Below the pieces are notes generated by a model. The model was given only the letters and a program-made list of their open reading frames with translations, ran no database searches and had not been told where the DNA came from. Position numbers and translations under genes: made by a program. Shown piece by piece: positions 1 through 64,000 of a DNA stretch of 64,000 bases. The stretch's first letter is position 1. Each line of letters starts with the position of its first letter. The DNA comes from Natronomonas salsuginis (GTDB lineage Archaea; Halobacteriota; Halobacteria; Halobacteriales; Haloarculaceae). Location of the stretch: NCBI RefSeq assembly GCF_005239135.1, contig NZ_QKNX01000002.1, positions 496,001-560,000 of the forward strand, given 5' to 3'.

Positions 1-540
1 CCGAGCGAAGACAACAGCCGGATCGCTCCAGTCGCCGACGCGACCCCACAGCGTCATCGTGAACGCCGCGGTGAAAAGGGAGATGACGATGACCGCGGTC
101 AATCGTCGCAGGAGAAAGCCCAGTGTAGGTCGGTGGATGTGCACGTCGCGGAAGTCCGCGTGGTAGAGCAGGCTGATCGTCATCGCGACGACGAACGTCG
201 CGTTGAGTCTGAAAAAGAGGGGCGTTTCGACGAAGTGCGCCGCGATGTCGAAGACGCCGCCCTCGACGAGTAACGGCAGCGAAATGAGAATGCTTCCAGC
301 GAACGCCTCGGCGATGTCCCATCTGATGTACTTTCGAATGTGGTCGCGAATCGACGGTGCCGGCAGTCAATCGATGAGGCCGATCGTTCGCCGAACTTCC
401 CGGCGTTCGTCGGGGTGGTCGACGGCTCGTTCGAGCGCTTCGAGCCTGCTCCGGATCGTCTCGATGTCGATGTCGCCGTCTCGCGCCCCCGGATCGCTAT
501 CGCGGGTGACCCGGTCGCCGTCGCGCGCGTCGTCGTCCAT
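1..540 (-). pseudogene. DUF2391-like membrane protein, interrupted by an in-frame TGA; 3' end outside window
   Basis: Read from the ATG at 538-540, the frame gives 57 acidic residues with a short helical segment (around IETIRSRLEALE) and then a TGA at 367-369. The same frame continues without shift into LPAPSIRDHIRKYIRWDIAE and hydrophobic segments such as SILISLPLLVEGG and VVAMTISLLY up to the window edge. Haloarchaeal DUF2391 integral membrane proteins have this architecture: an acidic N-terminal helix ending in a charged EERR-like stretch, then a membrane domain beginning with a DIAEA-type motif. I infer a nonsense mutation in a once continuous gene. Alternatives are a sequencing error or translation of the membrane part from an internal start; no ATG lies just after the stop. 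The function of the family is not known to me. Confidence 0.7.
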
Positions 541-590
541 TGTCGAATGTCCGCCGAGCGATCGAAAAAGGCTCCCACGGCGTTGATCGA

Positions 591-944
591 CTAACGCTCC
601 GGTTCGATCGTCGTTTCGTGACCGTCGGCGTGGCCGAGCGACACCTCGTGGCCGGTGTGACGCGCGTGCGTCTCCGCCCACCGCCGCGCCGGACGTTCGG
701 TGAGGAACTCGTCGCCGTCGGGACACGCCGCGCAAGCCACACACCACGGCTGCACGTCGTCCGGAAAGTGACCCGCGTGACGCTTGTGATCGAGCGCGAA
801 CCGCTCGACGGCTCGGTTACCGACGCGGAGCGTATCGAGTTCGTAATCGAGCGCCCACTCCTCGTCACACTGGCTGCAGGCCACCGCCGGGGTGTCGTCG
901 ATATCGTCCGGCGCAAGCCCGCCGCCGTCGAACTGGTCTGACAC
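591..944 (-). CDS. Small protein with two CxxC...HxxxxxH units, putative zinc-binding
   Basis: From the GTG at 942-944 this encodes 117 residues. Two similar metal-ligand patterns are visible: C23-x2-C26 followed by H53-x5-H59, and C71-x2-C74 followed by H93-x5-H99. This suggests a duplicated zinc-finger-like unit. A TATA-like element (tatata, about 967-972 on the opposite strand) sits roughly 25 nt before the GTG, supporting a leaderless transcript starting at or near it; the more distant upstream ATG would place that TATA inside the coding region. I do not recognise a named family. It is divergent from the PhoU gene downstream. Function unknown; a small regulatory or nucleic-acid-binding role would be a guess. 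Confidence 0.7.
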   Translation of the reverse strand: MSDQFDGGGLAPDDIDDTPAVACSQCDEEWALDYELDTLRVGNRAVERFALDHKRHAGHFPDDVQPWCVACAACPDGDEFLTERPARRWAETHARHTGHEVSLGHADGHETTIEPER

Positions 945-1052
945 ACTCGTCCGTTGGGCGGGATCGTATATAGTCGCACGGACCAGCCCGCGTCGCCCGC
1001 GCGCACCCAATACTGTCGATCGGATGTTGTATAATCGTATTCCACATTAATG

Positions 1053-1067
1053 TCACATATATAGTGA
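1053..1067 (+). promoter_or_regulatory. TATA region with imperfect palindrome before the PhoU gene
   Basis: TCACATATATAGTGA combines a TATA box with flanking TCAC/GTGA arms about 35 nt before the ATG at 1100. The surrounding DNA is AT-rich. The position fits a haloarchaeal core promoter; the symmetry could be an operator, possibly autoregulatory because the product starts with an AbrB-like domain. Operator function is inference. Confidence 0.5.
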
Positions 1068-1099
1068 ATATTATGTTCTTGGACCACGATTGAAGTGAT

Positions 1100-2134
1100 A
1101 TGGAGACACGGAAGGTACAGCGGTTAGGCCCGTCGACGCTCGCGATGACGCTGCCCGCCGAGTGGGCGAGCGCGCAGGGCGTCGAGAAGGGGGACGAGGT
1201 CTCCCTGCGGATCGGGAGCAAGGGTACGCTGACGGTGATGCCCGAATCCGTCGAAAAAGAGGAGAGCGAAGCGGTCATCCACGCGCAGAACCTCGATGCG
1301 GACTCCGTCGAGCGCGCAATCGTCGCCCAGTACGTCCTCGGTCGGCGGATCATCCACGTCGAGGTCGAAGACGAGGGGACGCTCGACTCCTCGCAGATCA
1401 ACGCCGTCTACAACGCCGAAACGCAGCTGATGGGGCTCGGCGTGATCGAGGAGACGCCCGAGCGGATCGCGATCCGCTGTTCGGTCGATCCGGAGGACTT
1501 CACGCTCGATAACCTCCTCGAACGGCTGGAGTCGACCGGCTCGACGATGCGGAACGAGGCGATCAAGGCGCTCGCTCACGGCAACCCGGATCTGGCTCAG
1601 CGGGCGCTGAACCGCGAACGACAGGCGAACAAGATTTTCGTTCTCCTCTTGCGGTTGATTTTCACCTCGTATCAGAACCCCAACCTGGCGCGGGCGGTCG
1701 GCCTGGATTCGGGCTTTCCGCTCATCGGCTACCGGTCGATCGCGAAGAACCTCGAGTTGACCGCCGACAACGCCGAGGACATCGCCGAGATCGTCCTCGA
1801 AACCGAGGGGCACACCCTCAACGTCGATTCGGGGACGATGCGGCGTATCCGGGAGTTCACCGATCAGGTCAACGAGATCACCGAACTGGGCGTACAGGCC
1901 GCGGTCAACCGCGATTACGACATGGCGATCGACACGAGAAACACCTTCGCGGAGGTCCGCAATCGCGAAGTCGAGATCCTCAACGATCTCGAGGAGATGC
2001 CGAACGAGGACCTCCTCCGGGTTCGCGAGGTGCTCGTGAGCCTCGGACAGACGGCCCAGTTCGCGATCAGAAACGCCGAGATCGCGACGAATCTCGCGCT
2101 CAACGAGGATAGCGACCACGTCACGATCAAGTGA
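1100..2134 (+). CDS. phoU: PhoU domain phosphate-uptake regulator with N-terminal AbrB/SpoVT-like domain
   Basis: 344 residues. The first ~45 residues (METRKVQRLGPSTLAMTLPA...) match the AbrB/SpoVT swapped-hairpin fold found at the N terminus of archaeal PhoU proteins. The rest is two helical PhoU repeats (about 110-215 and 225-335), including a conserved-looking ARAVGLDSGFPLIGYRSIAKNLE segment read as two shorter runs, and a terminal RNAEIATNLAL helix. Known role of the family: control of phosphate ABC/Pit uptake and the phosphate signalling state. No pst genes are adjacent, so the gene stands alone with its own AT-rich promoter. Length is typical of haloarchaeal AbrB-PhoU fusions. Confidence 0.88.
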   Translation: METRKVQRLGPSTLAMTLPAEWASAQGVEKGDEVSLRIGSKGTLTVMPESVEKEESEAVIHAQNLDADSVERAIVAQYVLGRRIIHVEVEDEGTLDSSQINAVYNAETQLMGLGVIEETPERIAIRCSVDPEDFTLDNLLERLESTGSTMRNEAIKALAHGNPDLAQRALNRERQANKIFVLLLRLIFTSYQNPNLARAVGLDSGFPLIGYRSIAKNLELTADNAEDIAEIVLETEGHTLNVDSGTMRRIREFTDQVNEITELGVQAAVNRDYDMAIDTRNTFAEVRNREVEILNDLEEMPNEDLLRVREVLVSLGQTAQFAIRNAEIATNLALNEDSDHVTIK

Positions 2135-2138
2135 CGCT

Positions 2139-2900
2139 CTAGGCCTCGTCGTCCGCGTCTCGGTCCCGGAGGCTCGGGTGCATCGTCGGCCGGTCGGGGT
2201 GCGGCGTCTCGAACGCCTCGGTCATGACCGCCATCGATTCCCGCTCGCGCCGTCGTCGCTCCGCCTCGCCGATTTCTTCACACCCCGGCGGCACGTCGCG
2301 TCCGCGATCGGTGAAGTATCCCTCCGGGGCGACCCAATCGTGATAGAAGGGGACGTCGGAGTCGTGAATCAGCGTCAGCGCCACGTCCGCGCCGTGGCCC
2401 GCACAGACAACGGTCTGGTGTGCCGCCCCGGCTATCCGACCGGCGGCGTACAGCCCGTCGAGACCGGTCCGCCCGTCGTCGTCGATGTCGACGTACGTCT
2501 TCGACCCGCGGTTGACCAGGCCGACCGAGCCGAACTCCTCGAGATACGTCGAATCGGCCCACGAGGCCGCGATGACGGAGCCGGCGTCGAGCCCACGATG
2601 TTCGCCGCCGTCGAGTTCGGCACGGACGCGGAAGCCGTTTTCCGCCGACTCGATCGTCGTGACGATCCCCGCCTCGAGGCGTGCGCCGTTCCGCTCGGCC
2701 TGCCGTTCGAGCAGATCGGCGAACAGCCGTGGATTGACGCCCGCGGGAAAGCCAGGGACGTTCTCGAGGTGGGCGTTTCGCCGGAGAATCGACTCACCGT
2801 GGGTGAGGACGACGGTGTCGAACCCGGTGCGGGCGGTGTACGTCGCGGCCGTCAGCCCTGCGACGCCGCCGCCGACGATGACGACTCGGGGGCGGTCCAT
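2139..2900 (-). CDS. FAD-dependent NAD(P)-type oxidoreductase, thioredoxin-reductase-like without CxxC
   Basis: 253 residues from ATG 2898-2900, which is preceded by GGGGAG; an upstream ATG at 2931-2933 would add 11 residues. The N terminus has a Rossmann FAD motif (VVIVGGGVAGLTAA) and the C-terminal part has an ATG-like GLYAAGRIAGAAHQTVVCAGHGA segment, as in the thioredoxin reductase family, which contacts FAD. No redox-active CxxC pair is present and the second nucleotide-binding domain looks short, so classical thioredoxin reductase activity is unlikely. It ends 5 nt from the convergent PhoU gene. Substrate unknown. Confidence 0.8.
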   Translation of the reverse strand: MDRPRVVIVGGGVAGLTAATYTARTGFDTVVLTHGESILRRNAHLENVPGFPAGVNPRLFADLLERQAERNGARLEAGIVTTIESAENGFRVRAELDGGEHRGLDAGSVIAASWADSTYLEEFGSVGLVNRGSKTYVDIDDDGRTGLDGLYAAGRIAGAAHQTVVCAGHGADVALTLIHDSDVPFYHDWVAPEGYFTDRGRDVPPGCEEIGEAERRRRERESMAVMTEAFETPHPDRPTMHPSLRDRDADDEA

Positions 2901-3029
2901 GTTCTCCCCGCCGTTCGGTGGGACGTGACTCATGCCGACGGCTTCGGGCACGACCCGTACAAACATCGCGGTTCCCGGACGACGGGCGCGTCGCGCGCGC
3001 GTCGATGACCGGCGCGAAACGTGGCGCGT

Positions 3030-4346
3030 TCAGGCGGTTGTGCCATCCGAGCGTCGTCGATCCCGGACGTACAACACGACCGTACTGCAGAACGCGAGTG
3101 CCGCCACGCCGGTGGTGATCGCGAACGCGACCCGGTAGCCGAACTCGGTGTAGACGACGCTCCCCGCGACAACGTCGTCGGTCCGGTATCGATCGACCGC
3201 GTACCCCATGAGCGTCGGGAGGATCGTCGCGCCGAAAAAGCCCGCCCCGTTGACGATCGCGGTCGCCACGCCGCTGGCCTCGGCAGGATATCGCTCCTTG
3301 ATCGTCGGCAACGCGAGCACCGTCACGCCGAGACAGCTTCCGATCAGGAAATACTGGACGGCGATGGCGGCCAACGGCGGCGACCCGAACACGGGGATGA
3401 TCGCCAACACGACCACGAAGATACCGAACCCGACGACCATCGGGAGCCTGCGTCGGCCGATTCGGTCGGAGATCCACCCGACGCTCGGGCCACCGACGAG
3501 TATCCCGATCGAGCCGAGCAGGGTGAAATACGACGCCGTCGTGACGTCGAGGTCGTACACTGCGACCAGATACGGGACGCCCCACAGGCCGATCACGGTC
3601 AGAATCGTTCCCATTCCCGAGAAGAACGCGAGCGACAGCAGCCACTGCTCGATATCGCCGATCAGTTCCTGAATGTAGGTGCCGGTTTCGGAGAGGGTCA
3701 CGGACGCTTGTTCGGGGACGTTCTCGATCGGGTCCAGTCCGGCCGCTGCGGGCGATTGTCGAGCGAGTGAGAAGACCGCCACAGCCGAGGCGAAGCCGAC
3801 GACCGCGAGACCGAAGATCGTCCGCTGCCACCCGAACCATTCGACTGCAATCGCCAGCGGCGTCGTTGCGAAGATGGCCCCGACCCCGGCCATCCCCGAC
3901 GTCAATCCGGACATCGTCGCGAACTCGTCGACGCGAAACCAGTTCGCACAGAATCGCAGCGTCGAGATGAAGATCACGCCGCTGCCGAAGCCGATGAGCG
4001 CGCGAGAGAGGACCGCCGCGAGATAGCCGCCGCTGGCCGCGAACCCGATCGCACCGAAGCTGAGCACGAACGCACCGATCGACCCGACGTACCGCGGACC
4101 GTACCGGTCGGCCAACACGCCAGTAGGGATCTGGATGAATGCGTAAATGACGAAAAACGAGGCGTGGAGCGTGCCGAGTTCGGCTGCCGTGATCCCGAAA
4201 TTGGCGGTGAGTTGCTCTGAGAGCACCGCCGTCGATAACCGATGCAGATTGACCAACAGAAAGACGAGCGCCAGCGACCCCCACGCCAACCAGCGCCGCT
4301 TCTTCGGGTCCCTAAGGACGTTCACGGTCACCGTTCTCCGTTCCAT
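3030..4346 (-). CDS. MFS transporter
   Basis: 438 residues with about twelve hydrophobic segments. The cytoplasmic MFS signature after helix 2 is clear (GVLADRYGPRYVG, about residues 75-88) and a second copy occurs in the C-terminal half (GWISDRIGRRRLP). This is the NNP/sugar-phosphate-permease-like branch of the Major Facilitator Superfamily, which moves small organic or inorganic anions by symport or antiport. The substrate cannot be read from the sequence. It is divergent from the MaoC gene and not in an operon. Confidence 0.88.
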   Translation of the reverse strand: MERRTVTVNVLRDPKKRRWLAWGSLALVFLLVNLHRLSTAVLSEQLTANFGITAAELGTLHASFFVIYAFIQIPTGVLADRYGPRYVGSIGAFVLSFGAIGFAASGGYLAAVLSRALIGFGSGVIFISTLRFCANWFRVDEFATMSGLTSGMAGVGAIFATTPLAIAVEWFGWQRTIFGLAVVGFASAVAVFSLARQSPAAAGLDPIENVPEQASVTLSETGTYIQELIGDIEQWLLSLAFFSGMGTILTVIGLWGVPYLVAVYDLDVTTASYFTLLGSIGILVGGPSVGWISDRIGRRRLPMVVGFGIFVVVLAIIPVFGSPPLAAIAVQYFLIGSCLGVTVLALPTIKERYPAEASGVATAIVNGAGFFGATILPTLMGYAVDRYRTDDVVAGSVVYTEFGYRVAFAITTGVAALAFCSTVVLYVRDRRRSDGTTA

Positions 4347-4412
4347 TTGGTAAGCATTATGATGTGACTACTCCGACCGGATTTTTATCCTCCCCCGTCG
4401 ATCCTTCCGCCG

Positions 4413-4871
4413 ATGGTACGCTATTTCGAAGACTACGAGGTCGGCCGCGTGTACGAACCCGACGGACGCTACGAGGTGACCACGTCCGAGGTCAAAGAGT
4501 TCGCCGAAAAGTACGATCCACAGCCGTTTCACCTCGACGAGGAGGCGGCGAAGGAGTCGATCTTCGGGTCGCTCGCGGCGTCGGGGTGGCACACGGCGTC
4601 GATGTGTATGCGGGTGTTCGCGGACGGGTTTCTCGACGAGGAGTCGTCGATGGGCGCGAGAGGCATCGACGAACTGCGGTGGCGCAAACCCGTCTATCCG
4701 GGCGATACGCTCCGGGTCGAGGTCGAAATTCTGGACAAGCGAACCTCCGAGAGCCGTCCGGAGATGGGACACATCCGGACGAAACTCAGGGGATACAATC
4801 AGGACGACGACTGCGTCGTCGAGTGGATCGCCCTCGGAATGCACCGTCGCCGGGATACGAACGATTCGTGA
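4413..4871 (+). CDS. MaoC-like hot-dog dehydratase
   Basis: 152 residues. The MaoC/(R)-hydratase pattern is visible: an N-terminal FEDYEVGRVYE segment, then FAEKYDPQPFHLDEEAAKES, in which the Asp and His form the hydratase dyad of the family, then FGSLAASGWHTASM. The enzymes hydrate trans-enoyl-CoA to (R)-3-hydroxyacyl-CoA, for example for polyhydroxyalkanoate synthesis or degradation; the exact substrate is not determined. A TATA-like attttta at about 4381 lies ~30 nt before the ATG, indicating a leaderless transcript. The nested transposon begins 40 nt after its stop codon. Confidence 0.85.
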   Translation: MVRYFEDYEVGRVYEPDGRYEVTTSEVKEFAEKYDPQPFHLDEEAAKESIFGSLAASGWHTASMCMRVFADGFLDEESSMGARGIDELRWRKPVYPGDTLRVEVEILDKRTSESRPEMGHIRTKLRGYNQDDDCVVEWIALGMHRRRDTNDS

Positions 4872-4902
4872 GGGCGGCGGTTCGACCCGCGCCGCTGAAT
4901 AA

Positions 4903-4910
4903 TTATATTT
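4903..4910. repeat. Left copy of 8-bp target-site duplication of outer transposon
   Basis: ttatattt directly abuts the left inverted repeat at 4911 and is repeated exactly at 7678-7685 just outside the right inverted repeat. Eight-base duplications are known for the ISH1-type group of IS5-family elements. Confidence 0.9.
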
Positions 4911-4928
4911 GGCTCTGTTGAAATCCTA
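4911..4928 (+). repeat. Left terminal inverted repeat of outer element
   Basis: GGCTCTGTTGAAATCCTA, matching 16 of 18 positions of the right-end repeat read inward from 7677. Confidence 0.85.
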
Positions 4929-5154
4929 TTCTTCAGACATTTTCACACATGAAACATCCGGTCGCTGAAGGGTGTGAATCTATCCGTTCAAAAATAGACC
5001 ACGGCGAACCAGCAAGAATACGATTGCTACCAGCGGTATTGCGATATAGACTACCGGGACTAACCCAAAAGTAAAACTGTCAAATGTCGCTCGAATTAGC
5101 GTAAATACCGCAACTACGAGCGTCCCATACCAACCGATACGCCTCTGCTGATAT

Positions 5155-5162
5155 ATTCGAAC
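5155..5162. repeat. Left copy of 8-bp target-site duplication of inner element
   Basis: attcgaac immediately precedes the inner left terminal repeat at 5163 and is repeated exactly at 6516-6523. Confidence 0.9.
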
Positions 5163-5180
5163 GGGCTTGTTGAAACCCTC
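5163..5180 (+). repeat. Left terminal inverted repeat of inner element
   Basis: GGGCTTGTTGAAACCCTC, 15/18 ungapped match to the common right-end repeat; the differences are confined to positions 3-5. Confidence 0.8.
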
Positions 5181-5280
5181 AGCAACTGGTAGGAAGCGCG
5201 TGCTGCATATAGAGATTGTAGTCAGCACAACAAGGCGGTGATTTTCCCCAAATTAGGCTTCACTAACTTTAAGGATTTGG

Positions 5281-5290
5281 AATATATATT
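5281..5290 (+). promoter_or_regulatory. TATA-like element of the cargo lipoprotein gene
   Basis: aatatatatt lies 8-17 nt before the ATG at 5298. AT-rich DNA continues upstream (ttaaggatttgg), so the exact TATA box and start site are uncertain, but the sequence argues for initiation at 5298 rather than at the GTG at 5238. Confidence 0.4.
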
Positions 5291-5297
5291 CAAAAAT

Positions 5298-6161
5298 ATG
5301 GGTAAATCGGAGAAGAATGTTTCAAAACGAGATCTATTATGGATTGGTACTGGGATGATTCCACTCGTAGCTGGCTGTTCCGGTTTTAGTGGATCCCCTG
5401 GGACAACAGGATCAAATGAAAATTCAGATCCTACATCAGTAGTTCGGGATTATTTAAAAGCGGTTGAGAATGGCGAGTTTGAGGAAGCAATGCAATTTGT
5501 TCATCCTGAAGGAGAGTTTGAGCAGAGAGCAGAACAACAGGTTGATGCCGGTAACCAAGCTGAATTCCAGGAAATCACAGTTGAGACATTAGAACAAGAT
5601 GAAGAGAGCGCGCTTGTAATGTCGGAGATCGTAACTCGTGACGGGGGCGCTAGACAGAGAATGTATCTCGAACTGGTTCTTGATAATAAAGAGTGGTTAA
5701 TCCATCGTGAGGTACAGCCACAAGACATTGATTCAGAACATCTGCCTGAGGAAGATCTCACAATTGAGCAGCGTGTTCAGGATGTAACGCCAGGAGATTC
5801 ATTTGAGGTCTATGTCGGCCCTACAGACGATGCTACCGAGTTATTTTTCGAGGCGACAGATGTTTCTGAAGTTTGGGGTCTCGGAGAGGAGAGTGATTAT
5901 GCGTATGTTCGGGTAGATTTTTCAAGCGAGCAAGGTAAAGAGATGGAAGACATAATCACTAATATAAATTCATCTAACATAATTATCGTTCAATACTTAG
6001 ATGGCGAAGAAATCGTGTCCACTTCTCTCTCTCGCAATCTTATTACGTTAATAAGAGATGGACTTTGGGCCGAAGATTCGGAACTGAGTTTAACGTATGA
6101 TGATCTTGAAACAGCAGAACGGGTGGCAGCTACAATTTTGGATCTTACAGACGATGTTTAA
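5298..6161 (+). CDS. Cargo lipoprotein: NTF2-like domain plus SecD P1-head-like domain
   Basis: From ATG 5298 the protein has 287 residues: a lysine/arginine-rich start, a hydrophobic stretch and the lipobox LVAGC, followed by a Ser/Gly/Thr linker typical of haloarchaeal lipoproteins. Residues about 45-135 (VVRDYLKAVENGEFEEAMQF...) look like an NTF2/DUF4878-type fold. The C-terminal part (about 160-285), with VRVDFSSEQGKEMEDI, VQYLDGEEIVSTSL and a final DDLETAERVAATI helix, resembles the periplasmic P1 head of SecD. That match is by eye only. Codon use is AT-rich, unlike the host. It is the sole gene of the inner transposon, lies outside the membrane if correctly predicted, and its role is unknown. 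Confidence 0.75.
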   Translation: MGKSEKNVSKRDLLWIGTGMIPLVAGCSGFSGSPGTTGSNENSDPTSVVRDYLKAVENGEFEEAMQFVHPEGEFEQRAEQQVDAGNQAEFQEITVETLEQDEESALVMSEIVTRDGGARQRMYLELVLDNKEWLIHREVQPQDIDSEHLPEEDLTIEQRVQDVTPGDSFEVYVGPTDDATELFFEATDVSEVWGLGEESDYAYVRVDFSSEQGKEMEDIITNINSSNIIIVQYLDGEEIVSTSLSRNLITLIRDGLWAEDSELSLTYDDLETAERVAATILDLTDDV

Positions 6162-6466
6162 AGATCCACATTACAGATAATCACTCTGGGAGATACGAAT
6201 CGCTCATCGACGATGAGTAACCGAGCATAGAGCCAGGTCAAGGATACGGTGTGGTCGTTCACCGGGGTATGCAATCAAGTTTTAAGCAACTATGTGTAGT
6301 CGATTGATGTGAAAATAATGTCCTGCCCACTGTAGATTCCAGTTACTTCTGAAAGCTGACTGATGATGTTCTACCCAAGAACAAAACCAATCAGAATGGT
6401 CTTATTGACAACTGAATGATTCGGCCCCGTCTCAGCAATTCATTTTGAAAGACTTGCGCTGTACAT
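6162..6466. other. Non-coding right half of inner element
   Basis: About 300 bp of AT-rich DNA between the lipoprotein stop and the right repeat. I see no convincing reading frame and no recognisable transposase remnant; it may hold degenerate IS sequence. Confidence 0.5.
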
Positions 6467-6497
6467 TCAGCACGCTCGGTGCAACACATCACTAATT

Positions 6498-6515
6498 GAG
6501 GGTTTCAACAGAGCC
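6498..6515 (-). repeat. Right terminal inverted repeat of inner element
   Basis: Plus-strand GAGGGTTTCAACAGAGCC, identical to the outer element's right end at 7660-7677. Confidence 0.85.
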
Positions 6516-6523
6516 ATTCGAAC
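6516..6523. repeat. Right copy of 8-bp target-site duplication of inner element
   Basis: attcgaac, exact copy of 5155-5162, directly outside the inner right repeat. Confidence 0.9.
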
Positions 6524-6803
6524 TGCTAAGAAAATGAATATAGCCCCTGCGACAACCCATTGTAAGCCGGCAAGTATCTGATAGCTGCTTCCCGCTTCAA
6601 TGGCCGGCCCTGAGAATGGAACCAGAAAGGCTAACCAAAACGAAATGACTGCGAACACCACTAATCCAGCTACAAAGCTGAGAATATCTACTGGTGGATG
6701 ATTCCTGTCCTCATTTTTAAAAAGATCAGCAATGTTCCAGCTCATCTGGGCGAGGGTAGCAGTACAATCTTAGCGAACCCACTTAATTACCTGTATTGAC
6801 CGT

Positions 6804-7625
6804 TCAGAGTGATCGGTCAATGTTGTGACTGAGACAAGCAATAGTGAGTTCACGGAACTGCTTCCACCATCGTCGGGAGCGAACAAACGCACCGTACTTC
6901 CGCTTGAGCGTTGAGTTGACCGCCTCGGATTGACTCCGCTGGCCGTAGAGATCAGCGTCTAAGCGCGCGTTCCATGCCTTGTGGAGCGATGTAAACTCAC
7001 GATGCTTTATCAGTGGCCGAACCTCGTGTTGCCGGGCAAGTTGCCTGATCTTCTGGTCGTCGTAGCCCTTGTCACCGAGTAGAATGCCAATATCTTTCGG
7101 GTTGCGCTTGATCAACGACGGCGCAATCTGGCTATCGTGTTTTCGTGTTGTCGTCACGTGGAGATCGAGGATTGCGTTCACTTTCGTATCGACCAGCAAC
7201 GTCACTTTGAGCTGCTGAATCGTGAGTTCGGCTCGTTTCGTGTAGTGTTTTGAGGCGTGACTGCGGTCGAATCCTGACGCATCAACTCCAACGACACCGT
7301 TTGTTGGAAGTAGCGTCGCTGAGAGAGTCAATATGGCACGCCAGACAGCCATATCAAGCCGGTTGAACGCCTTACAGAGCGTTGATGGCGTAGGAAGTTC
7401 AGCTAATCCGAGGGCGTGACGAATGCGTGGCATCTCGATCAGTTCGTCAAGCAGGCCACGATAGGTCGTGTTCTTCCGAACTTTGAGACACAGCAAAACA
7501 ACGTGCTGGGGAAGTGTATAGCGATGTTTGGAGAACTTTGAGGAGTATCGAGAAACCGCTCGGCGTGCCAAATGGAGCGCCTTCTCAGTAAACCGGAGAA
7601 TCTGCGACTTCGGGAGGGGCTTCAT
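6804..7625 (-). CDS. IS5-family transposase (DDE)
   Basis: 273 residues, apparently full length. The DDE catalytic triad is visible as D115 (VVGVDASGFD), D185 (ILLGDKGYDD) and E234 (SQSEAVNSTLKRKYG), with the Y-x2-R-x6-K-like context of IS5/DDE_Tnp_1 enzymes in the final segment. The N-terminal helix-rich region (about 1-90) would bind the terminal repeats. The 8-bp target duplication fits the ISH1 group of the IS5 family. The start codon at 7623-7625 is 34 bp from the right repeat. It probably mobilises both the outer unit and, in trans, the inner cassette. I cannot name the exact IS. Confidence 0.9.
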   Translation of the reverse strand: MKPLPKSQILRFTEKALHLARRAVSRYSSKFSKHRYTLPQHVVLLCLKVRKNTTYRGLLDELIEMPRIRHALGLAELPTPSTLCKAFNRLDMAVWRAILTLSATLLPTNGVVGVDASGFDRSHASKHYTKRAELTIQQLKVTLLVDTKVNAILDLHVTTTRKHDSQIAPSLIKRNPKDIGILLGDKGYDDQKIRQLARQHEVRPLIKHREFTSLHKAWNARLDADLYGQRSQSEAVNSTLKRKYGAFVRSRRWWKQFRELTIACLSHNIDRSL

Positions 7626-7659
7626 CTCGTGGAATTACAGGACGAACATGTAACTCTCT

Positions 7660-7677
7660 GAGGGTTTCAACAGAGCC
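7660..7677 (-). repeat. Right terminal inverted repeat of outer element
   Basis: Plus-strand GAGGGTTTCAACAGAGCC, ending directly at the 8-bp duplication. Confidence 0.88.
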
Positions 7678-7685
7678 TTATATTT
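7678..7685 (+). promoter_or_regulatory. Right copy of outer target duplication, doubling as TATA box of the gene at 7713
   Basis: ttatattt repeats 4903-4910 exactly. It is also a good TATA box about 30 nt before the ATG at 7713, so the insertion appears to have duplicated the core promoter while replacing the BRE side with transposon end sequence. Confidence 0.65.
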
Positions 7686-7712
7686 AATTAGCACCCTTCG
7701 GAACGGTCTGAT

Positions 7713-7895
7713 ATGGTTCAGCCGACGAACCTGACCCGGCACGACGGGCTGTTGGCCGCGATTTCGGCGTCGCTCGCGGGCGGGGCAGCGGCGGGATGGC
7801 TGTCGACGATCCCCACGCTCGCTGGCGTCGGTGCCGGCGGTTTCGTCGCGACACTTTTCGTCTTAACCTCGCTGTTCGTCGTCCCCCCGACATGA
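7713..7895 (+). CDS. Small two-helix membrane protein
   Basis: 60 residues. After a short hydrophilic start (MVQPTNLTRHDG) there are two hydrophobic segments (LLAAISASLAGGAAAGWL and AGVGAGGFVATLFVLTSLFVV), suggesting a small hairpin membrane protein. No family is recognised. Host-like GC content and a TATA box at 7678-7685 support it as a real gene next to the transposon. It ends 4 bp from the stop of the convergent epimerase gene. Alternative: a chance open frame, less likely given the promoter and composition. Confidence 0.6.
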   Translation: MVQPTNLTRHDGLLAAISASLAGGAAAGWLSTIPTLAGVGAGGFVATLFVLTSLFVVPPT

Positions 7896-7898
7896 CGT

Positions 7899-8933
7899 CT
7901 ACCGCGGTCGAACGCCCGTTCCCGCCTCGACCGCGCCGAGGTCGAACCGACCAGCCGTGACGGGGACGCCCGTGTAGGGGTCGTCCTCGAGCAGCAGCGA
8001 CCCGTCGAGGTCCGCGTAATCGAACAGCGGCAACAGCTGCGCCGCCCCGGCGATGGCGGCGTTCGTCTCGATCATGCAGCCACACATCACCTCCAACCCG
8101 TGCGCGCGGGCCGCGTGAATCAGCTCGATCGCGGGCGTCACCCCGCCCGTCTTCATCATTTTGAGGTTCACGATGTCGCATCGGTCGGCGATCCGCGGAA
8201 CGTCGGCGGCGGTGAGACAGGACTCGTCGGCCGCGATCGGCAGCGGGGAGCGCTCGTAAACGTGTCGAAGCCCCTCGGGATCTTCGGCGGCGACCGGCTG
8301 TTCGACGAACTCGACGCCGAACGTCTCGAGCGTCCGGCAGTTGCGGACGGCCTCCTTCGGTCGCCACGCTTCGTTCGCGTCGACCCGTATCGTCGCCGCT
8401 GGTGCCGCGGCGCGGATCGCCTCGACGATCTCGAGATCGCGATCGGTGCCGAGTTTCACCTTCAGTATCGGATAGCCGGCGTCGACCGCCTCCCGTGCGC
8501 GCTCGGCCATCGCAGCCGTCTCGTCCAGCCCGATCGTGAACGACGTCGCCGGACAGTTGTCGGCGTCCGGCGACAGGCCAAGCAACCGGTACGCCGGTTG
8601 CTCGAGACGCTTGCCGGCGAGGTCCCACAGCGCGATATCGACGGCGGCCTTTGCGGCGGGATTGTCTCTCGCGACCGACTGCATCCGATCGGCGACCTCG
8701 CGTCTGGCGTGCGGATCGCCGACCGCGTCGACGGCAGCGAGCAACTCGGGCAACAGGGCTTCGACAGTCGCCGCCGTCTCCCCGTAGTGCGTTGACGGGG
8801 CTGCCGCCCCGTAGCCCGTCTTTCCGTCGACTTCGAGCGTCACGACGACGTTCTCGGTCGTCGCTGTCGTCCCCCGCGAGATCCTGAACGGGACCTCGAG
8901 CGCCAACTCGACGCGTTCGAACGTGACGTTCAT
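7899..8933 (-). CDS. dgcA: Enolase-superfamily dipeptide epimerase (DgcA / L-Ala-D/L-Glu epimerase type)
   Basis: 344 residues. Enolase-superfamily signatures are present: a KVKLG motif at about 160 (catalytic Lys), RVDANEAW (metal Asp), VEFVEQP (metal Glu), AADESC (metal Asp) and IVNLKMMKTGG (second catalytic Lys). This layout fits muconate-lactonising/dipeptide-epimerase enzymes that epimerise L-Ala-D/L-Glu. In other organisms a member of this group is paired with the DUF1611 protein DgcN for D-glutamate use. Here the start codon overlaps the stop of the upstream DUF1611 gene by 4 bp (ATGA), so the two are translationally coupled. Exact substrate remains inference. Confidence 0.85.
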   Translation of the reverse strand: MNVTFERVELALEVPFRISRGTTATTENVVVTLEVDGKTGYGAAAPSTHYGETAATVEALLPELLAAVDAVGDPHARREVADRMQSVARDNPAAKAAVDIALWDLAGKRLEQPAYRLLGLSPDADNCPATSFTIGLDETAAMAERAREAVDAGYPILKVKLGTDRDLEIVEAIRAAAPAATIRVDANEAWRPKEAVRNCRTLETFGVEFVEQPVAAEDPEGLRHVYERSPLPIAADESCLTAADVPRIADRCDIVNLKMMKTGGVTPAIELIHAARAHGLEVMCGCMIETNAAIAGAAQLLPLFDYADLDGSLLLEDDPYTGVPVTAGRFDLGAVEAGTGVRPR

Positions 8934-9955
8934 CGGTCGGGGACCAGTTGCTCGACGATCGCTCCCGCCCCGTCGCGGACGGGATCGACAGCCGGGGCGC
9001 CGATCGATCCTCCGTACTCCGCGATCGCGTCCGCGGCCTCGTCTGCGTCGAGTCCGTAGGTGTTCAACGAGCCACCGAGTAGTTCCGTCGGGGCGACCGG
9101 TTCGGCGAGCGCGACGTACAGATCGGCCAGTTTCGACGGATCGGTGACCGGATACGACTCGTAGCCGTGGATGACCTCTCGATCGGCCTCGTGACACAGC
9201 ACGAGGTGATCGGGCTGTGCGCCGTGGAGAATACCGCAGGTGACTGTCGAGTAGGCGGGGTGGACGATCGATCCCTGTCCCTCGACGAACAGGTAGTCGT
9301 GCTCGTCGGCGCGCTCGCGGATGAGCCGCTCGACCGCCCCGTTGGTGAAGTCGCTTATCGTCCGGTCGATCGGAATGCCGCTGCCTTCGATCATGATTCC
9401 CGTCTGCCCCGTGGGGACGAACCCCGCGTTGAGTCCGGCCGCTCGGGCTGCTTCGACCAACTCCAGCGTCGCCGTCATCTTGCCCGTCGAACAGTCGGTG
9501 CCGACGGTCAAGATCACCTCCACGTCGAGGTCGCGGACGATCCCTTCGGCGACGGTGAGGTCCTCGGGTGGGTTCCGAACGTCGCGCAACTCGACGCCGT
9601 GGTCGGCGGCGAGCGCGGCGAACTCTTCGTCTTCGGCGAGGAAGTAGTGCAGCCCCGAGACCACGTCCGCGCCGCGTTCGATTGCGGCTCGGACGTCCGA
9701 GCGCCACGATTCGTCGAACCCGCCTCCGATGGGGGCGATGCCGATCAGGAGGGCGTCGAAGTCGGGGGCGTCGGCGATCGACTCGACGATCGGTACGTCG
9801 TCGGCACCGACGTCCGGGAGGTGATCACCGACGGTCGTCCCCGCCGTCGCGCGGTCGAGCACGGCGACGACTTTCTGGTCGCCGTAGCGGAGGACGCCGA
9901 CCGCGGTCTTCGCGCGATCGGGGAACTGCTCGTGGGCAAGGATTGCGACTCGCAT
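8930..9955 (-). CDS. dgcN: DUF1611 (DgcN-type) P-loop protein
   Basis: 341 residues from the ATG at 9953-9955. An N-terminal Rossmann-like domain (MRVAILAHEQF...) is followed by a P-loop-like segment GTDCSTGKMT at about 150-160 and by VPTGQTGIMI and FVEGQGSIVHPAY motifs characteristic of DUF1611. Members called DgcN act in D-glutamate catabolism together with DgcA. The 4-bp overlap with the epimerase gene downstream makes the same pairing likely here. An ATG further upstream is possible but would put the TATA-like AT-rich stretch (around 9975-9990) inside the gene. Confidence 0.82.
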   Translation of the reverse strand: MRVAILAHEQFPDRAKTAVGVLRYGDQKVVAVLDRATAGTTVGDHLPDVGADDVPIVESIADAPDFDALLIGIAPIGGGFDESWRSDVRAAIERGADVVSGLHYFLAEDEEFAALAADHGVELRDVRNPPEDLTVAEGIVRDLDVEVILTVGTDCSTGKMTATLELVEAARAAGLNAGFVPTGQTGIMIEGSGIPIDRTISDFTNGAVERLIRERADEHDYLFVEGQGSIVHPAYSTVTCGILHGAQPDHLVLCHEADREVIHGYESYPVTDPSKLADLYVALAEPVAPTELLGGSLNTYGLDADEAADAIAEYGGSIGAPAVDPVRDGAGAIVEQLVPDR

Positions 9956-10060
9956 ACGCACCCAACGACGCTCCCGAATAATAAGGTCATCAATGACTGC
10001 AAGTAACGGGCCAGCCGATCTGCGCGGAGATACCCACGGCGCGGCCGCTCGCAAAGCGTT

Positions 10061-10948
10061 TCACAGCCCGTACAGTCGGACCGACCAGAAGTCGGCGAAG
10101 GCGTCCTCGAGGGCGGCCTTCGGCTTCCCGCTCGCGTCCACCGCTGCAGTCGCGTCGGCGTCGAACTCGTCGATCAGTCGCCGGTCGCCGACGACGTACC
10201 GTCGGTCGGCGCCGACCGAATCGAGCGTCTCGACGCAGTCCTCGACGTGGGCGGCGATCTGCTCGTCGCGGAGGCGCTCGAAGCGCCCCTGTGAGAACCC
10301 GCCCTTCGAGTGATCGCTTTTCACCCGGCTCTCGAACCCCTCGTAGGCGACTCGCTCGGCTCCCTCGTAAACGCCGACTGCGAAGATGTCCGAGCGCACC
10401 ACCGCCAGCGCGAACCGGCCCGTCGGCCGGACCCACGAGCGCTCGATTCGGGGGGATTCGGCCCACTCGGCGAACGGTTCGGGGGCGACCGGGGGTCGGA
10501 GCGCGACGGCGACGAGTCCGGCGTCGTCCGCGCAGACGAGACACGGCGAGGCGCGAGCGACGAGCGGCGTCCGATCCCCGAGCAGGTCGCGCAGTTCTGG
10601 CGGCGGCTCAGCGTCAACGTAGGCTGTGAGGACGCCTTCCGGACCGCCATCAAGGGAGGCGAGTCGATCGAGAACCGCGTCGGCGCGCCCGCCGCGGAGC
10701 GTCTCCTCGTATCTGAATCCGACGCCCGAGTCGTCATCGGGTCGCTCGGCGGCCTCGAGCCGCCCTTCGAGGTCCGCGATGCGGTCTTCGAGGCGGTTCG
10801 CTCGCTCCTCTGCCTCCTGTTTTTCCGTGACTGCGTCCGCTCGACGTTCGCTTTCGGCCTCGAGGCGGGCTTCGAGTCGGTCGCGACGCTCTTCGAGGGC
10901 TTCGATCTGCGCCTTCAGTTCCGTCCGGCCGAGGAGATCGTCGAGCAT
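10061..10948 (-). CDS. Vms1/ANKZF1 (VLRF1)-family peptidyl-tRNA hydrolase-like protein
   Basis: 295 residues. The first ~70 residues form a charged coiled coil (EALEERRDRLEARLEAE...). The C-terminal half has an eRF1-domain-2-like fold with the diagnostic segment KGGFSQGRFERLRD, matching the GGxSQxR loop with catalytic Gln of Vms1/ANKZF1. Family role: releasing nascent chains from stalled 60S/50S ribosome-tRNA complexes in ribosome quality control. The coiled coil replaces the ankyrin and zinc-finger parts of eukaryotic proteins. It lies 24 bp after a DUF5802-type gene and is likely cotranscribed with it. Confidence 0.8.
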   Translation of the reverse strand: MLDDLLGRTELKAQIEALEERRDRLEARLEAESERRADAVTEKQEAEERANRLEDRIADLEGRLEAAERPDDDSGVGFRYEETLRGGRADAVLDRLASLDGGPEGVLTAYVDAEPPPELRDLLGDRTPLVARASPCLVCADDAGLVAVALRPPVAPEPFAEWAESPRIERSWVRPTGRFALAVVRSDIFAVGVYEGAERVAYEGFESRVKSDHSKGGFSQGRFERLRDEQIAAHVEDCVETLDSVGADRRYVVGDRRLIDEFDADATAAVDASGKPKAALEDAFADFWSVRLYGL

Positions 10949-10972
10949 CGACGGATCGACGCCCGCGTCCGA

Positions 10973-11308
10973 TTAAAATCCCGCGGGACCGTCGGGGCCG
11001 AGCTCGAGCAGCTGTCGGGCCCGGTCGGCCTTCGCGAGGAGTACCTCGCGGAGCATCGGCGGGTTGTCGGTTCCGGTCGCCGACAGCGCGTCCGCTGGGA
11101 GCGCGACGGTCCGTCCGGGGACGTTATCGGCCCCGTGGACTGCAACGTGTGTCGATCCGATCTTCATGACGAGCGGGTCGCGGGCCGACTCGTACAACTG
11201 CTCTGTAACCAGTTCGTGATGCTCGCGGTGAATCACGGCGCGGTCGCCGTCGTGGGGTTCGACGTAGAGTCGGCCTAGGTAATACCCGCTGGAGAACTGT
11301 TCGAACAT
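10973..11308 (-). CDS. DUF5802-type haloarchaeal protein
   Basis: 111 residues beginning MFEQFSSGYYLGRLYVEP, the start I associate with the haloarchaeal family DUF5802. No catalytic motif, signal peptide or membrane helix is seen; the fold looks beta-rich (VMKIGSTHVAVHGADNVPG). A TATA-like ttatatg on the coding strand about 30 nt before the ATG indicates a leaderless transcript. The Vms1-like gene follows. Function unknown. Confidence 0.75.
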   Translation of the reverse strand: MFEQFSSGYYLGRLYVEPHDGDRAVIHREHHELVTEQLYESARDPLVMKIGSTHVAVHGADNVPGRTVALPADALSATGTDNPPMLREVLLAKADRARQLLELGPDGPAGF

Positions 11309-11530
11309 GCCGTCGATGTATTGTTACATGTTAGCACATATAAGTATTGTCTGGGTGTCGTGGGTCGTTATCGGGAGCGTTCTGGCCACCGCGGTGTCGC
11401 GACGGTATCGATAATATGAACTTTCGACGCCGTATAAACGATATTATCGCCTCTCGGTCGATGGACTCAGATCGCTAAACGGTTCGAACGGAGCGGGGTT
11501 TTTATTCGATGACGCGTCTACATCGGTGCA
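11309..11530. other. Divergent intergenic region with AT-rich inverted repeat
   Basis: 222 bp between divergent genes. It holds TATA-like elements for both sides (around 11337 for the minus gene and gtttttatt near 11498 for the plus gene) and, at 11409-11417 and 11441-11449, a perfect 9-bp inverted repeat cgataatat / atattatcg with a 23-bp spacer. A regulatory role is possible. Confidence 0.5.
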
Positions 11531-12496
11531 ATGAGTCGGGGTTTCGTCAGTCGTTGTGTGCTCGTCGTCCTCGTCGGACTGGCGAGCGTCTTTGCGCTCG
11601 CCGCTGTCGCCGGTCCCGCCGCCGCGGCGCCCGCCACCGGGAACGCCTCGCTCGGGGCGGACATCTCCTCGTTCATGCAGGCCAGCAGCGTCGAAACGGC
11701 CGACGACGTGGAGGACGGACAGTTTCAGGCGGCGCTGAATCGGACCGAGGATTCCGAGGAGCGCCACGCGCTCATCGAGTCGCGCCAGGCGCGACTCGAA
11801 GCGCGGAGCGAACGGCTTCGCTCGCAACGCGAGACGCTGGGCGAAACGCCCGACGTTCGAAACCGATCGATCGCGACGCGGATATCGGTGGGTGCGACCG
11901 AGCTCGAACGCTCGGTGAACGCGACCGAACGCCGGGCCAACGAGGCGGGCGTCGCCACCGAGCGGCTCTCGGCGCTCCGCGAAACTGCCCGAGCGATTCC
12001 CGGCCCGGCCGTCGCCGAGTTGGCTCGCGGAGTCGGCCCTCCGCCGAACGCGGGCCCGCCGGACGGCTCACCAGCGCGGGACGACGACCAGCCGCGTCCC
12101 GACGCCCTCGGTCCGCCGAACGGGACCAGTGCGCCGACGGACGCGCGCGATGCCGAACGCGTCGGGCCGCCCGGTGGGAACGGAGCCGACAGTGGATCCC
12201 CGAGTAGCGGATCGGCGGGCGGCGGTGCAGGCCCCCCGGACGGTGCGGCCGATGATACACCGGGTGCGGGACCGTCGAGTGATGATCCGACCGCCCCCGA
12301 CGCTGACCCCGACGACGAGCGAGACAGCGATCCGGGGTCCGACGGGGACTCCGGCGCGCCACTCGAGCGCGGGAACGGTGACCCGCCGACCGACGGTTCG
12401 TCGTCGGACTCGGCCGCTGAATCGGCCGGGTCGAACGGCCGTCCCACGAGCCCTGGTGACGGGGCGGGCGCACCGCCGGACAGTCGAGATACGTGA
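11531..12496 (+). CDS. Secreted protein with coiled coil and Gly/Pro/Asp-rich tail
   Basis: 321 residues. The N terminus is a Sec signal peptide (hydrophobic VLVVLVGLASVFALAAVAGPAAAA). Residues about 60-150 form a charged helical region with several N-x-S/T sequons (NRT, NRS, NAT). The last ~150 residues are low-complexity Gly/Pro/Asp/Ser-rich sequence with repeated GPP motifs, as in haloarchaeal cell-surface proteins. No C-terminal anchor is seen, so it is likely released or wall-associated. A TATA-like tttttatt sits about 30 nt before the ATG. Family and function not recognised. Confidence 0.75.
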   Translation: MSRGFVSRCVLVVLVGLASVFALAAVAGPAAAAPATGNASLGADISSFMQASSVETADDVEDGQFQAALNRTEDSEERHALIESRQARLEARSERLRSQRETLGETPDVRNRSIATRISVGATELERSVNATERRANEAGVATERLSALRETARAIPGPAVAELARGVGPPPNAGPPDGSPARDDDQPRPDALGPPNGTSAPTDARDAERVGPPGGNGADSGSPSSGSAGGGAGPPDGAADDTPGAGPSSDDPTAPDADPDDERDSDPGSDGDSGAPLERGNGDPPTDGSSSDSAAESAGSNGRPTSPGDGAGAPPDSRDT

Positions 12497-12561
12497 ATCG
12501 AGTCTCCCTTGACACGACGGTGACCCGAACGTTGATACTGGATAAACGTCAACCGGAAGGT

Positions 12562-12801
12562 ATGCCCGATATACTCGCGGAGAACCTCTCGGACAAGGAA
12601 GTCATGGGATCGGATGGGTCCAGCCTCGGCACGCTGTACAACATCACGATGGATCTGAAGACAGGGACGCTCCAGCACCTCATCTTGGACCCCGGCCAGC
12701 AGACGGGTGAACTCGAGTTCAAGCGCGACGAAGCGGGGAACTACCGAATCCCGGTCGGCCGCGTGCAGGCGGTCAAAGACACGATTATCATCGACCGCTG
12801 A
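12562..12801 (+). CDS. PRC-barrel domain protein
   Basis: 79 residues from the ATG at 12562, preceded by the ribosome-binding sequence ggaagg. The whole protein is a single PRC-barrel: ILAENLSDKEVMGSDGSSLG, then a beta-rich centre and a terminal VQAVKDTIIIDR strand. PRC-barrel proteins occur in archaea as RimM-like or CdpB-like adaptors; small archaeal ones have been tied to RNA metabolism and cell division. The gene is 6 bp upstream of the Nob1 gene, and this pairing hints at a link to ribosome maturation (inference). Confidence 0.85.
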   Translation: MPDILAENLSDKEVMGSDGSSLGTLYNITMDLKTGTLQHLILDPGQQTGELEFKRDEAGNYRIPVGRVQAVKDTIIIDR

Positions 12802-12807
12802 GTTCGT

Positions 12808-13263
12808 ATGCACGTTCTCGATTCGTCGGCGTTCATCGACGAGTACACCACTGACGAGCCGGTCGCAACGATTCCGATGGTCCGTGAGGAACTCCAAGAC
12901 GAGGCGGGGTATCGGTTCGACGCCCGCGAGGGTTCGGGAATGCGGATCCACATCCCCGATCCCGAAACCGTCGAACGGATCGAACGCGCCGCCCGCGAGA
13001 CGGGCGACGCGGAGACGCTCTCGCGGACGGATATCCGCCTGCTCGCGACGGCGTTCGAACTCGACGCCGTCCTCGTTACGGACGACTACGCGATGCAGAA
13101 CGTCGCCGAGAAGCTCGATATCGCCGTCGACGTGATCGCCCAGGGGGGGATCGACGAGCGCCGCGACTGGAAGTTCCAGTGTCAGGGCTGCGGTCGCGTC
13201 TTCGACGACAACCGGGATCGCTGTGAGATCTGCGGCAGCGAACTCACGCGCAAACGGCCCTGA
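12808..13263 (+). CDS. nob1: Nob1-like rRNA maturation endonuclease (PIN domain plus zinc ribbon)
   Basis: 151 residues. PIN-domain acidic residues are visible: D5 (MHVLDSSAF), the glutamate in MVREEL, the aspartate in SRTDIRLLATA and the pair in LVTDDYAMQ. The C terminus is a zinc ribbon (CQGCGRVF...CEICGSEL). This matches archaeal Nob1, which cleaves the 3' end of pre-16S rRNA at site D. It directly follows the PRC-barrel gene (6-bp gap), suggesting an operon. Length is typical. Confidence 0.88.
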   Translation: MHVLDSSAFIDEYTTDEPVATIPMVREELQDEAGYRFDAREGSGMRIHIPDPETVERIERAARETGDAETLSRTDIRLLATAFELDAVLVTDDYAMQNVAEKLDIAVDVIAQGGIDERRDWKFQCQGCGRVFDDNRDRCEICGSELTRKRP

Positions 13264-13410
13264 TTAACGGGTCGGATCGCTGTCGAGTTCCTCCAGACCG
13301 ACCTCGACGAGCTGCCCGACGACCTCCTCTTCGGTGAGGCCGTACGTCGTCGCGATCCCCTCGATCCGGTTGGCCAACTGGCCGTCACATTCGAGGCAGT
13401 ATCGGGGCAT
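13264..13410 (-). CDS. Small CxxC protein
   Basis: 48 residues from the ATG at 13408-13410: MPRYCLECDGQLA followed by a helical acidic tail (TEEEVVGQLVEVGLEEL). One CxxC pair is present, which would need dimerisation or a partner to bind zinc. Its stop (13264-13266) directly abuts the Nob1 stop, so the genes converge tail to tail. Small single-CxxC zinc-finger proteins are common in haloarchaea. Function unknown. Confidence 0.65.
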   Translation of the reverse strand: MPRYCLECDGQLANRIEGIATTYGLTEEEVVGQLVEVGLEELDSDPTR

Positions 13411-13514
13411 GTGCCCCCATATGTCACCCGTTCGCATAAATATGTGTCAGACGTATGACGCACGCTCGTCGCCGGACGGACAGACTTAATCGATCGCCGA
13501 CCGAACCGGCGTCA

Positions 13515-14261
13515 ATGAGTATCACCCCCGATCGGGGCCCGCCCTCCCGTCGCGTCGTCGCGATGACGATGCTCGGTGGGGTTGGCCTGCTCGCCGGGCT
13601 ATTGCTCGGTTTCGTGACGTTCACCCTCCTCGGCACGCCGCTGTCGCTGTCGGTGGAGTCACCCTCGGGACAGTTGCTGTTCACCCTTGGGACGTACCTC
13701 GGGATGGGCGGCGTCGCGGGGCTGTATCTGTTCCGCCACGACCTCACGCTATCGTACGTCAGGCTGCGTCGTCCGTCCATTCGCGACCTCGCGGCGATCG
13801 CTGTCACAACCGTCGCCCTCATAGCGCTCGCCGTCGCGATCCCCAACCTCATCTCGCGGCTCGGACTCCCGTTCACCGAACACAGCATCACGGAGAGCAT
13901 AGAGATGAACCCCGCCATCGCGCTCGTCTTCCTCCCACTTTCGATCCTCGTCGTCGGCCCCGCCGAGGAGTTCCTCTACCGCGGAATCATCCAGACCCGA
14001 CTCGGAGAGGCCTTCGACGCCGGCGCTGCGGTCGCGCTCGCGTCGCTCATCTTCGCTGTCGTTCACTTCTTCGCGTATCTCGATCCGGCAAACGTCCCAG
14101 GCACGGTCGTGACGATCCTCCTTCTCCTGCTCCCGCTCGGGGCGATTCTCGGTGCCGTCTACGAGTACACGGACAACCTCGCCGTCCCGGTGCTCGCCCA
14201 CGGCGTCTACAACGCGATCACCTACGCCGCCGTCTACGCCGAGGTCGTCGGGCTGTACTGA
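13515..14261 (+). CDS. CPBP-family intramembrane metalloprotease
   Basis: 248 residues with about seven membrane helices. The Abi/CPBP motifs are in place: E151-E152-F-L-Y-R156 (motif 1), H184 in the next helix (motif 2) and H229 near the end (motif 3), which together form the metal site of CAAX-protease-like enzymes. Substrates of prokaryotic members are mostly unknown; proposed roles include membrane-protein processing and peptide self-immunity. Start chosen at the ATG before SITPDRG; upstream in-frame sequence looks non-conserved. Confidence 0.85.
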   Translation: MSITPDRGPPSRRVVAMTMLGGVGLLAGLLLGFVTFTLLGTPLSLSVESPSGQLLFTLGTYLGMGGVAGLYLFRHDLTLSYVRLRRPSIRDLAAIAVTTVALIALAVAIPNLISRLGLPFTEHSITESIEMNPAIALVFLPLSILVVGPAEEFLYRGIIQTRLGEAFDAGAAVALASLIFAVVHFFAYLDPANVPGTVVTILLLLLPLGAILGAVYEYTDNLAVPVLAHGVYNAITYAAVYAEVVGLY

Positions 14262-14277
14262 CCCCGCGCGATCGGTG

Positions 14278-15564
14278 CTACTCGACGCGCCGGACGGTCT
14301 TGTCGTCGACCGCCTCGGCCTCCTCGAACGTACCACCGCCCAACAGCCCTCGTGCCGCGCGTTTGCCCCACTCGACTGCGGGTTGTGTGAACGTCTCCAC
14401 GCCGGATAGCTCGCCCACGAGGATGCAGGCGGCCTCCAACTCGTAGAGCAGTCGCCCGACGCTTTCGCCGTCCAGTCGGTCGATTTCGAGGCGGACGTTC
14501 GCCTGCCCGGCGGCGGCCAGCGACGCTTCGGTCGCCTCGAACTCCGCGTCGAGCAGCTCGCCGAGGGTCGCCCCGCCGAGATACGACAGCGATTCGACCC
14601 CTGTCTCGGGGATCGGAACGTCGACGCGCTCGTGCGGGCGGAGCAGCGTGACGAGTTTGTCCGTCCGCCCCGCCCGGTACAGCTGGAGCTGGGAGTGTTG
14701 ATCCGTCGCCCCGAGCGCGCGGACGGGTGTCTGTCCGAGGCCGTCCTTACCGAGACTCTCGGCCCACAGCTGGGCGAACCACTCGGCGAGCGGTTCGAGC
14801 GCCTCGGCGTAGGGGACGAAGGCGTTCGTCGTCGCTCCCCGTCCTTCGAGCGCGTACGCCACCGCACCGTAGGCGTACGCCGGACACTCGAACAACGACG
14901 GCTCGAGCGACGCTCGCCCCGCCGCGCCGCCGTCGAGCACCGATTCGATGTCGCAGCCGAACGCCGCGGCGGGGACCAACCCGACCGGCGACAGCACCGA
15001 AAACCGCCCGGGGACGCCGTCCGGGACGGGACAGGTGGGGAGATCGTGTTCGTCGGCCAACTCTCGGAGTGGCCCCGATTCGCCGGTCGTGACGACCGTC
15101 CGATCGGCCCACTCGACGCCGGCCCGGGCCATCGCCTCCCGCACGACGAGGAAGTTCGCGAGCGTTTCGGCGGTCGTTCCGGACTTCGACACGACGTTGA
15201 CGAGCGTCGATTCGAGGGGAAGCTCGTCGAGGAGCCCTCGCGTCCGAGCCGGGTCGACGTTATCGAGCGTGTAGTGACCGTCGACGCCGAGCGCCGCCGT
15301 GATCGTCTCCGCGCCGAGTGCGGAACCGCCGATGCCGACGGTCAACACCGCGTCGGGATCGAAGTCGTCGACAGCGGCCTCGATCGCCTCGGGGTCGGTG
15401 TCGTCTGGCAACGCGAGGCTCGCGTAGCCGAACTCGCGATCCTCGATGCCCGTCTCGATGCGGTCGTGAATCGCCGCTACGCGCTCGTCGAGCCGTTCGA
15501 GCGACGCCCCGGAGACGCCGAGCGTCGCCTCGGAGGCGAGCGCGTTGCCGAAATCTACGTTCAT
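14278..15564 (-). CDS. pgi: Glucose-6-phosphate isomerase
   Basis: 428 residues from the ATG at 15562-15564. SIS-fold features of bacterial-type PGI are clear: GIGGSALGAE (substrate loop), VVSKSGTTAETL (phosphate-binding loop), an ATDQHSQLQLY motif and the C-terminal WGKRAARGLLGG helix with the conserved lysine. It interconverts glucose-6-phosphate and fructose-6-phosphate, serving gluconeogenesis in haloarchaea. It ends 17 bp from the convergent CPBP gene. A GTG nine bases upstream is a possible alternative start. Confidence 0.92.
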   Translation of the reverse strand: MNVDFGNALASEATLGVSGASLERLDERVAAIHDRIETGIEDREFGYASLALPDDTDPEAIEAAVDDFDPDAVLTVGIGGSALGAETITAALGVDGHYTLDNVDPARTRGLLDELPLESTLVNVVSKSGTTAETLANFLVVREAMARAGVEWADRTVVTTGESGPLRELADEHDLPTCPVPDGVPGRFSVLSPVGLVPAAAFGCDIESVLDGGAAGRASLEPSLFECPAYAYGAVAYALEGRGATTNAFVPYAEALEPLAEWFAQLWAESLGKDGLGQTPVRALGATDQHSQLQLYRAGRTDKLVTLLRPHERVDVPIPETGVESLSYLGGATLGELLDAEFEATEASLAAAGQANVRLEIDRLDGESVGRLLYELEAACILVGELSGVETFTQPAVEWGKRAARGLLGGGTFEEAEAVDDKTVRRVE

Positions 15565-15662
15565 ACGTGCCACGCGTGGCGGGTGACAAAGGCGTTGACG
15601 ATCGGATCCGGTTCGGATCGATCCCCGAAACCCCGAAAAGGGACGGGCACGTTCTCCCCAAC

Positions 15663-16124
15663 ATGGAGCAGGAGGGACGGTTCGTCGTGACGCACGCCGA
15701 CGCCGACTCGGCGGTGCTGAAAGACGTCGATCGCGGGCAGGTCCACACGCTCGAGGGCAATCCCGGCGTCGACCGATCGGAGGTCATCGAGGGCGCGCTC
15801 GAACCGGAACCGCCGATGGAGGTGACGTATCGGCTCGCCGAGATCGAGACGCGACGACGGCTTTCGGTCGAGGAGAGCCCCGAGCCGCCGACCGAACAGG
15901 AACGCGAGATCGCCGCCGAACAGGCCGTCGGGGAGGTCACCAGACGCGAGCGAGCCGGGATCGGCGAGCTACACGTGCTGACCGTACCTGAAGAGACAAC
16001 CGAGGCGACCGTCGAGGACGTGCTCGACGACGAGGCGACGCTCGTCCGCGCTGCGCGCCTCGAGGTGAACCGCGTCGAGATCCGGAGCGAACCGGGCGTC
16101 GTGAGCGTCAGGTATCTCCCCTGA
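15663..16124 (+). CDS. DUF5812-type haloarchaeal protein
   Basis: 153 residues, very acidic, starting MEQEGRFVVTHADADSAVL. I tentatively place it in haloarchaeal DUF5812. It has a beta-rich start, a charged helical centre (PTEQEREIAAEQAVGEVTR) and a final mixed region. No catalytic motif or membrane segment is seen. It is followed after 1 bp by the RNA-ligase-like gene on the same strand, so the two are likely cotranscribed. Function unknown. Confidence 0.72.
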   Translation: MEQEGRFVVTHADADSAVLKDVDRGQVHTLEGNPGVDRSEVIEGALEPEPPMEVTYRLAEIETRRRLSVEESPEPPTEQEREIAAEQAVGEVTRRERAGIGELHVLTVPEETTEATVEDVLDDEATLVRAARLEVNRVEIRSEPGVVSVRYLP

Positions 16125-16125
16125 A

Positions 16126-16980
16126 ATGAAACGGTATTACTCCGTTCCGAGCGTCGAGAACGCTCCGGAGGGGATGTTCGACTCCGGCCACCTCTGGCTG
16201 CTCGAAAAGGTCGACGGCGCGCTCTTCCGGTTTCAGCTCCGCGAATCGGGGCTGCTTCGATTCGGGGACCGAACCCGCGTCTACGACGATCCCGACGCGG
16301 TTCCGCCTCCGTACGAACACGCGGTCGACCACGTCCAACGCCGGCTCGGTCGCGAGGCGCTCCGAAACGCCGTCGACGACGTCGAGTCAGTCGTCTTTTT
16401 CGGCGTGTCGACCCACCGACGGACGATCGAGTACGACTGGGATCGGCTGCCGTCGTTTCTCGGGTTCGACGTGTACTCGACCGAGACGGAGGCGTTCCGA
16501 CCGCCGGGAGCCACGCAGGGGATCTTCGAACGGCTCGGCCTCGAGCCGGTCAACGCGTTCGAGCGGGAGTTGCACACGCGGGACTTCGATCCCGAATCGT
16601 ATTCGGTCCCGGATTCGGCGTGGTACGACGGGCCGGCCGCGGGCGTCGTCGTCCGCAACAAACGCGGCGGCCGGGCGATGCTCCGTCATCCCGCCGTTCC
16701 CGCGACCGGCGGCGAGCCGACGCCGATCCCGGACGGCGTCTCCGAATCGGAACTGGCCGAGCGGTACGCCACCGACTCTCGTCTCCGAGGAGTCGCGTCG
16801 AGGCTCGAATCCCGCGGCGAGGCGGTGACGTTCGAGACGCTGTACGATCTGGCGACGACCGAGATCGTCCGCGAGAAGCACCGACGGCTGCTTCACGGCG
16901 CGTCCTCCGTCGACATGTCGGCGTTCCGGTCGGCGGTGGCCGCCCGGGTCCGGTCGTTTCTGGACGAGACGCAGAGATAG
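16126..16980 (+). CDS. RNA ligase-like nucleotidyltransferase
   Basis: 284 residues. A covalent nucleotidyltransferase motif I is visible at E27-K28-V-D30-G31, with K28 the expected AMP acceptor. VESVVFFGVS around 88-97 fits motif III, and GPAAGVVVRNKRGGRAM around 168-184 resembles motifs IV-V, though the usual Glu of EGxV is Ala here. This matches haloarchaeal proteins annotated as RNA ligases of the Rnl2/T4-like type. The reaction would be ATP-dependent RNA joining, but the variant motif IV leaves activity uncertain. It lies just upstream of the S15 operon and 1 bp after the DUF5812-type gene. Confidence 0.7.
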   Translation: MKRYYSVPSVENAPEGMFDSGHLWLLEKVDGALFRFQLRESGLLRFGDRTRVYDDPDAVPPPYEHAVDHVQRRLGREALRNAVDDVESVVFFGVSTHRRTIEYDWDRLPSFLGFDVYSTETEAFRPPGATQGIFERLGLEPVNAFERELHTRDFDPESYSVPDSAWYDGPAAGVVVRNKRGGRAMLRHPAVPATGGEPTPIPDGVSESELAERYATDSRLRGVASRLESRGEAVTFETLYDLATTEIVREKHRRLLHGASSVDMSAFRSAVAARVRSFLDETQR

Positions 16981-17109
16981 CGCCGCCAAGACACGAGTAG
17001 AAACCGTTTTGTGTCCGACCCGACGAGATACTGACGGGAACCGCACGACTGCAAATCCGACTCGCCGGTCGATTGGCCGGCTTGGGATTGCGGTAGTGCT
17101 GGCGCGGCT

Positions 17110-17131
17110 GTCGCGACGCCCCCGTCGCGGC
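17110..17131 (+). other. GC-rich hairpin upstream of the S15 gene
   Basis: gtcgcgacg - cccc - cgtcgcggc forms a 9-bp stem (one G-T pair) with a 4-nt loop about 50 nt before the S15 start. It could be a 5' UTR structure or part of termination of upstream transcription. The rest of 16981-17178 shows no gene. Confidence 0.35.
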
Positions 17132-17178
17132 GACCTCGCCGTTGCGAGCGGTCCGTGCAGTTCCAATTCATACAGACA

Positions 17179-17643
17179 ATGGCACGAATGCATTCACGCC
17201 GTCGAGGGTCGTCCGGTTCGGACCGCCCCACGGCAGACGAACAACCGGAGTGGAGCGACGTAGACGAAGAGTCGATCGAGGAGCGAGTCGTCGAGCTGGC
17301 CGAGGAGGGGCACGACCCCAGCCAGATCGGCCTGAAGCTCCGAGACGAGGGCGTTCAGGGCGTCCCGGTCCCCGACGTGAAGCTCGCGACCGGCAAGAAG
17401 GTCACCGAGATCCTCGAGGACAACGACGCGACCGGCGACCTGCCGGAGGATCTCCGGAACCTGATGGAGCGCGCGGTCGGCCTGCGCGACCACATGGAGC
17501 GAAACCCCGGCGACGCTCAGAACAAGCGGGCGCTCCAGAACACGGAGTCGAAGATCCGCCGCCTCGTCGACTACTACCGCGGCGACAAGCTCGCCGAGTC
17601 GTTCACTTACGAGTACGACGAAGCCAAAGAGCTGCTGGAGTAA
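17179..17643 (+). CDS. rps15: 30S ribosomal protein S15
   Basis: 154 residues starting MARMHSRRRGSSGSDRP, the standard archaeal S15 (eukaryotic uS15) start; an upstream ATG at 17155 would add non-homologous residues. The C-terminal helices show the usual L-R-N-L-x-x-R-A and R-L-V-D-Y-Y-R-G signatures. It binds the central domain of 16S rRNA. It heads a tight operon with a RecJ-like gene (4-bp gap), Pcc1 and S3Ae, an order conserved in haloarchaea. Confidence 0.95.
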   Translation: MARMHSRRRGSSGSDRPTADEQPEWSDVDEESIEERVVELAEEGHDPSQIGLKLRDEGVQGVPVPDVKLATGKKVTEILEDNDATGDLPEDLRNLMERAVGLRDHMERNPGDAQNKRALQNTESKIRRLVDYYRGDKLAESFTYEYDEAKELLE

Positions 17644-17647
17644 TCCG

Positions 17648-18721
17648 ATGTCGGCAGCCGGTCACCCGGAGGAAAACCGCCCCCGCGCCGCCGCGGCGCT
17701 CACCGACGCCGAATTCGTTCGGCTCGTCGGAACCGCCGACGGCGACGCGCTAGCGGCGGCCGGGCTCATCGCCCGCGGACTCGACGCCGTCGAGGTACCC
17801 TATCAGGTGAGCCTCGCAGCCATCCCTGACCCCCCGGCAACCGATGCCGACTGCACCGTCGCCGTCGGACACCCGACCGGTGACGTCGTCGTCGACGGAG
17901 ACTCCCTCGCCCTCGAAGCTGCCGAGGTCGTCGCGGAGTTCGCCCCAGATTCGATCGATCCCGAACTCGCGCTGGCCGGCGCGGTCTGTGCCGGCGTCGA
18001 GCCCTCGGGTCGACTCCTCGAGCGGGCGGACCTCGATCGCCGTCCCGGCGTGGCAATCCCGACCGACGACCCGGTCGAGGGACTCGCCGGAACGACGCTC
18101 CTTCACGCGTCGTTTTCGGGCGACTGGCGGGCCGTCGAAGGGGCCCTCGACGCGCTCGACGACCCCGACGACCGCACGCTCGCCTCCTTCGCCGCGCTGT
18201 CGGCGATCGAGGACGCGCCCCCGCGGGCGGCCGAGGCCGTCGAGCGGATGCTTCGCCCGTACGTCACGGATCGATTCGAGACGCTCGGCGGCTTTGCCGA
18301 CGTCCTCGACGCGCTCGCCCGGACACAGCCGGGAACCGGCGTCGCGCTGGCGCTCGGCCGCGAAGTCGAGACCGCGGCGATCGACGCCTGGCGCGCTCAC
18401 GGTCAACGGGCGCACGCGGCGCTTCGGGAAGCCGACACGGGCCGATACGACGGCGTCTACGTCGTCCGAACCGACGACGGTTCCCCGGGACTGCTCGGCA
18501 CCGTCGCCCGGCTGGGCTTCGCGTACCGCTCGCCGGAATCGATCGCGCTCGCCGTGACCGACGGCGCGGCCGCGGCCGTCGGCGAATCCGCGGTCGAGGC
18601 CCCGATCCGGGCGGCTGCCACGGGGCTCGGCGGTCGGACGACCGCGCGAGACGCCCACGGAACGGCGACCTTCGACGGAACGATCGCGGACTTCACCGCG
18701 GCGTTCAGGGGGGCGCTATGA
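17648..18721 (+). CDS. RecJ-like protein lacking the DHH catalytic motif
   Basis: 357 residues, Ala/Asp-rich. Gene order between S15 and Pcc1 is where haloarchaea carry a gene annotated as a RecJ-type single-strand exonuclease. The beginning (EFVRLVGTADGDALAAAGLIARGL) could correspond to the DADG metal motif region, but no DHH triplet is present, and the C-terminal GG-H-x-x-A signature of active DHHA1 domains is also missing. I infer a degenerate, probably catalytically inactive RecJ/Cdc45-like protein. It overlaps the Pcc1 start by 4 bp (ATGA). No signal peptide. Confidence 0.65.
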   Translation: MSAAGHPEENRPRAAAALTDAEFVRLVGTADGDALAAAGLIARGLDAVEVPYQVSLAAIPDPPATDADCTVAVGHPTGDVVVDGDSLALEAAEVVAEFAPDSIDPELALAGAVCAGVEPSGRLLERADLDRRPGVAIPTDDPVEGLAGTTLLHASFSGDWRAVEGALDALDDPDDRTLASFAALSAIEDAPPRAAEAVERMLRPYVTDRFETLGGFADVLDALARTQPGTGVALALGREVETAAIDAWRAHGQRAHAALREADTGRYDGVYVVRTDDGSPGLLGTVARLGFAYRSPESIALAVTDGAAAAVGESAVEAPIRAAATGLGGRTTARDAHGTATFDGTIADFTAAFRGAL

Positions 18722-18966
18722 CCGACGACAGCCGCCGCGCGACGATTCGGACAGTCCACGAGCACCCCGACGTGATCGCCGCGGCGATCGCCCCCGACAA
18801 CACCGACGAGATGTCGACGCGCGTCGAGTCCGACGGCTCCGATGGCGGGGCCGTCGTCACGACGATCCGGCGCGAGACGACCGGTGGGCTTCGGACGACG
18901 GTCGACGATTACGTTTCGAACCTCACAGTTGCACAGCGAATAACCGACACGACAATTCAATCATGA
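18718..18966 (+). CDS. KEOPS subunit Pcc1-like protein (copy next to S3Ae)
   Basis: 82 residues with the Pcc1 layout: an N-terminal strand (RRATIRTVHE), a helix, strands with TTIRRETTGGLRTT and a terminal helix DDYVSNLTVAQRI. Pcc1 is the dimerisation platform of KEOPS, which makes t6A at position 37 of ANN-decoding tRNAs. A second, more canonical Pcc1 gene lies at 54431-54688. A Pcc1 paralogue has been described as an additional archaeal KEOPS subunit, and this copy could fill that role. It overlaps both neighbours by 4 bp, so the S15-RecJ-Pcc1-S3Ae set is translationally coupled. Confidence 0.75.
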   Translation: MTDDSRRATIRTVHEHPDVIAAAIAPDNTDEMSTRVESDGSDGGAVVTTIRRETTGGLRTTVDDYVSNLTVAQRITDTTIQS

Positions 18967-19592
18967 GCGAACGTTCAGTATCCAAGCGAAAACAGGAGAA
19001 ACGATGGTACACCGTGATGGCCCCCGAGATGTTCGACCGGGCCGAACTCGGCGAAACACCCGCGGACGAACCGGAGATGGTGTACGACCGCACCATTCAG
19101 ACCACCCTCGGCGAGCTGAAAAACGACCCGAGCGAGAACAACACGAAGCTCACGTTCCAGATTTCGGACGTCGGCAGCGACGCCGCCTACACCGATTTCG
19201 TCCAACACGAGCTCACCCGCGACTACCTGCGCAGCCTCACCCGCCGCGGTACCTCGAAGGTCGACGCCTTCGTCACCGTCCTGACGACGGACGACTACCG
19301 CGTGCAGGTCCAGCCCGTCGCCTACACGACGAAGAGCGCGGACCACAGCCAAGAGCGCGCCATCCGGAAGACGATGGTCGATCTGGTCGAGGAGGCCGCC
19401 GCCGAGCGAACCTTCGAGGGGCTCGTCGAAAGCATCGTCGAGGGACGGCTCTCCTCTGCGATCTACGGCGAGGCGAAGACGATCTACCCGCTTCGACGCG
19501 TCGAGATCCAAAAGACGCGCGTCGAGGCTAAACCCGAAGAGGTCGCCGCCGAGGAAGAGACGAGCGTCGACGTCGAGGACGACGGCGAGTAA
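18963..19592 (+). CDS. rps3ae: 30S ribosomal protein S3Ae (eS1)
   Basis: 209 residues. Recognisable by KRWYTVMAPEMFDRAELGET at the start, the central LTRDYLRSLTRRGTSKVD segment and IYPLRRVEIQKTRV near the end. A short acidic tail closes the protein. It belongs to the archaeal/eukaryotic-specific eS1 family near the mRNA exit of the 30S subunit. It is the last gene of the S15 operon, with a 4-bp overlap with Pcc1. Confidence 0.95.
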   Translation: MSERSVSKRKQEKRWYTVMAPEMFDRAELGETPADEPEMVYDRTIQTTLGELKNDPSENNTKLTFQISDVGSDAAYTDFVQHELTRDYLRSLTRRGTSKVDAFVTVLTTDDYRVQVQPVAYTTKSADHSQERAIRKTMVDLVEEAAAERTFEGLVESIVEGRLSSAIYGEAKTIYPLRRVEIQKTRVEAKPEEVAAEEETSVDVEDDGE

Positions 19593-19706
19593 CCGCGTTT
19601 TCGAGCCGACGAGTTCTTTCGATCCACCACGGACAGCGGACGCGCTGGCGTGTTCGACGGTACCCGGATAATCAGTATAATATACGGCCGTCCCGACCGT
19701 CGGCGT

Positions 19707-20294
19707 ATGCTCATCACGCTCGAGGGGATCGACGGGGGTGGCAAGACGACGGTTCGAGAGGCGCTCGAAGCGACGCTCGACGGTGAGAACGCCGTCTTCA
19801 CCCGCGAGCCGACCGACTCGTGGTACGGCGACGCCGCCTATCGGTCGATCGACGACGACGACGCCGACTCGGTCGCGGAGCTGTTCTTATACACCGCGGA
19901 TCACGCGGACCACCTCTCCCGCGTGGTTCGACCGGCGCTCGATGACGGGAACATCGTCGTTTCCGATCGATACTCCGACTCCAGATACGCGTATCAGGGC
20001 GCGACGCTCGCCGGCACGATCGATGAGCCGATGAAATATATAAAGGCGATCCACGATCCGTTCACCCGGCCGCCGGACGCGACGCTGTATCTCGACGTGC
20101 CGCCGGAGGTCGGTGCCGAACGCGCCGGCGCGACGAACAAGTTCGAGACCGCGACGTATTTAAAGACGGTTCGGGCGAACTACGAGCGGCTTATAAACGA
20201 CGAGCCGGATCGGTTCCACCGGATCGACGCGACGCGGTCCGAGGACGAGGTCGTCGAAACGGCGCGCGAGATCGTCACGGACCTTCTCGCGTAG
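19707..20294 (+). CDS. tmk: Thymidylate kinase
   Basis: 195 residues. The P-loop is GIDGGGKTT (7-15), followed by [10 protein letters not shown], the DR[YS] motif [18 protein letters not shown], and [14 protein letters not shown]. These identify dTMP kinase, which phosphorylates dTMP to dTDP. An AT-rich promoter (cagtataatatacgg, about 19674) lies some 25-30 nt before the ATG, consistent with a leaderless transcript. The region just before the LID contains [17 protein letters not shown], typical of the family. Confidence 0.92.
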
Positions 20295-20348
20295 CTCGCT
20301 CGGTGTGACTCCACCCGAACATATATACTTCGAAACGGCGGACATTGA

Positions 20349-20999
20349 ATGAAAATGTCTACCGAAGTTGCTCCAGACGTTCACCAACAGCGACTCGCTC
20401 ACTCAAAAGTCGTTTACCTGACCGAGGCGAACCTGCTGGTCGACACCGGTCCCGAGTCGGAGTGGGACGGCCTCACGGAGTTCGTCGCCGAACGGGGCGA
20501 CGTCGATCGGCTGTTCGTCTCCCACAATCACGGCGATCACGTTGGCAACGTCGAGCGGGTGATCGAGACGTACGATCCCGAGGTGCTCGTCCCCGAGAAC
20601 GAACCGCTCGACGACGTGGACTTCGGCGGTGCCACCGTGACCGAGGTCGCCGACGGCGACGAGATCGCCGACGGCGTCACCGTCGTGGAGGTTCCGGGCC
20701 ACACCCAGGGGATCTGCGGGCTCCATCTCCCCGAAAAAGCGCTGTTACTCTGTACCGATATCTTGGACGGGTCGGACCGTCGCGGGCTCCCGGCCGGATT
20801 CCTGCTGCCGCCGCCCGCGATGTACACGTGGGATAGCGGGCAGGCGGAGACGAACCTCGAAACGCTGCTGTCGCTGTCGTTCGACACCGCGGTCGTCACG
20901 CACGGCTCGAACGTCGACGAGGAGCCCCGCGGGAAGCTCGAAGCATACCTGGACTTTCCGAACCACTACCGGAAAGACCTCCTCGCGGAACTCTCCTGA
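20349..20999 (+). CDS. MBL-fold metallo-hydrolase
   Basis: 216 residues. The metal-binding HxHxDH signature is VSHNHGDHVGN (about 58-68), with further ligands expected in EVPGHTQGICGL and in the terminal TAVVTHGSNV. A TATA box (atatatactt, 20321-20330) sits about 25 nt before two in-frame ATGs (20349 and 20355), so either may start a leaderless transcript. Members hydrolyse thioesters, lactones or phosphodiesters; this substrate is unknown. The gene stands alone between Tmk and the E1-alpha gene. Confidence 0.85.
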   Translation: MKMSTEVAPDVHQQRLAHSKVVYLTEANLLVDTGPESEWDGLTEFVAERGDVDRLFVSHNHGDHVGNVERVIETYDPEVLVPENEPLDDVDFGGATVTEVADGDEIADGVTVVEVPGHTQGICGLHLPEKALLLCTDILDGSDRRGLPAGFLLPPPAMYTWDSGQAETNLETLLSLSFDTAVVTHGSNVDEEPRGKLEAYLDFPNHYRKDLLAELS

Positions 21000-21063
21000 A
21001 CGGCGACGGCGAGCGTTCCGCCCGTGTCGCTACGACTTTGACCCCCTGGTCCGTTCACCCGGT

Positions 21064-22104
21064 ATGCACCGCGTTATCGGCGAACGCGACCCGAGCGAGA
21101 TGGACGGCGAGTTGGCTCGGTCGCTCCTCCGATCGATGGTCCGCGCTCGCGTCTTCGACGAGCGGGCCGTCTCGCTCCAGCGACGCGGATGGATGAGCGG
21201 CTATCCGCCCTTCGAGGGCGCGGAGGCCTCACAGGTCGGCGCGGCGACGGCGATGGCCGACGACGACGTGCTCGTTCCGACGTATCGGTCCAACGCGATG
21301 CAGTTGACCCGCGGCGTCCCGATGGCGGACGTCCTCCAGTTCCGGCGCGGTTTCCCGGAGTACGGCTCCGGACACGACATCCCGGTCTTCCCGCAGTCGA
21401 TAACGATCGCCACGGGCATCCCGCAGGCGGTCGGGATCGGGATGGGCGCGGCGTATCGCGACACCGACGAGGCCGTGCTCTGTTACTTCGGGGATGGCGC
21501 GACGAGCGAGGGCGACTTCCACGAGGGGTCAAACTTCGCCGGGGTCTTCGACGCACCGGTCGTCTTCTTCTGTGAGAACAACGGCTGGGCGATCTCGACG
21601 CCTCAAACCCGACAGACCGCGAGCGAGACGATCGCGGGGAAGGCCGACGCCTACGGGATCGGCCGAAAGCGCGTCGACGGCAACGATCCGATCGCGGTGT
21701 ACGAGACCGTTCGGGAGGCGCTCTCGGCCGCTCGCGCCGGCCTGCCGGTGCTCGTCGAGAGTCTCACGCACAGGCGTGGTCCGCATACGACGAGCGACGA
21801 CCCGAGCCGGTATCGCGACCGCGCGTCGTTCCCGGAGTGGCGGACGGCGGACCCGATCGAGCGGTTTCGGGAGTACCTCCGGGGCGGCGACGTTACCGAT
21901 GCCGACCTCGTCGAATCCGTCCGATCAGAGGCCGAGGCCGAACTCGACGCGGCGATTCGCGAGGCGGAGCGAGCGACGCGGGACCCGGACGATCTGTTCG
22001 AGTGGACCTACGCCGAGTCGACGCCGGTGCTCGATCGGGAGCGCGAGGCGGTTCAGGAGCGGTTGGACCGCCATGGCGATCCGTACGCCGACGAAAACGA
22101 GTAG
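21064..22104 (+). CDS. Thiamine-pyrophosphate E1 alpha subunit of a 2-oxoacid dehydrogenase
   Basis: 346 residues. The TPP-binding motif starts at GDGATSEGDFHEGSNFAG and ends with ENNGWAIS (GDG-x~25-NN pattern), and RRGWMSGYPPFEGAEASQVG matches the E1-alpha start region. This fits pyruvate or branched-chain 2-oxoacid dehydrogenase E1 alpha. No E1 beta, E2 or E3 gene is adjacent, which is unusual for such complexes. Haloarchaea carry several E1-E2 sets whose substrates are partly unknown, and a conventional ferredoxin oxidoreductase for pyruvate. Substrate therefore unresolved. Confidence 0.85.
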   Translation: MHRVIGERDPSEMDGELARSLLRSMVRARVFDERAVSLQRRGWMSGYPPFEGAEASQVGAATAMADDDVLVPTYRSNAMQLTRGVPMADVLQFRRGFPEYGSGHDIPVFPQSITIATGIPQAVGIGMGAAYRDTDEAVLCYFGDGATSEGDFHEGSNFAGVFDAPVVFFCENNGWAISTPQTRQTASETIAGKADAYGIGRKRVDGNDPIAVYETVREALSAARAGLPVLVESLTHRRGPHTTSDDPSRYRDRASFPEWRTADPIERFREYLRGGDVTDADLVESVRSEAEAELDAAIREAERATRDPDDLFEWTYAESTPVLDREREAVQERLDRHGDPYADENE

Positions 22105-22119
22105 TTCGATCGACCAGCG

Positions 22120-22350
22120 CTACTCGAGGCAGATGTACGTCTTCGTGTCCTCGACGTCTTCGAAGCCCCGAATTCGAGTCGCCACGGAGTGGATAATGTC
22201 GTACACCTCCTCGGCCTCGGCCTCGACGATCACGTCGAAGTTTCCGGCGACGACGTTCGCGATAGTGACGTGATCGAGTTCGCCGAGTCGGTCGGCGAGC
22301 GCTTCGGCGTGTCCTGTCCCGGCTTTCACCATAATGAACGCGCGCAGCAT
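22120..22350 (-). CDS. Lrp/AsnC ligand-binding (RAM) domain protein
   Basis: 76 residues starting MLRAFIMVKAGTGHAEALADRL, a stand-alone RAM domain without a DNA-binding helix-turn-helix. The end VEDTKTYICLE is typical. Such proteins bind amino acids or other small ligands and form octamers. A paralogue with nearly the same end motif lies at 23394-23624, so the TrkA-type gene between them is bracketed by two RAM proteins. It converges with the E1-alpha gene. Role unknown. Confidence 0.85.
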   Translation of the reverse strand: MLRAFIMVKAGTGHAEALADRLGELDHVTIANVVAGNFDVIVEAEAEEVYDIIHSVATRIRGFEDVEDTKTYICLE

Positions 22351-22705
22351 GAATGTGAATACTTGCCACACATGAAAAGTCTTTGCCGGGTCGTCGTTCA
22401 TCCCCCGTCGTCGGTGGATGCGGCAGCCGATCGGAGTTCGACGACCGCCCCATCCACCGCCCTCTCTTCGCTCACGAGCAACTCTACAGGCGGAGCAGGC
22501 CGAGTGCCTCGGGGCTTGACCCCGGGGCGGTTCATCGAGACGTTGTACGCTGTGGGGTAAACCGTTGCGAATTGGGTTATATACAAATGATCGAATCTCG
22601 CCGCAATTGTGTGGTTTACCATTGCTCGCGTCCTTGCGACCGCTTCGACCCACGCGTGTGTGTGAATGAGTAACATTCTTGGGTGCAGTCGCCATAGACT
22701 CTGAC
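22351..22705. other. Intergenic region with strong hairpin and inverted repeat around a TATA box
   Basis: About 355 bp without a convincing gene. At 22506-22528 gcctcgggg-cttga-ccccggggc forms a 9-bp stem (one T-G pair); the sequence resembles the 3' end of haloarchaeal IS1341/TnpB-type elements as I remember them, but no tnpB frame is present. At 22556-22574 and 22604-22620 an inverted repeat (ggtaaacc ... aattg / caatt ... ggtttacc) flanks a TATA box (ttatata, 22578-22584). Confidence 0.45.
22506..22528 (+). repeat. Hairpin resembling TnpB-element right-end RNA
   Basis: gcctcggggcttgaccccggggc, 9-bp stem with a 5-nt loop. Resemblance to TnpB-associated right ends is from memory and unverified; no transposase gene is nearby. 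Confidence 0.35.
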
Positions 22706-23392
22706 ATGAGATTCGTTATCGTGGGTGCCGGGCGAGTTGGAATGCGAACCGCGCGCGTCCTTCGCGAAGAGAGTCACGAGGTCGTCATCGTCGACCCCGA
22801 CGTGACGAAGGTCGAGCGACTCGCCGACGCGGGGTTCGAGGTGATAGCAGGCGACGGGAGCGACGAGACGACGCTGCTCGACCTCGAACTCGACGATATC
22901 GACGGGGTCGCGGCGCTGTCGGGCGATCTGACGGTCAACTTCATCGCCTGTATGGTCGGCAAACGACACGAGTGTCGAACCGTCCTCCGGGTCGACAACG
23001 ACGACCACGAGTACATGATCGGAAAGTACGCGGGCGACGTCGACGAGGTGATCTACCCCGAGCGACTCGGCGCGATCGCCGCGAAGAACGCCCTCGTCGG
23101 CGGGAGCGTCAAGGCGGTCGCCGACATCGCTCACAACCTCCAACTGGTCGAACTCACCATCACGCCCGGTTCGCCGATGCGCGGTTACTCGCTGTCCGAG
23201 CTCGAACTTCCCGCCGACTCCCGCGTGCTCGCCTTCGGCAAGGACGGCGATCAGCTCCAACTGCCCGACGCGGACGCCTCCTTGGAGGTCGGCGATAGAG
23301 TCGTCGCGATCGCCGACTTTGGCGTTCTGCGCGAGGTCGAGCAGATCATCGTTGGCGAGTCGGGGCGCGCGCTCGCGCAGGGAGGAGCCTGA
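22706..23392 (+). CDS. trkA: TrkA-type potassium channel/uptake regulator
   Basis: 228 residues from the ATG before RFVIVGAGRVGMR. RCK domain: N-terminal TrkA-N Rossmann fold with GAGRVG (6-11), IVDPDVTKVERL and GDGSDETTLLDL, then a TrkA-C domain (about 140-225) with PGSPMRGYSLSELELP. Family role: cytoplasmic NAD(H)/nucleotide-binding regulatory subunit of Trk/Ktr potassium uptake. No membrane TrkH gene is adjacent. A RAM-domain gene starts 1 bp after its stop and is probably cotranscribed. Confidence 0.9.
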   Translation: MRFVIVGAGRVGMRTARVLREESHEVVIVDPDVTKVERLADAGFEVIAGDGSDETTLLDLELDDIDGVAALSGDLTVNFIACMVGKRHECRTVLRVDNDDHEYMIGKYAGDVDEVIYPERLGAIAAKNALVGGSVKAVADIAHNLQLVELTITPGSPMRGYSLSELELPADSRVLAFGKDGDQLQLPDADASLEVGDRVVAIADFGVLREVEQIIVGESGRALAQGGA

Positions 23393-23393
23393 G

Positions 23394-23624
23394 ATGGTCG
23401 TCGCTTACGTCATGGTCAAAGCCCACACGGGCGAGGCGGGGCGACTCCGAGACGAGATCGCGGCGATCGACGGCGTCGTCTCGGCGCACATCGTCGCCGG
23501 CGACATCGATATCATCACCAAGGTGGACGTGGAGTCACCGGCCGACGTCAAGGACATCGCGGCCGACGCGATTCAGGCGCTCGACGGCGTCGAGGATACG
23601 CACACCTACATCGCGATGGGATGA
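23394..23624 (+). CDS. Lrp/AsnC ligand-binding (RAM) domain protein, TrkA-linked
   Basis: 76 residues: MVVAYVMVKAHTGEAGRLR ... VEDTHTYIAMG. It is a stand-alone RAM domain and a paralogue of the protein at 22120-22350. The 1-bp gap from the TrkA stop implies an operon and perhaps a regulatory partnership with TrkA, such as ligand-dependent control of potassium uptake (inference). No DNA-binding domain is present. Confidence 0.88.
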   Translation: MVVAYVMVKAHTGEAGRLRDEIAAIDGVVSAHIVAGDIDIITKVDVESPADVKDIAADAIQALDGVEDTHTYIAMG

Positions 23625-23751
23625 TTCAGTCGCGCTGCCGGGACTACACGCGATCGGTTCGCTCACGGATCGCCGTAATCCGCAGTTATAATATTTTAGC
23701 TACCGAATAACAAGGTGGTCGGAATCGGTTCGACCAACTGGGGGATACATT

Positions 23752-24510
23752 ATGAACGGAATACAAGACGGTGTTGCGATCGTATCGGGTGCGAGTTCGG
23801 GGATCGGACGGGCGACGGCAAAGCGGTTCGCGACGGAGGGCGCACAGGTCGTCGTCGCGGACATCGACGCCGAGGGCGGCGAGGAGACGGTCTCGCAGAT
23901 CGAATCCGACGGCGGAGACGCCGCCTTCGTCGAAGCCGATGTGACCGACGAGGCCGATGTCGAGACGGTCGTCGAGACGGCAGTGGAGACGTACGGTGGG
24001 CTGGACTTCGCGTTCAACAACGCCGGCATCGAGGGGGCGACGGCATCGACGGACGAACAACCGATGGACAACTGGAATCGCGTGATCGACATCAACCTCG
24101 AGGGTGTCTTCTTAGGACTGCGCGAGCAGATCCCCACGATGCTCGAACACGGCGGCGGGGCGATCGTCAGCACCGCGTCGGTCGCCGGGCTGTTAGGCTT
24201 TCCGAACCTCAGCCCGTACGTAGCGAGCAAACACGGCGTCATCGGGTTGACGAAGACGGCCGCCGTCGAGTTCAGCGGCGAGGGGATTCGGGTGAACGCC
24301 GTCTGTCCGGGTGTGATCAACACGCCAATGGTCGCGCGAACCAAGGAGGAGGATCCCGAGACGATGGAGGCGACGATGGCGGCGACGCCGATCGGTCGGC
24401 TCGGAGAACCCGAGGAGATCGCCTCGGCGGTCGTGTGGCTCTGCTCGGACGACGCCTCGTTCGTGACCGGCGAGTCGCTCGTCGTCGACGGCGGCTTTTC
24501 AGTCCAGTGA
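23752..24510 (+). CDS. Short-chain dehydrogenase/reductase
   Basis: 252 residues, classical SDR: cofactor motif SGASSGIGRATA near the start, NNAG (FNNAGIEG), active-site Ser and YxxxK (SPYVASKHG), and the PG motif VCPGVINTPM. Acidic residue after beta-2 (VVADIDAEGG) suggests NAD(H) preference. The substrate cannot be inferred. It ends 1 bp from the convergent thioredoxin-reductase-like gene. Confidence 0.9.
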   Translation: MNGIQDGVAIVSGASSGIGRATAKRFATEGAQVVVADIDAEGGEETVSQIESDGGDAAFVEADVTDEADVETVVETAVETYGGLDFAFNNAGIEGATASTDEQPMDNWNRVIDINLEGVFLGLREQIPTMLEHGGGAIVSTASVAGLLGFPNLSPYVASKHGVIGLTKTAAVEFSGEGIRVNAVCPGVINTPMVARTKEEDPETMEATMAATPIGRLGEPEEIASAVVWLCSDDASFVTGESLVVDGGFSVQ

Positions 24511-24511
24511 G

Positions 24512-25561
24512 CTAGTCGTCGCCGGCGACGGACTGTTGCTCTCTTGGCCCGCCGGGATGTCCCTCGTGTGTCACCGCACGACGGAGGAGTTCCTGCGAGA
24601 TCGCCGGCACGTCGGCGTCGGTGACCGGTCCGAGTTCCTCGATTTCGTCGAGGCCCCTCGGGAACGCTCGGAGGTCGTAGTGGTTACCGATGCCGCAGCG
24701 GGCGCCCTCGCCCATCGCGGTCGGGATCTGGTTGTGTCCAGGCGTGATGTCGCCGACGGCGTAGACGCCGTCGACGTTCGTGCGGCCATGGTCGTCGACG
24801 GCGATCGTCCCGTCGTCATTCAACTCGACGCCGAGCGATTCGGCGAGATCGGTGTTGTAGTTCGACCCGTACATCGGGAAGCCGCCGCGGTACTCGCGGA
24901 CGCTCCCGTCCTCGAACTCGAACGCCGAGAGCCAGCCGTCGTCGTCCTTCCGTATGCCGACGATGTCATCGTGGACCACGTCGATCGGGTGGTTCTCGAG
25001 CATCTCGGCGGTCTCGTCGGACCACTCGATCTCGTCGCCCCGTGTGAGGATGTCGACGTCGGGGGTGAAGTTTAGCATGATCATCGCGACGTGCGCTGCG
25101 GCGTCGCCGGTCCCCATCACGAAGACCGACTCGTCGACGAACATGTACGCATCGCAGTGCAGACAGTAGTGCAGACCCTTTCCAGTCCGAGGAAGTGGAG
25201 GGTCCGGACGCACGTCAGAGAAGCCGGTCGCGAGAACGATGTGGTCGGTCGTCACCTCGACGTTTCCGGCGGTGACGCGATACCCCTCTCCGTCGGTTCC
25301 GATCGGTTCGATCTCGCTGACGTAGTCCTGAAAGTAGTCTGCGCCGTACGATTGTACCTGCTCGATCGCCGCCGCGAGGAACTCGTTACCCGACGTTTCC
25401 TCGGTCACGCCGATGACGTTGTGGGTGTCGAGCATCATCGCCGCCCGTCCGCCGCCGCGGTTTATTACCGCGGTGTCGTGCCCGAGTCGGGTGGTGTACA
25501 GCGCCGCGGTCAACCCGGCAGGCCCGCCGCCGACGACCGTCACCTGATAGTGGTCTGTCAT
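24512..25561 (-). CDS. Thioredoxin reductase-like FAD/NAD(P) oxidoreductase with CxxC
   Basis: 349 residues from MTDHYQVTVVGGGPAGLTAA. FAD Rossmann motif at the start, redox-active HYCLHCDAYMF (CxxC, about 135-145) within the NAD(P) domain, and GVYAVGDITPGHNQIPTAMGEGA at the end. It resembles thioredoxin reductase but the CxxC spacing CLHC, rather than CATC, places it in a haloarchaeal subgroup. The extra ~40 residue C-terminal tail is acidic and apparently disordered. Physiological partner unknown. Confidence 0.87.
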   Translation of the reverse strand: MTDHYQVTVVGGGPAGLTAALYTTRLGHDTAVINRGGGRAAMMLDTHNVIGVTEETSGNEFLAAAIEQVQSYGADYFQDYVSEIEPIGTDGEGYRVTAGNVEVTTDHIVLATGFSDVRPDPPLPRTGKGLHYCLHCDAYMFVDESVFVMGTGDAAAHVAMIMLNFTPDVDILTRGDEIEWSDETAEMLENHPIDVVHDDIVGIRKDDDGWLSAFEFEDGSVREYRGGFPMYGSNYNTDLAESLGVELNDDGTIAVDDHGRTNVDGVYAVGDITPGHNQIPTAMGEGARCGIGNHYDLRAFPRGLDEIEELGPVTDADVPAISQELLRRAVTHEGHPGGPREQQSVAGDD

Positions 25562-25756
25562 CGACACTATCTACCGCGCCAATCGGCTTAATTCCCCGGC
25601 CGGTGTGTTTCGGCAGCGAACGACCGTCTCGCGCGCCGAGTTAACCGTGGTACCTCGTCACACCCTGAAGGACAGGTGATATAAGTGATGAACTCCTATA
25701 TTTGGCCGTACCACTCGCGCCAGGGGGGACATCCCCCGCTGTGGGACAGGGATACC

Positions 25757-26386
25757 ATGACCAGTCGCGTATACAGACTTCATTCGACACTGGAACTGAA
25801 ACTCGACGACGTTCACGAATTCTTCGACGGCTACGAGTTGCCCGTCGAGATCGAAGACGTCGAGGTGACCCGGCGGAACAACACGCTCATTGTCAGCGCC
25901 GTCGCCGCCGAGGACAACATTTCGAAGTACACGCCGACAGCACAGCTGAAGGCGAGCATCACGGAGAACAGACTCTACGAGACCGAAGACGGGTGGCAGG
26001 AGACGCCTCCCGAACCCGATATGGGCGCGTCAGTCGGCGACGGCGACGGGCCACAGTGGGGAAGCTTCAGCGACAGCGGCCAGGTGCAGGAGGAGCCGGA
26101 GATCAACTCGAAACTCGTCGAGTACGCCTGTTTTAAGGGTGATCGCGAGACGGTGCTGCAGAACACGGCTCTGCAGTATCCGATGTTCGAGGTCCTGTGC
26201 GATCTCGCCAAGTTCGCCGAGAAGGGAACGCTCACCGCGATCGCCGCCGTTGACGGCGATCTCGTCGCGGTCCGGATCGTCGACGGCGAGGAGCGGTCGG
26301 CGAGCGTCGAGGTCGTCGACGACCCCCGCGAGCGCGAATCGAAAAACACCGTCAACTGGCGCGACAACAAATTCATAAGCGGCTGA
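25757..26386 (+). CDS. DUF7110-type haloarchaeal protein
   Basis: 209 residues from MTSRVYRLHSTLELKLDDVHEF, the start I associate with haloarchaeal DUF7110. Key stretches include VEVTRRNNTLIVSAVAAEDNISKYTPTAQ (read as shorter runs) and VEYACFKGDRETVLQNTALQYPMFEVL. No catalytic motif or membrane helix is seen. A longer start at 25688 is possible but overlaps a TATA-like tatattt (about 25697-25703), so the shorter one is preferred. The 5' leader includes a G5/C5 hairpin at 25724-25737. Function unknown. Confidence 0.75.
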   Translation: MTSRVYRLHSTLELKLDDVHEFFDGYELPVEIEDVEVTRRNNTLIVSAVAAEDNISKYTPTAQLKASITENRLYETEDGWQETPPEPDMGASVGDGDGPQWGSFSDSGQVQEEPEINSKLVEYACFKGDRETVLQNTALQYPMFEVLCDLAKFAEKGTLTAIAAVDGDLVAVRIVDGEERSASVEVVDDPRERESKNTVNWRDNKFISG

Positions 26387-26456
26387 TCTTCGACCGTCTC
26401 TGTGTCCTCACCGTACGTTAGCGGCTGCCACGAACGCCTCCCCTGACGCTCGCCAA

Positions 26457-26490
26457 TCTGTAAACCGGTACTATAATTGTGGTTGACGAT
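26457..26490 (+). promoter_or_regulatory. BirA-like biotin operator overlapping the bioY promoter
   Basis: TCTGTAAACC - 14 nt - GGTTGACGAT. The left half fits the bacterial/archaeal BirA consensus TTGTAAACC-N14-16-GGTTTACAA closely, the right half moderately. The spacer includes the likely TATA sequence ctataatt about 30 nt before the ATG at 26502, so binding would block transcription. It precedes exactly the biotin transport operon. Confidence 0.65.
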
Positions 26491-26501
26491 AGTCCCGAAC
26501 C

Positions 26502-27086
26502 ATGGTAAACGCAACATCGTCCACGGTCGATCTCGTCGGAGACGAAACCGCGCTCAACGTCGCACGTGCGGCGCTTTTGGCCGCGCTCTTGGGCGCCTTC
26601 GCGTACGTATCGTTCCCGTATCCGCTCTCACCGGCTCCGGTCACCCTGCAGGTGCTCGGCGTCTTCCTCGCCGGACTCTTTCTTGGTCCGCTGTGGGGCG
26701 GTGCGTCGATGGTGCTGTATCTCCTCGCCGGGGCACTCGGCGCACCCATCTTCTCGGGCGGCGGGGCCGGACTGGGCGTGTTGCTCGGGCCGACCGGCGG
26801 CTACCTCTTTTCGTACCCCCTTGCGGCGATCGCCGTTGGCGCGATCGCCCACGGTGGGATCGAACTCCGCCCGCTCGCCGATCGATCGGTTCCCCGACTC
26901 GTCGCCGGGATGGCGGCCGCAACCGTCGTGATCTACGGTGTCGGCGTCCCATTCATGTGGTGGAACCTCGACATGACGCTACGGACCGCCGTGATCACGG
27001 GCGCGGTGGTGTTCGTCCCCGCCGAGGCGGCCAAGATGGCGGCGGCGATCGGCATCGTTCGAAGCGACGCGATCCATGCGGAATGA
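26502..27086 (+). CDS. bioY: Biotin ECF transporter S component BioY
   Basis: 194 residues with about six membrane helices. BioY hallmarks are seen: PYPLSPAPVTLQVLGVFLAGL, LLAGALGAPIFSGGGAG and GPTGGYLFSYPLAA. It binds biotin at the membrane and works with an ECF energising module. The next two genes encode that module (ATPase and T component), with ATGA overlap to the ATPase gene. A BirA-like site lies in the promoter, so repression by biotinyl-AMP-bound BirA is likely. Confidence 0.93.
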   Translation: MVNATSSTVDLVGDETALNVARAALLAALLGAFAYVSFPYPLSPAPVTLQVLGVFLAGLFLGPLWGGASMVLYLLAGALGAPIFSGGGAGLGVLLGPTGGYLFSYPLAAIAVGAIAHGGIELRPLADRSVPRLVAGMAAATVVIYGVGVPFMWWNLDMTLRTAVITGAVVFVPAEAAKMAAAIGIVRSDAIHAE

Positions 27087-27778
27087 TCGAGGTCGAAGCC
27101 CTCAGCAGCAGACGCGGCGAGACGATCACCCTCGATGACGTCTCGATTCGGATCGACGATGGGGAAGCGGTCGCCATCGTCGGGGCGAACGGATCCGGCA
27201 AGACGACGCTCGTCCGTCATTTGAACGGGCTTCTCACCCCCGACTCCGGGTCGGTCACGGTGAACGGAGCGTCGGTTCTCGACGATCCCGTCGCCGCGCG
27301 TACCTCCGTCGGGATGGTGTTTCAGAATCCACGGGACTGCTTCGTCGCCGCGACCGTCGGTGCGGACGTTGCGTTCGGCCCGGAAAACCTCGGCCTTTCG
27401 CACGAGGAGATCGAACGGCGGGTTCGGACCGCGCTGTCGGCAGTCGATATGACCGATCACCGCGACGCTCGTATCGACCGACTCTCCGGTGGCCAACAGG
27501 CCCGCGTCGCCATCGCCGGGGCGCTCGCCATGGAGCCCGACCATCTCGTCCTCGACGAACCGTTCACCGGCCTCGACCATCCCTCACGTACCTCGGTTCT
27601 CCGACATCTCGAATCGCTCTCGAGGGGCGGAACGAGCCTGATCGTCGTCACCCACGATCTACGCGGTCTGAACCATCTCCTCGATCGGATCGTCATTCTC
27701 GTGGATGGCCGGGTCGAACTGGAAGTCGACGCCACCGACGACGATCGCCTGGCGGGATTCGGCATCAAACCGTGTTGA
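27083..27778 (+). CDS. bioM: ECF/biotin transporter ATPase BioM
   Basis: 231 residues. ABC ATPase motifs: Walker A GANGSGKTT, Q-loop VFQNPRDCF, signature LSGGQQARVAIAGAL, Walker B HLVLDEPFTGLD and H-loop VVTHDL. The Q-loop and short length fit EcfA-type energising subunits. It hydrolyses ATP to drive biotin import with BioY and BioN. Start overlaps the bioY stop by 4 bp; its own end overlaps the GTG start of bioN. Confidence 0.92.
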   Translation: MIEVEALSSRRGETITLDDVSIRIDDGEAVAIVGANGSGKTTLVRHLNGLLTPDSGSVTVNGASVLDDPVAARTSVGMVFQNPRDCFVAATVGADVAFGPENLGLSHEEIERRVRTALSAVDMTDHRDARIDRLSGGQQARVAIAGALAMEPDHLVLDEPFTGLDHPSRTSVLRHLESLSRGGTSLIVVTHDLRGLNHLLDRIVILVDGRVELEVDATDDDRLAGFGIKPC

Positions 27779-28482
27779 GCTACGAACCGGGCGATTCGTT
27801 CGCTCACCGACTCGACCCGCGTTCGAAACTCGCCGTACAGGGTGGGTTCGCGGCGGCGGCGTTCGCTTATACGACGCCGCCCGGGCTCGCCGGCTTGACG
27901 CTCATCGCGGCCGTCGTCTTGCTCGTCGCGCGGACCTCTCCCGGACGAGCGCTGTGGGAGTTCCGGTTCGTCTTCCCGTTCTTGCTTGCCGCCCCGCTCC
28001 TCGAGGGGCTCTCGTGGACCGACTGGTTCGTGGTCGCGGACGCGCTCGATCCCGCACTCGCGGGCTATCGGGTGCTACTGGTCTTGCTTGTGGCCGCCGC
28101 GTACGTCCGAACGACACCGGTTCGCGACTCGCGCGCGGCGGTCCAGTGGATCATCCCCGGTCGAACGGGCCGATTTCTCGGGATGGGTGTCGCGTTCGTG
28201 TTCCGATTTCTCCCCGTCCTACAGGCGGATCTCAGCCGGATTCGAGATGCACAGCGGGCGCGACTGGGCACCGAACGCTCGGTTCCCGCCCGGATGAGTA
28301 CCGTGGTCGTCGCCGGATTCAACCGCGCGTTCGAACGGGCGGATCGACTCTCAATCGCACTCCGTGCGCGGTGTCTCTCGTGGAATCCGACGCTCCCGGC
28401 GCTCAGATTTTCGCGGTACGATGCGGGCGCGACCGTGATCGCAATCGTCCTCTTTGCGGTGAGCCTCCGCTCTGCCATCTGA
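27772..28482 (+). CDS. bioN: ECF/biotin transporter transmembrane component BioN (EcfT)
   Basis: 236 residues from a GTG at 27772, which overlaps the bioM stop. EcfT features: HRLDPRSKLAVQ near the N terminus, several membrane helices, and the coupling-helix region with ARG-like signatures (IRDAQRARLGTE and ADRLSIALRARCLS). It links the S component BioY to the ATPase BioM. The three genes form a complete biotin ECF transporter. Confidence 0.9.
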   Translation: MLSYEPGDSFAHRLDPRSKLAVQGGFAAAAFAYTTPPGLAGLTLIAAVVLLVARTSPGRALWEFRFVFPFLLAAPLLEGLSWTDWFVVADALDPALAGYRVLLVLLVAAAYVRTTPVRDSRAAVQWIIPGRTGRFLGMGVAFVFRFLPVLQADLSRIRDAQRARLGTERSVPARMSTVVVAGFNRAFERADRLSIALRARCLSWNPTLPALRFSRYDAGATVIAIVLFAVSLRSAI

Positions 28483-28566
28483 TTGACCGTTCCCGCCAAA
28501 TCAACTCCGCGAAGGTGTGCCCCTATGTAACAAAACTTAAGCGCGTCCGCTCCTGCGTTTTCTCGT

Positions 28567-30780
28567 ATGCTTCCGGCGATTCCGACTCAGGCGGCGGACG
28601 AGGTCACCCGTAAGACCTTCTGGCTCATCTCTAGCTACGAGAAGGTTCTCTTTTACTTCCTCGCGACGGTCGCGGTGTTCGTCTTCGCTCACGGCACGTA
28701 CCGACGCTTCGGGCGGTACGCGGAGGGCTCCGAGGACTGGTTCGACCGCCTCGACGACCTGCCCGGCCGTATCGCCTCGGCGGCGAAGATTGTCGCCTCG
28801 AATGAAAAGCAATTCAACCGAGATCTGGTCGGCGGGCTGATGCACGCGTTCATCCTGTGGGGCTTTCTGACCCTCCTCATCGCGACCACGATCCTCTTCG
28901 TCGACGAGTGGTATCGCGTGTTCACGATCGCGCTCGGGGACCGACAATCCTTCTGGGTCGGCGATTTCTATCTCTCCTATCAGCTCGTGACGGACGCCCT
29001 CGGGCTCCTCTTCGTCGTCGGGCTCGGCATCGCGATCTGGCGGCGCTACGTCGTCCGAACTGAGCGGCTCTGGGGCAAACACACGAACTGGGAGGACGCC
29101 TTCCTCGTGTGGTCGCTCTTCGCGCTCGGCGTCGGCGGCTTCCTGCTCGAAGGGCTCCGCATCGTCGGCGCGGGCGAGCCGATCCCGACCGTCGAACCGG
29201 TGAGCTTCGTCGGCACCGCGACGGCGCTCGGCCTCGCCGCATTCGGGATGGACGCCTCGGCAGCGGCGACGGTGTATCCAGTCGCGTGGTGGTCGCACGC
29301 GCTGTTGGCGTTCCTGTTCATCGCCGCGATCCCCTACGCCAAGCCGTTCCACATGCTCTCGTCGTTCGCCAACGTCGTCACCCGAGACGAGAAGGCCGGC
29401 GCGCGCCTCCCCGGCATCCCCTCCGATCTCGACGCGACGAACGCCGAATCGATCGACGACTTCTCCTGGAAGGAACTGCTCGACCAGGACGCCTGCACGA
29501 AGTGTGGCCGGTGTTCGTCCGTCTGCCCCGCGAAGGCGTCGGGTCGTCCACTCGACCCGCGCGACGTGATCCTCGACCTCAAATCCTACCGCGAGTCGCT
29601 CGAACGCGAGGGCGGCGAGGAAAAAGAGATCGTCGCCGCCGACGGCGGCGTCATCGACGCCGCGACCATGGAGTCCTGTATGGCCTGCATGGCCTGCATG
29701 GACGCCTGCCCGGTCGAGATCGAACATCTTCAGAGCTTCACGCGGTTGAACCGCCAGCTCACGGATCAAGGTGACATCCAACCGAGCATGCAGGACGTCT
29801 TCCAGAACGTGATGATGAAGGGCAACACGTTTGGCGACTCCCCCAGCGCGCGAGCTAATTGGACCGACGACCTCGAGTTCGAGGTCACCGACGCCAGAGA
29901 GACCGAGGTCGAGTACCTCTGGTACGTCGGCGATTACCCGAGCTACGACGACCGCAACAAGAAGGTCGCCCGCTCGCTCGCAAAGATCTTCGAACACGCC
30001 GATGTCGAGGTCGGTATCCTCTACGAGGAGGAGGTCTACGACGGTAACGATATCCGCCGGGTCGGCGAGGAGTTCCTCTACCTCGAACAGGCCGGAACGC
30101 TCGTGGACTCCTTCGAGGCGTGCGAGTACCAAAAGATCGTCTGTACGGACCCGCACTCGTACAACACGTTCAAAAACGAGTACCCGGAGATCGACTTCGA
30201 GGAGTTCGCCGACGATCCCATGATGGAATTCGAGATGGAGGGCTTTTGGAACGAAGACGGCGATGTCGAGGTGTACCACTGGACGCAGGCCGTCGAGGAA
30301 CTGGTCGACACCGGCGCCGTCGCGCTCGATGGGACGGAACTCGACTACACGGTCACCTACCACGATCCGTGCCACCTAGGGCGGTACAACGACGAGTACG
30401 AGGCCCCCCGCGAACTGGTCACGGCGACCGGCTGTGACCTCCACGAGATGCCCCGAAACCGCGCCAACAGTTTCTGCTGTGGCGGCGGCGGCGGCGGACT
30501 ATGGATGGAGCTCGACGAGGAGGAGAAGCCGAGCGAGGAGCGCCTCCGCGAGGCGCTCGAGGACACCGACGCGGGTGGCGCGGTCGAGAAGTTCGTCGTC
30601 GCCTGCCCGATGTGTATGACGATGTACGAGGACGGGCGAAAGACCGGTGACTTCGAGGACGACATCGAGATCGTCGACATCGCTGAACTCATCGTCGAGG
30701 CGCTCGAAACGAGCGGCGCGACGATATCCGCGTCGACCGATGCCGACGCGAGTTCCGATGCCGCGCCGGCAGACGACTGA
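28567..30780 (+). CDS. Membrane-bound HdrD-like Fe-S oxidoreductase (heterodisulfide-reductase related)
   Basis: 737 residues. The first ~280 residues have about six membrane helices of the NarI/cytochrome-b type (with His in GGLMHAF and WWSHALLAF as possible heme ligands). Then two 4Fe-4S motifs, CTKCGRCSSVCP and CMACMACMDACP. The C terminus has two CCG-type domains; only the second keeps its cysteines (YHDPCHLGRYN, FCCGGGGGG, CPMCMTMYE), while the first has YDGNDIRRVGEE where a CCG would be. Such proteins pass electrons between quinones and soluble dehydrogenases. The electron donor is not identifiable here. Confidence 0.85.
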   Translation: MLPAIPTQAADEVTRKTFWLISSYEKVLFYFLATVAVFVFAHGTYRRFGRYAEGSEDWFDRLDDLPGRIASAAKIVASNEKQFNRDLVGGLMHAFILWGFLTLLIATTILFVDEWYRVFTIALGDRQSFWVGDFYLSYQLVTDALGLLFVVGLGIAIWRRYVVRTERLWGKHTNWEDAFLVWSLFALGVGGFLLEGLRIVGAGEPIPTVEPVSFVGTATALGLAAFGMDASAAATVYPVAWWSHALLAFLFIAAIPYAKPFHMLSSFANVVTRDEKAGARLPGIPSDLDATNAESIDDFSWKELLDQDACTKCGRCSSVCPAKASGRPLDPRDVILDLKSYRESLEREGGEEKEIVAADGGVIDAATMESCMACMACMDACPVEIEHLQSFTRLNRQLTDQGDIQPSMQDVFQNVMMKGNTFGDSPSARANWTDDLEFEVTDARETEVEYLWYVGDYPSYDDRNKKVARSLAKIFEHADVEVGILYEEEVYDGNDIRRVGEEFLYLEQAGTLVDSFEACEYQKIVCTDPHSYNTFKNEYPEIDFEEFADDPMMEFEMEGFWNEDGDVEVYHWTQAVEELVDTGAVALDGTELDYTVTYHDPCHLGRYNDEYEAPRELVTATGCDLHEMPRNRANSFCCGGGGGGLWMELDEEEKPSEERLREALEDTDAGGAVEKFVVACPMCMTMYEDGRKTGDFEDDIEIVDIAELIVEALETSGATISASTDADASSDAAPADD

Positions 30781-30796
30781 ACGACACCGATATCAC

Positions 30797-31225
30797 CTAC
30801 GTGGCCGGGTCGTCGCGCCACGCCGTCTCGCCGGTTGCGCCGCTGGCTTTGTACGTTCCTCTCGCCGTCGCGATCGTTCGTCCCCGATCGTCGGTGATCG
30901 TGACTTCGACCGCAGCGACGCTGTTACCGTTTCTGACGATTTCGGCCTCCGCGCGGAGTGTGCCGCCGGTCGCCGGAGCCAGATAGTCGATCCGCATGTC
31001 GACCGTCGGCGTGACGGTTTCGTTTGCGGCGACGACGGCGGCGCCGGCGATGGTGTCCGCCAGGCTGTACGTGACGCCGCCGTGGGCGATCATCCGGTCG
31101 GGGTTCGAGGAGTGTTCGATACCGAGGTCGAGCTCGCCGATCGCGTAGCCGTCGCCGATCTCGACCAGCTCGATGCCGAGTCTGTCGTTGAACGGCATGC
31201 GATCAAACATCTCGGAGACGTCCAT
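30797..31225 (-). CDS. PaaI-type hot-dog thioesterase
   Basis: 142 residues from the ATG before DVSEMFDRMPF. Hot-dog thioesterase features: IEHSSNPDRMIAHGGVTYSLADTIAG, where HGG and the following acidic residue form the PaaI active site, then VTPTVDMRIDYLAPA. It hydrolyses acyl-CoA thioesters, possibly phenylacetate-type substrates. An ATG 12 bp upstream is a possible start. Monocistronic, convergent with the HdrD-like gene. Confidence 0.85.
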   Translation of the reverse strand: MDVSEMFDRMPFNDRLGIELVEIGDGYAIGELDLGIEHSSNPDRMIAHGGVTYSLADTIAGAAVVAANETVTPTVDMRIDYLAPATGGTLRAEAEIVRNGNSVAAVEVTITDDRGRTIATARGTYKASGATGETAWRDDPAT

Positions 31226-31370
31226 AGGTCGATTCACTTTCGCACCGATAAAAGGACGCTCGGTTCACGCCTCAATCTCGTTCGCTCGACCGTACTACGA
31301 CGAGGCGCGACGTCGGTCGATGCACGCGTTCGGACGTAACTGACAACACACCCCGCCCCGATGACGGTAT

Positions 31371-31874
31371 ATGTTCGACGAGATCATGCGGAAGTTCGAG
31401 GACAGTCCGAGTCAGCAGGCTGTCATCCGGCTGCTGCTCGAACGGGGTTTTTCCGTCAACGACGAGGGACGTGTCGTCTCCGGCGGCATCGAGATCCCAA
31501 ACACCGGGATCGCCCGCGAGATCGACGTCGATCGGCGGGTCGTCGACGCGACGACGGACGCCATTCTCACCGACGAGGAACTCAAACACATCTTTCAGAA
31601 CATTTCGGCGATCCCCTCGCTTCGGGATCTCGCTCCCGTGTTGGATCTGACGGTGCTGACGGTCGACGTGCTCGACGCCGACGAACCGGGCATCGTCGCG
31701 ACGGTGACGGGGCTGCTCGCCGACCACGGCATCTCGATCCGACAGACGATTAGCGAGGATCCCGAGTTTACCGACGAACCGGTGCTCTACATCATCATGG
31801 ACGCAGATCTGGACGGCGACATCATCAACGAACTTCGCGATCTGCCGTTCGTTCGGCGGCTCTCGATCGAGTGA
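31371..31874 (+). CDS. ACT-domain regulatory protein
   Basis: 167 residues. The N-terminal ~75 residues look like a winged helix (SPSQQAVIRLLLERGFSVNDEGRVV), the C-terminal half is an ACT domain (VLTVDVLDADEPGIVATVTGLLADHGISIRQ split into shorter runs, ending with LPFVRRLSIE). ACT domains bind amino acids, so a transcriptional regulator of amino-acid metabolism is plausible. A DNA-binding role is inference from the helix pattern. It ends 22 bp from a convergent DUF5828-type gene. Confidence 0.82.
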   Translation: MFDEIMRKFEDSPSQQAVIRLLLERGFSVNDEGRVVSGGIEIPNTGIAREIDVDRRVVDATTDAILTDEELKHIFQNISAIPSLRDLAPVLDLTVLTVDVLDADEPGIVATVTGLLADHGISIRQTISEDPEFTDEPVLYIIMDADLDGDIINELRDLPFVRRLSIE

Positions 31875-31896
31875 ACGATCGCGGTTCGATCGGCCT

Positions 31897-32601
31897 TCAG
31901 GTCCGGTTCGGGTCCGACCCGCCGTCCGTCGTCTCCGATTCCCGCGGGGCGTGTCCCTCGACGGCTTCGGCGATGTCCGTCTCCTTCGGCGTGTCGACGT
32001 GCCACCTGTCGACCGACTGCTCGTAGTCGGCGAGCTTGTTCGACACCCGTATCTTGAGATCGTCGTCGTTGACGTTGATCTCGAAGGCGTAATCGCCCGA
32101 CTCGGCGTTCGCCCGATCGAGGTTCGCGCTGACCAGTTCGTTGTCGAAGTAGTACGGTGACATCTGCGTCATCACCTTCTCGTAGACTTCGCCCTCGACC
32201 TTCCGGATGGCCTTTCGGGTCGCCGAATCGGCCGCCCGCGCGACGTAGTTTATCGACTTTCGCCACTCGCTGACGGCCTCGCTCGGGTTCTCGAGTCGAT
32301 CGTACGACTCCGAGAGCTTCTCACCGGCGGTTTTGAGGTCCTCGTCGGGCGCTTTCCCGGCCTTTTCGCCCTCTCCCTCACTGATGCTCGCCTTCTCTGC
32401 GGTCTTTTGGCTGACGTCTTCACCCAGGCGCTCGTCCGCTTTCGGTCGCCACTCGTCCCACTCGTCGAGAAGCTCGGCGTCGACCGGCCGGTCGTCGCCT
32501 CGCAGGTCCTTCAGCGCCCGCGTGATGCGCTCACCGTGTTCGACGATCTCTCCCCAACTCCCCCGAACTTTGAATCCAGAGACGCTCTCCTCGACGTCCA
32601 T
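31897..32601 (-). CDS. DUF5828-type haloarchaeal protein
   Basis: 234 residues, acidic, starting [24 protein letters not shown] tentatively assign DUF5828. A variable charged linker (about 75-95) separates two folded parts; the second contains a helix [20 protein letters not shown] and beta strands ([18 protein letters not shown]). No catalytic motif, signal or membrane helix. It is divergent from the upp gene and convergent with the ACT gene. Function unknown. Confidence 0.72.
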
Positions 32602-32706
32602 CTGGCTACGGATACGTGTCGAACGACTTTATACCATCGACCTGACCGTCACCGCCCCTCGCTTCAACGGATGGGGTTTAAGCTTGCGGCGACCCGCTGT
32701 ATCGAT

Positions 32707-33378
32707 ATGCCCATCGAGGACCGTGGTGACGCACACGTCATCACACACGCGCTCGCGAAACACACGCTCTCGAAGCTCCGATCGAGCGACACCGATCAGG
32801 TGGCGTTCCGAAACGGTCTCATCGAACTCGGCCGCCTCTGCGGGTTCGAGATCATCGACGGGATGATGGACACCGAGTACGTCTCCATCACGACGCCGCT
32901 GGCGGAGACGACCGGTGAGGTGGTAAAGGGGCTCGACGATGTCGTCATCGTCAACGTGCTTCGGGCGGCGACACCCTTCGTCGAAGGGCTCGTCGGCGCC
33001 TTTCCCCGCGCCAGACAGGGCGTCATCTCCGCCGGCCGCGACGAGCAGGCCGGCATGGACGAGGGGGGCGAGTTTCCAATCACGATCGATTACGTCAAAC
33101 TCCCGGATATCGACGAGGACGACACCGTGATCATCGCCGACCCGATGCTTGCGACGGGCAGTACGATCGTCGCCGTTCTCGAGGAGGTCTTCGAGGTGGG
33201 CGATCCCGAACGACTCGTAGTGCTGTCCGCCGTCAGCGCACCGCCGGGACTCGTTCGCGTCGGCGATGCGTTCCCCAGCGCCGACATCCTCACGGTCAGC
33301 ATCGACGAGCGACTCGACGAGGACGGCTACATCGTGCCGGGCGTCGGCGACGCCGGCGACCGGGCCTTCGGTACGTGA
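32707..33378 (+). CDS. upp: Uracil phosphoribosyltransferase
   Basis: 223 residues from the ATG before [17 protein letters not shown] motifs: [29 protein letters not shown] (PRPP loop), and the C-terminal uracil-binding [16 protein letters not shown]. It converts uracil and PRPP to UMP in pyrimidine salvage. A TATA-like ttaagc about 25 nt upstream supports the start. A small perfect hairpin (ctgacg-aaa-cgtcag, 33438-33452) follows in the convergent intergenic gap. Confidence 0.93.
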
Positions 33379-33437
33379 TCGCCCCATACAACCCCATCTC
33401 TTCCGCTGGACGGCGCTGCAGTAGTGCGATTCGGTTC

Positions 33438-33452
33438 CTGACGAAACGTCAG
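33438..33452. other. Hairpin between convergent upp and YigZ-like genes
   Basis: ctgacg-aaa-cgtcag, a perfect 6-bp stem with 3-nt loop in the 96-bp gap between two convergent genes. It might influence 3' ends of both transcripts; no T-tract follows. Confidence 0.35.
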
Positions 33453-33474
33453 ACGAACGGCTGACGGCGGGCGA

Positions 33475-34074
33475 TCACAGCTCGACCCGGTCGCTCGTCG
33501 CGCTTCGCAATCGGTCGATCACGGCCTCGGCGTCCGCCGTCGGCACCGACACGTCAAAGACGACCCGTTCGCCGTACTCCGCGTCGAACTCGACGCCCTC
33601 GCTTTCGAGGATACCCCGTATCGTCCCCGAGTCGTCGTACTCGACGACGGCCTCGAACCGCTCTCGTGGGCGCTTTTCGACGATCTCCGCGGCATCGAGT
33701 ACGTCTTTCGTCGCCGTCGAGTACGCTTTGACGAGGCCGCCGACACCCAACTTCGTTCCCCCGAAGTATCTCGTGACGACCACGCAGACGTTTTCGATCC
33801 TCCGGCCCTGCAACACCGACAACATCGGCTTTCCGGCGCTCCCCGACGGCTCGCCGTCGTCGGAAGCGTACTCCCTGAACGGGTCGGATCGAACTCGGTA
33901 GGCCGGGACGTTGTGCGTCGCATCGACGTACTCCGTGCGCACGTCCTCGAGGAACAACTCCGCGGCCTCGACCGTCTCGACCGGCGCGGCGTGGCCGATA
34001 AACTCCGAACCCTGTACGGTAAAGCGTGCAGTCGAGGCGGTGTCGATCGTCAGGTACGCGTCCGGTTCCGACAC
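33475..34074 (-). CDS. YigZ/IMPACT family protein
   Basis: 199 residues from a GTG at 34072-34074. The Impact_N core is clear: SEFIGHAAPVETVEAAELFL, VPAYRV, DDGEPSGSAGKPMLSVL and VVVTRYFGGTKLGVGGLVKAY, the signature of UPF0029. A C-terminal EF-G-domain-V-like half follows. The eukaryotic homologue IMPACT inhibits GCN2; the prokaryotic role is unclear, possibly ribosome-related. The gene ends next to the convergent upp. Confidence 0.88.
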   Translation of the reverse strand: MSEPDAYLTIDTASTARFTVQGSEFIGHAAPVETVEAAELFLEDVRTEYVDATHNVPAYRVRSDPFREYASDDGEPSGSAGKPMLSVLQGRRIENVCVVVTRYFGGTKLGVGGLVKAYSTATKDVLDAAEIVEKRPRERFEAVVEYDDSGTIRGILESEGVEFDAEYGERVVFDVSVPTADAEAVIDRLRSATSDRVEL

Positions 34075-34181
34075 GATGTCCTCTCGTCCGGATCGAATTT
34101 ACCGCTTTCGTCTGTCGGGAGAGGGTGGTCCTTGCGGCGTCCGACGGGTGTTTATACGTTCGGATGGTGTACCCGCTACCG

Positions 34182-35357
34182 ATGGAAGCAGCGACCGTCG
34201 CGACGTTTTTCGCGGCCGGGGGAGCGAGTCTGTTCATGGCGTGGGCGATCGGCGCCGGGTCCTCGGGGTCGACGCCCTTTGCGCCCGCTGTCGGCGCGAA
34301 CGCGATCTCTGTGATGCGTGCGGGATTCTTTGTCGGCATCCTCGGGTTGCTCGGGGCGACGCTGCAAGGAGCGAACGTCACCGAGGCGGTCGGCCGGGAC
34401 CTCGTCGTCGGAACGACGCTGTCGCCGATCGCCGCGATCGTCGCTCTCTCGATCGCGGCTGGGTTGGTCGCCGTCGGCGTCTTCACCGGCTATCCGATCG
34501 CGACTGCCTTTACCGTCACCGGGGCCGTCGTCGGCGCGGGGCTGGCGATGGGCGGCGCGCCGGCGTGGCCGAAGTACTCCGAGATCGTGGCGGTCTGGAC
34601 GCTGACGCCGTTCGTCGGGGGCGGGATCGCTTACGGGACGACGAAGCTGCTCCGACACGAATCGGTCCCCGAAACCGTCGCGACGCCCGCGCTCGCGGGA
34701 CTCGTCGGGGCGATCCTCGCGAACGTGGAGTTCGTCCTGCTCGGGCCGTCCGACACCACCCAGAGCGTCGCTGGAACGATAGCAGCCAGCGCTCCCGGTC
34801 GAATCGCCGTGACCGTGGTCCTTGCCGCCGTCGTCGTTGCGCTCATGGCCGTCGACATGCGTACCGACGTGGCCGCTGGACAGCGACACTTCCTGTTGGC
34901 GCTCGGCGGGTTGGTCGCCTTCTCCGCCGGGGGGAGCCAGGTCGGGTTGGCGCTCGGGCCGCTGTTGCCGCTGTTCGATACGGTTGACATCGCGGTCCCG
35001 CTCATCGCACTGCTGTTCGGCGGCGGGCTCGGCTTGCTCGCCGGTTCGTGGACGGCGGCTCCACGGATGATCAAGGCGATCGCACAGGATTACTCCTCGC
35101 TCGGCCCGCGCCGCTCGATCGCCGCGCTCATCCCCTCCTTCGCGATCGCACAGACTGCCATCCTGCTCGGCGTGCCGATCTCTTTCAACGAAATCATCGT
35201 CTCCGCGGTCATCGGTGCCGGTGCTGCCGCCGGCTCCGGGGGTATCAGTCGGGGGAAGGTCGGGTACACCGTTCTCGCGTGGGTCGGCTCGCTGCTCGGC
35301 GCGGGCGTTCTCAGCTTCGGCCTGTACACCGCCTTGAGCGCCGTCTTGTTGGTGTAA
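34182..35357 (+). CDS. Inorganic phosphate (Pit-type) permease
   Basis: 391 residues, about ten membrane helices in two related halves. The PHO4/Pit signature is visible: AWAIGAGSSGSTPFAPAVGANAI near the N terminus and GLALGPLLPLF with ALLFGGGLGLLAGSW in the second half, plus GGISRGKVGYTVLAWVGSLL. Family role: sodium- or proton-coupled inorganic phosphate uptake. A TATA box (tttata, 34150-34155) about 28 nt upstream favours the ATG at 34182 over one at 34164. No PhoU-like partner is adjacent. Confidence 0.87.
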   Translation: MEAATVATFFAAGGASLFMAWAIGAGSSGSTPFAPAVGANAISVMRAGFFVGILGLLGATLQGANVTEAVGRDLVVGTTLSPIAAIVALSIAAGLVAVGVFTGYPIATAFTVTGAVVGAGLAMGGAPAWPKYSEIVAVWTLTPFVGGGIAYGTTKLLRHESVPETVATPALAGLVGAILANVEFVLLGPSDTTQSVAGTIAASAPGRIAVTVVLAAVVVALMAVDMRTDVAAGQRHFLLALGGLVAFSAGGSQVGLALGPLLPLFDTVDIAVPLIALLFGGGLGLLAGSWTAAPRMIKAIAQDYSSLGPRRSIAALIPSFAIAQTAILLGVPISFNEIIVSAVIGAGAAAGSGGISRGKVGYTVLAWVGSLLGAGVLSFGLYTALSAVLLV

Positions 35358-35377
35358 GTTCCCGCAGGGGCGGATTC

Positions 35378-35806
35378 TCAGATCTTCGACATTCTCCGTC
35401 TCGTTCCTCGGACGGCCGGACTCACGGCGCGATTCAACCCCACGCCGGGCACGCCGGCTATCGTCCCGAGAACGATCGCAGCGGCGATCCCGATCAGGGC
35501 GGCGTAGCCGAACACCTCCAGTTGTGAGGGGCGTGTCCCGACGTACACGATCCCGATCACCGATACCGCCCCGAACGGCGCTCCGAACGTGATCGCGTAC
35601 GAATACGTCACCCTGCGTCCAAGTGCTGGCGGGAGGGCAGCCACCAGCACCAATACCGCACTCATGCTCCACAGTCCGAACGTCGAGAGGGAATCTAAGA
35701 CCAGGCCGCTCGCGTCGACCAGCTCTGCGTAGCGGGCGAACCCAACGCCGAGGGCGATGCTCCTCGTCACCGCTGGAAGTCGCCGAGACGGCGAATGGGG
35801 GACCAA
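35378..35806 (-). CDS. Four-helix membrane protein, unknown family
   Basis: 142 residues with hydrophobic segments LWSMSAVLVLVAALPPAL, ITFGAPFGAVSVIGIVYVG and VFGYAALIGIAAAIVLGTIAGV, and a basic C-terminal tail (RGTRRRMSKI) expected in the cytoplasm. I do not recognise the family. It lies between a Pit-type permease gene (convergent, 20-bp gap) and the CNNM/CBS gene. No conserved motif or signal peptidase site was noticed. It looks like a genuine host gene by composition. Confidence 0.7.
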   Translation of the reverse strand: MVPHSPSRRLPAVTRSIALGVGFARYAELVDASGLVLDSLSTFGLWSMSAVLVLVAALPPALGRRVTYSYAITFGAPFGAVSVIGIVYVGTRPSQLEVFGYAALIGIAAAIVLGTIAGVPGVGLNRAVSPAVRGTRRRMSKI

Positions 35807-35894
35807 CTCGGACCATTCGGAGACATGCCACCGCAGTGTCGACGCTCAGGCAAATGCCTTTTCATGGGACGCCAGACCGAGCGGCTTCGAAGCG

Positions 35895-37283
35895 CTATCT
35901 TGCGGTTTCGTTCGGCTCCGCTTCCTCCTCGTCGCGCTCCCGTCGCTCGTACGCCTCGGTTCGCGTTATGCGGGCCTTCATGATCCGGGTGTTCTCGACG
36001 TGTTCGATGCCGATCTCGACCCCGTCGTACTCGATGCGTTCGCCCTCCTCGACCAGTCGGCCCGCGCGGTTGAAAATGAAGCCCGCGATCGTCTCGAACT
36101 CCTCGCCCTCCGGGATGTCGATATCGAGCGCTTCGTTGACCTCGTCGATGTTGAGTTCGCCCTTGACGATCGCCTCGTTGTCGCCGACGAACTCGATCGG
36201 CTCCTCCTCGCCGGCCTGGAGGATCTCTCCGACGATCTCCTCGGTGACGTCTTCCATCGTGACGAGTCCCTCCGTCGTGCCGAACTCGTCGATGACGACG
36301 ACCATGTGCATCCGCTGTTCACGCATCTCCGCGAGCAGTTCGTCGACGTTCTTCGACTCGGGGACGTGCAGCGTCTCCTCGATCAGATCCTCGAGTGCGA
36401 CGCCGTCGTGCTCGCCGTAGACGTAATCGCGGACGAGATCAGAGATGTGGACGACGCCGAGGATGTTATCGAGGCTCCCGTCGTACACCGGGACTCGCGT
36501 GTGGCCGGACTGGACGCACTGTTGGATCGCCTCATCGACGGTGGCGTCCTTCGAGACGGCGTCCATGTCGAGTCGCGGGGTCATCACCTCCTTGGTGATA
36601 GTGTTGGTGAACCGGAAGATGCGCTGGAGCATCTCGCGTTCGTCCTCCTCGAGGACGCCCTCTCTCTCGCCGGTCTCGATGATATCACGGATCTCCTCTC
36701 GCGTGACGTAGGTCGATTCGATCTCCGCCCGCCCGCCTGTGACCCGGTTGACCTGCCGCGTCAGATAGTCGAAGGTGACGATGAGCGGCAACAGGAGGTA
36801 CTCCGAGATCTTTAGCGACCTCGAGACGCGGAGCGCCCACGATTCGGTGTTCTCGACCGCGTAGGACTTCGGCGCGCTCTCGCCGAAGAGCAACACCAAC
36901 GCCGTGATGCCGAACGTCGCGGAGAGGACGGCGACCGACTGGGAAAAATAGTACGAGAGTAGCCCCGTCGCGATCGAAGACATCGCGATGTTGACGATGT
37001 TGTTCCCGACGAGGATGGTGACGAGCAATCGGTGAGGGTCGTCCTTGAGATCCTCCAGGATGTCCGCCCCCGGAACGTTGTCGCTCACCAGCGCGTCGAC
37101 CCGGTGGGGCGGCAGCGAGAACATGGCGATCTCCGAGGAGGAAAAAAACGCCGAGAGCGCCAACAGCAGCAGAATCACCGTCCCACCGATGATCACGACG
37201 GCGGTGTCGCTCACCGGGAGTTCACCAGCGTTCGGGGCGGCCTGTATCACGACTGTGGCGACATTCCACGCGAGAGAGCCCAT
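35895..37283 (-). CDS. CNNM/HlyC-CorC family membrane protein with CBS domains
   Basis: 462 residues. An N-terminal DUF21 membrane domain of four helices (about 25-190, with FFSSSEIAMFSLP and FGESAPKSYAVENTE motifs), then a CBS pair (about 215-345, VMTPRLDMDAVSKDATV and VVVIDEFGTTEGLVTMEDVTEE) and a terminal CorC-HlyC domain (about 360-440). CNNM proteins are implicated in magnesium/cobalt efflux. The membrane topology and complete domain set suggest full function; the substrate ion is not determined. Confidence 0.9.
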   Translation of the reverse strand: MGSLAWNVATVVIQAAPNAGELPVSDTAVVIIGGTVILLLLALSAFFSSSEIAMFSLPPHRVDALVSDNVPGADILEDLKDDPHRLLVTILVGNNIVNIAMSSIATGLLSYYFSQSVAVLSATFGITALVLLFGESAPKSYAVENTESWALRVSRSLKISEYLLLPLIVTFDYLTRQVNRVTGGRAEIESTYVTREEIRDIIETGEREGVLEEDEREMLQRIFRFTNTITKEVMTPRLDMDAVSKDATVDEAIQQCVQSGHTRVPVYDGSLDNILGVVHISDLVRDYVYGEHDGVALEDLIEETLHVPESKNVDELLAEMREQRMHMVVVIDEFGTTEGLVTMEDVTEEIVGEILQAGEEEPIEFVGDNEAIVKGELNIDEVNEALDIDIPEGEEFETIAGFIFNRAGRLVEEGERIEYDGVEIGIEHVENTRIMKARITRTEAYERRERDEEEAEPNETAR

Positions 37284-37403
37284 CTGGACGTACGCCCTTG
37301 ATGCGGGGTGAGATTAAGGTTTGTCATGATACCTCGTCGTGGCTGTTCGCGTCCGTCGCCAAACGGCGATACACTTAGACGACGCGACGCCCTATCGCCC
37401 TCC

Positions 37404-37712
37404 ATGAGCGATCCCGACATAACGGTGTATCGGCTGCAGGCGTGTCCGTTCTGCGAACGCGTCACCCGCGTGCTGAACGACCTCGATATCCCCTACCGGT
37501 CGCGGTTCGTCGAGGCCCGCCACTCGCGGCGTGACGTCGTCAAGCGACTCACCGGCGCGCGGACAGTACCGGCGCTCGTCGACGAGCGAACCGGCGTGAC
37601 GATGAGCGAGAGCGCGAACATCGTCGAGTATCTCGAAACGACGTACGACGAGGGAATCGCCGCCTCGGCGGAGTCCACCGCGAGCGCGGCTGACGGGGGG
37701 ACGGTCGAATGA
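37404..37712 (+). CDS. Glutaredoxin-like protein
   Basis: 102 residues. A thioredoxin fold with CPFC active site at positions 14-17 (YRLQACPFCERVTRVL), the cis-Pro loop ARTVPALV and the ESANIVEYLE glutathione-site-like helix. A short acidic tail follows. Haloarchaea use gamma-glutamylcysteine rather than glutathione. The stop overlaps the start of a peroxiredoxin-like gene by 4 bp, so the two are likely coupled functionally in thiol-peroxide chemistry. Confidence 0.87.
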   Translation: MSDPDITVYRLQACPFCERVTRVLNDLDIPYRSRFVEARHSRRDVVKRLTGARTVPALVDERTGVTMSESANIVEYLETTYDEGIAASAESTASAADGGTVE

Positions 37713-38224
37713 AACTGTCGTTCGACGTCGTCGAGCTCGCCCCGGCAGATCACCCCGAAATCGGTGAGAAAGCGCCCGACTTCACGCGTCCGCTCGTCAA
37801 CGACGAGTTCTGGGAGGACGTTTCGCTCTCGGAGCTCACGGACGACGGACCGGTCGTCCTCGTCTTTCACCCGATGGACGGCGACTTCCCGGCGACGTAC
37901 ATCTGGCAGGAGATCCGCGACCGGGGGTGGGACGAGTACGACGCCGAGGTCGTCGGCCTCTCGATCTCGACGCCGTACGAACACGCTCGGTTTCTCGAAG
38001 AGTGGGACGTCGAGCCGTTCCGGCTGTTCTCTGACCCCGGCAACGGCGTCGCCGAGCGATACGGGATCGCTCACGAACTCGACGGGATGGCCGGCATCGA
38101 GGAGCCCCGACCCGCGGTCTTCGTCATCGACGAGGATCGGACGATCGAAACCGGCTGGGTCGCGACCGAGTGGCCCGAGTTCCCGCCGTACGACGAGATC
38201 GAAGCGGCGATCGAGGATCTGTGA
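37709..38224 (+). CDS. Peroxiredoxin-fold (AhpC/TSA-redoxin) protein without the peroxidatic cysteine
   Basis: 171 residues. The AhpC/TSA fold is recognisable: GEKAPDFTRPLVND, then VVLVFHPMDGDFPATYIW, where the peroxidatic PxxxTxxC motif would be, and GISTPYEHARFLEEW. No cysteine occurs anywhere in the protein, so a thiol peroxidase mechanism is excluded. A structural or chaperone-like role beside the glutaredoxin-like partner is possible. Overlaps the glutaredoxin-like gene (4 bp) and the GTG start of the Sua5 gene. Confidence 0.85.
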   Translation: MKLSFDVVELAPADHPEIGEKAPDFTRPLVNDEFWEDVSLSELTDDGPVVLVFHPMDGDFPATYIWQEIRDRGWDEYDAEVVGLSISTPYEHARFLEEWDVEPFRLFSDPGNGVAERYGIAHELDGMAGIEEPRPAVFVIDEDRTIETGWVATEWPEFPPYDEIEAAIEDL

Positions 38225-38820
38225 GCGCCCTGGATCTCACCGACGCCGTCGCAGCGATCCGACGCGGCGACCTCGTCGTCTATCCGACCGAGACGGTGTA
38301 CGGTCTCGGGGCGAACGCGCTCGATTCCGAGGCCGTCGAACGGGTCTTCGAGGCCAAGGGCCGATCGCGGGATAAGCCGATCTCGATGGCGTTGCCGGAG
38401 CTGTCGGCGGCCGCCGACTACACCCGGATGACCGACCGGGAGCGTCGGTTCTGCGAGCGGTTCCTCCCGGGGCCGGTGACGGTGTTGGTCGAGCGGAGGA
38501 AACGGATTCCGGACGTGCTCGTTGCCGGTCACGACCGCGTCGGCCTTCGCGTCCCGGACCACGAGATTGCCCGCGAACTGGCCCGTCGAACCGGTCCGAT
38601 CACCGCCACCAGCGCGAACCGATCCGGCGAACCGAACGCGCGCCGGGTCGACGAGATCGCACCCGAACTGCTCGAGCGCGTCACCGTCGTCGACGGCGGC
38701 GAGACGGCGGGCGGCGAAAGCACCGTCGTCGATGTCTCCGCGGGACGGATCGTCCGGCGCGGCTCGCTCGCCGAGGAGATCGACGCGTGGCTGGCCGAGC
38801 ACTCCGACGCCGATTCATAA
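38221..38820 (+). CDS. Threonylcarbamoyl-AMP synthase (Sua5/YciO/YrdC)
   Basis: 199 residues from a GTG at 38221 that overlaps the preceding stop. YrdC features: VVYPTETVYGLGANAL, KGRSRDKPISMAL (threonine and nucleotide site), LPGPVTVLVE and ATSANRSGEP. It makes threonylcarbamoyl-AMP from threonine, bicarbonate and ATP, the first step of tRNA t6A. KEOPS (whose Pcc1 subunit is also in this window) transfers the group. It lacks the extra C-terminal Sua5 domain and so is of the short TsaC type. Confidence 0.9.
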   Translation: MSALDLTDAVAAIRRGDLVVYPTETVYGLGANALDSEAVERVFEAKGRSRDKPISMALPELSAAADYTRMTDRERRFCERFLPGPVTVLVERRKRIPDVLVAGHDRVGLRVPDHEIARELARRTGPITATSANRSGEPNARRVDEIAPELLERVTVVDGGETAGGESTVVDVSAGRIVRRGSLAEEIDAWLAEHSDADS

Positions 38821-39468
38821 CGACAGCCGCGAGCGAAGCGACCGCGTCTTCGTTCCGCATTCGTCGAGATACGCACAGCTTCGGCACCGCGAGTCGTTCC
38901 GCAGCCGCGGCGGCGGCCCGTCGATCGAGTCGGCGGTCCGGAGCGCTTTCCGATAGACGGCCTTCCGTCGGGTCGTCATCCCGACTCGCCGAACGACGCC
39001 GTGTGCGGGGTATTCGACGTACGCCGCCTCGACCATCTCGCCGCGCTCCCACGAGAGCGCCTTCGCGGCCGCGGTCGCCCACACGGCGTGGGGTTCCCAG
39101 ACGCCGCGTTCGGGCGGCTCGCCCGGCGAGACGATGACCGGAACGGCGGGCTCGGCGAGCAGTTTGTGTGCGATCCCGTTCGCGTCCTTCCCCCGCAAAA
39201 ACACTCGCGTCTCGGGCGGATCGACGAGGTCGGCCCACCGATCGAGACGCGCTTTCGAACGTCCAAGGTTCGACCGGTAGTCCGTCGGCGTGACGGCGAT
39301 CGGCTCGGCGTGCAGATCACTCGTCGGGTCGAGCAGTTCGCCGTAGCGGAACGCGAGGTTTCGGATCGAGGCAACGCGATCGGGGACGTCGAACTCGTCG
39401 CGAAGGCGTCGGTAGTAGAGCTTGCGCGGACAGTACGCCGCCGTCGCGAGATCGGTGAACGCTTCCAT
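38815..39468 (-). CDS. Cas4-like PD-(D/E)XK nuclease with Fe-S cysteines
   Basis: 217 residues. Start MEAFTDLATAAYCPRKLYYRR carries the first cysteine (C13), and the C terminus has C195-x2-C198-x5-C204; together they match the 4Fe-4S set of Cas4/AddB-type nucleases. Nuclease-core residues such as the D/E in WEPHAVWATAAAKALSWERGE are plausible but not certain. No CRISPR array or cas genes are in the window, so it is a stand-alone Dna2/Cas4-like DNA repair or processing protein (inference). It overlaps the convergent Sua5 gene by a few bases. Confidence 0.75.
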   Translation of the reverse strand: MEAFTDLATAAYCPRKLYYRRLRDEFDVPDRVASIRNLAFRYGELLDPTSDLHAEPIAVTPTDYRSNLGRSKARLDRWADLVDPPETRVFLRGKDANGIAHKLLAEPAVPVIVSPGEPPERGVWEPHAVWATAAAKALSWERGEMVEAAYVEYPAHGVVRRVGMTTRRKAVYRKALRTADSIDGPPPRLRNDSRCRSCAYLDECGTKTRSLRSRLSL

Positions 39469-39520
39469 GGGCGGTCTGGTCCGGTGTCGGTATATAAACC
39501 GTCGGATGCCGGACGGACCG

Positions 39521-40423
39521 TTACTCCCCGTCGGACCGCTCGAGGTACCGCAGGACGCCGCGGACGTTCATCTCGATCTCCTCGCCGGCGTTTCGTTCGC
39601 CCCACACCGCGGTGGTTTCGGATCGCTCGGTCAGCCGTTCGGCGATCTCGGCGACATCGAGTCTGGCCCGCATCTCGTCGATCGTTTCGACCCACAGCTC
39701 CGTCATGTCGATGTACTCCTCGATCCGTCCGTCGGCGGGGGCCGGCCCGAAGTGCCCGTAACAGATCGTGCTCGGATTCAGGTCGTCGATCAGGCGCGCG
39801 TCGGCGATGACACCCTCCAGATCGAATCCGGGTGGCGGCGACGTCTCGGCGATCGCGTCGAGCGCCGGAACGTAGATGCCGGCCGCGTCGGCCGCGAACA
39901 CCGTCTCGGCATCGGCGTCGTGGAAGATCGCCTGGTGGAACGCATGGCCCGGTGCATGATAGACGTCGAGCGTCGCCGCCCCGAGGTCGATCGTATCGCC
40001 CTCTTCGAGCGGGTGGACGCGGTCGGCGGGGACCGGTTCGGATTCGGCGTAGAATCGGATCCGATCGCCGACGGCTTCTTTAGTTCCCTCCCAAAGGCGT
40101 GTCGGGTCGACGATGAAATCCACGCCAGTTTCGTGCACGTAGACATCGGCGTCGGTCTCCGCGGCGATGAATCCGGCACCGCCGGCGTGGTCGAGGTGGA
40201 CGTGCGTCGGAATGATGTACTCCAACTCCTCGCGCCCGATCCCGATCTCGTCGAGCGCGCCGAAGATGTGCTCGCGGTCAGCCCCGATTCCGGTATCCAG
40301 TATCGCGGGGCGATCGGTATCGTATATGTACACCGTGCCGTACTCGGCCCGATCGTACATTCCCGTGTCCACGTAGTAGCAGTCCGGGACCGACTCCACA
40401 GCGTGTACGTCACCGACTCCCAT
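39521..40423 (-). CDS. MBL-fold metallo-hydrolase
   Basis: 300 residues from MGVGDVHAVESVPDCYYVD. Metal ligands: HxHxDH as PTHVHLDHAGG (about 85-95), HAPGHAFH with the second His, and CYGHFGPAP with the third. An extended C-terminal helical region with YIDMTELWVETIDEMRARLD follows. It is a hydrolase of the glyoxalase-II/RNase Z-type superfamily with unknown substrate. An in-frame longer start would add 31 non-conserved residues. Confidence 0.87.
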   Translation of the reverse strand: MGVGDVHAVESVPDCYYVDTGMYDRAEYGTVYIYDTDRPAILDTGIGADREHIFGALDEIGIGREELEYIIPTHVHLDHAGGAGFIAAETDADVYVHETGVDFIVDPTRLWEGTKEAVGDRIRFYAESEPVPADRVHPLEEGDTIDLGAATLDVYHAPGHAFHQAIFHDADAETVFAADAAGIYVPALDAIAETSPPPGFDLEGVIADARLIDDLNPSTICYGHFGPAPADGRIEEYIDMTELWVETIDEMRARLDVAEIAERLTERSETTAVWGERNAGEEIEMNVRGVLRYLERSDGE

Positions 40424-40516
40424 ACCGACGGTTCTGCCGTCCGCTACTAAAACTCCCCGTTCCGGCCGTCCGTTCGATCGATACGACTTTGCCACGCCGT
40501 GGCGAACCGACGCCAA

Positions 40517-41893
40517 ATGCTATCGAGGCAGTTCGTTCGGGAACATCCGGACGAGGTCCGACGCGCGCTCGAGACGAAGAGCGTCGACGTCGACCTCGAT
40601 CGGATCCTCGAGATCGACGACGAATGGCGCGGCCTCAAGGCGACGGGTGACGACCTGCGACGCCGGCGAAACGAGGTCTCACGGGAGATCGGCGAGCTCA
40701 AACGCGACGGGAAAGAAGAGGCAGCCGAGGCGGCGATCGAACGCTCCAGCGAGTTGAAAGCGGAACTCGACGAGCTCGAAGCCCGCGCCGACGAGCTGGA
40801 ATCGGAACTCGAAGCTACGCTGGTCGAACTTCCGAATGTCCCCCATCCGGACGCCCCGGTCGGCGACGACGAAGCCGACAACGTCGAAGTGGATCGGTGG
40901 GGATTCGACGATTTGCGGGAGCTTCCCGACCCCGTCGTCCCGCACTACGATCTCGGCGAGGAGCTTGAGATACTCGACTTCGATCGCGGCGCGAAGGTCT
41001 CCGGCGGCGGCTTCTACTTCGCCAAGGGTGAGGGCGCGCGACTGGAGCGCGCGCTCGTCCAGTTCATGCTCGACCTCCACCGCGAGGAGCACGGATACAC
41101 CGACATCTTTCCGCCGATTCCGGTCAACTCCGCGTCGATGCGTGGGACCGGCCAGTTCCCGAAGTTCGTCGAGGACGCCTACCGGCTCGGCGGGGACAAC
41201 GACGAGCCGTACGACGACGACGATCTGTGGCTGCTCCCGACGGCGGAAGTCCCCGTCACGAACATGTACCGCGACGAGATCCTCCTCGACGACGATCTCC
41301 CGCTCAAACACCAGGCGTACACGCCGAACTTCCGGCGTGAGGCCGGCGAACACGGCACCGAAACGCGCGGAATCGTCCGGGTCCACCAGTTCAACAAAGT
41401 AGAGATGGTGAACTTCGTTCGACCCGACGAAAGCTACGAGCGACTCGACGGATTGCTCGCCGAGGCGACCGTCGTCCTCGAACGCCTCGGGCTCCCATAC
41501 CGCGTCCTCGAGATGTGCACCGGTGATATGGGGTTCACGCAGGCGAAAAAGTACGACGTCGAGGTCTGGGCCCCCGGCGACGACATGGACGACGGTCCCG
41601 CGGTCGGCGGTCGGTGGCTCGAAGTCTCCTCCGTCTCGAACTTCGAAGACTTTCAGGCGCGCCGGGCCGGTATCCAGTACCGCCCCGAACAACACGAGTC
41701 CGCGGAGTACATCCACACACTCAACGGCTCGGGACTCGCCGTGCCGCGCGTCGTCGTCGCGATCCTCGAATACTACCAGAACCCGGACGGCACGGTCGAG
41801 ATCCCCGAAGCGTTGCGACCGCACATGGGTGGTGCCGAGCGAATCGACGGACAGTCGCCGGTCGGCGAATCCGCGCTAGGTCGGGGTGAGTGA
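40517..41893 (+). CDS. serS: Seryl-tRNA synthetase
   Basis: 458 residues from MLSRQFVREHPDEVRRAL. The N-terminal coiled-coil arm (about 30-105) that grips the tRNA long variable arm is followed by a class II core: motif 2 around FRREAGEHGTETRGIVRVHQF and motif 3 around GSGLAVPRVVVAILEYYQ. This is the common (bacterial/eukaryotic-type) SerRS rather than the rare methanogenic form. It charges tRNA-Ser. Stands alone with its own promoter. Confidence 0.94.
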   Translation: MLSRQFVREHPDEVRRALETKSVDVDLDRILEIDDEWRGLKATGDDLRRRRNEVSREIGELKRDGKEEAAEAAIERSSELKAELDELEARADELESELEATLVELPNVPHPDAPVGDDEADNVEVDRWGFDDLRELPDPVVPHYDLGEELEILDFDRGAKVSGGGFYFAKGEGARLERALVQFMLDLHREEHGYTDIFPPIPVNSASMRGTGQFPKFVEDAYRLGGDNDEPYDDDDLWLLPTAEVPVTNMYRDEILLDDDLPLKHQAYTPNFRREAGEHGTETRGIVRVHQFNKVEMVNFVRPDESYERLDGLLAEATVVLERLGLPYRVLEMCTGDMGFTQAKKYDVEVWAPGDDMDDGPAVGGRWLEVSSVSNFEDFQARRAGIQYRPEQHESAEYIHTLNGSGLAVPRVVVAILEYYQNPDGTVEIPEALRPHMGGAERIDGQSPVGESALGRGE

Positions 41894-41917
41894 GCGGCGA
41901 TCGCCTCTAAGGGGCTT

Positions 41918-42262
41918 CTAGTCGGGACCGAGATCGGTGTACGTTCGGACGCTTTTGATCCCCGATTCGACCTGCTCGAAGGTGTCGACGAATCGGAACC
42001 ACTCCCCGCCGTCGGCGTCGAGCAACCGCCCCTCGATCGCTAGCCTCCCGGTGTCGGCTTCGAGGTAAACGGACTCGATCTCGTGTGTGGTCTCCCGATC
42101 GGGCCGATCGATCTTCATGAACGAGACGAACTCCTCGCGCCCCTCGATGGTCATATCGGGCCGCCGGTGGACGAAGCCACCGGCCAGAAGCCGGGTCAGC
42201 GTCCCGTACTCGTCCTCGTCGATCGCCCGGTAGTATGCTCGAACGCGTTCGGCACCGTCCAT
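41918..42262 (-). CDS. NTF2-like fold protein
   Basis: 114 residues beginning [22 protein letters not shown], the typical cone-forming helix of the NTF2/SnoaL superfamily, then [20 protein letters not shown] and several strands ending [20 protein letters not shown]. Such small domains bind or isomerise hydrophobic ligands, or act as protein-interaction modules. No catalytic residue pair is obvious. It is convergent with SerRS and divergent from Tsr3. Function unknown. Confidence 0.8.
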
Positions 42263-42346
42263 ATCCGAACCGGTGCCGCGCCACGGAGATATATCCCGCG
42301 GCCCGCCGGGCGAGCGACTTTTGTTCGCCCGACGGCAACCCCAATC

Positions 42347-42865
42347 GTGGAGTTACACGTGCGCTATGAGGGCGACGACGATCCAGAGAAGTGCTCGGCG
42401 CGAAAGCTCGCCCGCTTCGATCTGGCGACGCTGCACCGCTCCGCCCGGTCGACGCCGTCCGGGATCGTTCTCGACCCGTACGCAGATCGAGCGCTTTCGC
42501 CGGACGACGAGCGAGACGCCGACAGCGATCGCGCCGGTAGCCACGGCCGACTCGTCGCCCTCGATTGCTCGTGGGAAACCGCCGAGGCCGAGGCGTTCAA
42601 ACTCGACGGCCCCCACCGTTCCCTCCCGTTTCTCGTCGCCGCGAACCCGGTCAACTACGGGACACCGTTCCAGCTCAACACCGTCGAGGCGTTCGCCGGA
42701 GCGCTCTGTATCCTCGGTCACCGCGACCGCGCCGAGGAGATTCTCGGGAAGTTCCGGTGGGGACACACGTTCCTCGAACTGAACGACGAGCCGCTTCGAC
42801 GGTATGCGGACTGCTCGGACTCGACGGAGGTCGTCGAGATCCAATCGGAGTACCTCGACGACTGA
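42347..42865 (+). CDS. tsr3: Tsr3-type rRNA aminocarboxypropyltransferase
   Basis: 172 residues from a GTG at 42347. The RLI-associated Possible metal-binding/DUF367 pattern is visible: ECSARKL-like [38 protein letters not shown] and [15 protein letters not shown], with [11 protein letters not shown] near the end. Tsr3 transfers the acp group from S-adenosylmethionine to 18S/16S rRNA helix 31 base N3 of a modified uridine in eukaryotes and archaea. The gene is followed by a structured intergenic region. Confidence 0.88.
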
Positions 42866-42891
42866 TCGTCAGCACGGATCGTCGCCGACTG

Positions 42892-42899
42892 TTTATATG
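42892..42899 (+). promoter_or_regulatory. TATA box between convergent genes
   Basis: tttatatg lies 27 bp after the Tsr3 stop and before no plus-strand protein gene, since the next gene is on the other strand and ends here. It could drive the structured RNA candidate downstream. Confidence 0.45.
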
Positions 42900-42919
42900 C
42901 CATGAGGCGGCCACTTCGC

Positions 42920-43000
42920 CGCGTGACGTGAGCGTCGTCCGTGGCGACCACGGCGGGTGTCCGGCACACCGCCACGGGACCGAGTGAGCGGGTGCCGGCT
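42920..43000 (+). ncRNA. Candidate small structured RNA
   Basis: In the gap between convergent genes the DNA can form several hairpins: gacg-tgag-cgtc (about 42925-42936) and a long stem pairing ccgtggcg with cgccacgg, with ggcgg(g)tgt / acaccgcc inside (about 42938-42977). A TATA box sits about 25 nt before the proposed start. I do not recognise a known RNA family. Ends are approximate. Confidence 0.35.
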
Positions 43001-43001
43001 G

Positions 43002-43835
43002 TCAGCCCAACCGTACCGGTTCGTCCGTCGGCTCGATTCGAACCGTGAGCTCGTCGTTCACGGAGAACTCGTGACCCGCGCGAAACACCAGTTTCGCCCC
43101 AAACGGGCGTTGCGCTGCGAAAAGCGAGAGGCCAGTCGCGCGCCGATCGTTGGCGTATACCGCCACATCTGCCCACGTAACGTTCCGTCTGTCGGCCGTT
43201 CCAATCGGCGTCCCGAGGAGCAACCGCTCTCCGGCAGCTCGTTGCAGCACTCCACCGCCGCTGTAGTGGGCGAGTCCGCCATCGATCGGAACGCCGTCGT
43301 CGTCGGCGAGCGCGCCGAACCCCGAGTCGGCGTGGATCGGCGCATCGAGCTGGACGTGCGTTTTTCCCGTTTCGACGACGGTTCCTGTTCCGTCCCACCC
43401 GAGGCCGGTTACTGACACGTCCGGTTCGATTCGCAGCGAGCCGCTCGCTCGGTAGTGGTTCTGCTCCGGACGCCGGAATCCGAGATGGATGTGGTTGTCG
43501 ACCCAGCGACCGAAGAAGCCCGAGCGGATCAACGTTCCGAGCCGATCGCCGACCTCCACCCGGTCGCCGGCCTCGACGGCCGGCTCGACGTGGAGCATCC
43601 GGGCGACGTACGTCCCACAGTCGAGGAGGATCAGGTGGTCCTCGGAAACGGCGTACGGTTGCGCCGGACAGCCGACGGTTCGAACGGCCCGAACGGTGCC
43701 GGCGACCGGCGAGATCGCCACGTCGTCTCCCGGATACAGATCGATGGCGCAGCCGGCGTCGTGCGCCGGATACGGCGAGTTGTAGAGCGAAAAGCGCTCG
43801 TATTGGCGGATCGCGTCCGCCGAAACCACGACCAT
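43002..43835 (-). CDS. M23 (LytM-like) peptidase-fold protein
   Basis: 277 residues. The lysostaphin/M23 fold is suggested by AIDLYPGDDVAISPVAGTVRAV, LLDCGTYVARMLHV, VEAGDRVEVGDRLGTLIRSG and DNHIHLGFRRP, where HIH matches the HxH zinc motif. The first motif is unusual: HDAGCAID has His seven residues before the Asp rather than the usual four, so metal binding may be lost or shifted. A second domain (about 150-277) of unknown type follows. No signal peptide. In archaea lacking peptidoglycan its role is unknown. Confidence 0.75.
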   Translation of the reverse strand: MVVVSADAIRQYERFSLYNSPYPAHDAGCAIDLYPGDDVAISPVAGTVRAVRTVGCPAQPYAVSEDHLILLDCGTYVARMLHVEPAVEAGDRVEVGDRLGTLIRSGFFGRWVDNHIHLGFRRPEQNHYRASGSLRIEPDVSVTGLGWDGTGTVVETGKTHVQLDAPIHADSGFGALADDDGVPIDGGLAHYSGGGVLQRAAGERLLLGTPIGTADRRNVTWADVAVYANDRRATGLSLFAAQRPFGAKLVFRAGHEFSVNDELTVRIEPTDEPVRLG

Positions 43836-43886
43836 GCGCGCCGTTCGTCCCGTACCGTTTTAGCCTCGTCGCCACGTACGGCTCGT

Positions 43887-44594
43887 ATGTGTCTGGTTCG
43901 TGGATCGATAGGCGAGGTCGCTCGGGACCGAGCGGTGACCGACGCGCTCGCTGGCCTCGCTTCGGAAACCGGTGAATCCGTCATCCGCACGTGGACGCCG
44001 CCGCGACAGGTCGCCTTCGGCCGTCGCGACACGACCGCCGACGGATACACTCACGCGCGACAGATCGCCGTCAAACGCGGGTACGACCCGGTCGAGCGGG
44101 CCGTCGGCGGAAGTGCGGTCGCGTACACTGGCTGCACGGTCGCGTTCGCCCACGCGATCCCGCTCGACGGGGGGCGCGGTGGTATCGACAGCCGGTATCG
44201 GGAGGCCACCGACTCTCTACTCGACGCACTCGATGACCTCGGCGCGACGGTCTCGCACGGCGAGCCCGATCGATCGTTCTGTCCGGGAGAGCATTCGGTG
44301 CAGGGCGGGGGCAAAATCGCCGGTATCGCCCAGCGGATTCGAAAACGGAGCGCGCTCGTCGGCGGCTGTGTCATCGTCCGCGCATCCGATACAAGCGCGA
44401 TCGCCGACGTGCTCGATCCCATCTACGCGGCGCTGGACCTCCCGTTCGATCCGAACTCCGTCGGGTCGGTTTCGACTGCCGGCGGCCCGGACGATCCCGA
44501 AGCGGTTACCCGTGCCATCGAGGCGGCGTTCGCGCCAACGCCTGATCCACCCGTGATCGCGGCGACCGAACTGACCGACTACGACGGTCCGTGA
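43887..44594 (+). CDS. Lipoate-protein ligase A-like protein
   Basis: 235 residues from the ATG before CLVRGSIGEVARDR. BPL/LplA features: RAVGGSAVAYT (where the family has R-x-x-G-G-G), LGATVSHGEPDR, and VQGGGKIAGIAQRI with the conserved lysine K. Known role: attaching lipoate or octanoate to the E2/GcvH lipoyl domains; some family members are mere amidotransferases. The 32-bp gap to PyrC suggests cotranscription. Activity not assured because the RRxSGGG motif is altered. Confidence 0.82.
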   Translation: MCLVRGSIGEVARDRAVTDALAGLASETGESVIRTWTPPRQVAFGRRDTTADGYTHARQIAVKRGYDPVERAVGGSAVAYTGCTVAFAHAIPLDGGRGGIDSRYREATDSLLDALDDLGATVSHGEPDRSFCPGEHSVQGGGKIAGIAQRIRKRSALVGGCVIVRASDTSAIADVLDPIYAALDLPFDPNSVGSVSTAGGPDDPEAVTRAIEAAFAPTPDPPVIAATELTDYDGP

Positions 44595-44626
44595 GGCTTA
44601 CGACCTTCGACCGAGGAGACGTAGCA

Positions 44627-45895
44627 ATGCTCTTTCGCGACGCGACGCTGGCCGACGGACGAGTGCGCGACGTCCGCATCGAAGGGGAGTCGATCGCGGC
44701 GGTCGGGACTGACCTCGATGCCACTGATGAATCGATAGACGCCGACGGAAAGCTCCTGTTACCCGGGATGATCGACGCGCACGTTCACTTCCGCGAACCG
44801 GGCTTCTCGCACAAGGAAACGTGGACCACCGGATCGAAGAGCGCCGCCGCGGGCGGTGTCACGACGGTCTTCGATCAGCCGAACACCGACCCGCCGACGA
44901 TCGACGCCGAGAGCTACAACCGAAAGGCCGAACTCGCGGCCGCGTCGCTCGTCGAGTACGCGATCAACGGCGGCGTGACTGACGAGTGGAATCCGGATGA
45001 ACTCCTCGCGAAACCGCTCGGTGCGCTTGGAGAGGTGTTCCTCGCAGATTCGACCGGCGAGATGGGGATCGAAACGGATCTGTTCGAGGACGCGATCAAA
45101 CGCGCTCGCGATGCGGGAATCCCGGTCACCGTTCACGCCGAGGACGCGACGCTGTTCGACGAGTCGGTCAGAGATCGCACCGACGCCGACGCCTGGAGCG
45201 CCTATCGCACTGCCGAAGCCGAGATGCGAGCGATCGAACACGCTTGCGGCGTCGCCGAGCGCCTCGGTTCGACCGTCCACATTGCCCACACATCGACCCC
45301 CGAAGGCGTCGATATCGCCGCGGATGCGGGGATGACCTGCGAAGTCTCGCCACACCATCTGTTCTTGTCGCGCGACGATCTCGACGAACTCGGGACCTTC
45401 GGACGTATGAATCCCCCGCTCCGGAGCGAGGATCGGCGCGTCGGGATGTTCCGGCGGCTCGTCGAGGGCGACATCGACATCGTCGCGACGGATCACGCAC
45501 CTCACACGCTCGAAGAGAAGGACGCGAGCATCTGGGACACCCCGAGCGGCGTTCCGGGCGTCGAGACCGCGCTCCCGTTGTTGTTGGAGCAAGCTCGCCG
45601 AGGGACTATCAGCTACGAACGTGTTCGCAACGTGACCGCTACGAACGTCGCGGATATCTTCGGTCTCGAATCGAAGGGTCGCATCGAGGAGGGGTTCGAT
45701 GCGGATCTCGTGTTGGTCGATCCGGACGCCAGTACCGACATTCGAGGAACACAGCTCCACTCGAAGTGTGACTGGACACCGTTCGAGGGCCGACGCGGCG
45801 TCTTCCCTGAACTGACGACGGTTCGCGGGATGGTCGTCTTCTGCGGTGGATCGTTCGCCGATCATTCGGGGCGAAACGTCCGGGTCTGGGGTTAA
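44627..45895 (+). CDS. pyrC: Dihydroorotase
   Basis: 422 residues. Amidohydrolase features: DAHVHFREPGFSHKE (metal His pair and substrate Arg), HAEDATLF, HIAHTSTPEG, and TDHAPHTLEEK with the catalytic Asp. This is a class I dihydroorotase (AllB/PyrC-type) converting carbamoyl aspartate to dihydroorotate in UMP synthesis. The start was placed at MLFRDATLADGRVRD, the usual strand-first N terminus. It overlaps the convergent DUF5806-type gene by 4 bp. Confidence 0.92.
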   Translation: MLFRDATLADGRVRDVRIEGESIAAVGTDLDATDESIDADGKLLLPGMIDAHVHFREPGFSHKETWTTGSKSAAAGGVTTVFDQPNTDPPTIDAESYNRKAELAAASLVEYAINGGVTDEWNPDELLAKPLGALGEVFLADSTGEMGIETDLFEDAIKRARDAGIPVTVHAEDATLFDESVRDRTDADAWSAYRTAEAEMRAIEHACGVAERLGSTVHIAHTSTPEGVDIAADAGMTCEVSPHHLFLSRDDLDELGTFGRMNPPLRSEDRRVGMFRRLVEGDIDIVATDHAPHTLEEKDASIWDTPSGVPGVETALPLLLEQARRGTISYERVRNVTATNVADIFGLESKGRIEEGFDADLVLVDPDASTDIRGTQLHSKCDWTPFEGRRGVFPELTTVRGMVVFCGGSFADHSGRNVRVWG

Positions 45896-46530
45896 TCGTC
45901 CGCTTCGGTCGATTTCGCATCCATCTCGTGGCCGCAGTTCGGACAGCACAACTCGTCGTGCCGCAGCGCGGCCGAGGATTCTCTGACCTCGCGCATCACG
46001 CTCGAAATCCGCTCTTCGGCGTCCAGCTCCTCGTCGACGGTCAGCTCGACGCCCTCGACCTCGAGGAGGAACTTCGCGACCTCCGTGATCTCGTACATCA
46101 ACTCGTCGAGTTCCTCCGCGGTGTAGAAATCACACATCGCGCCGTATAGGAACGTCGCACCGGCCTTCCGGACTTTCCCGTCGAACGACGATCGCGCTTG
46201 GTTCACGGCTTGTGGGCTGTACGTGTCGGTCATGAACGGGACGAGCTCCGGGAGGTTCTGCCCGATCTTGGTCATCTCGACGCCGGTTTCGGTTCTGAAA
46301 TCCGCACACAGACGCGCCATTGCCCACTCGCGGGCGGTGATGTACGTTCGATCGCGGAGGAACTCGTTGGCTCGCTCGTACGTCGCCCCGTCGATCTTCG
46401 AAAATCGGGCGTACTCGCGGACGTCCGCCGGGACGTCTTCGGCGGCCGGCTCGTCGGTCGGTCGGTCGCCGTCGTTTACACCGGTCTCGGTTCGGTCCCC
46501 ATCGACCCTCGCCTGCGCGTCCTCGGCCAT
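45892..46530 (-). CDS. DUF5806-type haloarchaeal protein with C-terminal zinc finger
   Basis: 212 residues from the ATG at 46528-46530. A disordered acidic start (about 1-35) precedes a conserved helical domain (ARFSKIDGATYERANEFLRDR split, then MARLCADFRTETGV and GQNLPELVPFMTDTYSPQAV). The C terminus has CCPNCGHEM, a possible zinc site. I tentatively assign DUF5806. The function is unknown; helix-rich content plus a zinc ribbon might indicate nucleic-acid binding. Composition is host-like. Confidence 0.78.
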   Translation of the reverse strand: MAEDAQARVDGDRTETGVNDGDRPTDEPAAEDVPADVREYARFSKIDGATYERANEFLRDRTYITAREWAMARLCADFRTETGVEMTKIGQNLPELVPFMTDTYSPQAVNQARSSFDGKVRKAGATFLYGAMCDFYTAEELDELMYEITEVAKFLLEVEGVELTVDEELDAEERISSVMREVRESSAALRHDELCCPNCGHEMDAKSTEADD

Positions 46531-46645
46531 ACCGAACGTAGCGAGCCGCCGCCGAAAAAGCGTATCGGCGATGTCTGACGGCTGACGGACGAACGGGTCC
46601 GTCCGCAGGCGGGAGGCTTTTGCTTTCGGGGAGTAAGGGCCAGAT

Positions 46646-47014
46646 ATGAAAACGCTGTTAGGGATCGGCGGGAGCGAGGATTCGCTCCGCGCTCTCGAAC
46701 AGGCCGTCGAGCGGGCCAAAGAGGCCGGCGACGAGCTGACGATCGCGATCGTCGAAAACCCCGATGCATCGCTCTCGAAAGCGGAGCTCCGAAAGCGCGT
46801 CGGCGAGGTTCTCGACGCGGTCGAACTCGAGGCGGAGATACGGACGTTGTCCGGCCACCCGGGAAGCCAACTGCTCGAACTCGCCGAGCGCGGCTCGTAC
46901 GATCGGATCGTGCTGGGCGGCGGGGAAACGAGCCCGCTTGGCAAGGTTCAGCTCGGGTCGATCTCGGAGTTCGTCCTGTTGAACGCCAGAACGACGGTGA
47001 CGCTCATCCGATGA
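46646..47014 (+). CDS. UspA-like universal stress protein
   Basis: 122 residues: KTLLGIGGSEDSLRALEQAVERA at the start and SYDRIVLGGGETSPLGKVQLGSISEFVLLNA near the end (the G-x2-G-x9-G-[ST] ATP loop in part). It is shorter than typical USPs (~145), lacking some of the middle region. Its stop overlaps the GNAT gene start by 4 bp. Universal stress proteins act in stress signalling, often binding ATP or cAMP. This is one of three USP-type genes within 2 kb. Confidence 0.8.
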   Translation: MKTLLGIGGSEDSLRALEQAVERAKEAGDELTIAIVENPDASLSKAELRKRVGEVLDAVELEAEIRTLSGHPGSQLLELAERGSYDRIVLGGGETSPLGKVQLGSISEFVLLNARTTVTLIR

Positions 47015-47541
47015 CTCGCGAATACCCTGATGACGTGGCGGGACCGTACGACGACCCACCGCGTTCGTTCGAGGACCGGACCGGCCGACACATCGAGGTC
47101 CGTCGCTACGACGGTGGGGTCGACACGCTCCTCGAAATGTATCGTCGGTTCGATCCGGAGGACCGCGCACAGGGGATTCCCCCCACCAGCGAGAGTCAGA
47201 TCCGAAGCTGGCTCGACAAACTCCTCGTCGATGATTGCATCAACGTCGTCGGCTGGCACGAAGAGCTGCCGATCGGACACGCGCTCTTGGTTCCGGACGG
47301 ACAGGGTGCGTTCGAGCTCGCGATCTTCGTGCTCGGCGAGTACCAGAACGCGGGAATCGGCACTGAACTGATACAGGGCCTCCTCGGTGCCGGGCGTGCG
47401 GACGGCGTCGAGTACGTCTGGTTGACGGTCGAACGCTGGAACAAACCCGCGATCGCGTTGTACCGGAAGGTCGGGTTCGTCCCGACAGACGACGGCAGCT
47501 TTGAGCTCGAGATGGCGACGAAACTGCTCGAAGACGACTGA
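47011..47541 (+). CDS. GNAT N-acetyltransferase
   Basis: 176 residues. GNAT motif A is visible as FELAIFVLGEYQNAGIGTELIQGLL (read in parts), where QNAGIG corresponds to the Q/RxxGxG/A acetyl-CoA loop, followed by VEYVWLTVERWNKPAIALYRKVGFV (motif B). It acetylates an unknown amine or protein. The 4-bp overlap with the USP-like gene suggests coordinate expression. Confidence 0.88.
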   Translation: MTREYPDDVAGPYDDPPRSFEDRTGRHIEVRRYDGGVDTLLEMYRRFDPEDRAQGIPPTSESQIRSWLDKLLVDDCINVVGWHEELPIGHALLVPDGQGAFELAIFVLGEYQNAGIGTELIQGLLGAGRADGVEYVWLTVERWNKPAIALYRKVGFVPTDDGSFELEMATKLLEDD

Positions 47542-47651
47542 CCGTTCGACACCTTTCGAGTTGCTCCCGTTCGCGTCAGTTGGATGTTCCGAGACCGAAA
47601 CAAACCGCATATCGATCTATCGATTCGCGGTCCGTTCGGCGACCGTGCGGT

Positions 47652-48086
47652 TTACACCGAGAGCACCGGCTGAGAGGCGTACGCGAGCACGTACTCGGCC
47701 GCCTTCTCGATCACGGCCTCCATGTCGCCCGTAACCGGTTCTCGGGGGACGACGATGAAATCCGCGTCCAGCATCTCGGCGACGTCGAGGATGACGCTCC
47801 CGGGATGTTGGCTCAGTCTGGAGACCGAAAACCCGCATGCAGAGGAATGGTCGACGGGAACGGTTCCAGCCGCGGCCCGAATGCCTGCCATCACTTGTTC
47901 TCCTCGGTCCGCGACGGCCTCGGCCTCGACGCTCCCATCGTTCATCACGCCCGCCGCGTTCTCTCCGAGGAGATACAGAGCGTGAACGCACGCGCCGTAG
48001 CGTTCCGCGATCGCGATGGCGTATTCGACGGCGTCCATCGCCGCCCGGGTGCCGTCGACCGGGACGAGTACCGTATCGATCTCCAT
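47652..48086 (-). CDS. Universal stress protein
   Basis: 144 residues, MEIDTVLVPVDGTRAAMDAVEYAIAIA (in parts) with the usual VLVPVDG start. The C-terminal ATP loop is not canonical: DADFIVVPREPVTGDMEAVIEKAAEYVLAYASQPVLSV lacks the G-x2-G-x9-G motif, so it may not bind ATP. Divergent from the next USP gene at 48247. Role: stress response, unknown specificity. Confidence 0.85.
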   Translation of the reverse strand: MEIDTVLVPVDGTRAAMDAVEYAIAIAERYGACVHALYLLGENAAGVMNDGSVEAEAVADRGEQVMAGIRAAAGTVPVDHSSACGFSVSRLSQHPGSVILDVAEMLDADFIVVPREPVTGDMEAVIEKAAEYVLAYASQPVLSV

Positions 48087-48246
48087 ATCCGGGCTTCGAG
48101 AGACACCGACATAAAAGGCACCCGATGTCGGTTATGTGTTCATCGTCGCGGTTCGACGGCCGCCAGCTGTCCGAATCGTACCGGGCGACACGCGTATCCG
48201 GCGGAGAGTGTATGGGTTTATGATCCCCGCGAATCCACCCAAACGC

Positions 48247-48684
48247 ATGTTCGAGACGGTGGTTGTAGCGACGGACGGCTCCGAGAGCGTGTCTCGGGCC
48301 GTCGATTGTACGCTCGATCTCGCTCGCCGGTTCGACGCCACGGTACACGCGCTCTACGTCGTCAACGAGGGCCGCGTCCAGCCGCTTCCCGAACGGGTAC
48401 AGAAAGACGTTCGCAGCGCGCTGGACGAGCGGGGCGCGGAAGCGCTTGATCGGATCGCCGACGCGAACCGAGCGCTCGACGACCCCGTCGAGCTGGAGAC
48501 GGCCGTTCGAGTCGGCCGTCCAGGAAAAGAGATCGTGGGGTACGTCGACGACGTTGACGCCGATGGGATCGCGATGGGGACGCGAGGCCGAAGCGGCGAG
48601 CACTCGTTTGTCCTCGGAAGCGTCGCCGAACACGTCGTCCGAACCTGCCCGATGCCGGTGTTGACCGTCCGCCAGTTGGAGTAG
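48247..48684 (+). CDS. Universal stress protein with ATP-binding loop
   Basis: 145 residues, MFETVVVATDGSESVSRAVDCTLDLA (in parts). The ATP motif is complete: MGTRGRSGEHSFVLGSVAEHVVRTCPMPVLTV contains G-x2-G-x9-G-S. This is a typical UspA-type protein. It lies in a local cluster of three USP genes and precedes a DHH phosphoesterase gene by 56 bp on the same strand. The start was chosen at the usual M-F-x-T-V-V-V-A-T-D-G. Confidence 0.9.
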   Translation: MFETVVVATDGSESVSRAVDCTLDLARRFDATVHALYVVNEGRVQPLPERVQKDVRSALDERGAEALDRIADANRALDDPVELETAVRVGRPGKEIVGYVDDVDADGIAMGTRGRSGEHSFVLGSVAEHVVRTCPMPVLTVRQLE

Positions 48685-48740
48685 TGACGACCGCCGGCGT
48701 TGAACGGGAGGCTTATGACTCCACCACCCAGTCGTTGCGT

Positions 48741-49814
48741 ATGGATGATCGACTCATCGACGACGGGACGATCCCGCTGTATCGTCGGTCGCTGCTCCCG
48801 GGTGAGGGATTTTTCATTCCGGACTCGTTCAATGAGACCGTTGCGGAGCGAGAGGCAAAGGAAGCGCTCTCGGGGGTCGAGCGGGTCGTCGTCGCGGATC
48901 CCGACGCCGATGGGCTGGGCTGCGTGGCCCTGATACGGGTCGCTTTCGGGACCGCCGGACTCCTCGCTACGAGTCCCCACGAGATCGACGACGCGTTCGA
49001 ATACGTCGCTGAGTACGGCGAACCAAACGTCGAACTGTTCGTCTGTGACCTCTGTCCGGACTCCGAACGCGACATCGAGGCGCTGCCGGCCGTCGCCGAG
49101 TTGGCCGACAGCATCCGGTGGTTCGATCACCACCAGTGGGACGACGCGCTCGCCGCCGCCGTCTCCGAACACGCCGAACTGATCGTCGGCGATTCGGACG
49201 CCGTCTGTACGACTGACGTGACGCTCGAGGCGCTGCAACACGACTTCGACGAGCGCTACGTCGATCTCGCCGCCGTCACCCGCGACCACGACCTGTGGCT
49301 TCGCGAGGACCCGCGTAGCGACGACCTCGCCGACTACGCCTACTGGACCGATCCCGAGGAGTACATCGGGACGGTCGTCGAACACGGCGCGGATCTGCCC
49401 GAATCGGTCACGTCGTTTATCGACGAACAGCGGATCGAGAAGGAGGCGCTCATCGAGAAGGCGATCGACCGCGCGGAGTACCGAGAAGTCGGTGACTGGA
49501 CGGTCGGCGTTACCTACGGCCGGTGCTCACAGAACGAGGTCGCGGAGGCGATGCGACAGGAGGGTGCGGACGCGTCGGTGATCGTAAAACCTGCGGGTTC
49601 GGCGTCGATTCGCGGCACCGACCGATTCGAGCGTTGCCACGAGGTCGCCCGGCAGGTCAACGGCGGTGGCCATCCGAAAGCCGCCGGCTGTAAACCCGAC
49701 ATCTACGATGATATGCTCGATTACGCCCATCACTGGACGACCCACGGTGCGATCACGAAACGGACGATTCTCGACGCCTTCTCGACGCTCGATTCGGCAG
49801 AATCGACCGAGTGA
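48741..49814 (+). CDS. DHH-family phosphoesterase
   Basis: 357 residues. DHH motifs: VVVADPDADGLGCVALI (motif I), FVCDLCPD, RWFDHHQWDD (DHH motif III) and TRDHDLWL (motif IV), then the DHHA1 domain with VNGGGHPKAAGCKPD. It resembles archaeal nanoRNase/RecJ-like or c-di-AMP phosphodiesterase-type enzymes but the exact substrate is not clear. Unlike the RecJ-like protein at 17648, all catalytic motifs are present. Start chosen at MDDRLIDDG. Confidence 0.87.
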   Translation: MDDRLIDDGTIPLYRRSLLPGEGFFIPDSFNETVAEREAKEALSGVERVVVADPDADGLGCVALIRVAFGTAGLLATSPHEIDDAFEYVAEYGEPNVELFVCDLCPDSERDIEALPAVAELADSIRWFDHHQWDDALAAAVSEHAELIVGDSDAVCTTDVTLEALQHDFDERYVDLAAVTRDHDLWLREDPRSDDLADYAYWTDPEEYIGTVVEHGADLPESVTSFIDEQRIEKEALIEKAIDRAEYREVGDWTVGVTYGRCSQNEVAEAMRQEGADASVIVKPAGSASIRGTDRFERCHEVARQVNGGGHPKAAGCKPDIYDDMLDYAHHWTTHGAITKRTILDAFSTLDSAESTE

Positions 49815-49874
49815 GGGCCCGCCACGGTCGGATTGGACCGTCAGGCTTTACCCGTATCTCCCGGTACCCGGTGT

Positions 49875-50444
49875 ATGGATCAGCTTCAGCGATCGTTGCT
49901 CGAGTCGCCGATCGTCGAGAAGGACGACTACCACTACTTCGTCCATCCGATCAGCGACGGCGTGCCGATGCTCAAACCGAGCCTGCTCCGCGAGATCGTC
50001 ATCAAGATCATTCGGAAGGCTCAGCTCGAAAACGTCGACAAGATCGTCACGCCGGCCGCGATGGGGATCCATATCTCCACCGCCGTCTCGCTCATGACCG
50101 ATATCCCGCTCGTCGTCATCCGAAAGCGCGAGTACGGACTCGAAGGCGAAACGCCGCTGTTCCAGCGCACGGGCTACTCGGAGAATCAGATGTACATCAA
50201 CGACGTCGACGAGGGCGACAACGTTCTGGTCCTCGACGACGTGCTCTCGACCGGCGGGACCCTCTCGGCGATCTGTACAGCGCTTGAGGACATCGGTGCG
50301 AACATCGTCGACATCGTCGCCGTGATCAAGAAGGTCGACGGCGCGAACGAACTCGACGAGTCACCCTACAGCGCCAAGACGCTGATCAACGTCACCGTCG
50401 AGGACGGCGAGGTCGTGATCATCGATCAGACCGGCGACAACTGA
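49875..50444 (+). CDS. hpt: HGPRTase-like purine phosphoribosyltransferase
   Basis: 189 residues from [22 protein letters not shown]. The PRPP motif is [17 protein letters not shown] (about 116-132). [22 protein letters not shown] and [13 protein letters not shown] place it in the archaeal Hpt/adenine-phosphoribosyltransferase-like family. Haloarchaeal members are called HGPRTase-like; in some archaea they use hypoxanthine or adenine. Role: purine salvage from base and PRPP. Confidence 0.88.
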
Positions 50445-50570
50445 GGGTTTCGCTTTCTGCTTCGGTATCGTTATCGGACGATTAGCTCACAGTTTGTGGT
50501 GTTAACATGGCGTGCGATCCATCGTACGAAACCCGGTTCAACGACTAACAGATATTGTCTGCCGAGAGAA

Positions 50571-50645
50571 TAGCGGGAGGACGATTTGAACGTCCGGTCT
50601 CCGGGTTATGAGCCCGGCGGAATCTCCTGGCTATCCCATCCCGCT
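50571..50645 (-). tRNA. Initiator tRNA-Met (CAT)
   Basis: Read on the minus strand: AGCGGGA acceptor start, anticodon stem CCGGG with loop CTCATAA and CCCGG, T-loop GTTCAAATC, and TCCCGCTA 3' end without encoded CCA. The A1-U72 pair and three consecutive G-C pairs in the anticodon stem mark an initiator. 75 nt. A TATA-like cttaatt lies about 25 nt upstream (50668-50674). Confidence 0.93.
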
Positions 50646-50726
50646 ACTACCTCGTAGTTGGGTCCGCCAATTAAGGGTTGTGATTGACCCGCCGTCTGGG
50701 GAATCTTGCCGTGACAGTTACACCCG

Positions 50727-51182
50727 CTATCGTCGGTGGATCCGCCACGTGATGAGACTTTCCGTGACGTAGTTGACGAACATTCCCAACCCAATCCCTG
50801 CCCCGCTGGCGACGAGAAGCCACAGATCGATTCCGAACGCCGATACGTCGACGTGGAGTCGCCGGTAGACGAGCGAAAAGACCACGAGCTGTACGGTGAT
50901 GCCGCCGATTCGAACCACGTTCGATGTCGCTAACCGCCGTAGCGTCGGCACGAGACCTGCCCGCCCGGCGTCCGAAAACGTCCAGCGCTCGTTGAGTACG
51001 AACATGACCGCGATCGCCGTCTCGATCCCGGCGAACTTCGCCAGCTCCGGGAGGACGCCGATCGTCGTCAGCGTGAGCAAAACGGCGTTGTCGCAGACCG
51101 CTCCCACCGCACCGACACTCGCGAATCGGCCGAATCGAAACGGCGCGTACAGCGTCTCACCGAGCTCTCTGACGTCCATCAT
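50727..51182 (-). CDS. GtrA-like polyprenol-phosphate membrane protein
   Basis: 151 residues with four membrane helices: FASVGAVGAVCDNAVLLTLTTIG, TAIAVMFVLNERWTF, VVRIGGITVQLVVFSLVY and LWLLVASGAGIGLGMFVNYVTESL (in parts). The pattern NERWTF and FVNY(V)xxSLxTW is typical of GtrA/DPMS3. Such proteins help translocate or anchor polyprenyl-phosphate sugars. The start (MMDV) overlaps the stop of the upstream glycosyltransferase gene, with which it surely works. Confidence 0.87.
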   Translation of the reverse strand: MMDVRELGETLYAPFRFGRFASVGAVGAVCDNAVLLTLTTIGVLPELAKFAGIETAIAVMFVLNERWTFSDAGRAGLVPTLRRLATSNVVRIGGITVQLVVFSLVYRRLHVDVSAFGIDLWLLVASGAGIGLGMFVNYVTESLITWRIHRR

Positions 51183-51943
51183 CGGTTCCGGTCGATGAGC
51201 GCGATCGGCTCGCTCCCGCGATGGACCGCGTGGTGGAACGAACTGTTCTGCAGCCGCTTCGCGCGATACCGAGTCACTGCGAGCGATTTCGCCATCGAGA
51301 TCGTCGTCTTGACCGGCGACACCGTCGATCCGGGTTGGTCCTCCCAGACGATCGGTATCTCCCGGATGTCCAACCCGAGCGCGCCGGCGACCGCGAGCGC
51401 CTCGAGATCCCACGCGAACCCGGGTTCGTAGATGTGCGGTCGAATCCGCTCCCAACTCTCGCCATCGAGCGCTTTGGCCCCGCACTGATAGTCGTAGAGA
51501 CTTGGCTCCAGCGCCCGTCGAGCGAGCCATGCGAACCCGTCTCCGAGTAGCCGGCGGACGTACGTCCGGTGGCCGACGATGGTCGATTCGGGATGCCGCC
51601 TCGACCCGACCGCGATGTCGGCCGACTCCAGCGCGTCGATCACGCGTGCGAGTTCGGCCGCCGACGTGCTCCCGTCGGCGTCGGTGAACGCCAACCGATC
51701 GGTCGAGAGCGCCTCGAACCCGGCCGTTATCGCGGCACCCTTTCCCCGCCGATAGGGAACGGCGCTCACCTCGGCCGTCGAACCGTCGAGTGCCGAAAGT
51801 CGCCGCACACACGCCTCGCTCGGGTCGTCGATCTCGACGCGGATCGTCTCGGGTGTCAGCTCGGCTTGGAGATCGTGGAGATATCGCTCCAACTGTTCGA
51901 TGTCCGGCTGAAACGCCGGGACGACGATCCCGAGCGAACTCAT
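51179..51943 (-). CDS. Family 2 glycosyltransferase (polyprenyl-phosphate type)
   Basis: 254 residues from MSSLGIVVPAFQPDIEQLERYL. GT2/DPM1-like features: GIVVPAFQPD, the RRGKGAAITAGFEAL segment, LAFTDADGSTSAAEL (DxD-type metal site), VGSRRHPES and LYDYQCGAKALDGE. It would transfer a hexose from a nucleotide sugar to dolichyl phosphate, feeding protein N-glycosylation or glycolipids. The GtrA gene overlaps its end by 4 bp; a DUF2298 membrane protein is divergent. Confidence 0.88.
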   Translation of the reverse strand: MSSLGIVVPAFQPDIEQLERYLHDLQAELTPETIRVEIDDPSEACVRRLSALDGSTAEVSAVPYRRGKGAAITAGFEALSTDRLAFTDADGSTSAAELARVIDALESADIAVGSRRHPESTIVGHRTYVRRLLGDGFAWLARRALEPSLYDYQCGAKALDGESWERIRPHIYEPGFAWDLEALAVAGALGLDIREIPIVWEDQPGSTVSPVKTTISMAKSLAVTRYRAKRLQNSSFHHAVHRGSEPIALIDRNR

Positions 51944-52037
51944 ACCGTAGCCTGATACGGCCGTGCGCAAAAGCGATTCGACTTCCCGTGATACGACTCC
52001 ACAAACAATATACCGTTACACACCGCCGATACGCCTG

Positions 52038-54308
52038 ATGGAGTACGGTCTCGTCGTCCTCTGGCTCGCCACGTATCTCGTTCTCGGTGCCCTCGCGCTG
52101 CCGCTCTCCGCCACTATCTTTCGGCAGTTCCGCGGTGCCGGATCGGCGTTTGCCATCCCGGTCGCCCTCGTCACGATCGCCGTCCTCGGGTATCTCGTCG
52201 GGCACCTCGCGTTCGGAGTCCCTGCCTTGATCGCCGGCGTGGCAGTACTCGGCGGATCGAGCCTCCGGTTCGGCGACCCGGATCGAACCGAATGGCGGTC
52301 CTACGCCGAAGTGGCCGTCGTCTTCACGCTGGCCTTCTCGCTCATGATTTCGATCCGTGCCGCCTCCCCGGCCATCGCGCCGCTACCGATCGCCGCGGGC
52401 GAGAAGTTCCTCGATTACGGGCTGCTCCGGACGATACTCCGGAGCGCCGCGTTACCGCCGGAGGACATGTGGTTCGCGGGCGAATCGGTCCAGTACTACT
52501 ACGGTGGACAGCTGCTGACCGCGCTCTTGACGATCCTCACGGGAACCGCGCCGCGGTTCGCGTACAACCTCGCGCTCTCCGGTTTCTACGCCGCACTCGT
52601 CACCGCCGCCTACGGGCTCACCGGTGCGATCGCGGCCGATCACGGCGCGCCGCGGCGCCTCGCTGCGGTGATCGGCGCGTTCTTCGTCGGCCTCGCCGGG
52701 AATCTCTACACCGCTGTGCAGGTCGCCGCGTGGCTGCTCCCATCGAGTGTCGTCACCGCCCTCGGCGTCGCCCCCGATTCGGAGCTGCTCGCGTGGACGC
52801 CGTCGTCGTTCTTCTACTGGGATTCGAGTCGGATCATCGACGGGACGATCAACGAGTTCCCGCTCTTCGCATGGCTCAACGGCGACCTCCACGCACACAT
52901 GCTCACGACGCCGTTCACGCTGCTGATCGCCGCGCTCTGTTACAGCTACTGGCAAACGCCAGAAACCGACACCGGGAGACGCCGCGCGCTGTTGCTCCTC
53001 ACGGCCCCGGTCGCGGGCTTTCTGGCGATCGCGAACACGTGGGATTTCCCCGTCGCTGGCGGACTGGTATTCCTGACGGTCGCGTTCGCGCCCGCCGACC
53101 CTGCGACGCTGCTTCCGACGCGGCTCGCAACGCGATTTTCCACACGATCCGGCGTTCACGAAGAGCTTCGGCGCGACGGACTGTCCCTCCTCGGTGCGGT
53201 ATTCGTACTCGTCGTTGGCGGGCTCAGCGTGGCTCCGTTCTGGTTGTCGAGTGCGAGTACCCGAAGCATCGGATTCCTACCGCCGCGCAGCGATCTGGGT
53301 CCGCTGTTGATCGTCCACGGCGGCTTTCTGTTGCTTTTCGTCCCCTATCTCACGGGTCGGATCGTCGACGAGTTCGAGGATCGAAGCTCGTCCTGGGCGG
53401 TCGCGACTGCCGCCGCTGTCGCCGTCGGTGCGATCGCCGCGTGGACCGCGGGATTCGCCGCGCTCGCACTCTTCGGTCCGATCCTGCTCGCCGCGTGGCT
53501 CTGTCTTCGAAATCGGACCGATCTCGGATTCGAGACGGTCTTGCTGCTCGGCGGACTCGGACTCGCGCTCGTCGTCGAGTTCGTCTACGTCGTCGAACCG
53601 CAGCAACGGGGTACTGGCCTCGAACGCCTCAACACCGTGTTCAAGGTGTACTCACAGCTGTGGGTTCTCTGGTCCCCCGCAGCGGGCGTCATTGCGGCTC
53701 GGCTGGCCGCCGATCGACTCCCCGGTTCGGCGAGTGCGGTCCGCTCGATCGATGCGACTCGGTGGCGATCGATCGGAACCGTGATCGTCGCCATCGCGGT
53801 CGTTTTTACCGGGCTGTACGCCGGCCTGGCGATCCCGGCACAGGTAGGCGACGACCCGATCGGGAGCGACGGAGCGACCCTCGACGGCGAGGCGTACCTC
53901 GACGCGAGATACGCCGGGGAAGCGGCGGCGATCGCGTGGATCGACGACCGCGACGGTCAGCCCACGATCGTCACGGCCGCCCCCGGCGGGTACCAGTGGG
54001 TCCCTGAGGACGGTGAGGGGGCGTCCGCACCGGCGAGTCTCACCGGCGTCCCGACGGTGCTCGGGTGGTTCCACGAGGCGCAGTACCGTGGGAGCGAGCC
54101 GTACGAGGATCGACTCGCCGACGTGCGAACGATCTACGAAGGGAACGTAGAGCGCCAGTCGGCGCTCCTCGATCGGTACGACGTCGAGTACATCTACGTC
54201 GGTCCCGCCGAACGGGCTTCCTACGAGTTATCCGTCGAGGACCACCCGCGGCTCACGCCGGCTTTCGAAGACGGCGACGTCATCGTGTACGCGTACGAGG
54301 CGACCTGA
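52038..54308 (+). CDS. DUF2298 large membrane protein
   Basis: 756 residues with many membrane helices. The DUF2298 signature is PPEDMWFAGESVQYYYGGQLLTALL (in parts) in the first third, then INEFPLFAWLNGDLHAHMLTTPF, GFLAIANTWDFPVAGG and LERLNTVFKVYSQLWVLWS. The fold is GT-C-like, resembling mannosyltransferases that use polyprenol-phosphate sugars. Divergent from the GT2 and GtrA genes, whose polyprenyl-linked product may be its substrate (inference). The soluble C-terminal part (about 620-756) lies outside the membrane. Confidence 0.88.
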   Translation: MEYGLVVLWLATYLVLGALALPLSATIFRQFRGAGSAFAIPVALVTIAVLGYLVGHLAFGVPALIAGVAVLGGSSLRFGDPDRTEWRSYAEVAVVFTLAFSLMISIRAASPAIAPLPIAAGEKFLDYGLLRTILRSAALPPEDMWFAGESVQYYYGGQLLTALLTILTGTAPRFAYNLALSGFYAALVTAAYGLTGAIAADHGAPRRLAAVIGAFFVGLAGNLYTAVQVAAWLLPSSVVTALGVAPDSELLAWTPSSFFYWDSSRIIDGTINEFPLFAWLNGDLHAHMLTTPFTLLIAALCYSYWQTPETDTGRRRALLLLTAPVAGFLAIANTWDFPVAGGLVFLTVAFAPADPATLLPTRLATRFSTRSGVHEELRRDGLSLLGAVFVLVVGGLSVAPFWLSSASTRSIGFLPPRSDLGPLLIVHGGFLLLFVPYLTGRIVDEFEDRSSSWAVATAAAVAVGAIAAWTAGFAALALFGPILLAAWLCLRNRTDLGFETVLLLGGLGLALVVEFVYVVEPQQRGTGLERLNTVFKVYSQLWVLWSPAAGVIAARLAADRLPGSASAVRSIDATRWRSIGTVIVAIAVVFTGLYAGLAIPAQVGDDPIGSDGATLDGEAYLDARYAGEAAAIAWIDDRDGQPTIVTAAPGGYQWVPEDGEGASAPASLTGVPTVLGWFHEAQYRGSEPYEDRLADVRTIYEGNVERQSALLDRYDVEYIYVGPAERASYELSVEDHPRLTPAFEDGDVIVYAYEAT

Positions 54309-54430
54309 CCTGACGGTCGGATCCGTGATCTCGAACAGGCGGTGTCGTCGTCGACGATCCGTCCACCGCGCTCCCGCTCGCGGATCGCCGGTGATCGGTC
54401 AGCGCATACGGTGCGTGGTCCCGTATTCGG

Positions 54431-54688
54431 TTATAAAATCTCGCCCGGTCGAGCGGTGTCGGCGACGTCCTCCGCAACTTCGAGCAGCGTCTCCCACGTG
54501 TTCACCCCCGCCCGCAGCGCGACGAGATCGTCGGCTTCGATCTCGACGACAATCGTCGCTCCGCGTCGGGACACCGCGGCCGTCGCCCGATCCCCGCCGA
54601 TCTCGCCGAGTTCCCGCTCGACGGCTTCGCTGACGATCGCTGCGGTTTCCGAGGAACGATACGCGAAACGAAGGTCGGCAGTGTGCAC
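54431..54688 (-). CDS. pcc1: KEOPS subunit Pcc1
   Basis: 85 residues from a GTG at 54686-54688. Pcc1 pattern: HTADLRFAYRSSETAAIVSEAV, GDRATAAVSRRGATIVVEIEADDLVALRAGVNTWETLL (in parts). The LVALRAGVNTW motif is the classic one. It is the KEOPS dimerisation subunit for tRNA t6A. The start follows the Rpo12 stop by 1 bp, so L37Ae, Rpo12 and Pcc1 form one operon. A divergent paralogue is at 18718-18966. Confidence 0.85.
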   Translation of the reverse strand: MHTADLRFAYRSSETAAIVSEAVERELGEIGGDRATAAVSRRGATIVVEIEADDLVALRAGVNTWETLLEVAEDVADTARPGEIL

Positions 54689-54689
54689 G

Positions 54690-54824
54690 CTACTCGACGT
54701 CGACTTCTTTGATATCGCGGCTCCGCTCTTTCAGCAGCACGCGGTGGCCGCAGTACGGACAGCGGACACCGCCGTACTCGTCGAGTTCGACATCTCGCTT
54801 ACAGCGGGAGCACTTGTAACTCAT
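54690..54824 (-). CDS. rpo12: RNA polymerase subunit Rpo12 (P)
   Basis: 44 residues from the ATG at 54822-54824: [16 protein letters not shown], then [18 protein letters not shown]. The four cysteines (C5, C8, C22, C25) form the zinc ribbon of Rpb12/RpoP. It is a structural subunit of archaeal RNA polymerase. It sits between L37Ae and Pcc1 with 6-bp and 1-bp gaps, the standard archaeal order. Confidence 0.95.
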
Positions 54825-54830
54825 CGATGG

Positions 54831-55094
54831 TTATTCGTCTTCGTCGCCGATTGCGGCTCGAATGGACCGCGTGACGGTCTTTCCGGCCGGCGTCTCTGGC
54901 CGATAGGCACCGCCGGTGAACGTCTCGCCGGTCTCTTCGTTCACCCAGATGCCGGTGCCGACGCGCTTGACGCTGTCGCCGTCGACCGTCGCGTTCTGCA
55001 TATCCGACTCGATCTCCGCGACGCGGCGGCGTGCGACCCGTCCGTAACGTGCACCGAACCGACCGGAGCTGCCTGTCTTGCCCTTCTTGGCCAT
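54831..55094 (-). CDS. rpl37ae: 50S ribosomal protein L37Ae without zinc cysteines
   Basis: 87 residues beginning [29 protein letters not shown], the unmistakable L37Ae (eL43) start. In most archaea two CxxC pairs follow, but here the region is [34 protein letters not shown], with no cysteine anywhere. The GTGIW and TGGAY anchors are intact, so the fold is probably retained without zinc. First gene of the L37Ae-Rpo12-Pcc1 operon. Confidence 0.92.
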
Positions 55095-55157
55095 AGTATC
55101 GTACTATCGCCGTAGCGAACTGATAAACCCCACGTTTCGTCCCGGCCGATCGGGAAC

Positions 55158-55880
55158 TCACCCCTGCAGTTCGGCGTCGGCGAGTGCCTCGTTGAGGTCC
55201 GCTCCGACGTGCTCGCCCAGCTCGCGGTTGCCTGCCGTCGTGACGATCCGGTTCTCCTGGACGCTCGACCCGTCTCGAATCAGCAGTCGGACGTTGCCGT
55301 GCTGATCGGCTCGTGTGGCCTTCGCTCGTACGCCCGTCCGTGATCCCGAACCGCCCGCGTCGATCGGTCCCGGGATGATCTTTTTGACGTGTGGATGCTC
55401 GGCGACCGTTTGCAGCGTTCGGCGGCCGGCACGTCCGCCGATGACCGTGCTGTGGCTGCCGCCGAGTTTCTCTTCGACCGTGGCCTCGACGACTTCCAGC
55501 GCGGGTTGGCCGCGCTTTCGTCTGACTGCCTCGATCGGATCGTCGTCCTCGACTCGATAGAACGGATACCGAAGCTCGGCTCGAACGGCGCTGATCACGT
55601 CTCTGTCCCCAGTCGCATACACCTCTTCCGGCCGTTTTCGGCGCGCTTCGTCGGCGATCCGCCCAGCGAAATTCCTGCGTTCGGTCGGTGCCCATCGCTC
55701 GTCCGTTTCGCGCGTCGTCGTCACTGTTCGTTGGGCGACGATCTCGTCGTCGAAGAGCGCGGTTACCGTCGCTCGCTCCGCGTCACACTCGACGACGACG
55801 GTGTCGGCGTTTGCGCTGCGACAGACCAAGCAGTAATCGCCTGGCCGGTCGAGCGACGACGCACAGCACCGACAGTCCAT
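55158..55880 (-). CDS. DUF2103 predicted metal-binding protein
   Basis: 240 residues. The N terminus has cysteines MDCRCCASSLDRPGDYCLVCRS (zinc-ribbon-like). The C-terminal half contains EEKLGGSHSTVIGGRAGRRTLQ, HPHVKKIIPGPIDAGGSG and RLLIRDGSSVQENRIVTTAGNRELG, which fit DUF2103. It may bind RNA or nucleotides, though this is speculative. It is upstream of and on the same strand as the L37Ae operon, with a 63-bp gap. Confidence 0.82.
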   Translation of the reverse strand: MDCRCCASSLDRPGDYCLVCRSANADTVVVECDAERATVTALFDDEIVAQRTVTTTRETDERWAPTERRNFAGRIADEARRKRPEEVYATGDRDVISAVRAELRYPFYRVEDDDPIEAVRRKRGQPALEVVEATVEEKLGGSHSTVIGGRAGRRTLQTVAEHPHVKKIIPGPIDAGGSGSRTGVRAKATRADQHGNVRLLIRDGSSVQENRIVTTAGNRELGEHVGADLNEALADAELQG

Positions 55881-55929
55881 ACCCGATGGGAAGCGATCGG
55901 CTCGGATAAGCGAGGCGGTTTTTCGAAGG

Positions 55930-57255
55930 TCAGGCGAGGTCGTCGGGATCGACCTTCAGAAACTCGCGGGCGAGCACGGTCGCGTAGCTCCCCTTCGGCA
56001 GCGAGAACCGGAGCGTGAGCGGGTCCGCCTCGATGTCGAGATCTGTCGACACTCGAATCGCCCGACGAGTTCCCGTCGAGCCGAACTCCCCCGGTCGATC
56101 GAAGTTCGATCGATCGAGCCCCAAGTCGTCGAGGACGTGCCGAGCGATCGCCGCCGGCTCCCCCTCCCCGAACTCCGTGTCGGTCCCGACGAGTGGGGCG
56201 GTGACGAAGGCCCGCCCCCGCTCGCAGTGTCGGCTGATCGTCCCGACTTGGCCCCCTTCGACCACCTGTGTTCGGCCCGGGTCCGGCAGCCCGTCCTCGT
56301 CGGCGAAACAGACGACGTCGCCCTCGACTGGCCGTCCGAACGGAAGTCCTCGACGGAGTCGCTCGGAGAGTATTCGGTTGAATGCGTAGGATTGGGCGGC
56401 GTTCGTGAACATCCGCTGGAGGTTCGTCGGCAGACGTTCGAGGGCGGCGCGGTAGTCCGCGTCGGTGTCCGCACCCTCGGCGAGCCGTCCGGCGATCGCT
56501 CGTTCGAACCGAAGCCCGCCCGGAAGCAGTTCGTCCGCGCGTTTCCACTCGAGATCGGCTCCGAGTCGCTCTCTTGCCGTTCGCGTCCGCTCGAGCTCCC
56601 GATCGCTCGCCTCACAGACGTAGCGAACGGCTGCCGATTCCCACTCGCCTCGGACGATGTCGAGCCCGACGCGGTGGGTGATCGCCCGCTTCGAGCCGAA
56701 TCGCTGTTGGCCGAAGTAGTTCGGAACGGCGATGTCTTCGTTCGATTCCTCGCCGTCGCCCGCAAACTGACGGAGTTCCTCGGCTATCGTGTCGGCGTTT
56801 TCGGGCTGGATCGCGTCTCGGACAACCAGTTCGAACTCGTTGCCGATGAGATCGCCGAACAACACCGGCCGCCCCGCCCGTCCGAGCACGTCGACGTCCG
56901 CACCGTCCACCGTTGGGAGATCGTTCGACTCGTACCTCACGGAAAACAGCTGGGTTGTGACCGCGTGTTTGTCCTTCGTCCCCGCCCACGAGACGCGCTC
57001 GCGACTGATCGCGAGCTTGTTCGAGAGCCCGGCGGCGAAATCGTTCGTGTCCCACCCTCGAAGCGTCGCCCGGAAGACGAGGTGCGGGTACGAACCGATA
57101 GCCGCGTCGAGTCCCCGGAGGTCCGCGCCGAACGCCTCTCGCTCTCGAACTCGGAAATCGGTCGGTCGGTCACGGAGGTGACCGCCGACGCCGTCGGTGT
57201 CGGTGACGTAGTACTCGATCCCGACGGCCGCTTCAATCGGGTGCGCATCGCGCAT
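55930..57255 (-). CDS. truD: tRNA pseudouridine(13) synthase TruD
   Basis: 441 residues from [25 protein letters not shown]. TruD motifs: [19 protein letters not shown] with the catalytic Asp in GTKDKx[12 protein letters not shown], and a central insertion domain (about 170-330) with [23 protein letters not shown]. It isomerises U13 in tRNA (and other RNAs). A longer start upstream is not supported. The gene is divergent from the OYE-type gene. Confidence 0.92.
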
Positions 57256-57399
57256 ACTCGCGTGTACGCGCCGCCGAACATGCCTCTTTGTATTCGGTTC
57301 GGTGGCGGAACTCCCCGATCGACTGTGGTTGAGTTCCCGGCTCGGCACGACTGTCCGATATACGAAAGGTCTTTGATCTCCTCCCTGAACCCTGGGTAC

Positions 57400-58470
57400 A
57401 TGCATCTGTTCACTCCGTTCGAGTGTCGGGACGTAACCGCCAGAAACCGCGTGATGGTGTCGCCGATGTGTCAGTATTCTTGTGAGGACGAAGACGGCCT
57501 CGCGACTGATTGGCACCTAGTTCACCTCGGCAGTCGGGCAACCGGTGGCGCCGGCATCGTGATGACCGAGGCGACCGCGGTCGAACCGCGCGGGCGGATC
57601 TCTCCGCAGGATCTCGGTATCTGGAGCGACGAACACGCCGAGGCGCTGCGACCGATAACGGAGTACATCGAATCTCAGGGCGCGACCTCTGCGATCCAAC
57701 TCGCTCACGCCGGCCGAAAGGCATCGGCGTTCAGACCGTCCGACGGCGGCGGCCCGGTCCACGGCGACTCGGGGTGGACGCCTGTGGGTCCGACCGACGA
57801 GCCGTGGCCGTACGACGAACCGCTCGAAACCGAAGGGCTCGACGCTGAGGGAATCGAAGACATCGAACAGAACTTCGTCGACGCCGCTATCCGAGCTGTC
57901 GACGTCGGCTTCGATATCATCGAACTGCACGCGGCCCACGGCTATCTACTCCACGAGTTCCTCTCGCCGGTGACGAACACCCGCGAGGACGAATACGGCG
58001 GCAGTTTCGAGAATCGGACCCGACTCGTTAAAGAGATCGTCGCCGACGTTCGCGACGTGATCCCGGAGGGAATGCCGCTCTTCGTCCGCGTTTCCGCGAC
58101 CGACTGGTTCCCCGACCGCGAGTCGTGGACCGTCGAGGATTCGACCGAACTCGCCGGCGAACTGCAGTCGCTCGGCGTCGATCTCGTCGACGTGAGCGCC
58201 GGTGCGATCCATCCGGACCAACAGGTTCCGTCGACGGGCCCACATTATCAGGTTCCCTACGCCGAGCAGGTCGCCGAAAGCGGCATACCGGTCGGCACTG
58301 TCGGTGCCATCACGACCCCCGAGGGCGCGGACGAGATCATCCGCAACGGTCGCGCCGATCTCGCGATCCTCGGCCGCGAACATCTCCGCGATCCCTACTT
58401 CGCGGTCCACGCCGCACAGGAACTCGGGCGCGACGGCCCCGTTCCGAGACAGTACCACCGCGCGTTCTGA
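57400..58470 (+). CDS. Old-yellow-enzyme family NADH:flavin oxidoreductase
   Basis: 356 residues from [22 protein letters not shown]/YqjM-type motifs: [55 protein letters not shown] with [16 protein letters not shown], and [19 protein letters not shown]-dependent ene-reductase that reduces activated C=C bonds using NAD(P)H. Substrate unknown. The start codon follows a likely promoter region; an upstream in-frame extension overlaps the TruD gene and is unlikely. Confidence 0.9.
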
Positions 58471-58492
58471 ACCTCGACGGTGCGATTTTCGT

Positions 58493-58831
58493 TCAATAGA
58501 GGCGCAGATCGCCGGTCACCTTGTCGACGATGTTTTCGGGACCCGGACCGACCGCGAGCGTCGTCACGGTCCCTGGTTCGAGCTGCGTGTGACCGGCGTC
58601 GGTCACGAGCGCGTACGGGAGCCGCTCCTGACGCGCCCTGTCTGCGAGTTCCCGAAGCTGCTTTTGACCAGCTCCCTTCAGAACGATCTTCTTTTGACCG
58701 CCAGATGTCCACTTCCGTTGGGCGTCCGAGTCGGCGTTTTCGTACGCTTTCAACGAGGCGTGTGCGACCTGCGCCGCGAGCTTTCCCGTCCCCATCCCGA
58801 TGTCCGTCCGCGCGACGATTGCCTGTTTCAT
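58493..58831 (-). CDS. pth2: Peptidyl-tRNA hydrolase 2 (Pth2)
   Basis: 112 residues: [57 protein letters not shown] and [21 protein letters not shown]. These are the Pth2 signatures (K in GKLAAQ; TDAG[HR]TQ). It hydrolyses peptidyl-tRNA released from stalled ribosomes. It converges with the OYE gene and is followed upstream on the same strand by the GT81-like gene, 40 bp away. Start unambiguous. Confidence 0.94.
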
Positions 58832-58871
58832 ACGTGTCGTCTCGGGACACCCGTTCGTGAACGTTCCGACG

Positions 58872-59996
58872 CTACGTCGGTCGCCGTCGCTCGCGCCGGT
58901 CGACGTCCATCACGTCGGAGAGATCCTCGAGCGCCGCGCTCGCCACAGCCTCCGGTTCGATCGGTGCGGCATCCCACGCGGGAAGTCTGGCATCGCTCCC
59001 CGGCGAATCGATCACGTCGGCGTATGCATCGATCTGTGCCAATTCGTCCCGTTGGTCGTACTCGAATTCGTTGAATACGGCATCGAGCGCGTAGCTCTCA
59101 ACGATCCGTTCGGCCGCGACGCGATATCGACGTTCGAGCGTTTCGTACGTCGGCTCGACGCCGTTCTCATCGAGTGCTTGGAAAAGCGTCTGCCCGACCT
59201 GTCGAGCCATATCCGTGAGTCCACTCGGTCCCGAGACCGCGCGGTGATCGTGTTCGTGGACGCCGAGATCGACCTGTGCCGACCCATCCGCGCCTACCAG
59301 TCGAAACGCCTCGCCGAGCGTCCCGACCTCTAATCCCCAGCCGCGTTGGATACGGAGTCGGCGTGCCAACCGACCGGTCGTGGCGAACTCCCCGGCGAGC
59401 GCGTACCGAAACGCGCCGAGGTACTCGAGTACCGGCGCGTCGCGTTCGGCCCGTATCGCTTCGATCAACGGCCGATAGAACAGCCTGAAGAGCCGACCGT
59501 ACAGCCGATCGTTCTCGATGCGAGCGTAGTACCCCTTCGAGAACGCCTTCCCGTGTGCGAGCGGGAAGAGAAGTTTTGGGACGTGACGCGCGTCGTAGCT
59601 TTTCGCATCGGCGTCGTGGACGACGACGTACTCGCTGTCGCTCGCGACGCCGAGCGCAAGCCACACGTCGCGGCCCTTCCCGCGCGTTCCGTTGAGATCG
59701 GCGTTCGAAAGCAGTTCCGAGAGTCGCGGCCCGTCACACCACAGTATCGACAACGGAAGATCGACCCCGTCGAGCCACTCGACGACCGCTTCGACTCGAT
59801 CCGCAGACGCGCGTAGCGGAACGACAACGCGCTCCGGGGAGACGACTTCGAGCGCCGAGAGAACGCGTTCGGCAGCCAATCCGGCGTGTTCTCGCTCTGT
59901 CATCGGGACGACAACAGTCGCGCTGTCCGTCGGGGCGGCTGGGCTGGCGTCGCCGAAGTCGTGGAGCGTCGCGATACCCTCTTGGACGTATTCCAT
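58872..59996 (-). CDS. GT81-type glycosyltransferase, glucosyl-3-phosphoglycerate synthase-like
   Basis: 374 residues. [21 protein letters not shown] at the start, then [20 protein letters not shown] with the DxD-type metal site, [44 protein letters not shown] and [20 protein letters not shown] are features of GpgS-like GT81 enzymes. In other organisms they make glucosyl-3-phosphoglycerate, a compatible-solute precursor. Haloarchaeal members may instead glycosylate other acceptors. No partner phosphatase is adjacent. Confidence 0.8.
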
Positions 59997-60079
59997 CGCC
60001 TATCGATACGGCCCGAGCGGCGAAAAAGGCCGGGCTTGCGGCATCGCGTGCCGTCTGCGATATCGCGGGTCGATCCGAC

Positions 60080-60970
60080 TCATCCATCGCTGCGATACGC
60101 GTCGATCGCCGCCCGGTAGCCCTCCCGATAGGTCGGGTACGCGAACCGATAGCCCAGCCCGCGAACCCGCTCGTTCGAGCATCGTTTGCTCGTCAGGATT
60201 CGCCGCCGGGCGGCGTCCGTGAGTCCTTCGTCGTCGAGTCGATCCGCTTTCGTCCGCTTTGGCGGACGCTCGACGCCGCACTCGTCGGCCAGCCAGTCGG
60301 CGAACGTCCACTTGTCGACCGGCTCGTCGTCGACGGCCAACAACAGCTTCTCGTCGGTCGACTCCAGCAGGAACCGAACGATACCGGCGGCGTCGTCGCG
60401 GTGAATCATGTTCAGGTATCCCTCCGTTACCGGCCCGTTCAGGTATCGATCCAACCGGTACCGACCCGGGCCGTAGAGTCCGGCGAACCGCGCGACTGCA
60501 CCATCGATGTCGTACTCCTGCGCCAGCTCCCGGGCGATCCGTTCGGCCTCGGCGAGCACTCGCGTCTTGTCTGTCGTCGGCGAGAGCGGCGTCTCCTCGT
60601 CAACCCAGTCGCCGCCGTGATCGCCGTACACGCCCGTACTCGAGGTGTACACCAACCGATCTGGGACTGAGTCTCGTTCGCCGAACGTCTCGATGACTGT
60701 CCGGAGCCCATCGACGTAGACGCGCTCGGCGGCGGCCGCCCCGCGACCACCCGATGACGCCGAAAAGACGAGCGCGTCCACGTCCGGGATCGCACCGAGT
60801 GATCCCGGATCGGTCACGTCGGCTTCGATCGCGTCCGCGCCCGTCTCCTCGACGGCGGCGAGGCCGTCCCCGGACCGTCGAACGCCGATCACGTCGTGTT
60901 CGCGACCGAGCTGTCGAGCGAGTTCGAGTCCGACGTATCCGCAGCCGAGAATCCCCACCCGCATCGTCAC
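60080..60970 (-). CDS. NAD-dependent epimerase/dehydratase (SDR family)
   Basis: 296 residues. MTMRVGILGCGYVGLELARQL holds the NAD(P) GxGxxG motif (GCGYVG), then DVDALVFSASSGG, YTSSTGVYGDHGGDWV and VARFAGLYGPGR, resembling YeeZ/nucleoside-diphosphate-sugar epimerase-like SDRs. The usual YxxxK is not clearly present (TRVLAEAERIA), so catalysis is uncertain. The start overlaps the stop of the upstream DUF5791-type gene by 4 bp; a start two codons later is also possible. Confidence 0.8.
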   Translation of the reverse strand: MTMRVGILGCGYVGLELARQLGREHDVIGVRRSGDGLAAVEETGADAIEADVTDPGSLGAIPDVDALVFSASSGGRGAAAAERVYVDGLRTVIETFGERDSVPDRLVYTSSTGVYGDHGGDWVDEETPLSPTTDKTRVLAEAERIARELAQEYDIDGAVARFAGLYGPGRYRLDRYLNGPVTEGYLNMIHRDDAAGIVRFLLESTDEKLLLAVDDEPVDKWTFADWLADECGVERPPKRTKADRLDDEGLTDAARRRILTSKRCSNERVRGLGYRFAYPTYREGYRAAIDAYRSDG

Positions 60971-61389
60971 CGCGCCCCGTCAATGTACTGATACAGCAGC
61001 GCGAACTCCCGCAGCGTCATCGGGAACCGCCCCTCGATCTTCGACTGTATCTCGCGGGCTTCGAGCTCACCGTCGAGGCCGGACTCGACGGCTTCGACGT
61101 CCAGAACCGCCGTCGTCATCCCCATGAGCAACTCGTCCCTCGCGATCGTCGCGATCGTCTCCGCGTCGATCGTCTCGTCAACGAGCGCCAGGATCGATGC
61201 CGCCTCTTCGAGCGTCAACTCTGGTCGGCCGCCGTCGAGCAGTTCGCGCAGTCGCGCTGTATCGACATCGGATCGATCCGCGGCCGTCTCGACGCCATGG
61301 TCGGTGATCGCGTCGACCATCGCCTCGAGATACAGTTCGTAGAGTTCCGTCGGCGTTCGATCGCCCGGCGAGTCAACCTCGTGGAGCAT
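60967..61389 (-). CDS. DUF5791-type haloarchaeal protein
   Basis: 140 residues, all helical by appearance: MLHEVDSPGDRTPTELYELYLEAM, then LTLEEAASILALVDETIDAETIATIARDELLMGM (in parts), ending EGRFPMTLREFALLYQYIDGAR. I tentatively assign DUF5791. No cysteines or catalytic motifs; acidic. The epimerase gene overlaps its stop by 4 bp, so translation is coupled. Function unknown. Confidence 0.75.
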   Translation of the reverse strand: MLHEVDSPGDRTPTELYELYLEAMVDAITDHGVETAADRSDVDTARLRELLDGGRPELTLEEAASILALVDETIDAETIATIARDELLMGMTTAVLDVEAVESGLDGELEAREIQSKIEGRFPMTLREFALLYQYIDGAR

Positions 61390-61434
61390 ACGCCCCGTTC
61401 GGCCCCCCGGTTGAAGTAGCGTTCGGGCCGTCGG

Positions 61435-64000
61435 TTACACTCCCGAATCCCACCCCGGCGAGTATTTGTACGGTTCCCCGTCCGTGTCACCGACGCCACG
61501 TGGTCCCGGTGGAACGACGACGACGACCGCGGTCTGGGTCCGAAACGACACTTGCTCAGACGTTCCGAGTCGCCGCTCGTCGCCGTCGTGCGTGACCCAT
61601 GCGGTTCGTCCGTCCCTCAGATACGTCGTCGCGCCCGTTCCGTCGCCGCGGTTCGTCCAGACGGCGAACCGCTCGTACTGCCCGTCGACGGTCACGTACC
61701 AGACGTTCGCGGTCGCGTACCAGTATCCCGGGACCGGCGCGAGGGGAAGGCCGGCCGGAATCGCTCCCAGCCGTTTCCCGAGCTTTTTCTTTCGCTTCCG
61801 CTCCGCTTCGTTCTCGATGCCGTCCGCGAGCAGGTTCTTGAGCTCGGTGTTTACCTCCGCTTGAACCCGCTGCTGTGCTTCGGTCGTCGTCGGTTCCGAC
61901 GGTCGCGCCGCGGCTTCGGTGAGTTCCGTATCTAGCCGTGTCCGTAATCGGAGTTCGAGACGCTCGGTCGTGGCCGGGCCGTCGATCTTGGCGGCGGCCC
62001 GTTCGATCGTCGTCCCGTTTGTGAGCATGAGCGCCTCGTCGGCGGTCGACGCGTCAGTTCGGAGCGCCGCTCTCGCGTCGCGTTCCGACACGCCGGTGTC
62101 GACCAGTTCGTCGATCAGTTCACCTCGGACGTACGCCGTCGAATCCTCGACGTCCCCCTCGAGTTCCTCGTATCGCCCGCCCCCAGCCTCGGCCGCCGCC
62201 AGCGTCCGCGCCGCCGTCGACAACGAGACGCGCCCGGTCCCCAAGAACGGGATCCGACTGACGATACCGTCAGCGACCTGTCCGTGCGGCGAACTGAAGA
62301 CGTTGATCGATCGCGTCGAGAGCGGATAGATCGTTCCGGCGCCCGGTTCGTCGATCCGATCCTGCGTCACTTCGCTCGTCGTGAGATACGAGGGAGCGGT
62401 GTCGACCGCCATCGACAGGTGTCCGGCCGGATCACTCACCCGATCGGCCGACGGGTTCGACGCGGCCCTGTGCGCGTCCAGCGCCCCGCCGAGCCGATCG
62501 GAGCCGATGTGCTTCCCGACCGCATCGCCGATTCCGTCGCTGGCCGCATCGAACGTGTCCGTTCGGGTTTTGAGCTCCGAATCGAGCGAGTCGAGGTATT
62601 CGAGTCGCACCGCGAGACGCGTCCGCTCGCGCGCCGTCCGGTCGGCGTCGATCAGCAGCTCGTCCCGTTGGCTCCCGATCTTTCGGTGTAACCGCTCCGC
62701 CGGGTTTGCCCGCCCCGTACCGACCGCGGGTGCCGGAAGCGTTACCCGGACGGCTCGTGTTCGATCTCTGACCGTCCCCAGATCCGACTCGATCGCCGCT
62801 CGCTCCATCGACGGCGACGCGGTCGCCCTCGCCGTCGATCGAACGGTTCGTCCTCCGGCGGCTCGTCTGGCGATGCCGTCGAGCCCACCGTTTCCGATCG
62901 CGTCCTCCGCGGCGCGATCGGTCGCGTCCCGGAGGTGCCCGTCCAGTCGACCGTCCGGGACGCCCTCGATGGGTGCCGTCCGCGCGTGGACTGCCACCTC
63001 CACACGGTAGATCCGCTCTTCGGTTTCCCTCGTCGTCATCGTGTCGTACCCCCGTTGCCACCGCCGCGTGACCGTCCGCGTTCTCGTTACCTCGAACGTG
63101 CCGCCGTCCACAGTCTCCCACCCCGTCTCGCTCGGGCCCCGGCTGCTGATCCGGTGGGTACTGGTTCGTGTGTCTGTTCTCACCCCGGTGTGCGTCCAGT
63201 TGCCGCCCGGCGAGCCGCCGCCCCACTGGTTCCGACTTCGGAGGTCCGAGGATGCCTCGACCCGCGCTTCGACCGTGTGGACCCGCTCGACAGCGTCGTC
63301 GAGGCGGTCGCGACCGCGCACTCCGATCGTGTCGACGAACGCGCGATCCGCCGAGGCGTTGACGCCGACGGTGATCGTCGGATCATCGGGCTCCTCGCGC
63401 CAGGTCCCGACCGATCGCTCCGGCGGCGGATTCACTCGAATCTCGTCGGTCGTCTTCAACACCGCATCCTGCCACTCCGGCTCACTGCCCAGCCCCGCGA
63501 TGAGATCGGTGGTCGCCACGCGACCTGCGGCGGCCGAGACGCCGTTCTCCCCACCCGGATCAGCCTCGCCGAACGTCGAGCGCTGCTCGGCGAGCAGCGC
63601 GTCGTTCGTCGACAGCTCGATGTGTCGCGTCCCGAGGACCGTCGAGATATCTGCGCCGCCGTACTGGGCATATCCGCGGATCCAGGCGATCGCGTAGAGC
63701 CGAGTGGTCATCCGCTGGCCGAGTCCGGGCTTCGTGACCGGCGCGTTCGCCCGTCGCTCGAATCGCTCCGTTCGATCGTGGAGCGCGAGCACCGGATTCG
63801 CGACGACGAATTCGGGCGATCGTTCGACGCTCGCCACCGTCCGGCCGTTCCGGATCGCCCTCAACCGAACGCCCTCGATCTCGACGCGCATCGCCGCGTC
63901 GTCCTCGCCCGCCCGCTCAACCTCAACGCGCTCGATCGCCTGTCGATACCCCGCGGTCGTCGGGTCGACTGCTGGTAGCGACGCGGTCGCCGTCACCGAT
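61435..64000 (-). CDS. Large exported-type haloarchaeal protein (DUF7286-like), partial
   Basis: At least 853 residues; the frame is open at the right window edge and the visible GTG (63994-63996) need not be the true start. It has a long region rich in Arg/Asp/Thr with repeated helical stretches, conserved-looking IAWIRGYAQYGGA and PGYWYATANVWYVTVDGQYERFAVWTNR segments, and DAEAD-type acidic runs. I associate the composition with DUF7286-type proteins found near haloarchaeal Tad/type IV pilus genes, which is uncertain. A hydrophobic N-terminal helix, if present, lies outside the window. The C-terminal part has a hydrophobic VVVVVPPGP stretch. Confidence 0.65.
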   Translation of the reverse strand, partial: SVTATASLPAVDPTTAGYRQAIERVEVERAGEDDAAMRVEIEGVRLRAIRNGRTVASVERSPEFVVANPVLALHDRTERFERRANAPVTKPGLGQRMTTRLYAIAWIRGYAQYGGADISTVLGTRHIELSTNDALLAEQRSTFGEADPGGENGVSAAAGRVATTDLIAGLGSEPEWQDAVLKTTDEIRVNPPPERSVGTWREEPDDPTITVGVNASADRAFVDTIGVRGRDRLDDAVERVHTVEARVEASSDLRSRNQWGGGSPGGNWTHTGVRTDTRTSTHRISSRGPSETGWETVDGGTFEVTRTRTVTRRWQRGYDTMTTRETEERIYRVEVAVHARTAPIEGVPDGRLDGHLRDATDRAAEDAIGNGGLDGIARRAAGGRTVRSTARATASPSMERAAIESDLGTVRDRTRAVRVTLPAPAVGTGRANPAERLHRKIGSQRDELLIDADRTARERTRLAVRLEYLDSLDSELKTRTDTFDAASDGIGDAVGKHIGSDRLGGALDAHRAASNPSADRVSDPAGHLSMAVDTAPSYLTTSEVTQDRIDEPGAGTIYPLSTRSINVFSSPHGQVADGIVSRIPFLGTGRVSLSTAARTLAAAEAGGGRYEELEGDVEDSTAYVRGELIDELVDTGVSERDARAALRTDASTADEALMLTNGTTIERAAAKIDGPATTERLELRLRTRLDTELTEAAARPSEPTTTEAQQRVQAEVNTELKNLLADGIENEAERKRKKKLGKRLGAIPAGLPLAPVPGYWYATANVWYVTVDGQYERFAVWTNRGDGTGATTYLRDGRTAWVTHDGDERRLGTSEQVSFRTQTAVVVVVPPGPRGVGDTDGEPYKYSPGWDSGV

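What the first reader, a model, noticed from the sequence alone, without database searches (positions are those of the whole stretch)
5155..6523. Non-autonomous cassette that carries a lipoprotein gene and no transposase
The inner unit is 1353 bp with IS-type ends and 8-bp duplication but its only gene is a lipoprotein. This matches the concept of mobile insertion cassettes (MICs) described in bacteria, where passenger genes sit between IS ends and move in trans. I am not aware of a well characterised haloarchaeal example with a surface lipoprotein as cargo; this is from memory only.
Basis: partly seen in the sequence, partly recalled or inferred. Interest (0 to 1): 0.8.

Follow-up and report, generated by a model that had tools for sequence, protein, structure and literature searches.

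The report
Transposase-less haloarchaeal gene cassette family
The 1.35-kb unit is a mobile cassette that carries a surface-lipoprotein gene between insertion-sequence ends but no transposase, and it belongs to an apparently undescribed haloarchaeal family of such cassettes that share the same pair of ends and carry many unrelated genes.

Summary
The inner unit is window 5163-6515 (1353 bp), flanked by a perfect 8-bp duplication (ATTCGAAC, 5155-5162 and 6516-6523). Its one plausible gene is a Tat-type lipoprotein at 5298-6161. It split a 134-codon membrane-protein gene, itself the passenger of an IS5-type element at 4911-7677.
Surveying 146 genomes of the same family gave 44 end pairs with 8-bp duplications, against about 0.4 expected. 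About 18 lack a transposase and carry different genes: SBF/ACR3-like transporter, kinase plus metallo-hydrolase, halocyanin, regulators, PLP enzyme, SDR, lipoproteins.
Ends fall into about five ~70-bp types; the window unit is type B+A. All 24 B+A pairs (16 not used to define the types) lack transposase, while 27 of 28 C1+T pairs have one. No transposase remnant was found in any transposase-less unit, so this is not a recently deleted IS. Tat lipoproteins are enriched as cargo (10 of 44, against 13 of 715 flanking ORFs).
It works like a bacterial mobile insertion cassette. Mobilisation in trans by an ISHla2/ISHxa2-type transposase is inferred: three intact copies are in this genome, but 15 of 20 genomes checked have no intact close transposase.

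The parts
5155..5162 (.). left copy of the 8-bp target duplication ATTCGAAC
   Evidence: identical to 6516-6523
5163..5232 (+). left end of the inner unit, type B (~70 bp), begins GGGCTTGTTGAAACCCTCA
   Evidence: HMM B, 61.8 bits (this end was in the training set)
5298..6161 (+). cargo gene: 287-aa Tat-type lipoprotein, lipobox VAGC, weak NTF2-like N-terminal region
   Evidence: PF22819 E 0.003, below cut-off; weak homologues, best E 3e-10, 28% over 123 aa
6443..6515 (-). right end of the inner unit, type A (~70 bp), begins GGCTCTGTTGAAACCCTCA when read inward
   Evidence: HMM A, 61.3 bits (this end was in the training set)
6516..6523 (.). right copy of the 8-bp target duplication ATTCGAAC
6524..6745 (-). 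5' part of the 134-aa membrane-protein gene broken by the inner unit (passenger of the outer element)
   Evidence: rejoined ORF of 134 aa when the unit and one repeat copy are removed
4980..5162 (-). 3' part of the same broken membrane-protein gene
4911..4983 (+). cargo-side end of the outer element, type C1
   Evidence: 61.5 bits; TSD TTATATTT
6804..7625 (-). intact IS5-type DDE transposase of the outer element, the likely trans-acting source
   Evidence: NF033579 216 bits; 89% and 78% identical paralogues with open frames on contig C5
7604..7677 (-). transposase-side end of the outer element, type T
   Evidence: 75.2 bits
4911..7677 (.). outer IS5-type element with passenger gene, flanked by TTATATTT (4903-4910 and 7678-7685)

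Best explanation
The unit is a non-autonomous mobile cassette (a MIC-like element) of a haloarchaeal IS5-type transposon group whose named members are ISHla2 and ISHxa2. Its two ends are distinct ~70-bp modules (B and A). They share the outer ~20 bp and a second block around positions 25-33 with the transposase-bearing T end, and the same transposase is thought to recognise them. Given a transposase made elsewhere in the cell, the cassette moves and leaves an 8-bp duplication; here it landed in the passenger gene of a resident element of the same group. Shown: the ends, the duplication, the restored target gene, the lack of any transposase remnant, many sister units with the same end pair and unrelated cargo, one transposase-less cassette at two unrelated sites in two genomes, and intact cognate transposases in this genome. 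Inferred: mobilisation in trans, recognition of the B end by that transposase, and cargo exchange by recombination or by capture between compatible ends. What the lipoprotein does is unknown; it is probably a secreted, membrane-anchored accessory protein.
For: 44 end pairs with 8-bp duplications. Type census: B+A 24 pairs, 0 with transposase; C+C1 18 pairs, 0; C1+T 28 pairs, 27 with; A+T 8 pairs, 8 with. The pairing is far from random: 81 of 84 fit {T,B,C}x{A,C1}, maximum 61 in 20,000 shuffles. 16 of the 24 B+A pairs were not used to define the types, and two more turned up in named plasmids of other families (Halobaculum litoreum, TSD GAGTTCTT; Halalkalicoccus). Type A ends are also the second end of transposase-bearing units with perfect TSDs (L082, L089, L104, L172, L204), so transposases of this group act on A ends. 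Same cargo with and without transposase: L204 T..A versus L124 A..B (84% over 721 bp), L188 C1..T versus L145 C..C1 (83.5% over 395 bp, with the C end in the place of transposase plus T end). Same transposase-less lipoprotein unit in L117 and L134, 86% identical end to end with no flank similarity. Restored genes: 134-aa membrane protein (window) and 385-aa multicopper oxidase (own genome, L036). Three intact cognate transposases in this genome.
Against: No transposition was observed. Only 5 of 20 genomes with B+A pairs hold an intact close transposase (at least 65% identical); most others have only 30-47% relatives or fragments, and five have none, so many units may be immobile relics. 14 of 24 B+A pairs have no matching 8-bp flanks; some may be mispairings or rearranged. 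The A, B and C HMMs were built from transposase-less units, so part of the census is not independent. ISHxa2 itself pairs T with a C end, so the end-pairing rule is strong but not absolute.
Confidence: 0.82

Rival explanations
1. The inner unit is an ordinary IS of the surrounding type that recently lost its transposase by deletion and happens to keep a passenger gene.
For: Transposase-bearing relatives do carry passengers next to the transposase; related pairs with and without transposase exist (L204/L124, L188/L145).
Against: No transposase remnant in 47 transposase-less units. The ends are B+A rather than T+C1 or T+A. In L145 versus L188 the whole transposase plus T end is replaced by a C end rather than shortened. 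No close homologue of the lipoprotein was found beside a transposase, or anywhere else, in 146 genomes.
Confidence: 0.06
2. B+A units belong to a different autonomous transposon (for example IS6-type or a distant IS5-type) whose transposase, not the ISHla2-type one, moves them.
For: Many genomes with B+A pairs lack an intact close transposase. No transposase gene starts within 120 bp of any B end (0 of 37).
Against: IS6-type elements with resolved ends in these genomes have other ends (GGCACTGTCTAGTTTA, GGCGGTGTTCAGATAA). IS5-type relatives at 40-47% identity have other ends and are compact ~930-940 bp elements (GGCTCTGGTGAATCGC, TGCTCTGTTGAATCCG). A ends are shared with T and T' transposase units that have TSDs.
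Confidence: 0.1
3. Chance: unrelated repeats and a chance 8-bp repeat around a normal lipoprotein gene.
For: The left end matches the consensus imperfectly (3 mismatches in 17).
Against: Perfect TSD, ~62-bit matches at both ends (in the training set), in-frame restoration of the interrupted gene, and dozens of sister units.
Confidence: 0.01

Closest known systems
Mobile insertion cassettes (MICs), described for IS231 of Bacillus cereus sensu lato (IS4 family)
   Same: Passenger gene between IS-type ends, no transposase, TSD of the cognate IS length, modular relation between IS with passenger and cassette without transposase (PMC3129680 and PMC2266710).
   Different: IS5-type, not IS4-type, ends and transposase; archaeal host; 8-bp TSD; two unlike end modules that pair non-randomly; cargo rich in Tat lipoproteins and membrane proteins. 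[quoted passage not shown]
Transporter IS (tIS; IS1595-type and IS231-type IS with passenger genes)
   Same: The transposase-bearing sister units carry unrelated passengers beside the transposase, as the window's outer element does.
   Different: IS5-type; complete units with an intact transposase were at least 1193 bp long with extra DNA or a gene beside the transposase, whereas related IS5 groups in the same genomes are bare 930-940-bp elements.
ISHla2 and ISHxa2 (named haloarchaeal IS5-like elements)
   Same: Their transposases are about 93% identical to the window's and they have T ends; ISHxa2 carries two annotated genes (hypothetical and RDD family) between T and C ends with TSD CACCGTCT.
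   Different: They encode the transposase; the inner unit does not and has B+A ends.
MITEs of haloarchaea (e.g. Haloquadratum; PMC3119063)
   Same: Transposase-free, depend on a transposase in trans, TSD of the cognate IS.
   Different: Those MITEs are mostly under 500 bp and non-coding; here 0.4-4 kb, mostly with full genes. PMC3119063 reports only an ISH2-type element with an ORF.
Halorubrum lacusprofundi transposon passenger gene Hlac_3088 (PMC10544981)
   Same: A haloarchaeal transposon passenger predicted to be a cell-surface protein.
   Different: Single case beside a transposase; relation to the present family was not tested.

Membership tests
Mobile insertion cassette (in the general sense) | No transposase gene inside | tested here: met
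Mobile insertion cassette (in the general sense) | Terminal inverted repeats matching those of an autonomous IS in the same genome | tested here: met
   outer ~20 bp shared with the outer IS and two other intact copies; the inner ~40 bp differ by type
Mobile insertion cassette (in the general sense) | TSD of the same length as the cognate IS | tested here: met
   8 bp for both
Mobile insertion cassette (in the general sense) | Passenger gene unrelated to transposition, differing between cassettes | tested here: met
Mobile insertion cassette (in the general sense) | Moves when the cognate transposase is supplied in trans | not testable with these tools
   needs an excision or transposition assay
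IS231-MIC (IS4 family) | IS231-type ends and IS4-family transposase | tested here: not met
   cognate transposase scores as IS5 (NF033579, 216 bits; IS4 model 44 bits, below its cut-off of 115)
ISHla2/ISHxa2-type IS5 elements (outer element) | Transposase above the IS5 model cut-off and close to named members | tested here: met
   (about 93% to ISHla2 and ISHxa2)
ISHla2/ISHxa2-type IS5 elements (inner unit) | Encodes the transposase | tested here: not met
MITE | Short, non-coding | tested here: not met
   1353 bp with a 287-codon gene
IS6-type element | Ends and transposase of IS6 type | tested here: not met
   IS6-type copies with resolved ends have different ends

The most novel reading that the evidence does not exclude
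Haloarchaea possess a general, transposase-dependent gene-cassette system. Compatible but unlike end modules (T, B and C pairing with A and C1) frame interchangeable cargo and are moved by one IS5-type transposase lineage that itself habitually carries passengers. The system preferentially circulates cell-surface lipoproteins, small membrane proteins and regulators between haloarchaea.
Probability: 0.4. Interest if true: 0.75.

Novelty: new variant of a known kind. Interest (0 to 1): 0.62.

Why it matters
Passenger-carrying IS and transposase-less cassettes are known mainly from bacteria (IS231, IS1595). Here is an IS5-type version in haloarchaea, with dozens of units, different genes and a marked excess of Tat lipoproteins. 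It offers a simple route by which surface proteins, stress and metal genes and regulators can move one gene at a time between haloarchaea. It also gives a ready system for asking how one transposase tolerates unlike ends. In the plasmid records looked at, current annotation shows these cassettes only as separate, mostly hypothetical genes, so this layer of gene mobility is easily missed.

Tried and rejected
A close homologue of the lipoprotein was sought in 146 family genomes, plasmids and the GTDB contig set: only weak N-terminal matches, one weak plasmid match, none in the contig set. A solved-structure match: none. AlphaFold2 of the lipoprotein as a single sequence gave mean pLDDT 36 and is not used. 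IS6-type elements as owners of the B and A ends: rejected. Distant IS5 relatives (30-47%) as owners: those with resolved ends have other ends and carry no cargo. An empty chromosomal site for the outer element in sister species was not resolved: the flanking regions match at separate places in the relatives. Haloarchaeal viruses in the phage collection: no match to the unit. The lipobox count was first run with a too strict pattern and rerun with a looser one applied equally to cargo and background.

Full report
What is there. Window 5163-6515 (1353 bp) has inward-facing ends GGGCTTGTTGAAACCCTCA and GGCTCTGTTGAAACCCTCA and a perfect 8-bp repeat ATTCGAAC on both sides. Its only convincing gene is 5298-6161 (+), a 287-aa protein with a KR-type signal and lipobox VAGC. 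GC is about 43% against about 65% in the surrounding chromosome. The unit lies in a larger element, 4911-7677, with ends GGCTCTGTTGAAATCCT / GGCTCTGTTGAAACCCT, TSD TTATATTT and an intact transposase (NF033579 IS5, 216 bits). Removing the inner unit and one repeat copy rejoins a 134-aa membrane-protein ORF. The inner unit therefore landed in the passenger gene of the outer element.

Sister units in the same genome. Searching the genome for the end sequence and the transposase gave further bounded units on contig C5: a 1249-bp transposase-less unit with a 344-aa SBF-family transporter (PF01758; only a weak ACR3 match, 33 bits), TSD GTACATCC, that interrupts a multicopper-oxidase gene (385 aa when rejoined); a transposase unit with an arsenate-reductase-like LMW phosphatase, TSD AATTCCGT; and a transposase unit with a 302-aa unknown gene, TSD AGATTACT. 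No two bounded units found in this genome carry the same cargo.

Family survey. The exact motif GGCTCTGTTGAADNCCT occurs in 76 of 146 genomes of the family, with no match in those genomes for the reversed control. About 140 loci around these ends were fetched. Pairing ends 0.3-6 kb apart with a flanking 8-bp repeat (at most 1 mismatch) gave 44 units; taking the repeats at five wrong offsets gave 2 in total. About 18 have no transposase match. Every complete unit with an intact transposase is 1193 bp or longer and has extra DNA, usually with an ORF, beside the transposase. Related but distinct IS5 groups (40-47% identical transposases) in the same genomes are bare 930-940-bp elements with other ends.

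End types. Aligning the outer 70-90 bp shows recurrent types. T contains the transposase start; C1 is the usual opposite end; A, B and C are further types. All share GGCTCTGTTGAAAYCCT and a second block near positions 25-33. HMMs built from these give the pair census: A+B 24 pairs (0 with transposase), C+C1 18 (0), C1+T 28 (27 with), A+T 8 (8 with), others rare. After removing duplicates, 81 of 84 pairs join one of {T,B,C} with one of {A,C1}; the maximum in 20,000 shuffles was 61. Caveat: A, B and C were defined from transposase-less units, so eight of the 24 A+B pairs are training data; the other 16, and two in plasmids of other families, are independent. The window unit (62 and 61 bits) is itself a training example. 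ISHxa2 pairs T with C, so the rule is a strong bias, not a law. A second transposase clade (T', about 69% identical; L172, L177, L216) also pairs with A ends.

Not a deleted IS. No transposase remnant is detectable in 47 transposase-less units except one 25% chance-level match. Two comparisons show transposase-bearing and transposase-less versions of one cargo: L204 (T..A) versus L124 (A..B), 84% over 721 bp including a Bat/HTH_10 regulator; and L188 (C1..T) versus L145 (C..C1), 83.5% over 395 bp, where a C end takes the place of the transposase plus T end. The change is a swap of one end module, not a ragged internal deletion.

Movement of transposase-less units. L117 and L134 (two genomes) are 86% identical from end to end, carry the same lipoprotein and have no similarity in their flanks. 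Together with perfect duplications and the two rejoined target genes, this indicates transposition as cassettes. The trans source is inferred: this genome has three intact cognate transposases, but of 20 genomes with B+A pairs only five have an intact close one, so many units may now be stranded.

Cargo. Identified by Pfam or NCBIfam, transposase-less units: SBF transporter, 7TM histidine kinase plus metallo-beta-lactamase-fold protein, Bat/HTH_10 plus DUF7344, HAD hydrolase plus FilR1-type regulator, halocyanin-like copper lipoprotein, Cys/Met PLP enzyme plus monooxygenase-like protein, SDR plus HTH_10, DNA methylase, alpha/beta hydrolase plus cupin. Transposase units: LMW phosphatase, GST, PAS histidine kinase. 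Several small membrane proteins have no family. Tat lipoproteins: 10 of 44 transposase-less units with an ORF, against 13 of 715 ORFs in the flanks (Fisher p about 7e-7 when the two homologous ones count once). Literature gives 484 putative lipoproteins in six haloarchaeal genomes (PMC2945643), roughly 2-3% of genes by my estimate; the binomial p against 2.7% is about 2e-6. The ORF calls are crude, and several background lipoproteins sit near solo ends, so the true contrast may be larger.

Distribution. Relatives of the ends occur on plasmids of Halobaculum, Halalkalicoccus, Halomarina, Haloprofundus, Haloglomus, Salinigranum, Halobellus, Haladaptatus and Natrialba. In the phylum survey the end motif is concentrated in the same order, with some families outside it.

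Comparison with the known. The unit meets the testable general features of a mobile insertion cassette and works like one, but it is not an IS231-MIC: the cognate transposase is IS5-type. PMC2266710 noted in 2008 that passenger modularity had not yet been seen outside the IS231 subgroup; PMC3129680 defines MICs and transporter IS. In the open-access library I found no description of such a family in archaea; one surface-protein passenger is mentioned for Halorubrum lacusprofundi (PMC10544981). ISfinder could not be consulted. I therefore call it a new variant of a known kind.

Noticed in passing
G000 contig C5: 71011-72259 (L036) and 101161-102795 (L037): An ACR3/SBF-like transporter and an arsenate-reductase-like phosphatase ride on two separate units of this family, 30 kb apart on the same contig; both score below the curated arsenic-family cut-offs.
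   Followed up: partly
L089:1499-2090 and 2095-4686: A C1..C lipoprotein cassette and an A..T transposase unit with a PAS histidine kinase lie 4 bp apart, as if one had inserted beside the other.
   Followed up: no
G401: C8 46388-46512, C9 43627-43751, C10 441054-441178, C14 8377-8501: Pairs of the same ends exactly 125 bp apart at four places: a likely true MITE of this family in another haloarchaeal family.
   Followed up: no
L133 and L175 (G014 contig C42, G085 contig C1): A 1399-bp lipoprotein cassette plus at least 600 bp of flank on each side is 100% identical in genomes assigned to different genera: recent transfer of a larger segment, or contamination.
   Followed up: partly
L082:1246-5264: A 4-kb T..A unit carries a glutathione S-transferase-like gene, an HTH regulator and an apparent carboxymuconolactone-decarboxylase-like gene: a small detoxification set in one transposable unit (only the GST was checked against Pfam).
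   Followed up: partly
genomes of families f12, f19, f26: Several genomes outside the haloarchaeal order hold many copies of the same end motif, suggesting related elements in other archaeal groups.
   Followed up: no
L171:1221-4004: A transposase of this family is itself interrupted by a 400-aa ORF that looks like another transposase.
   Followed up: no
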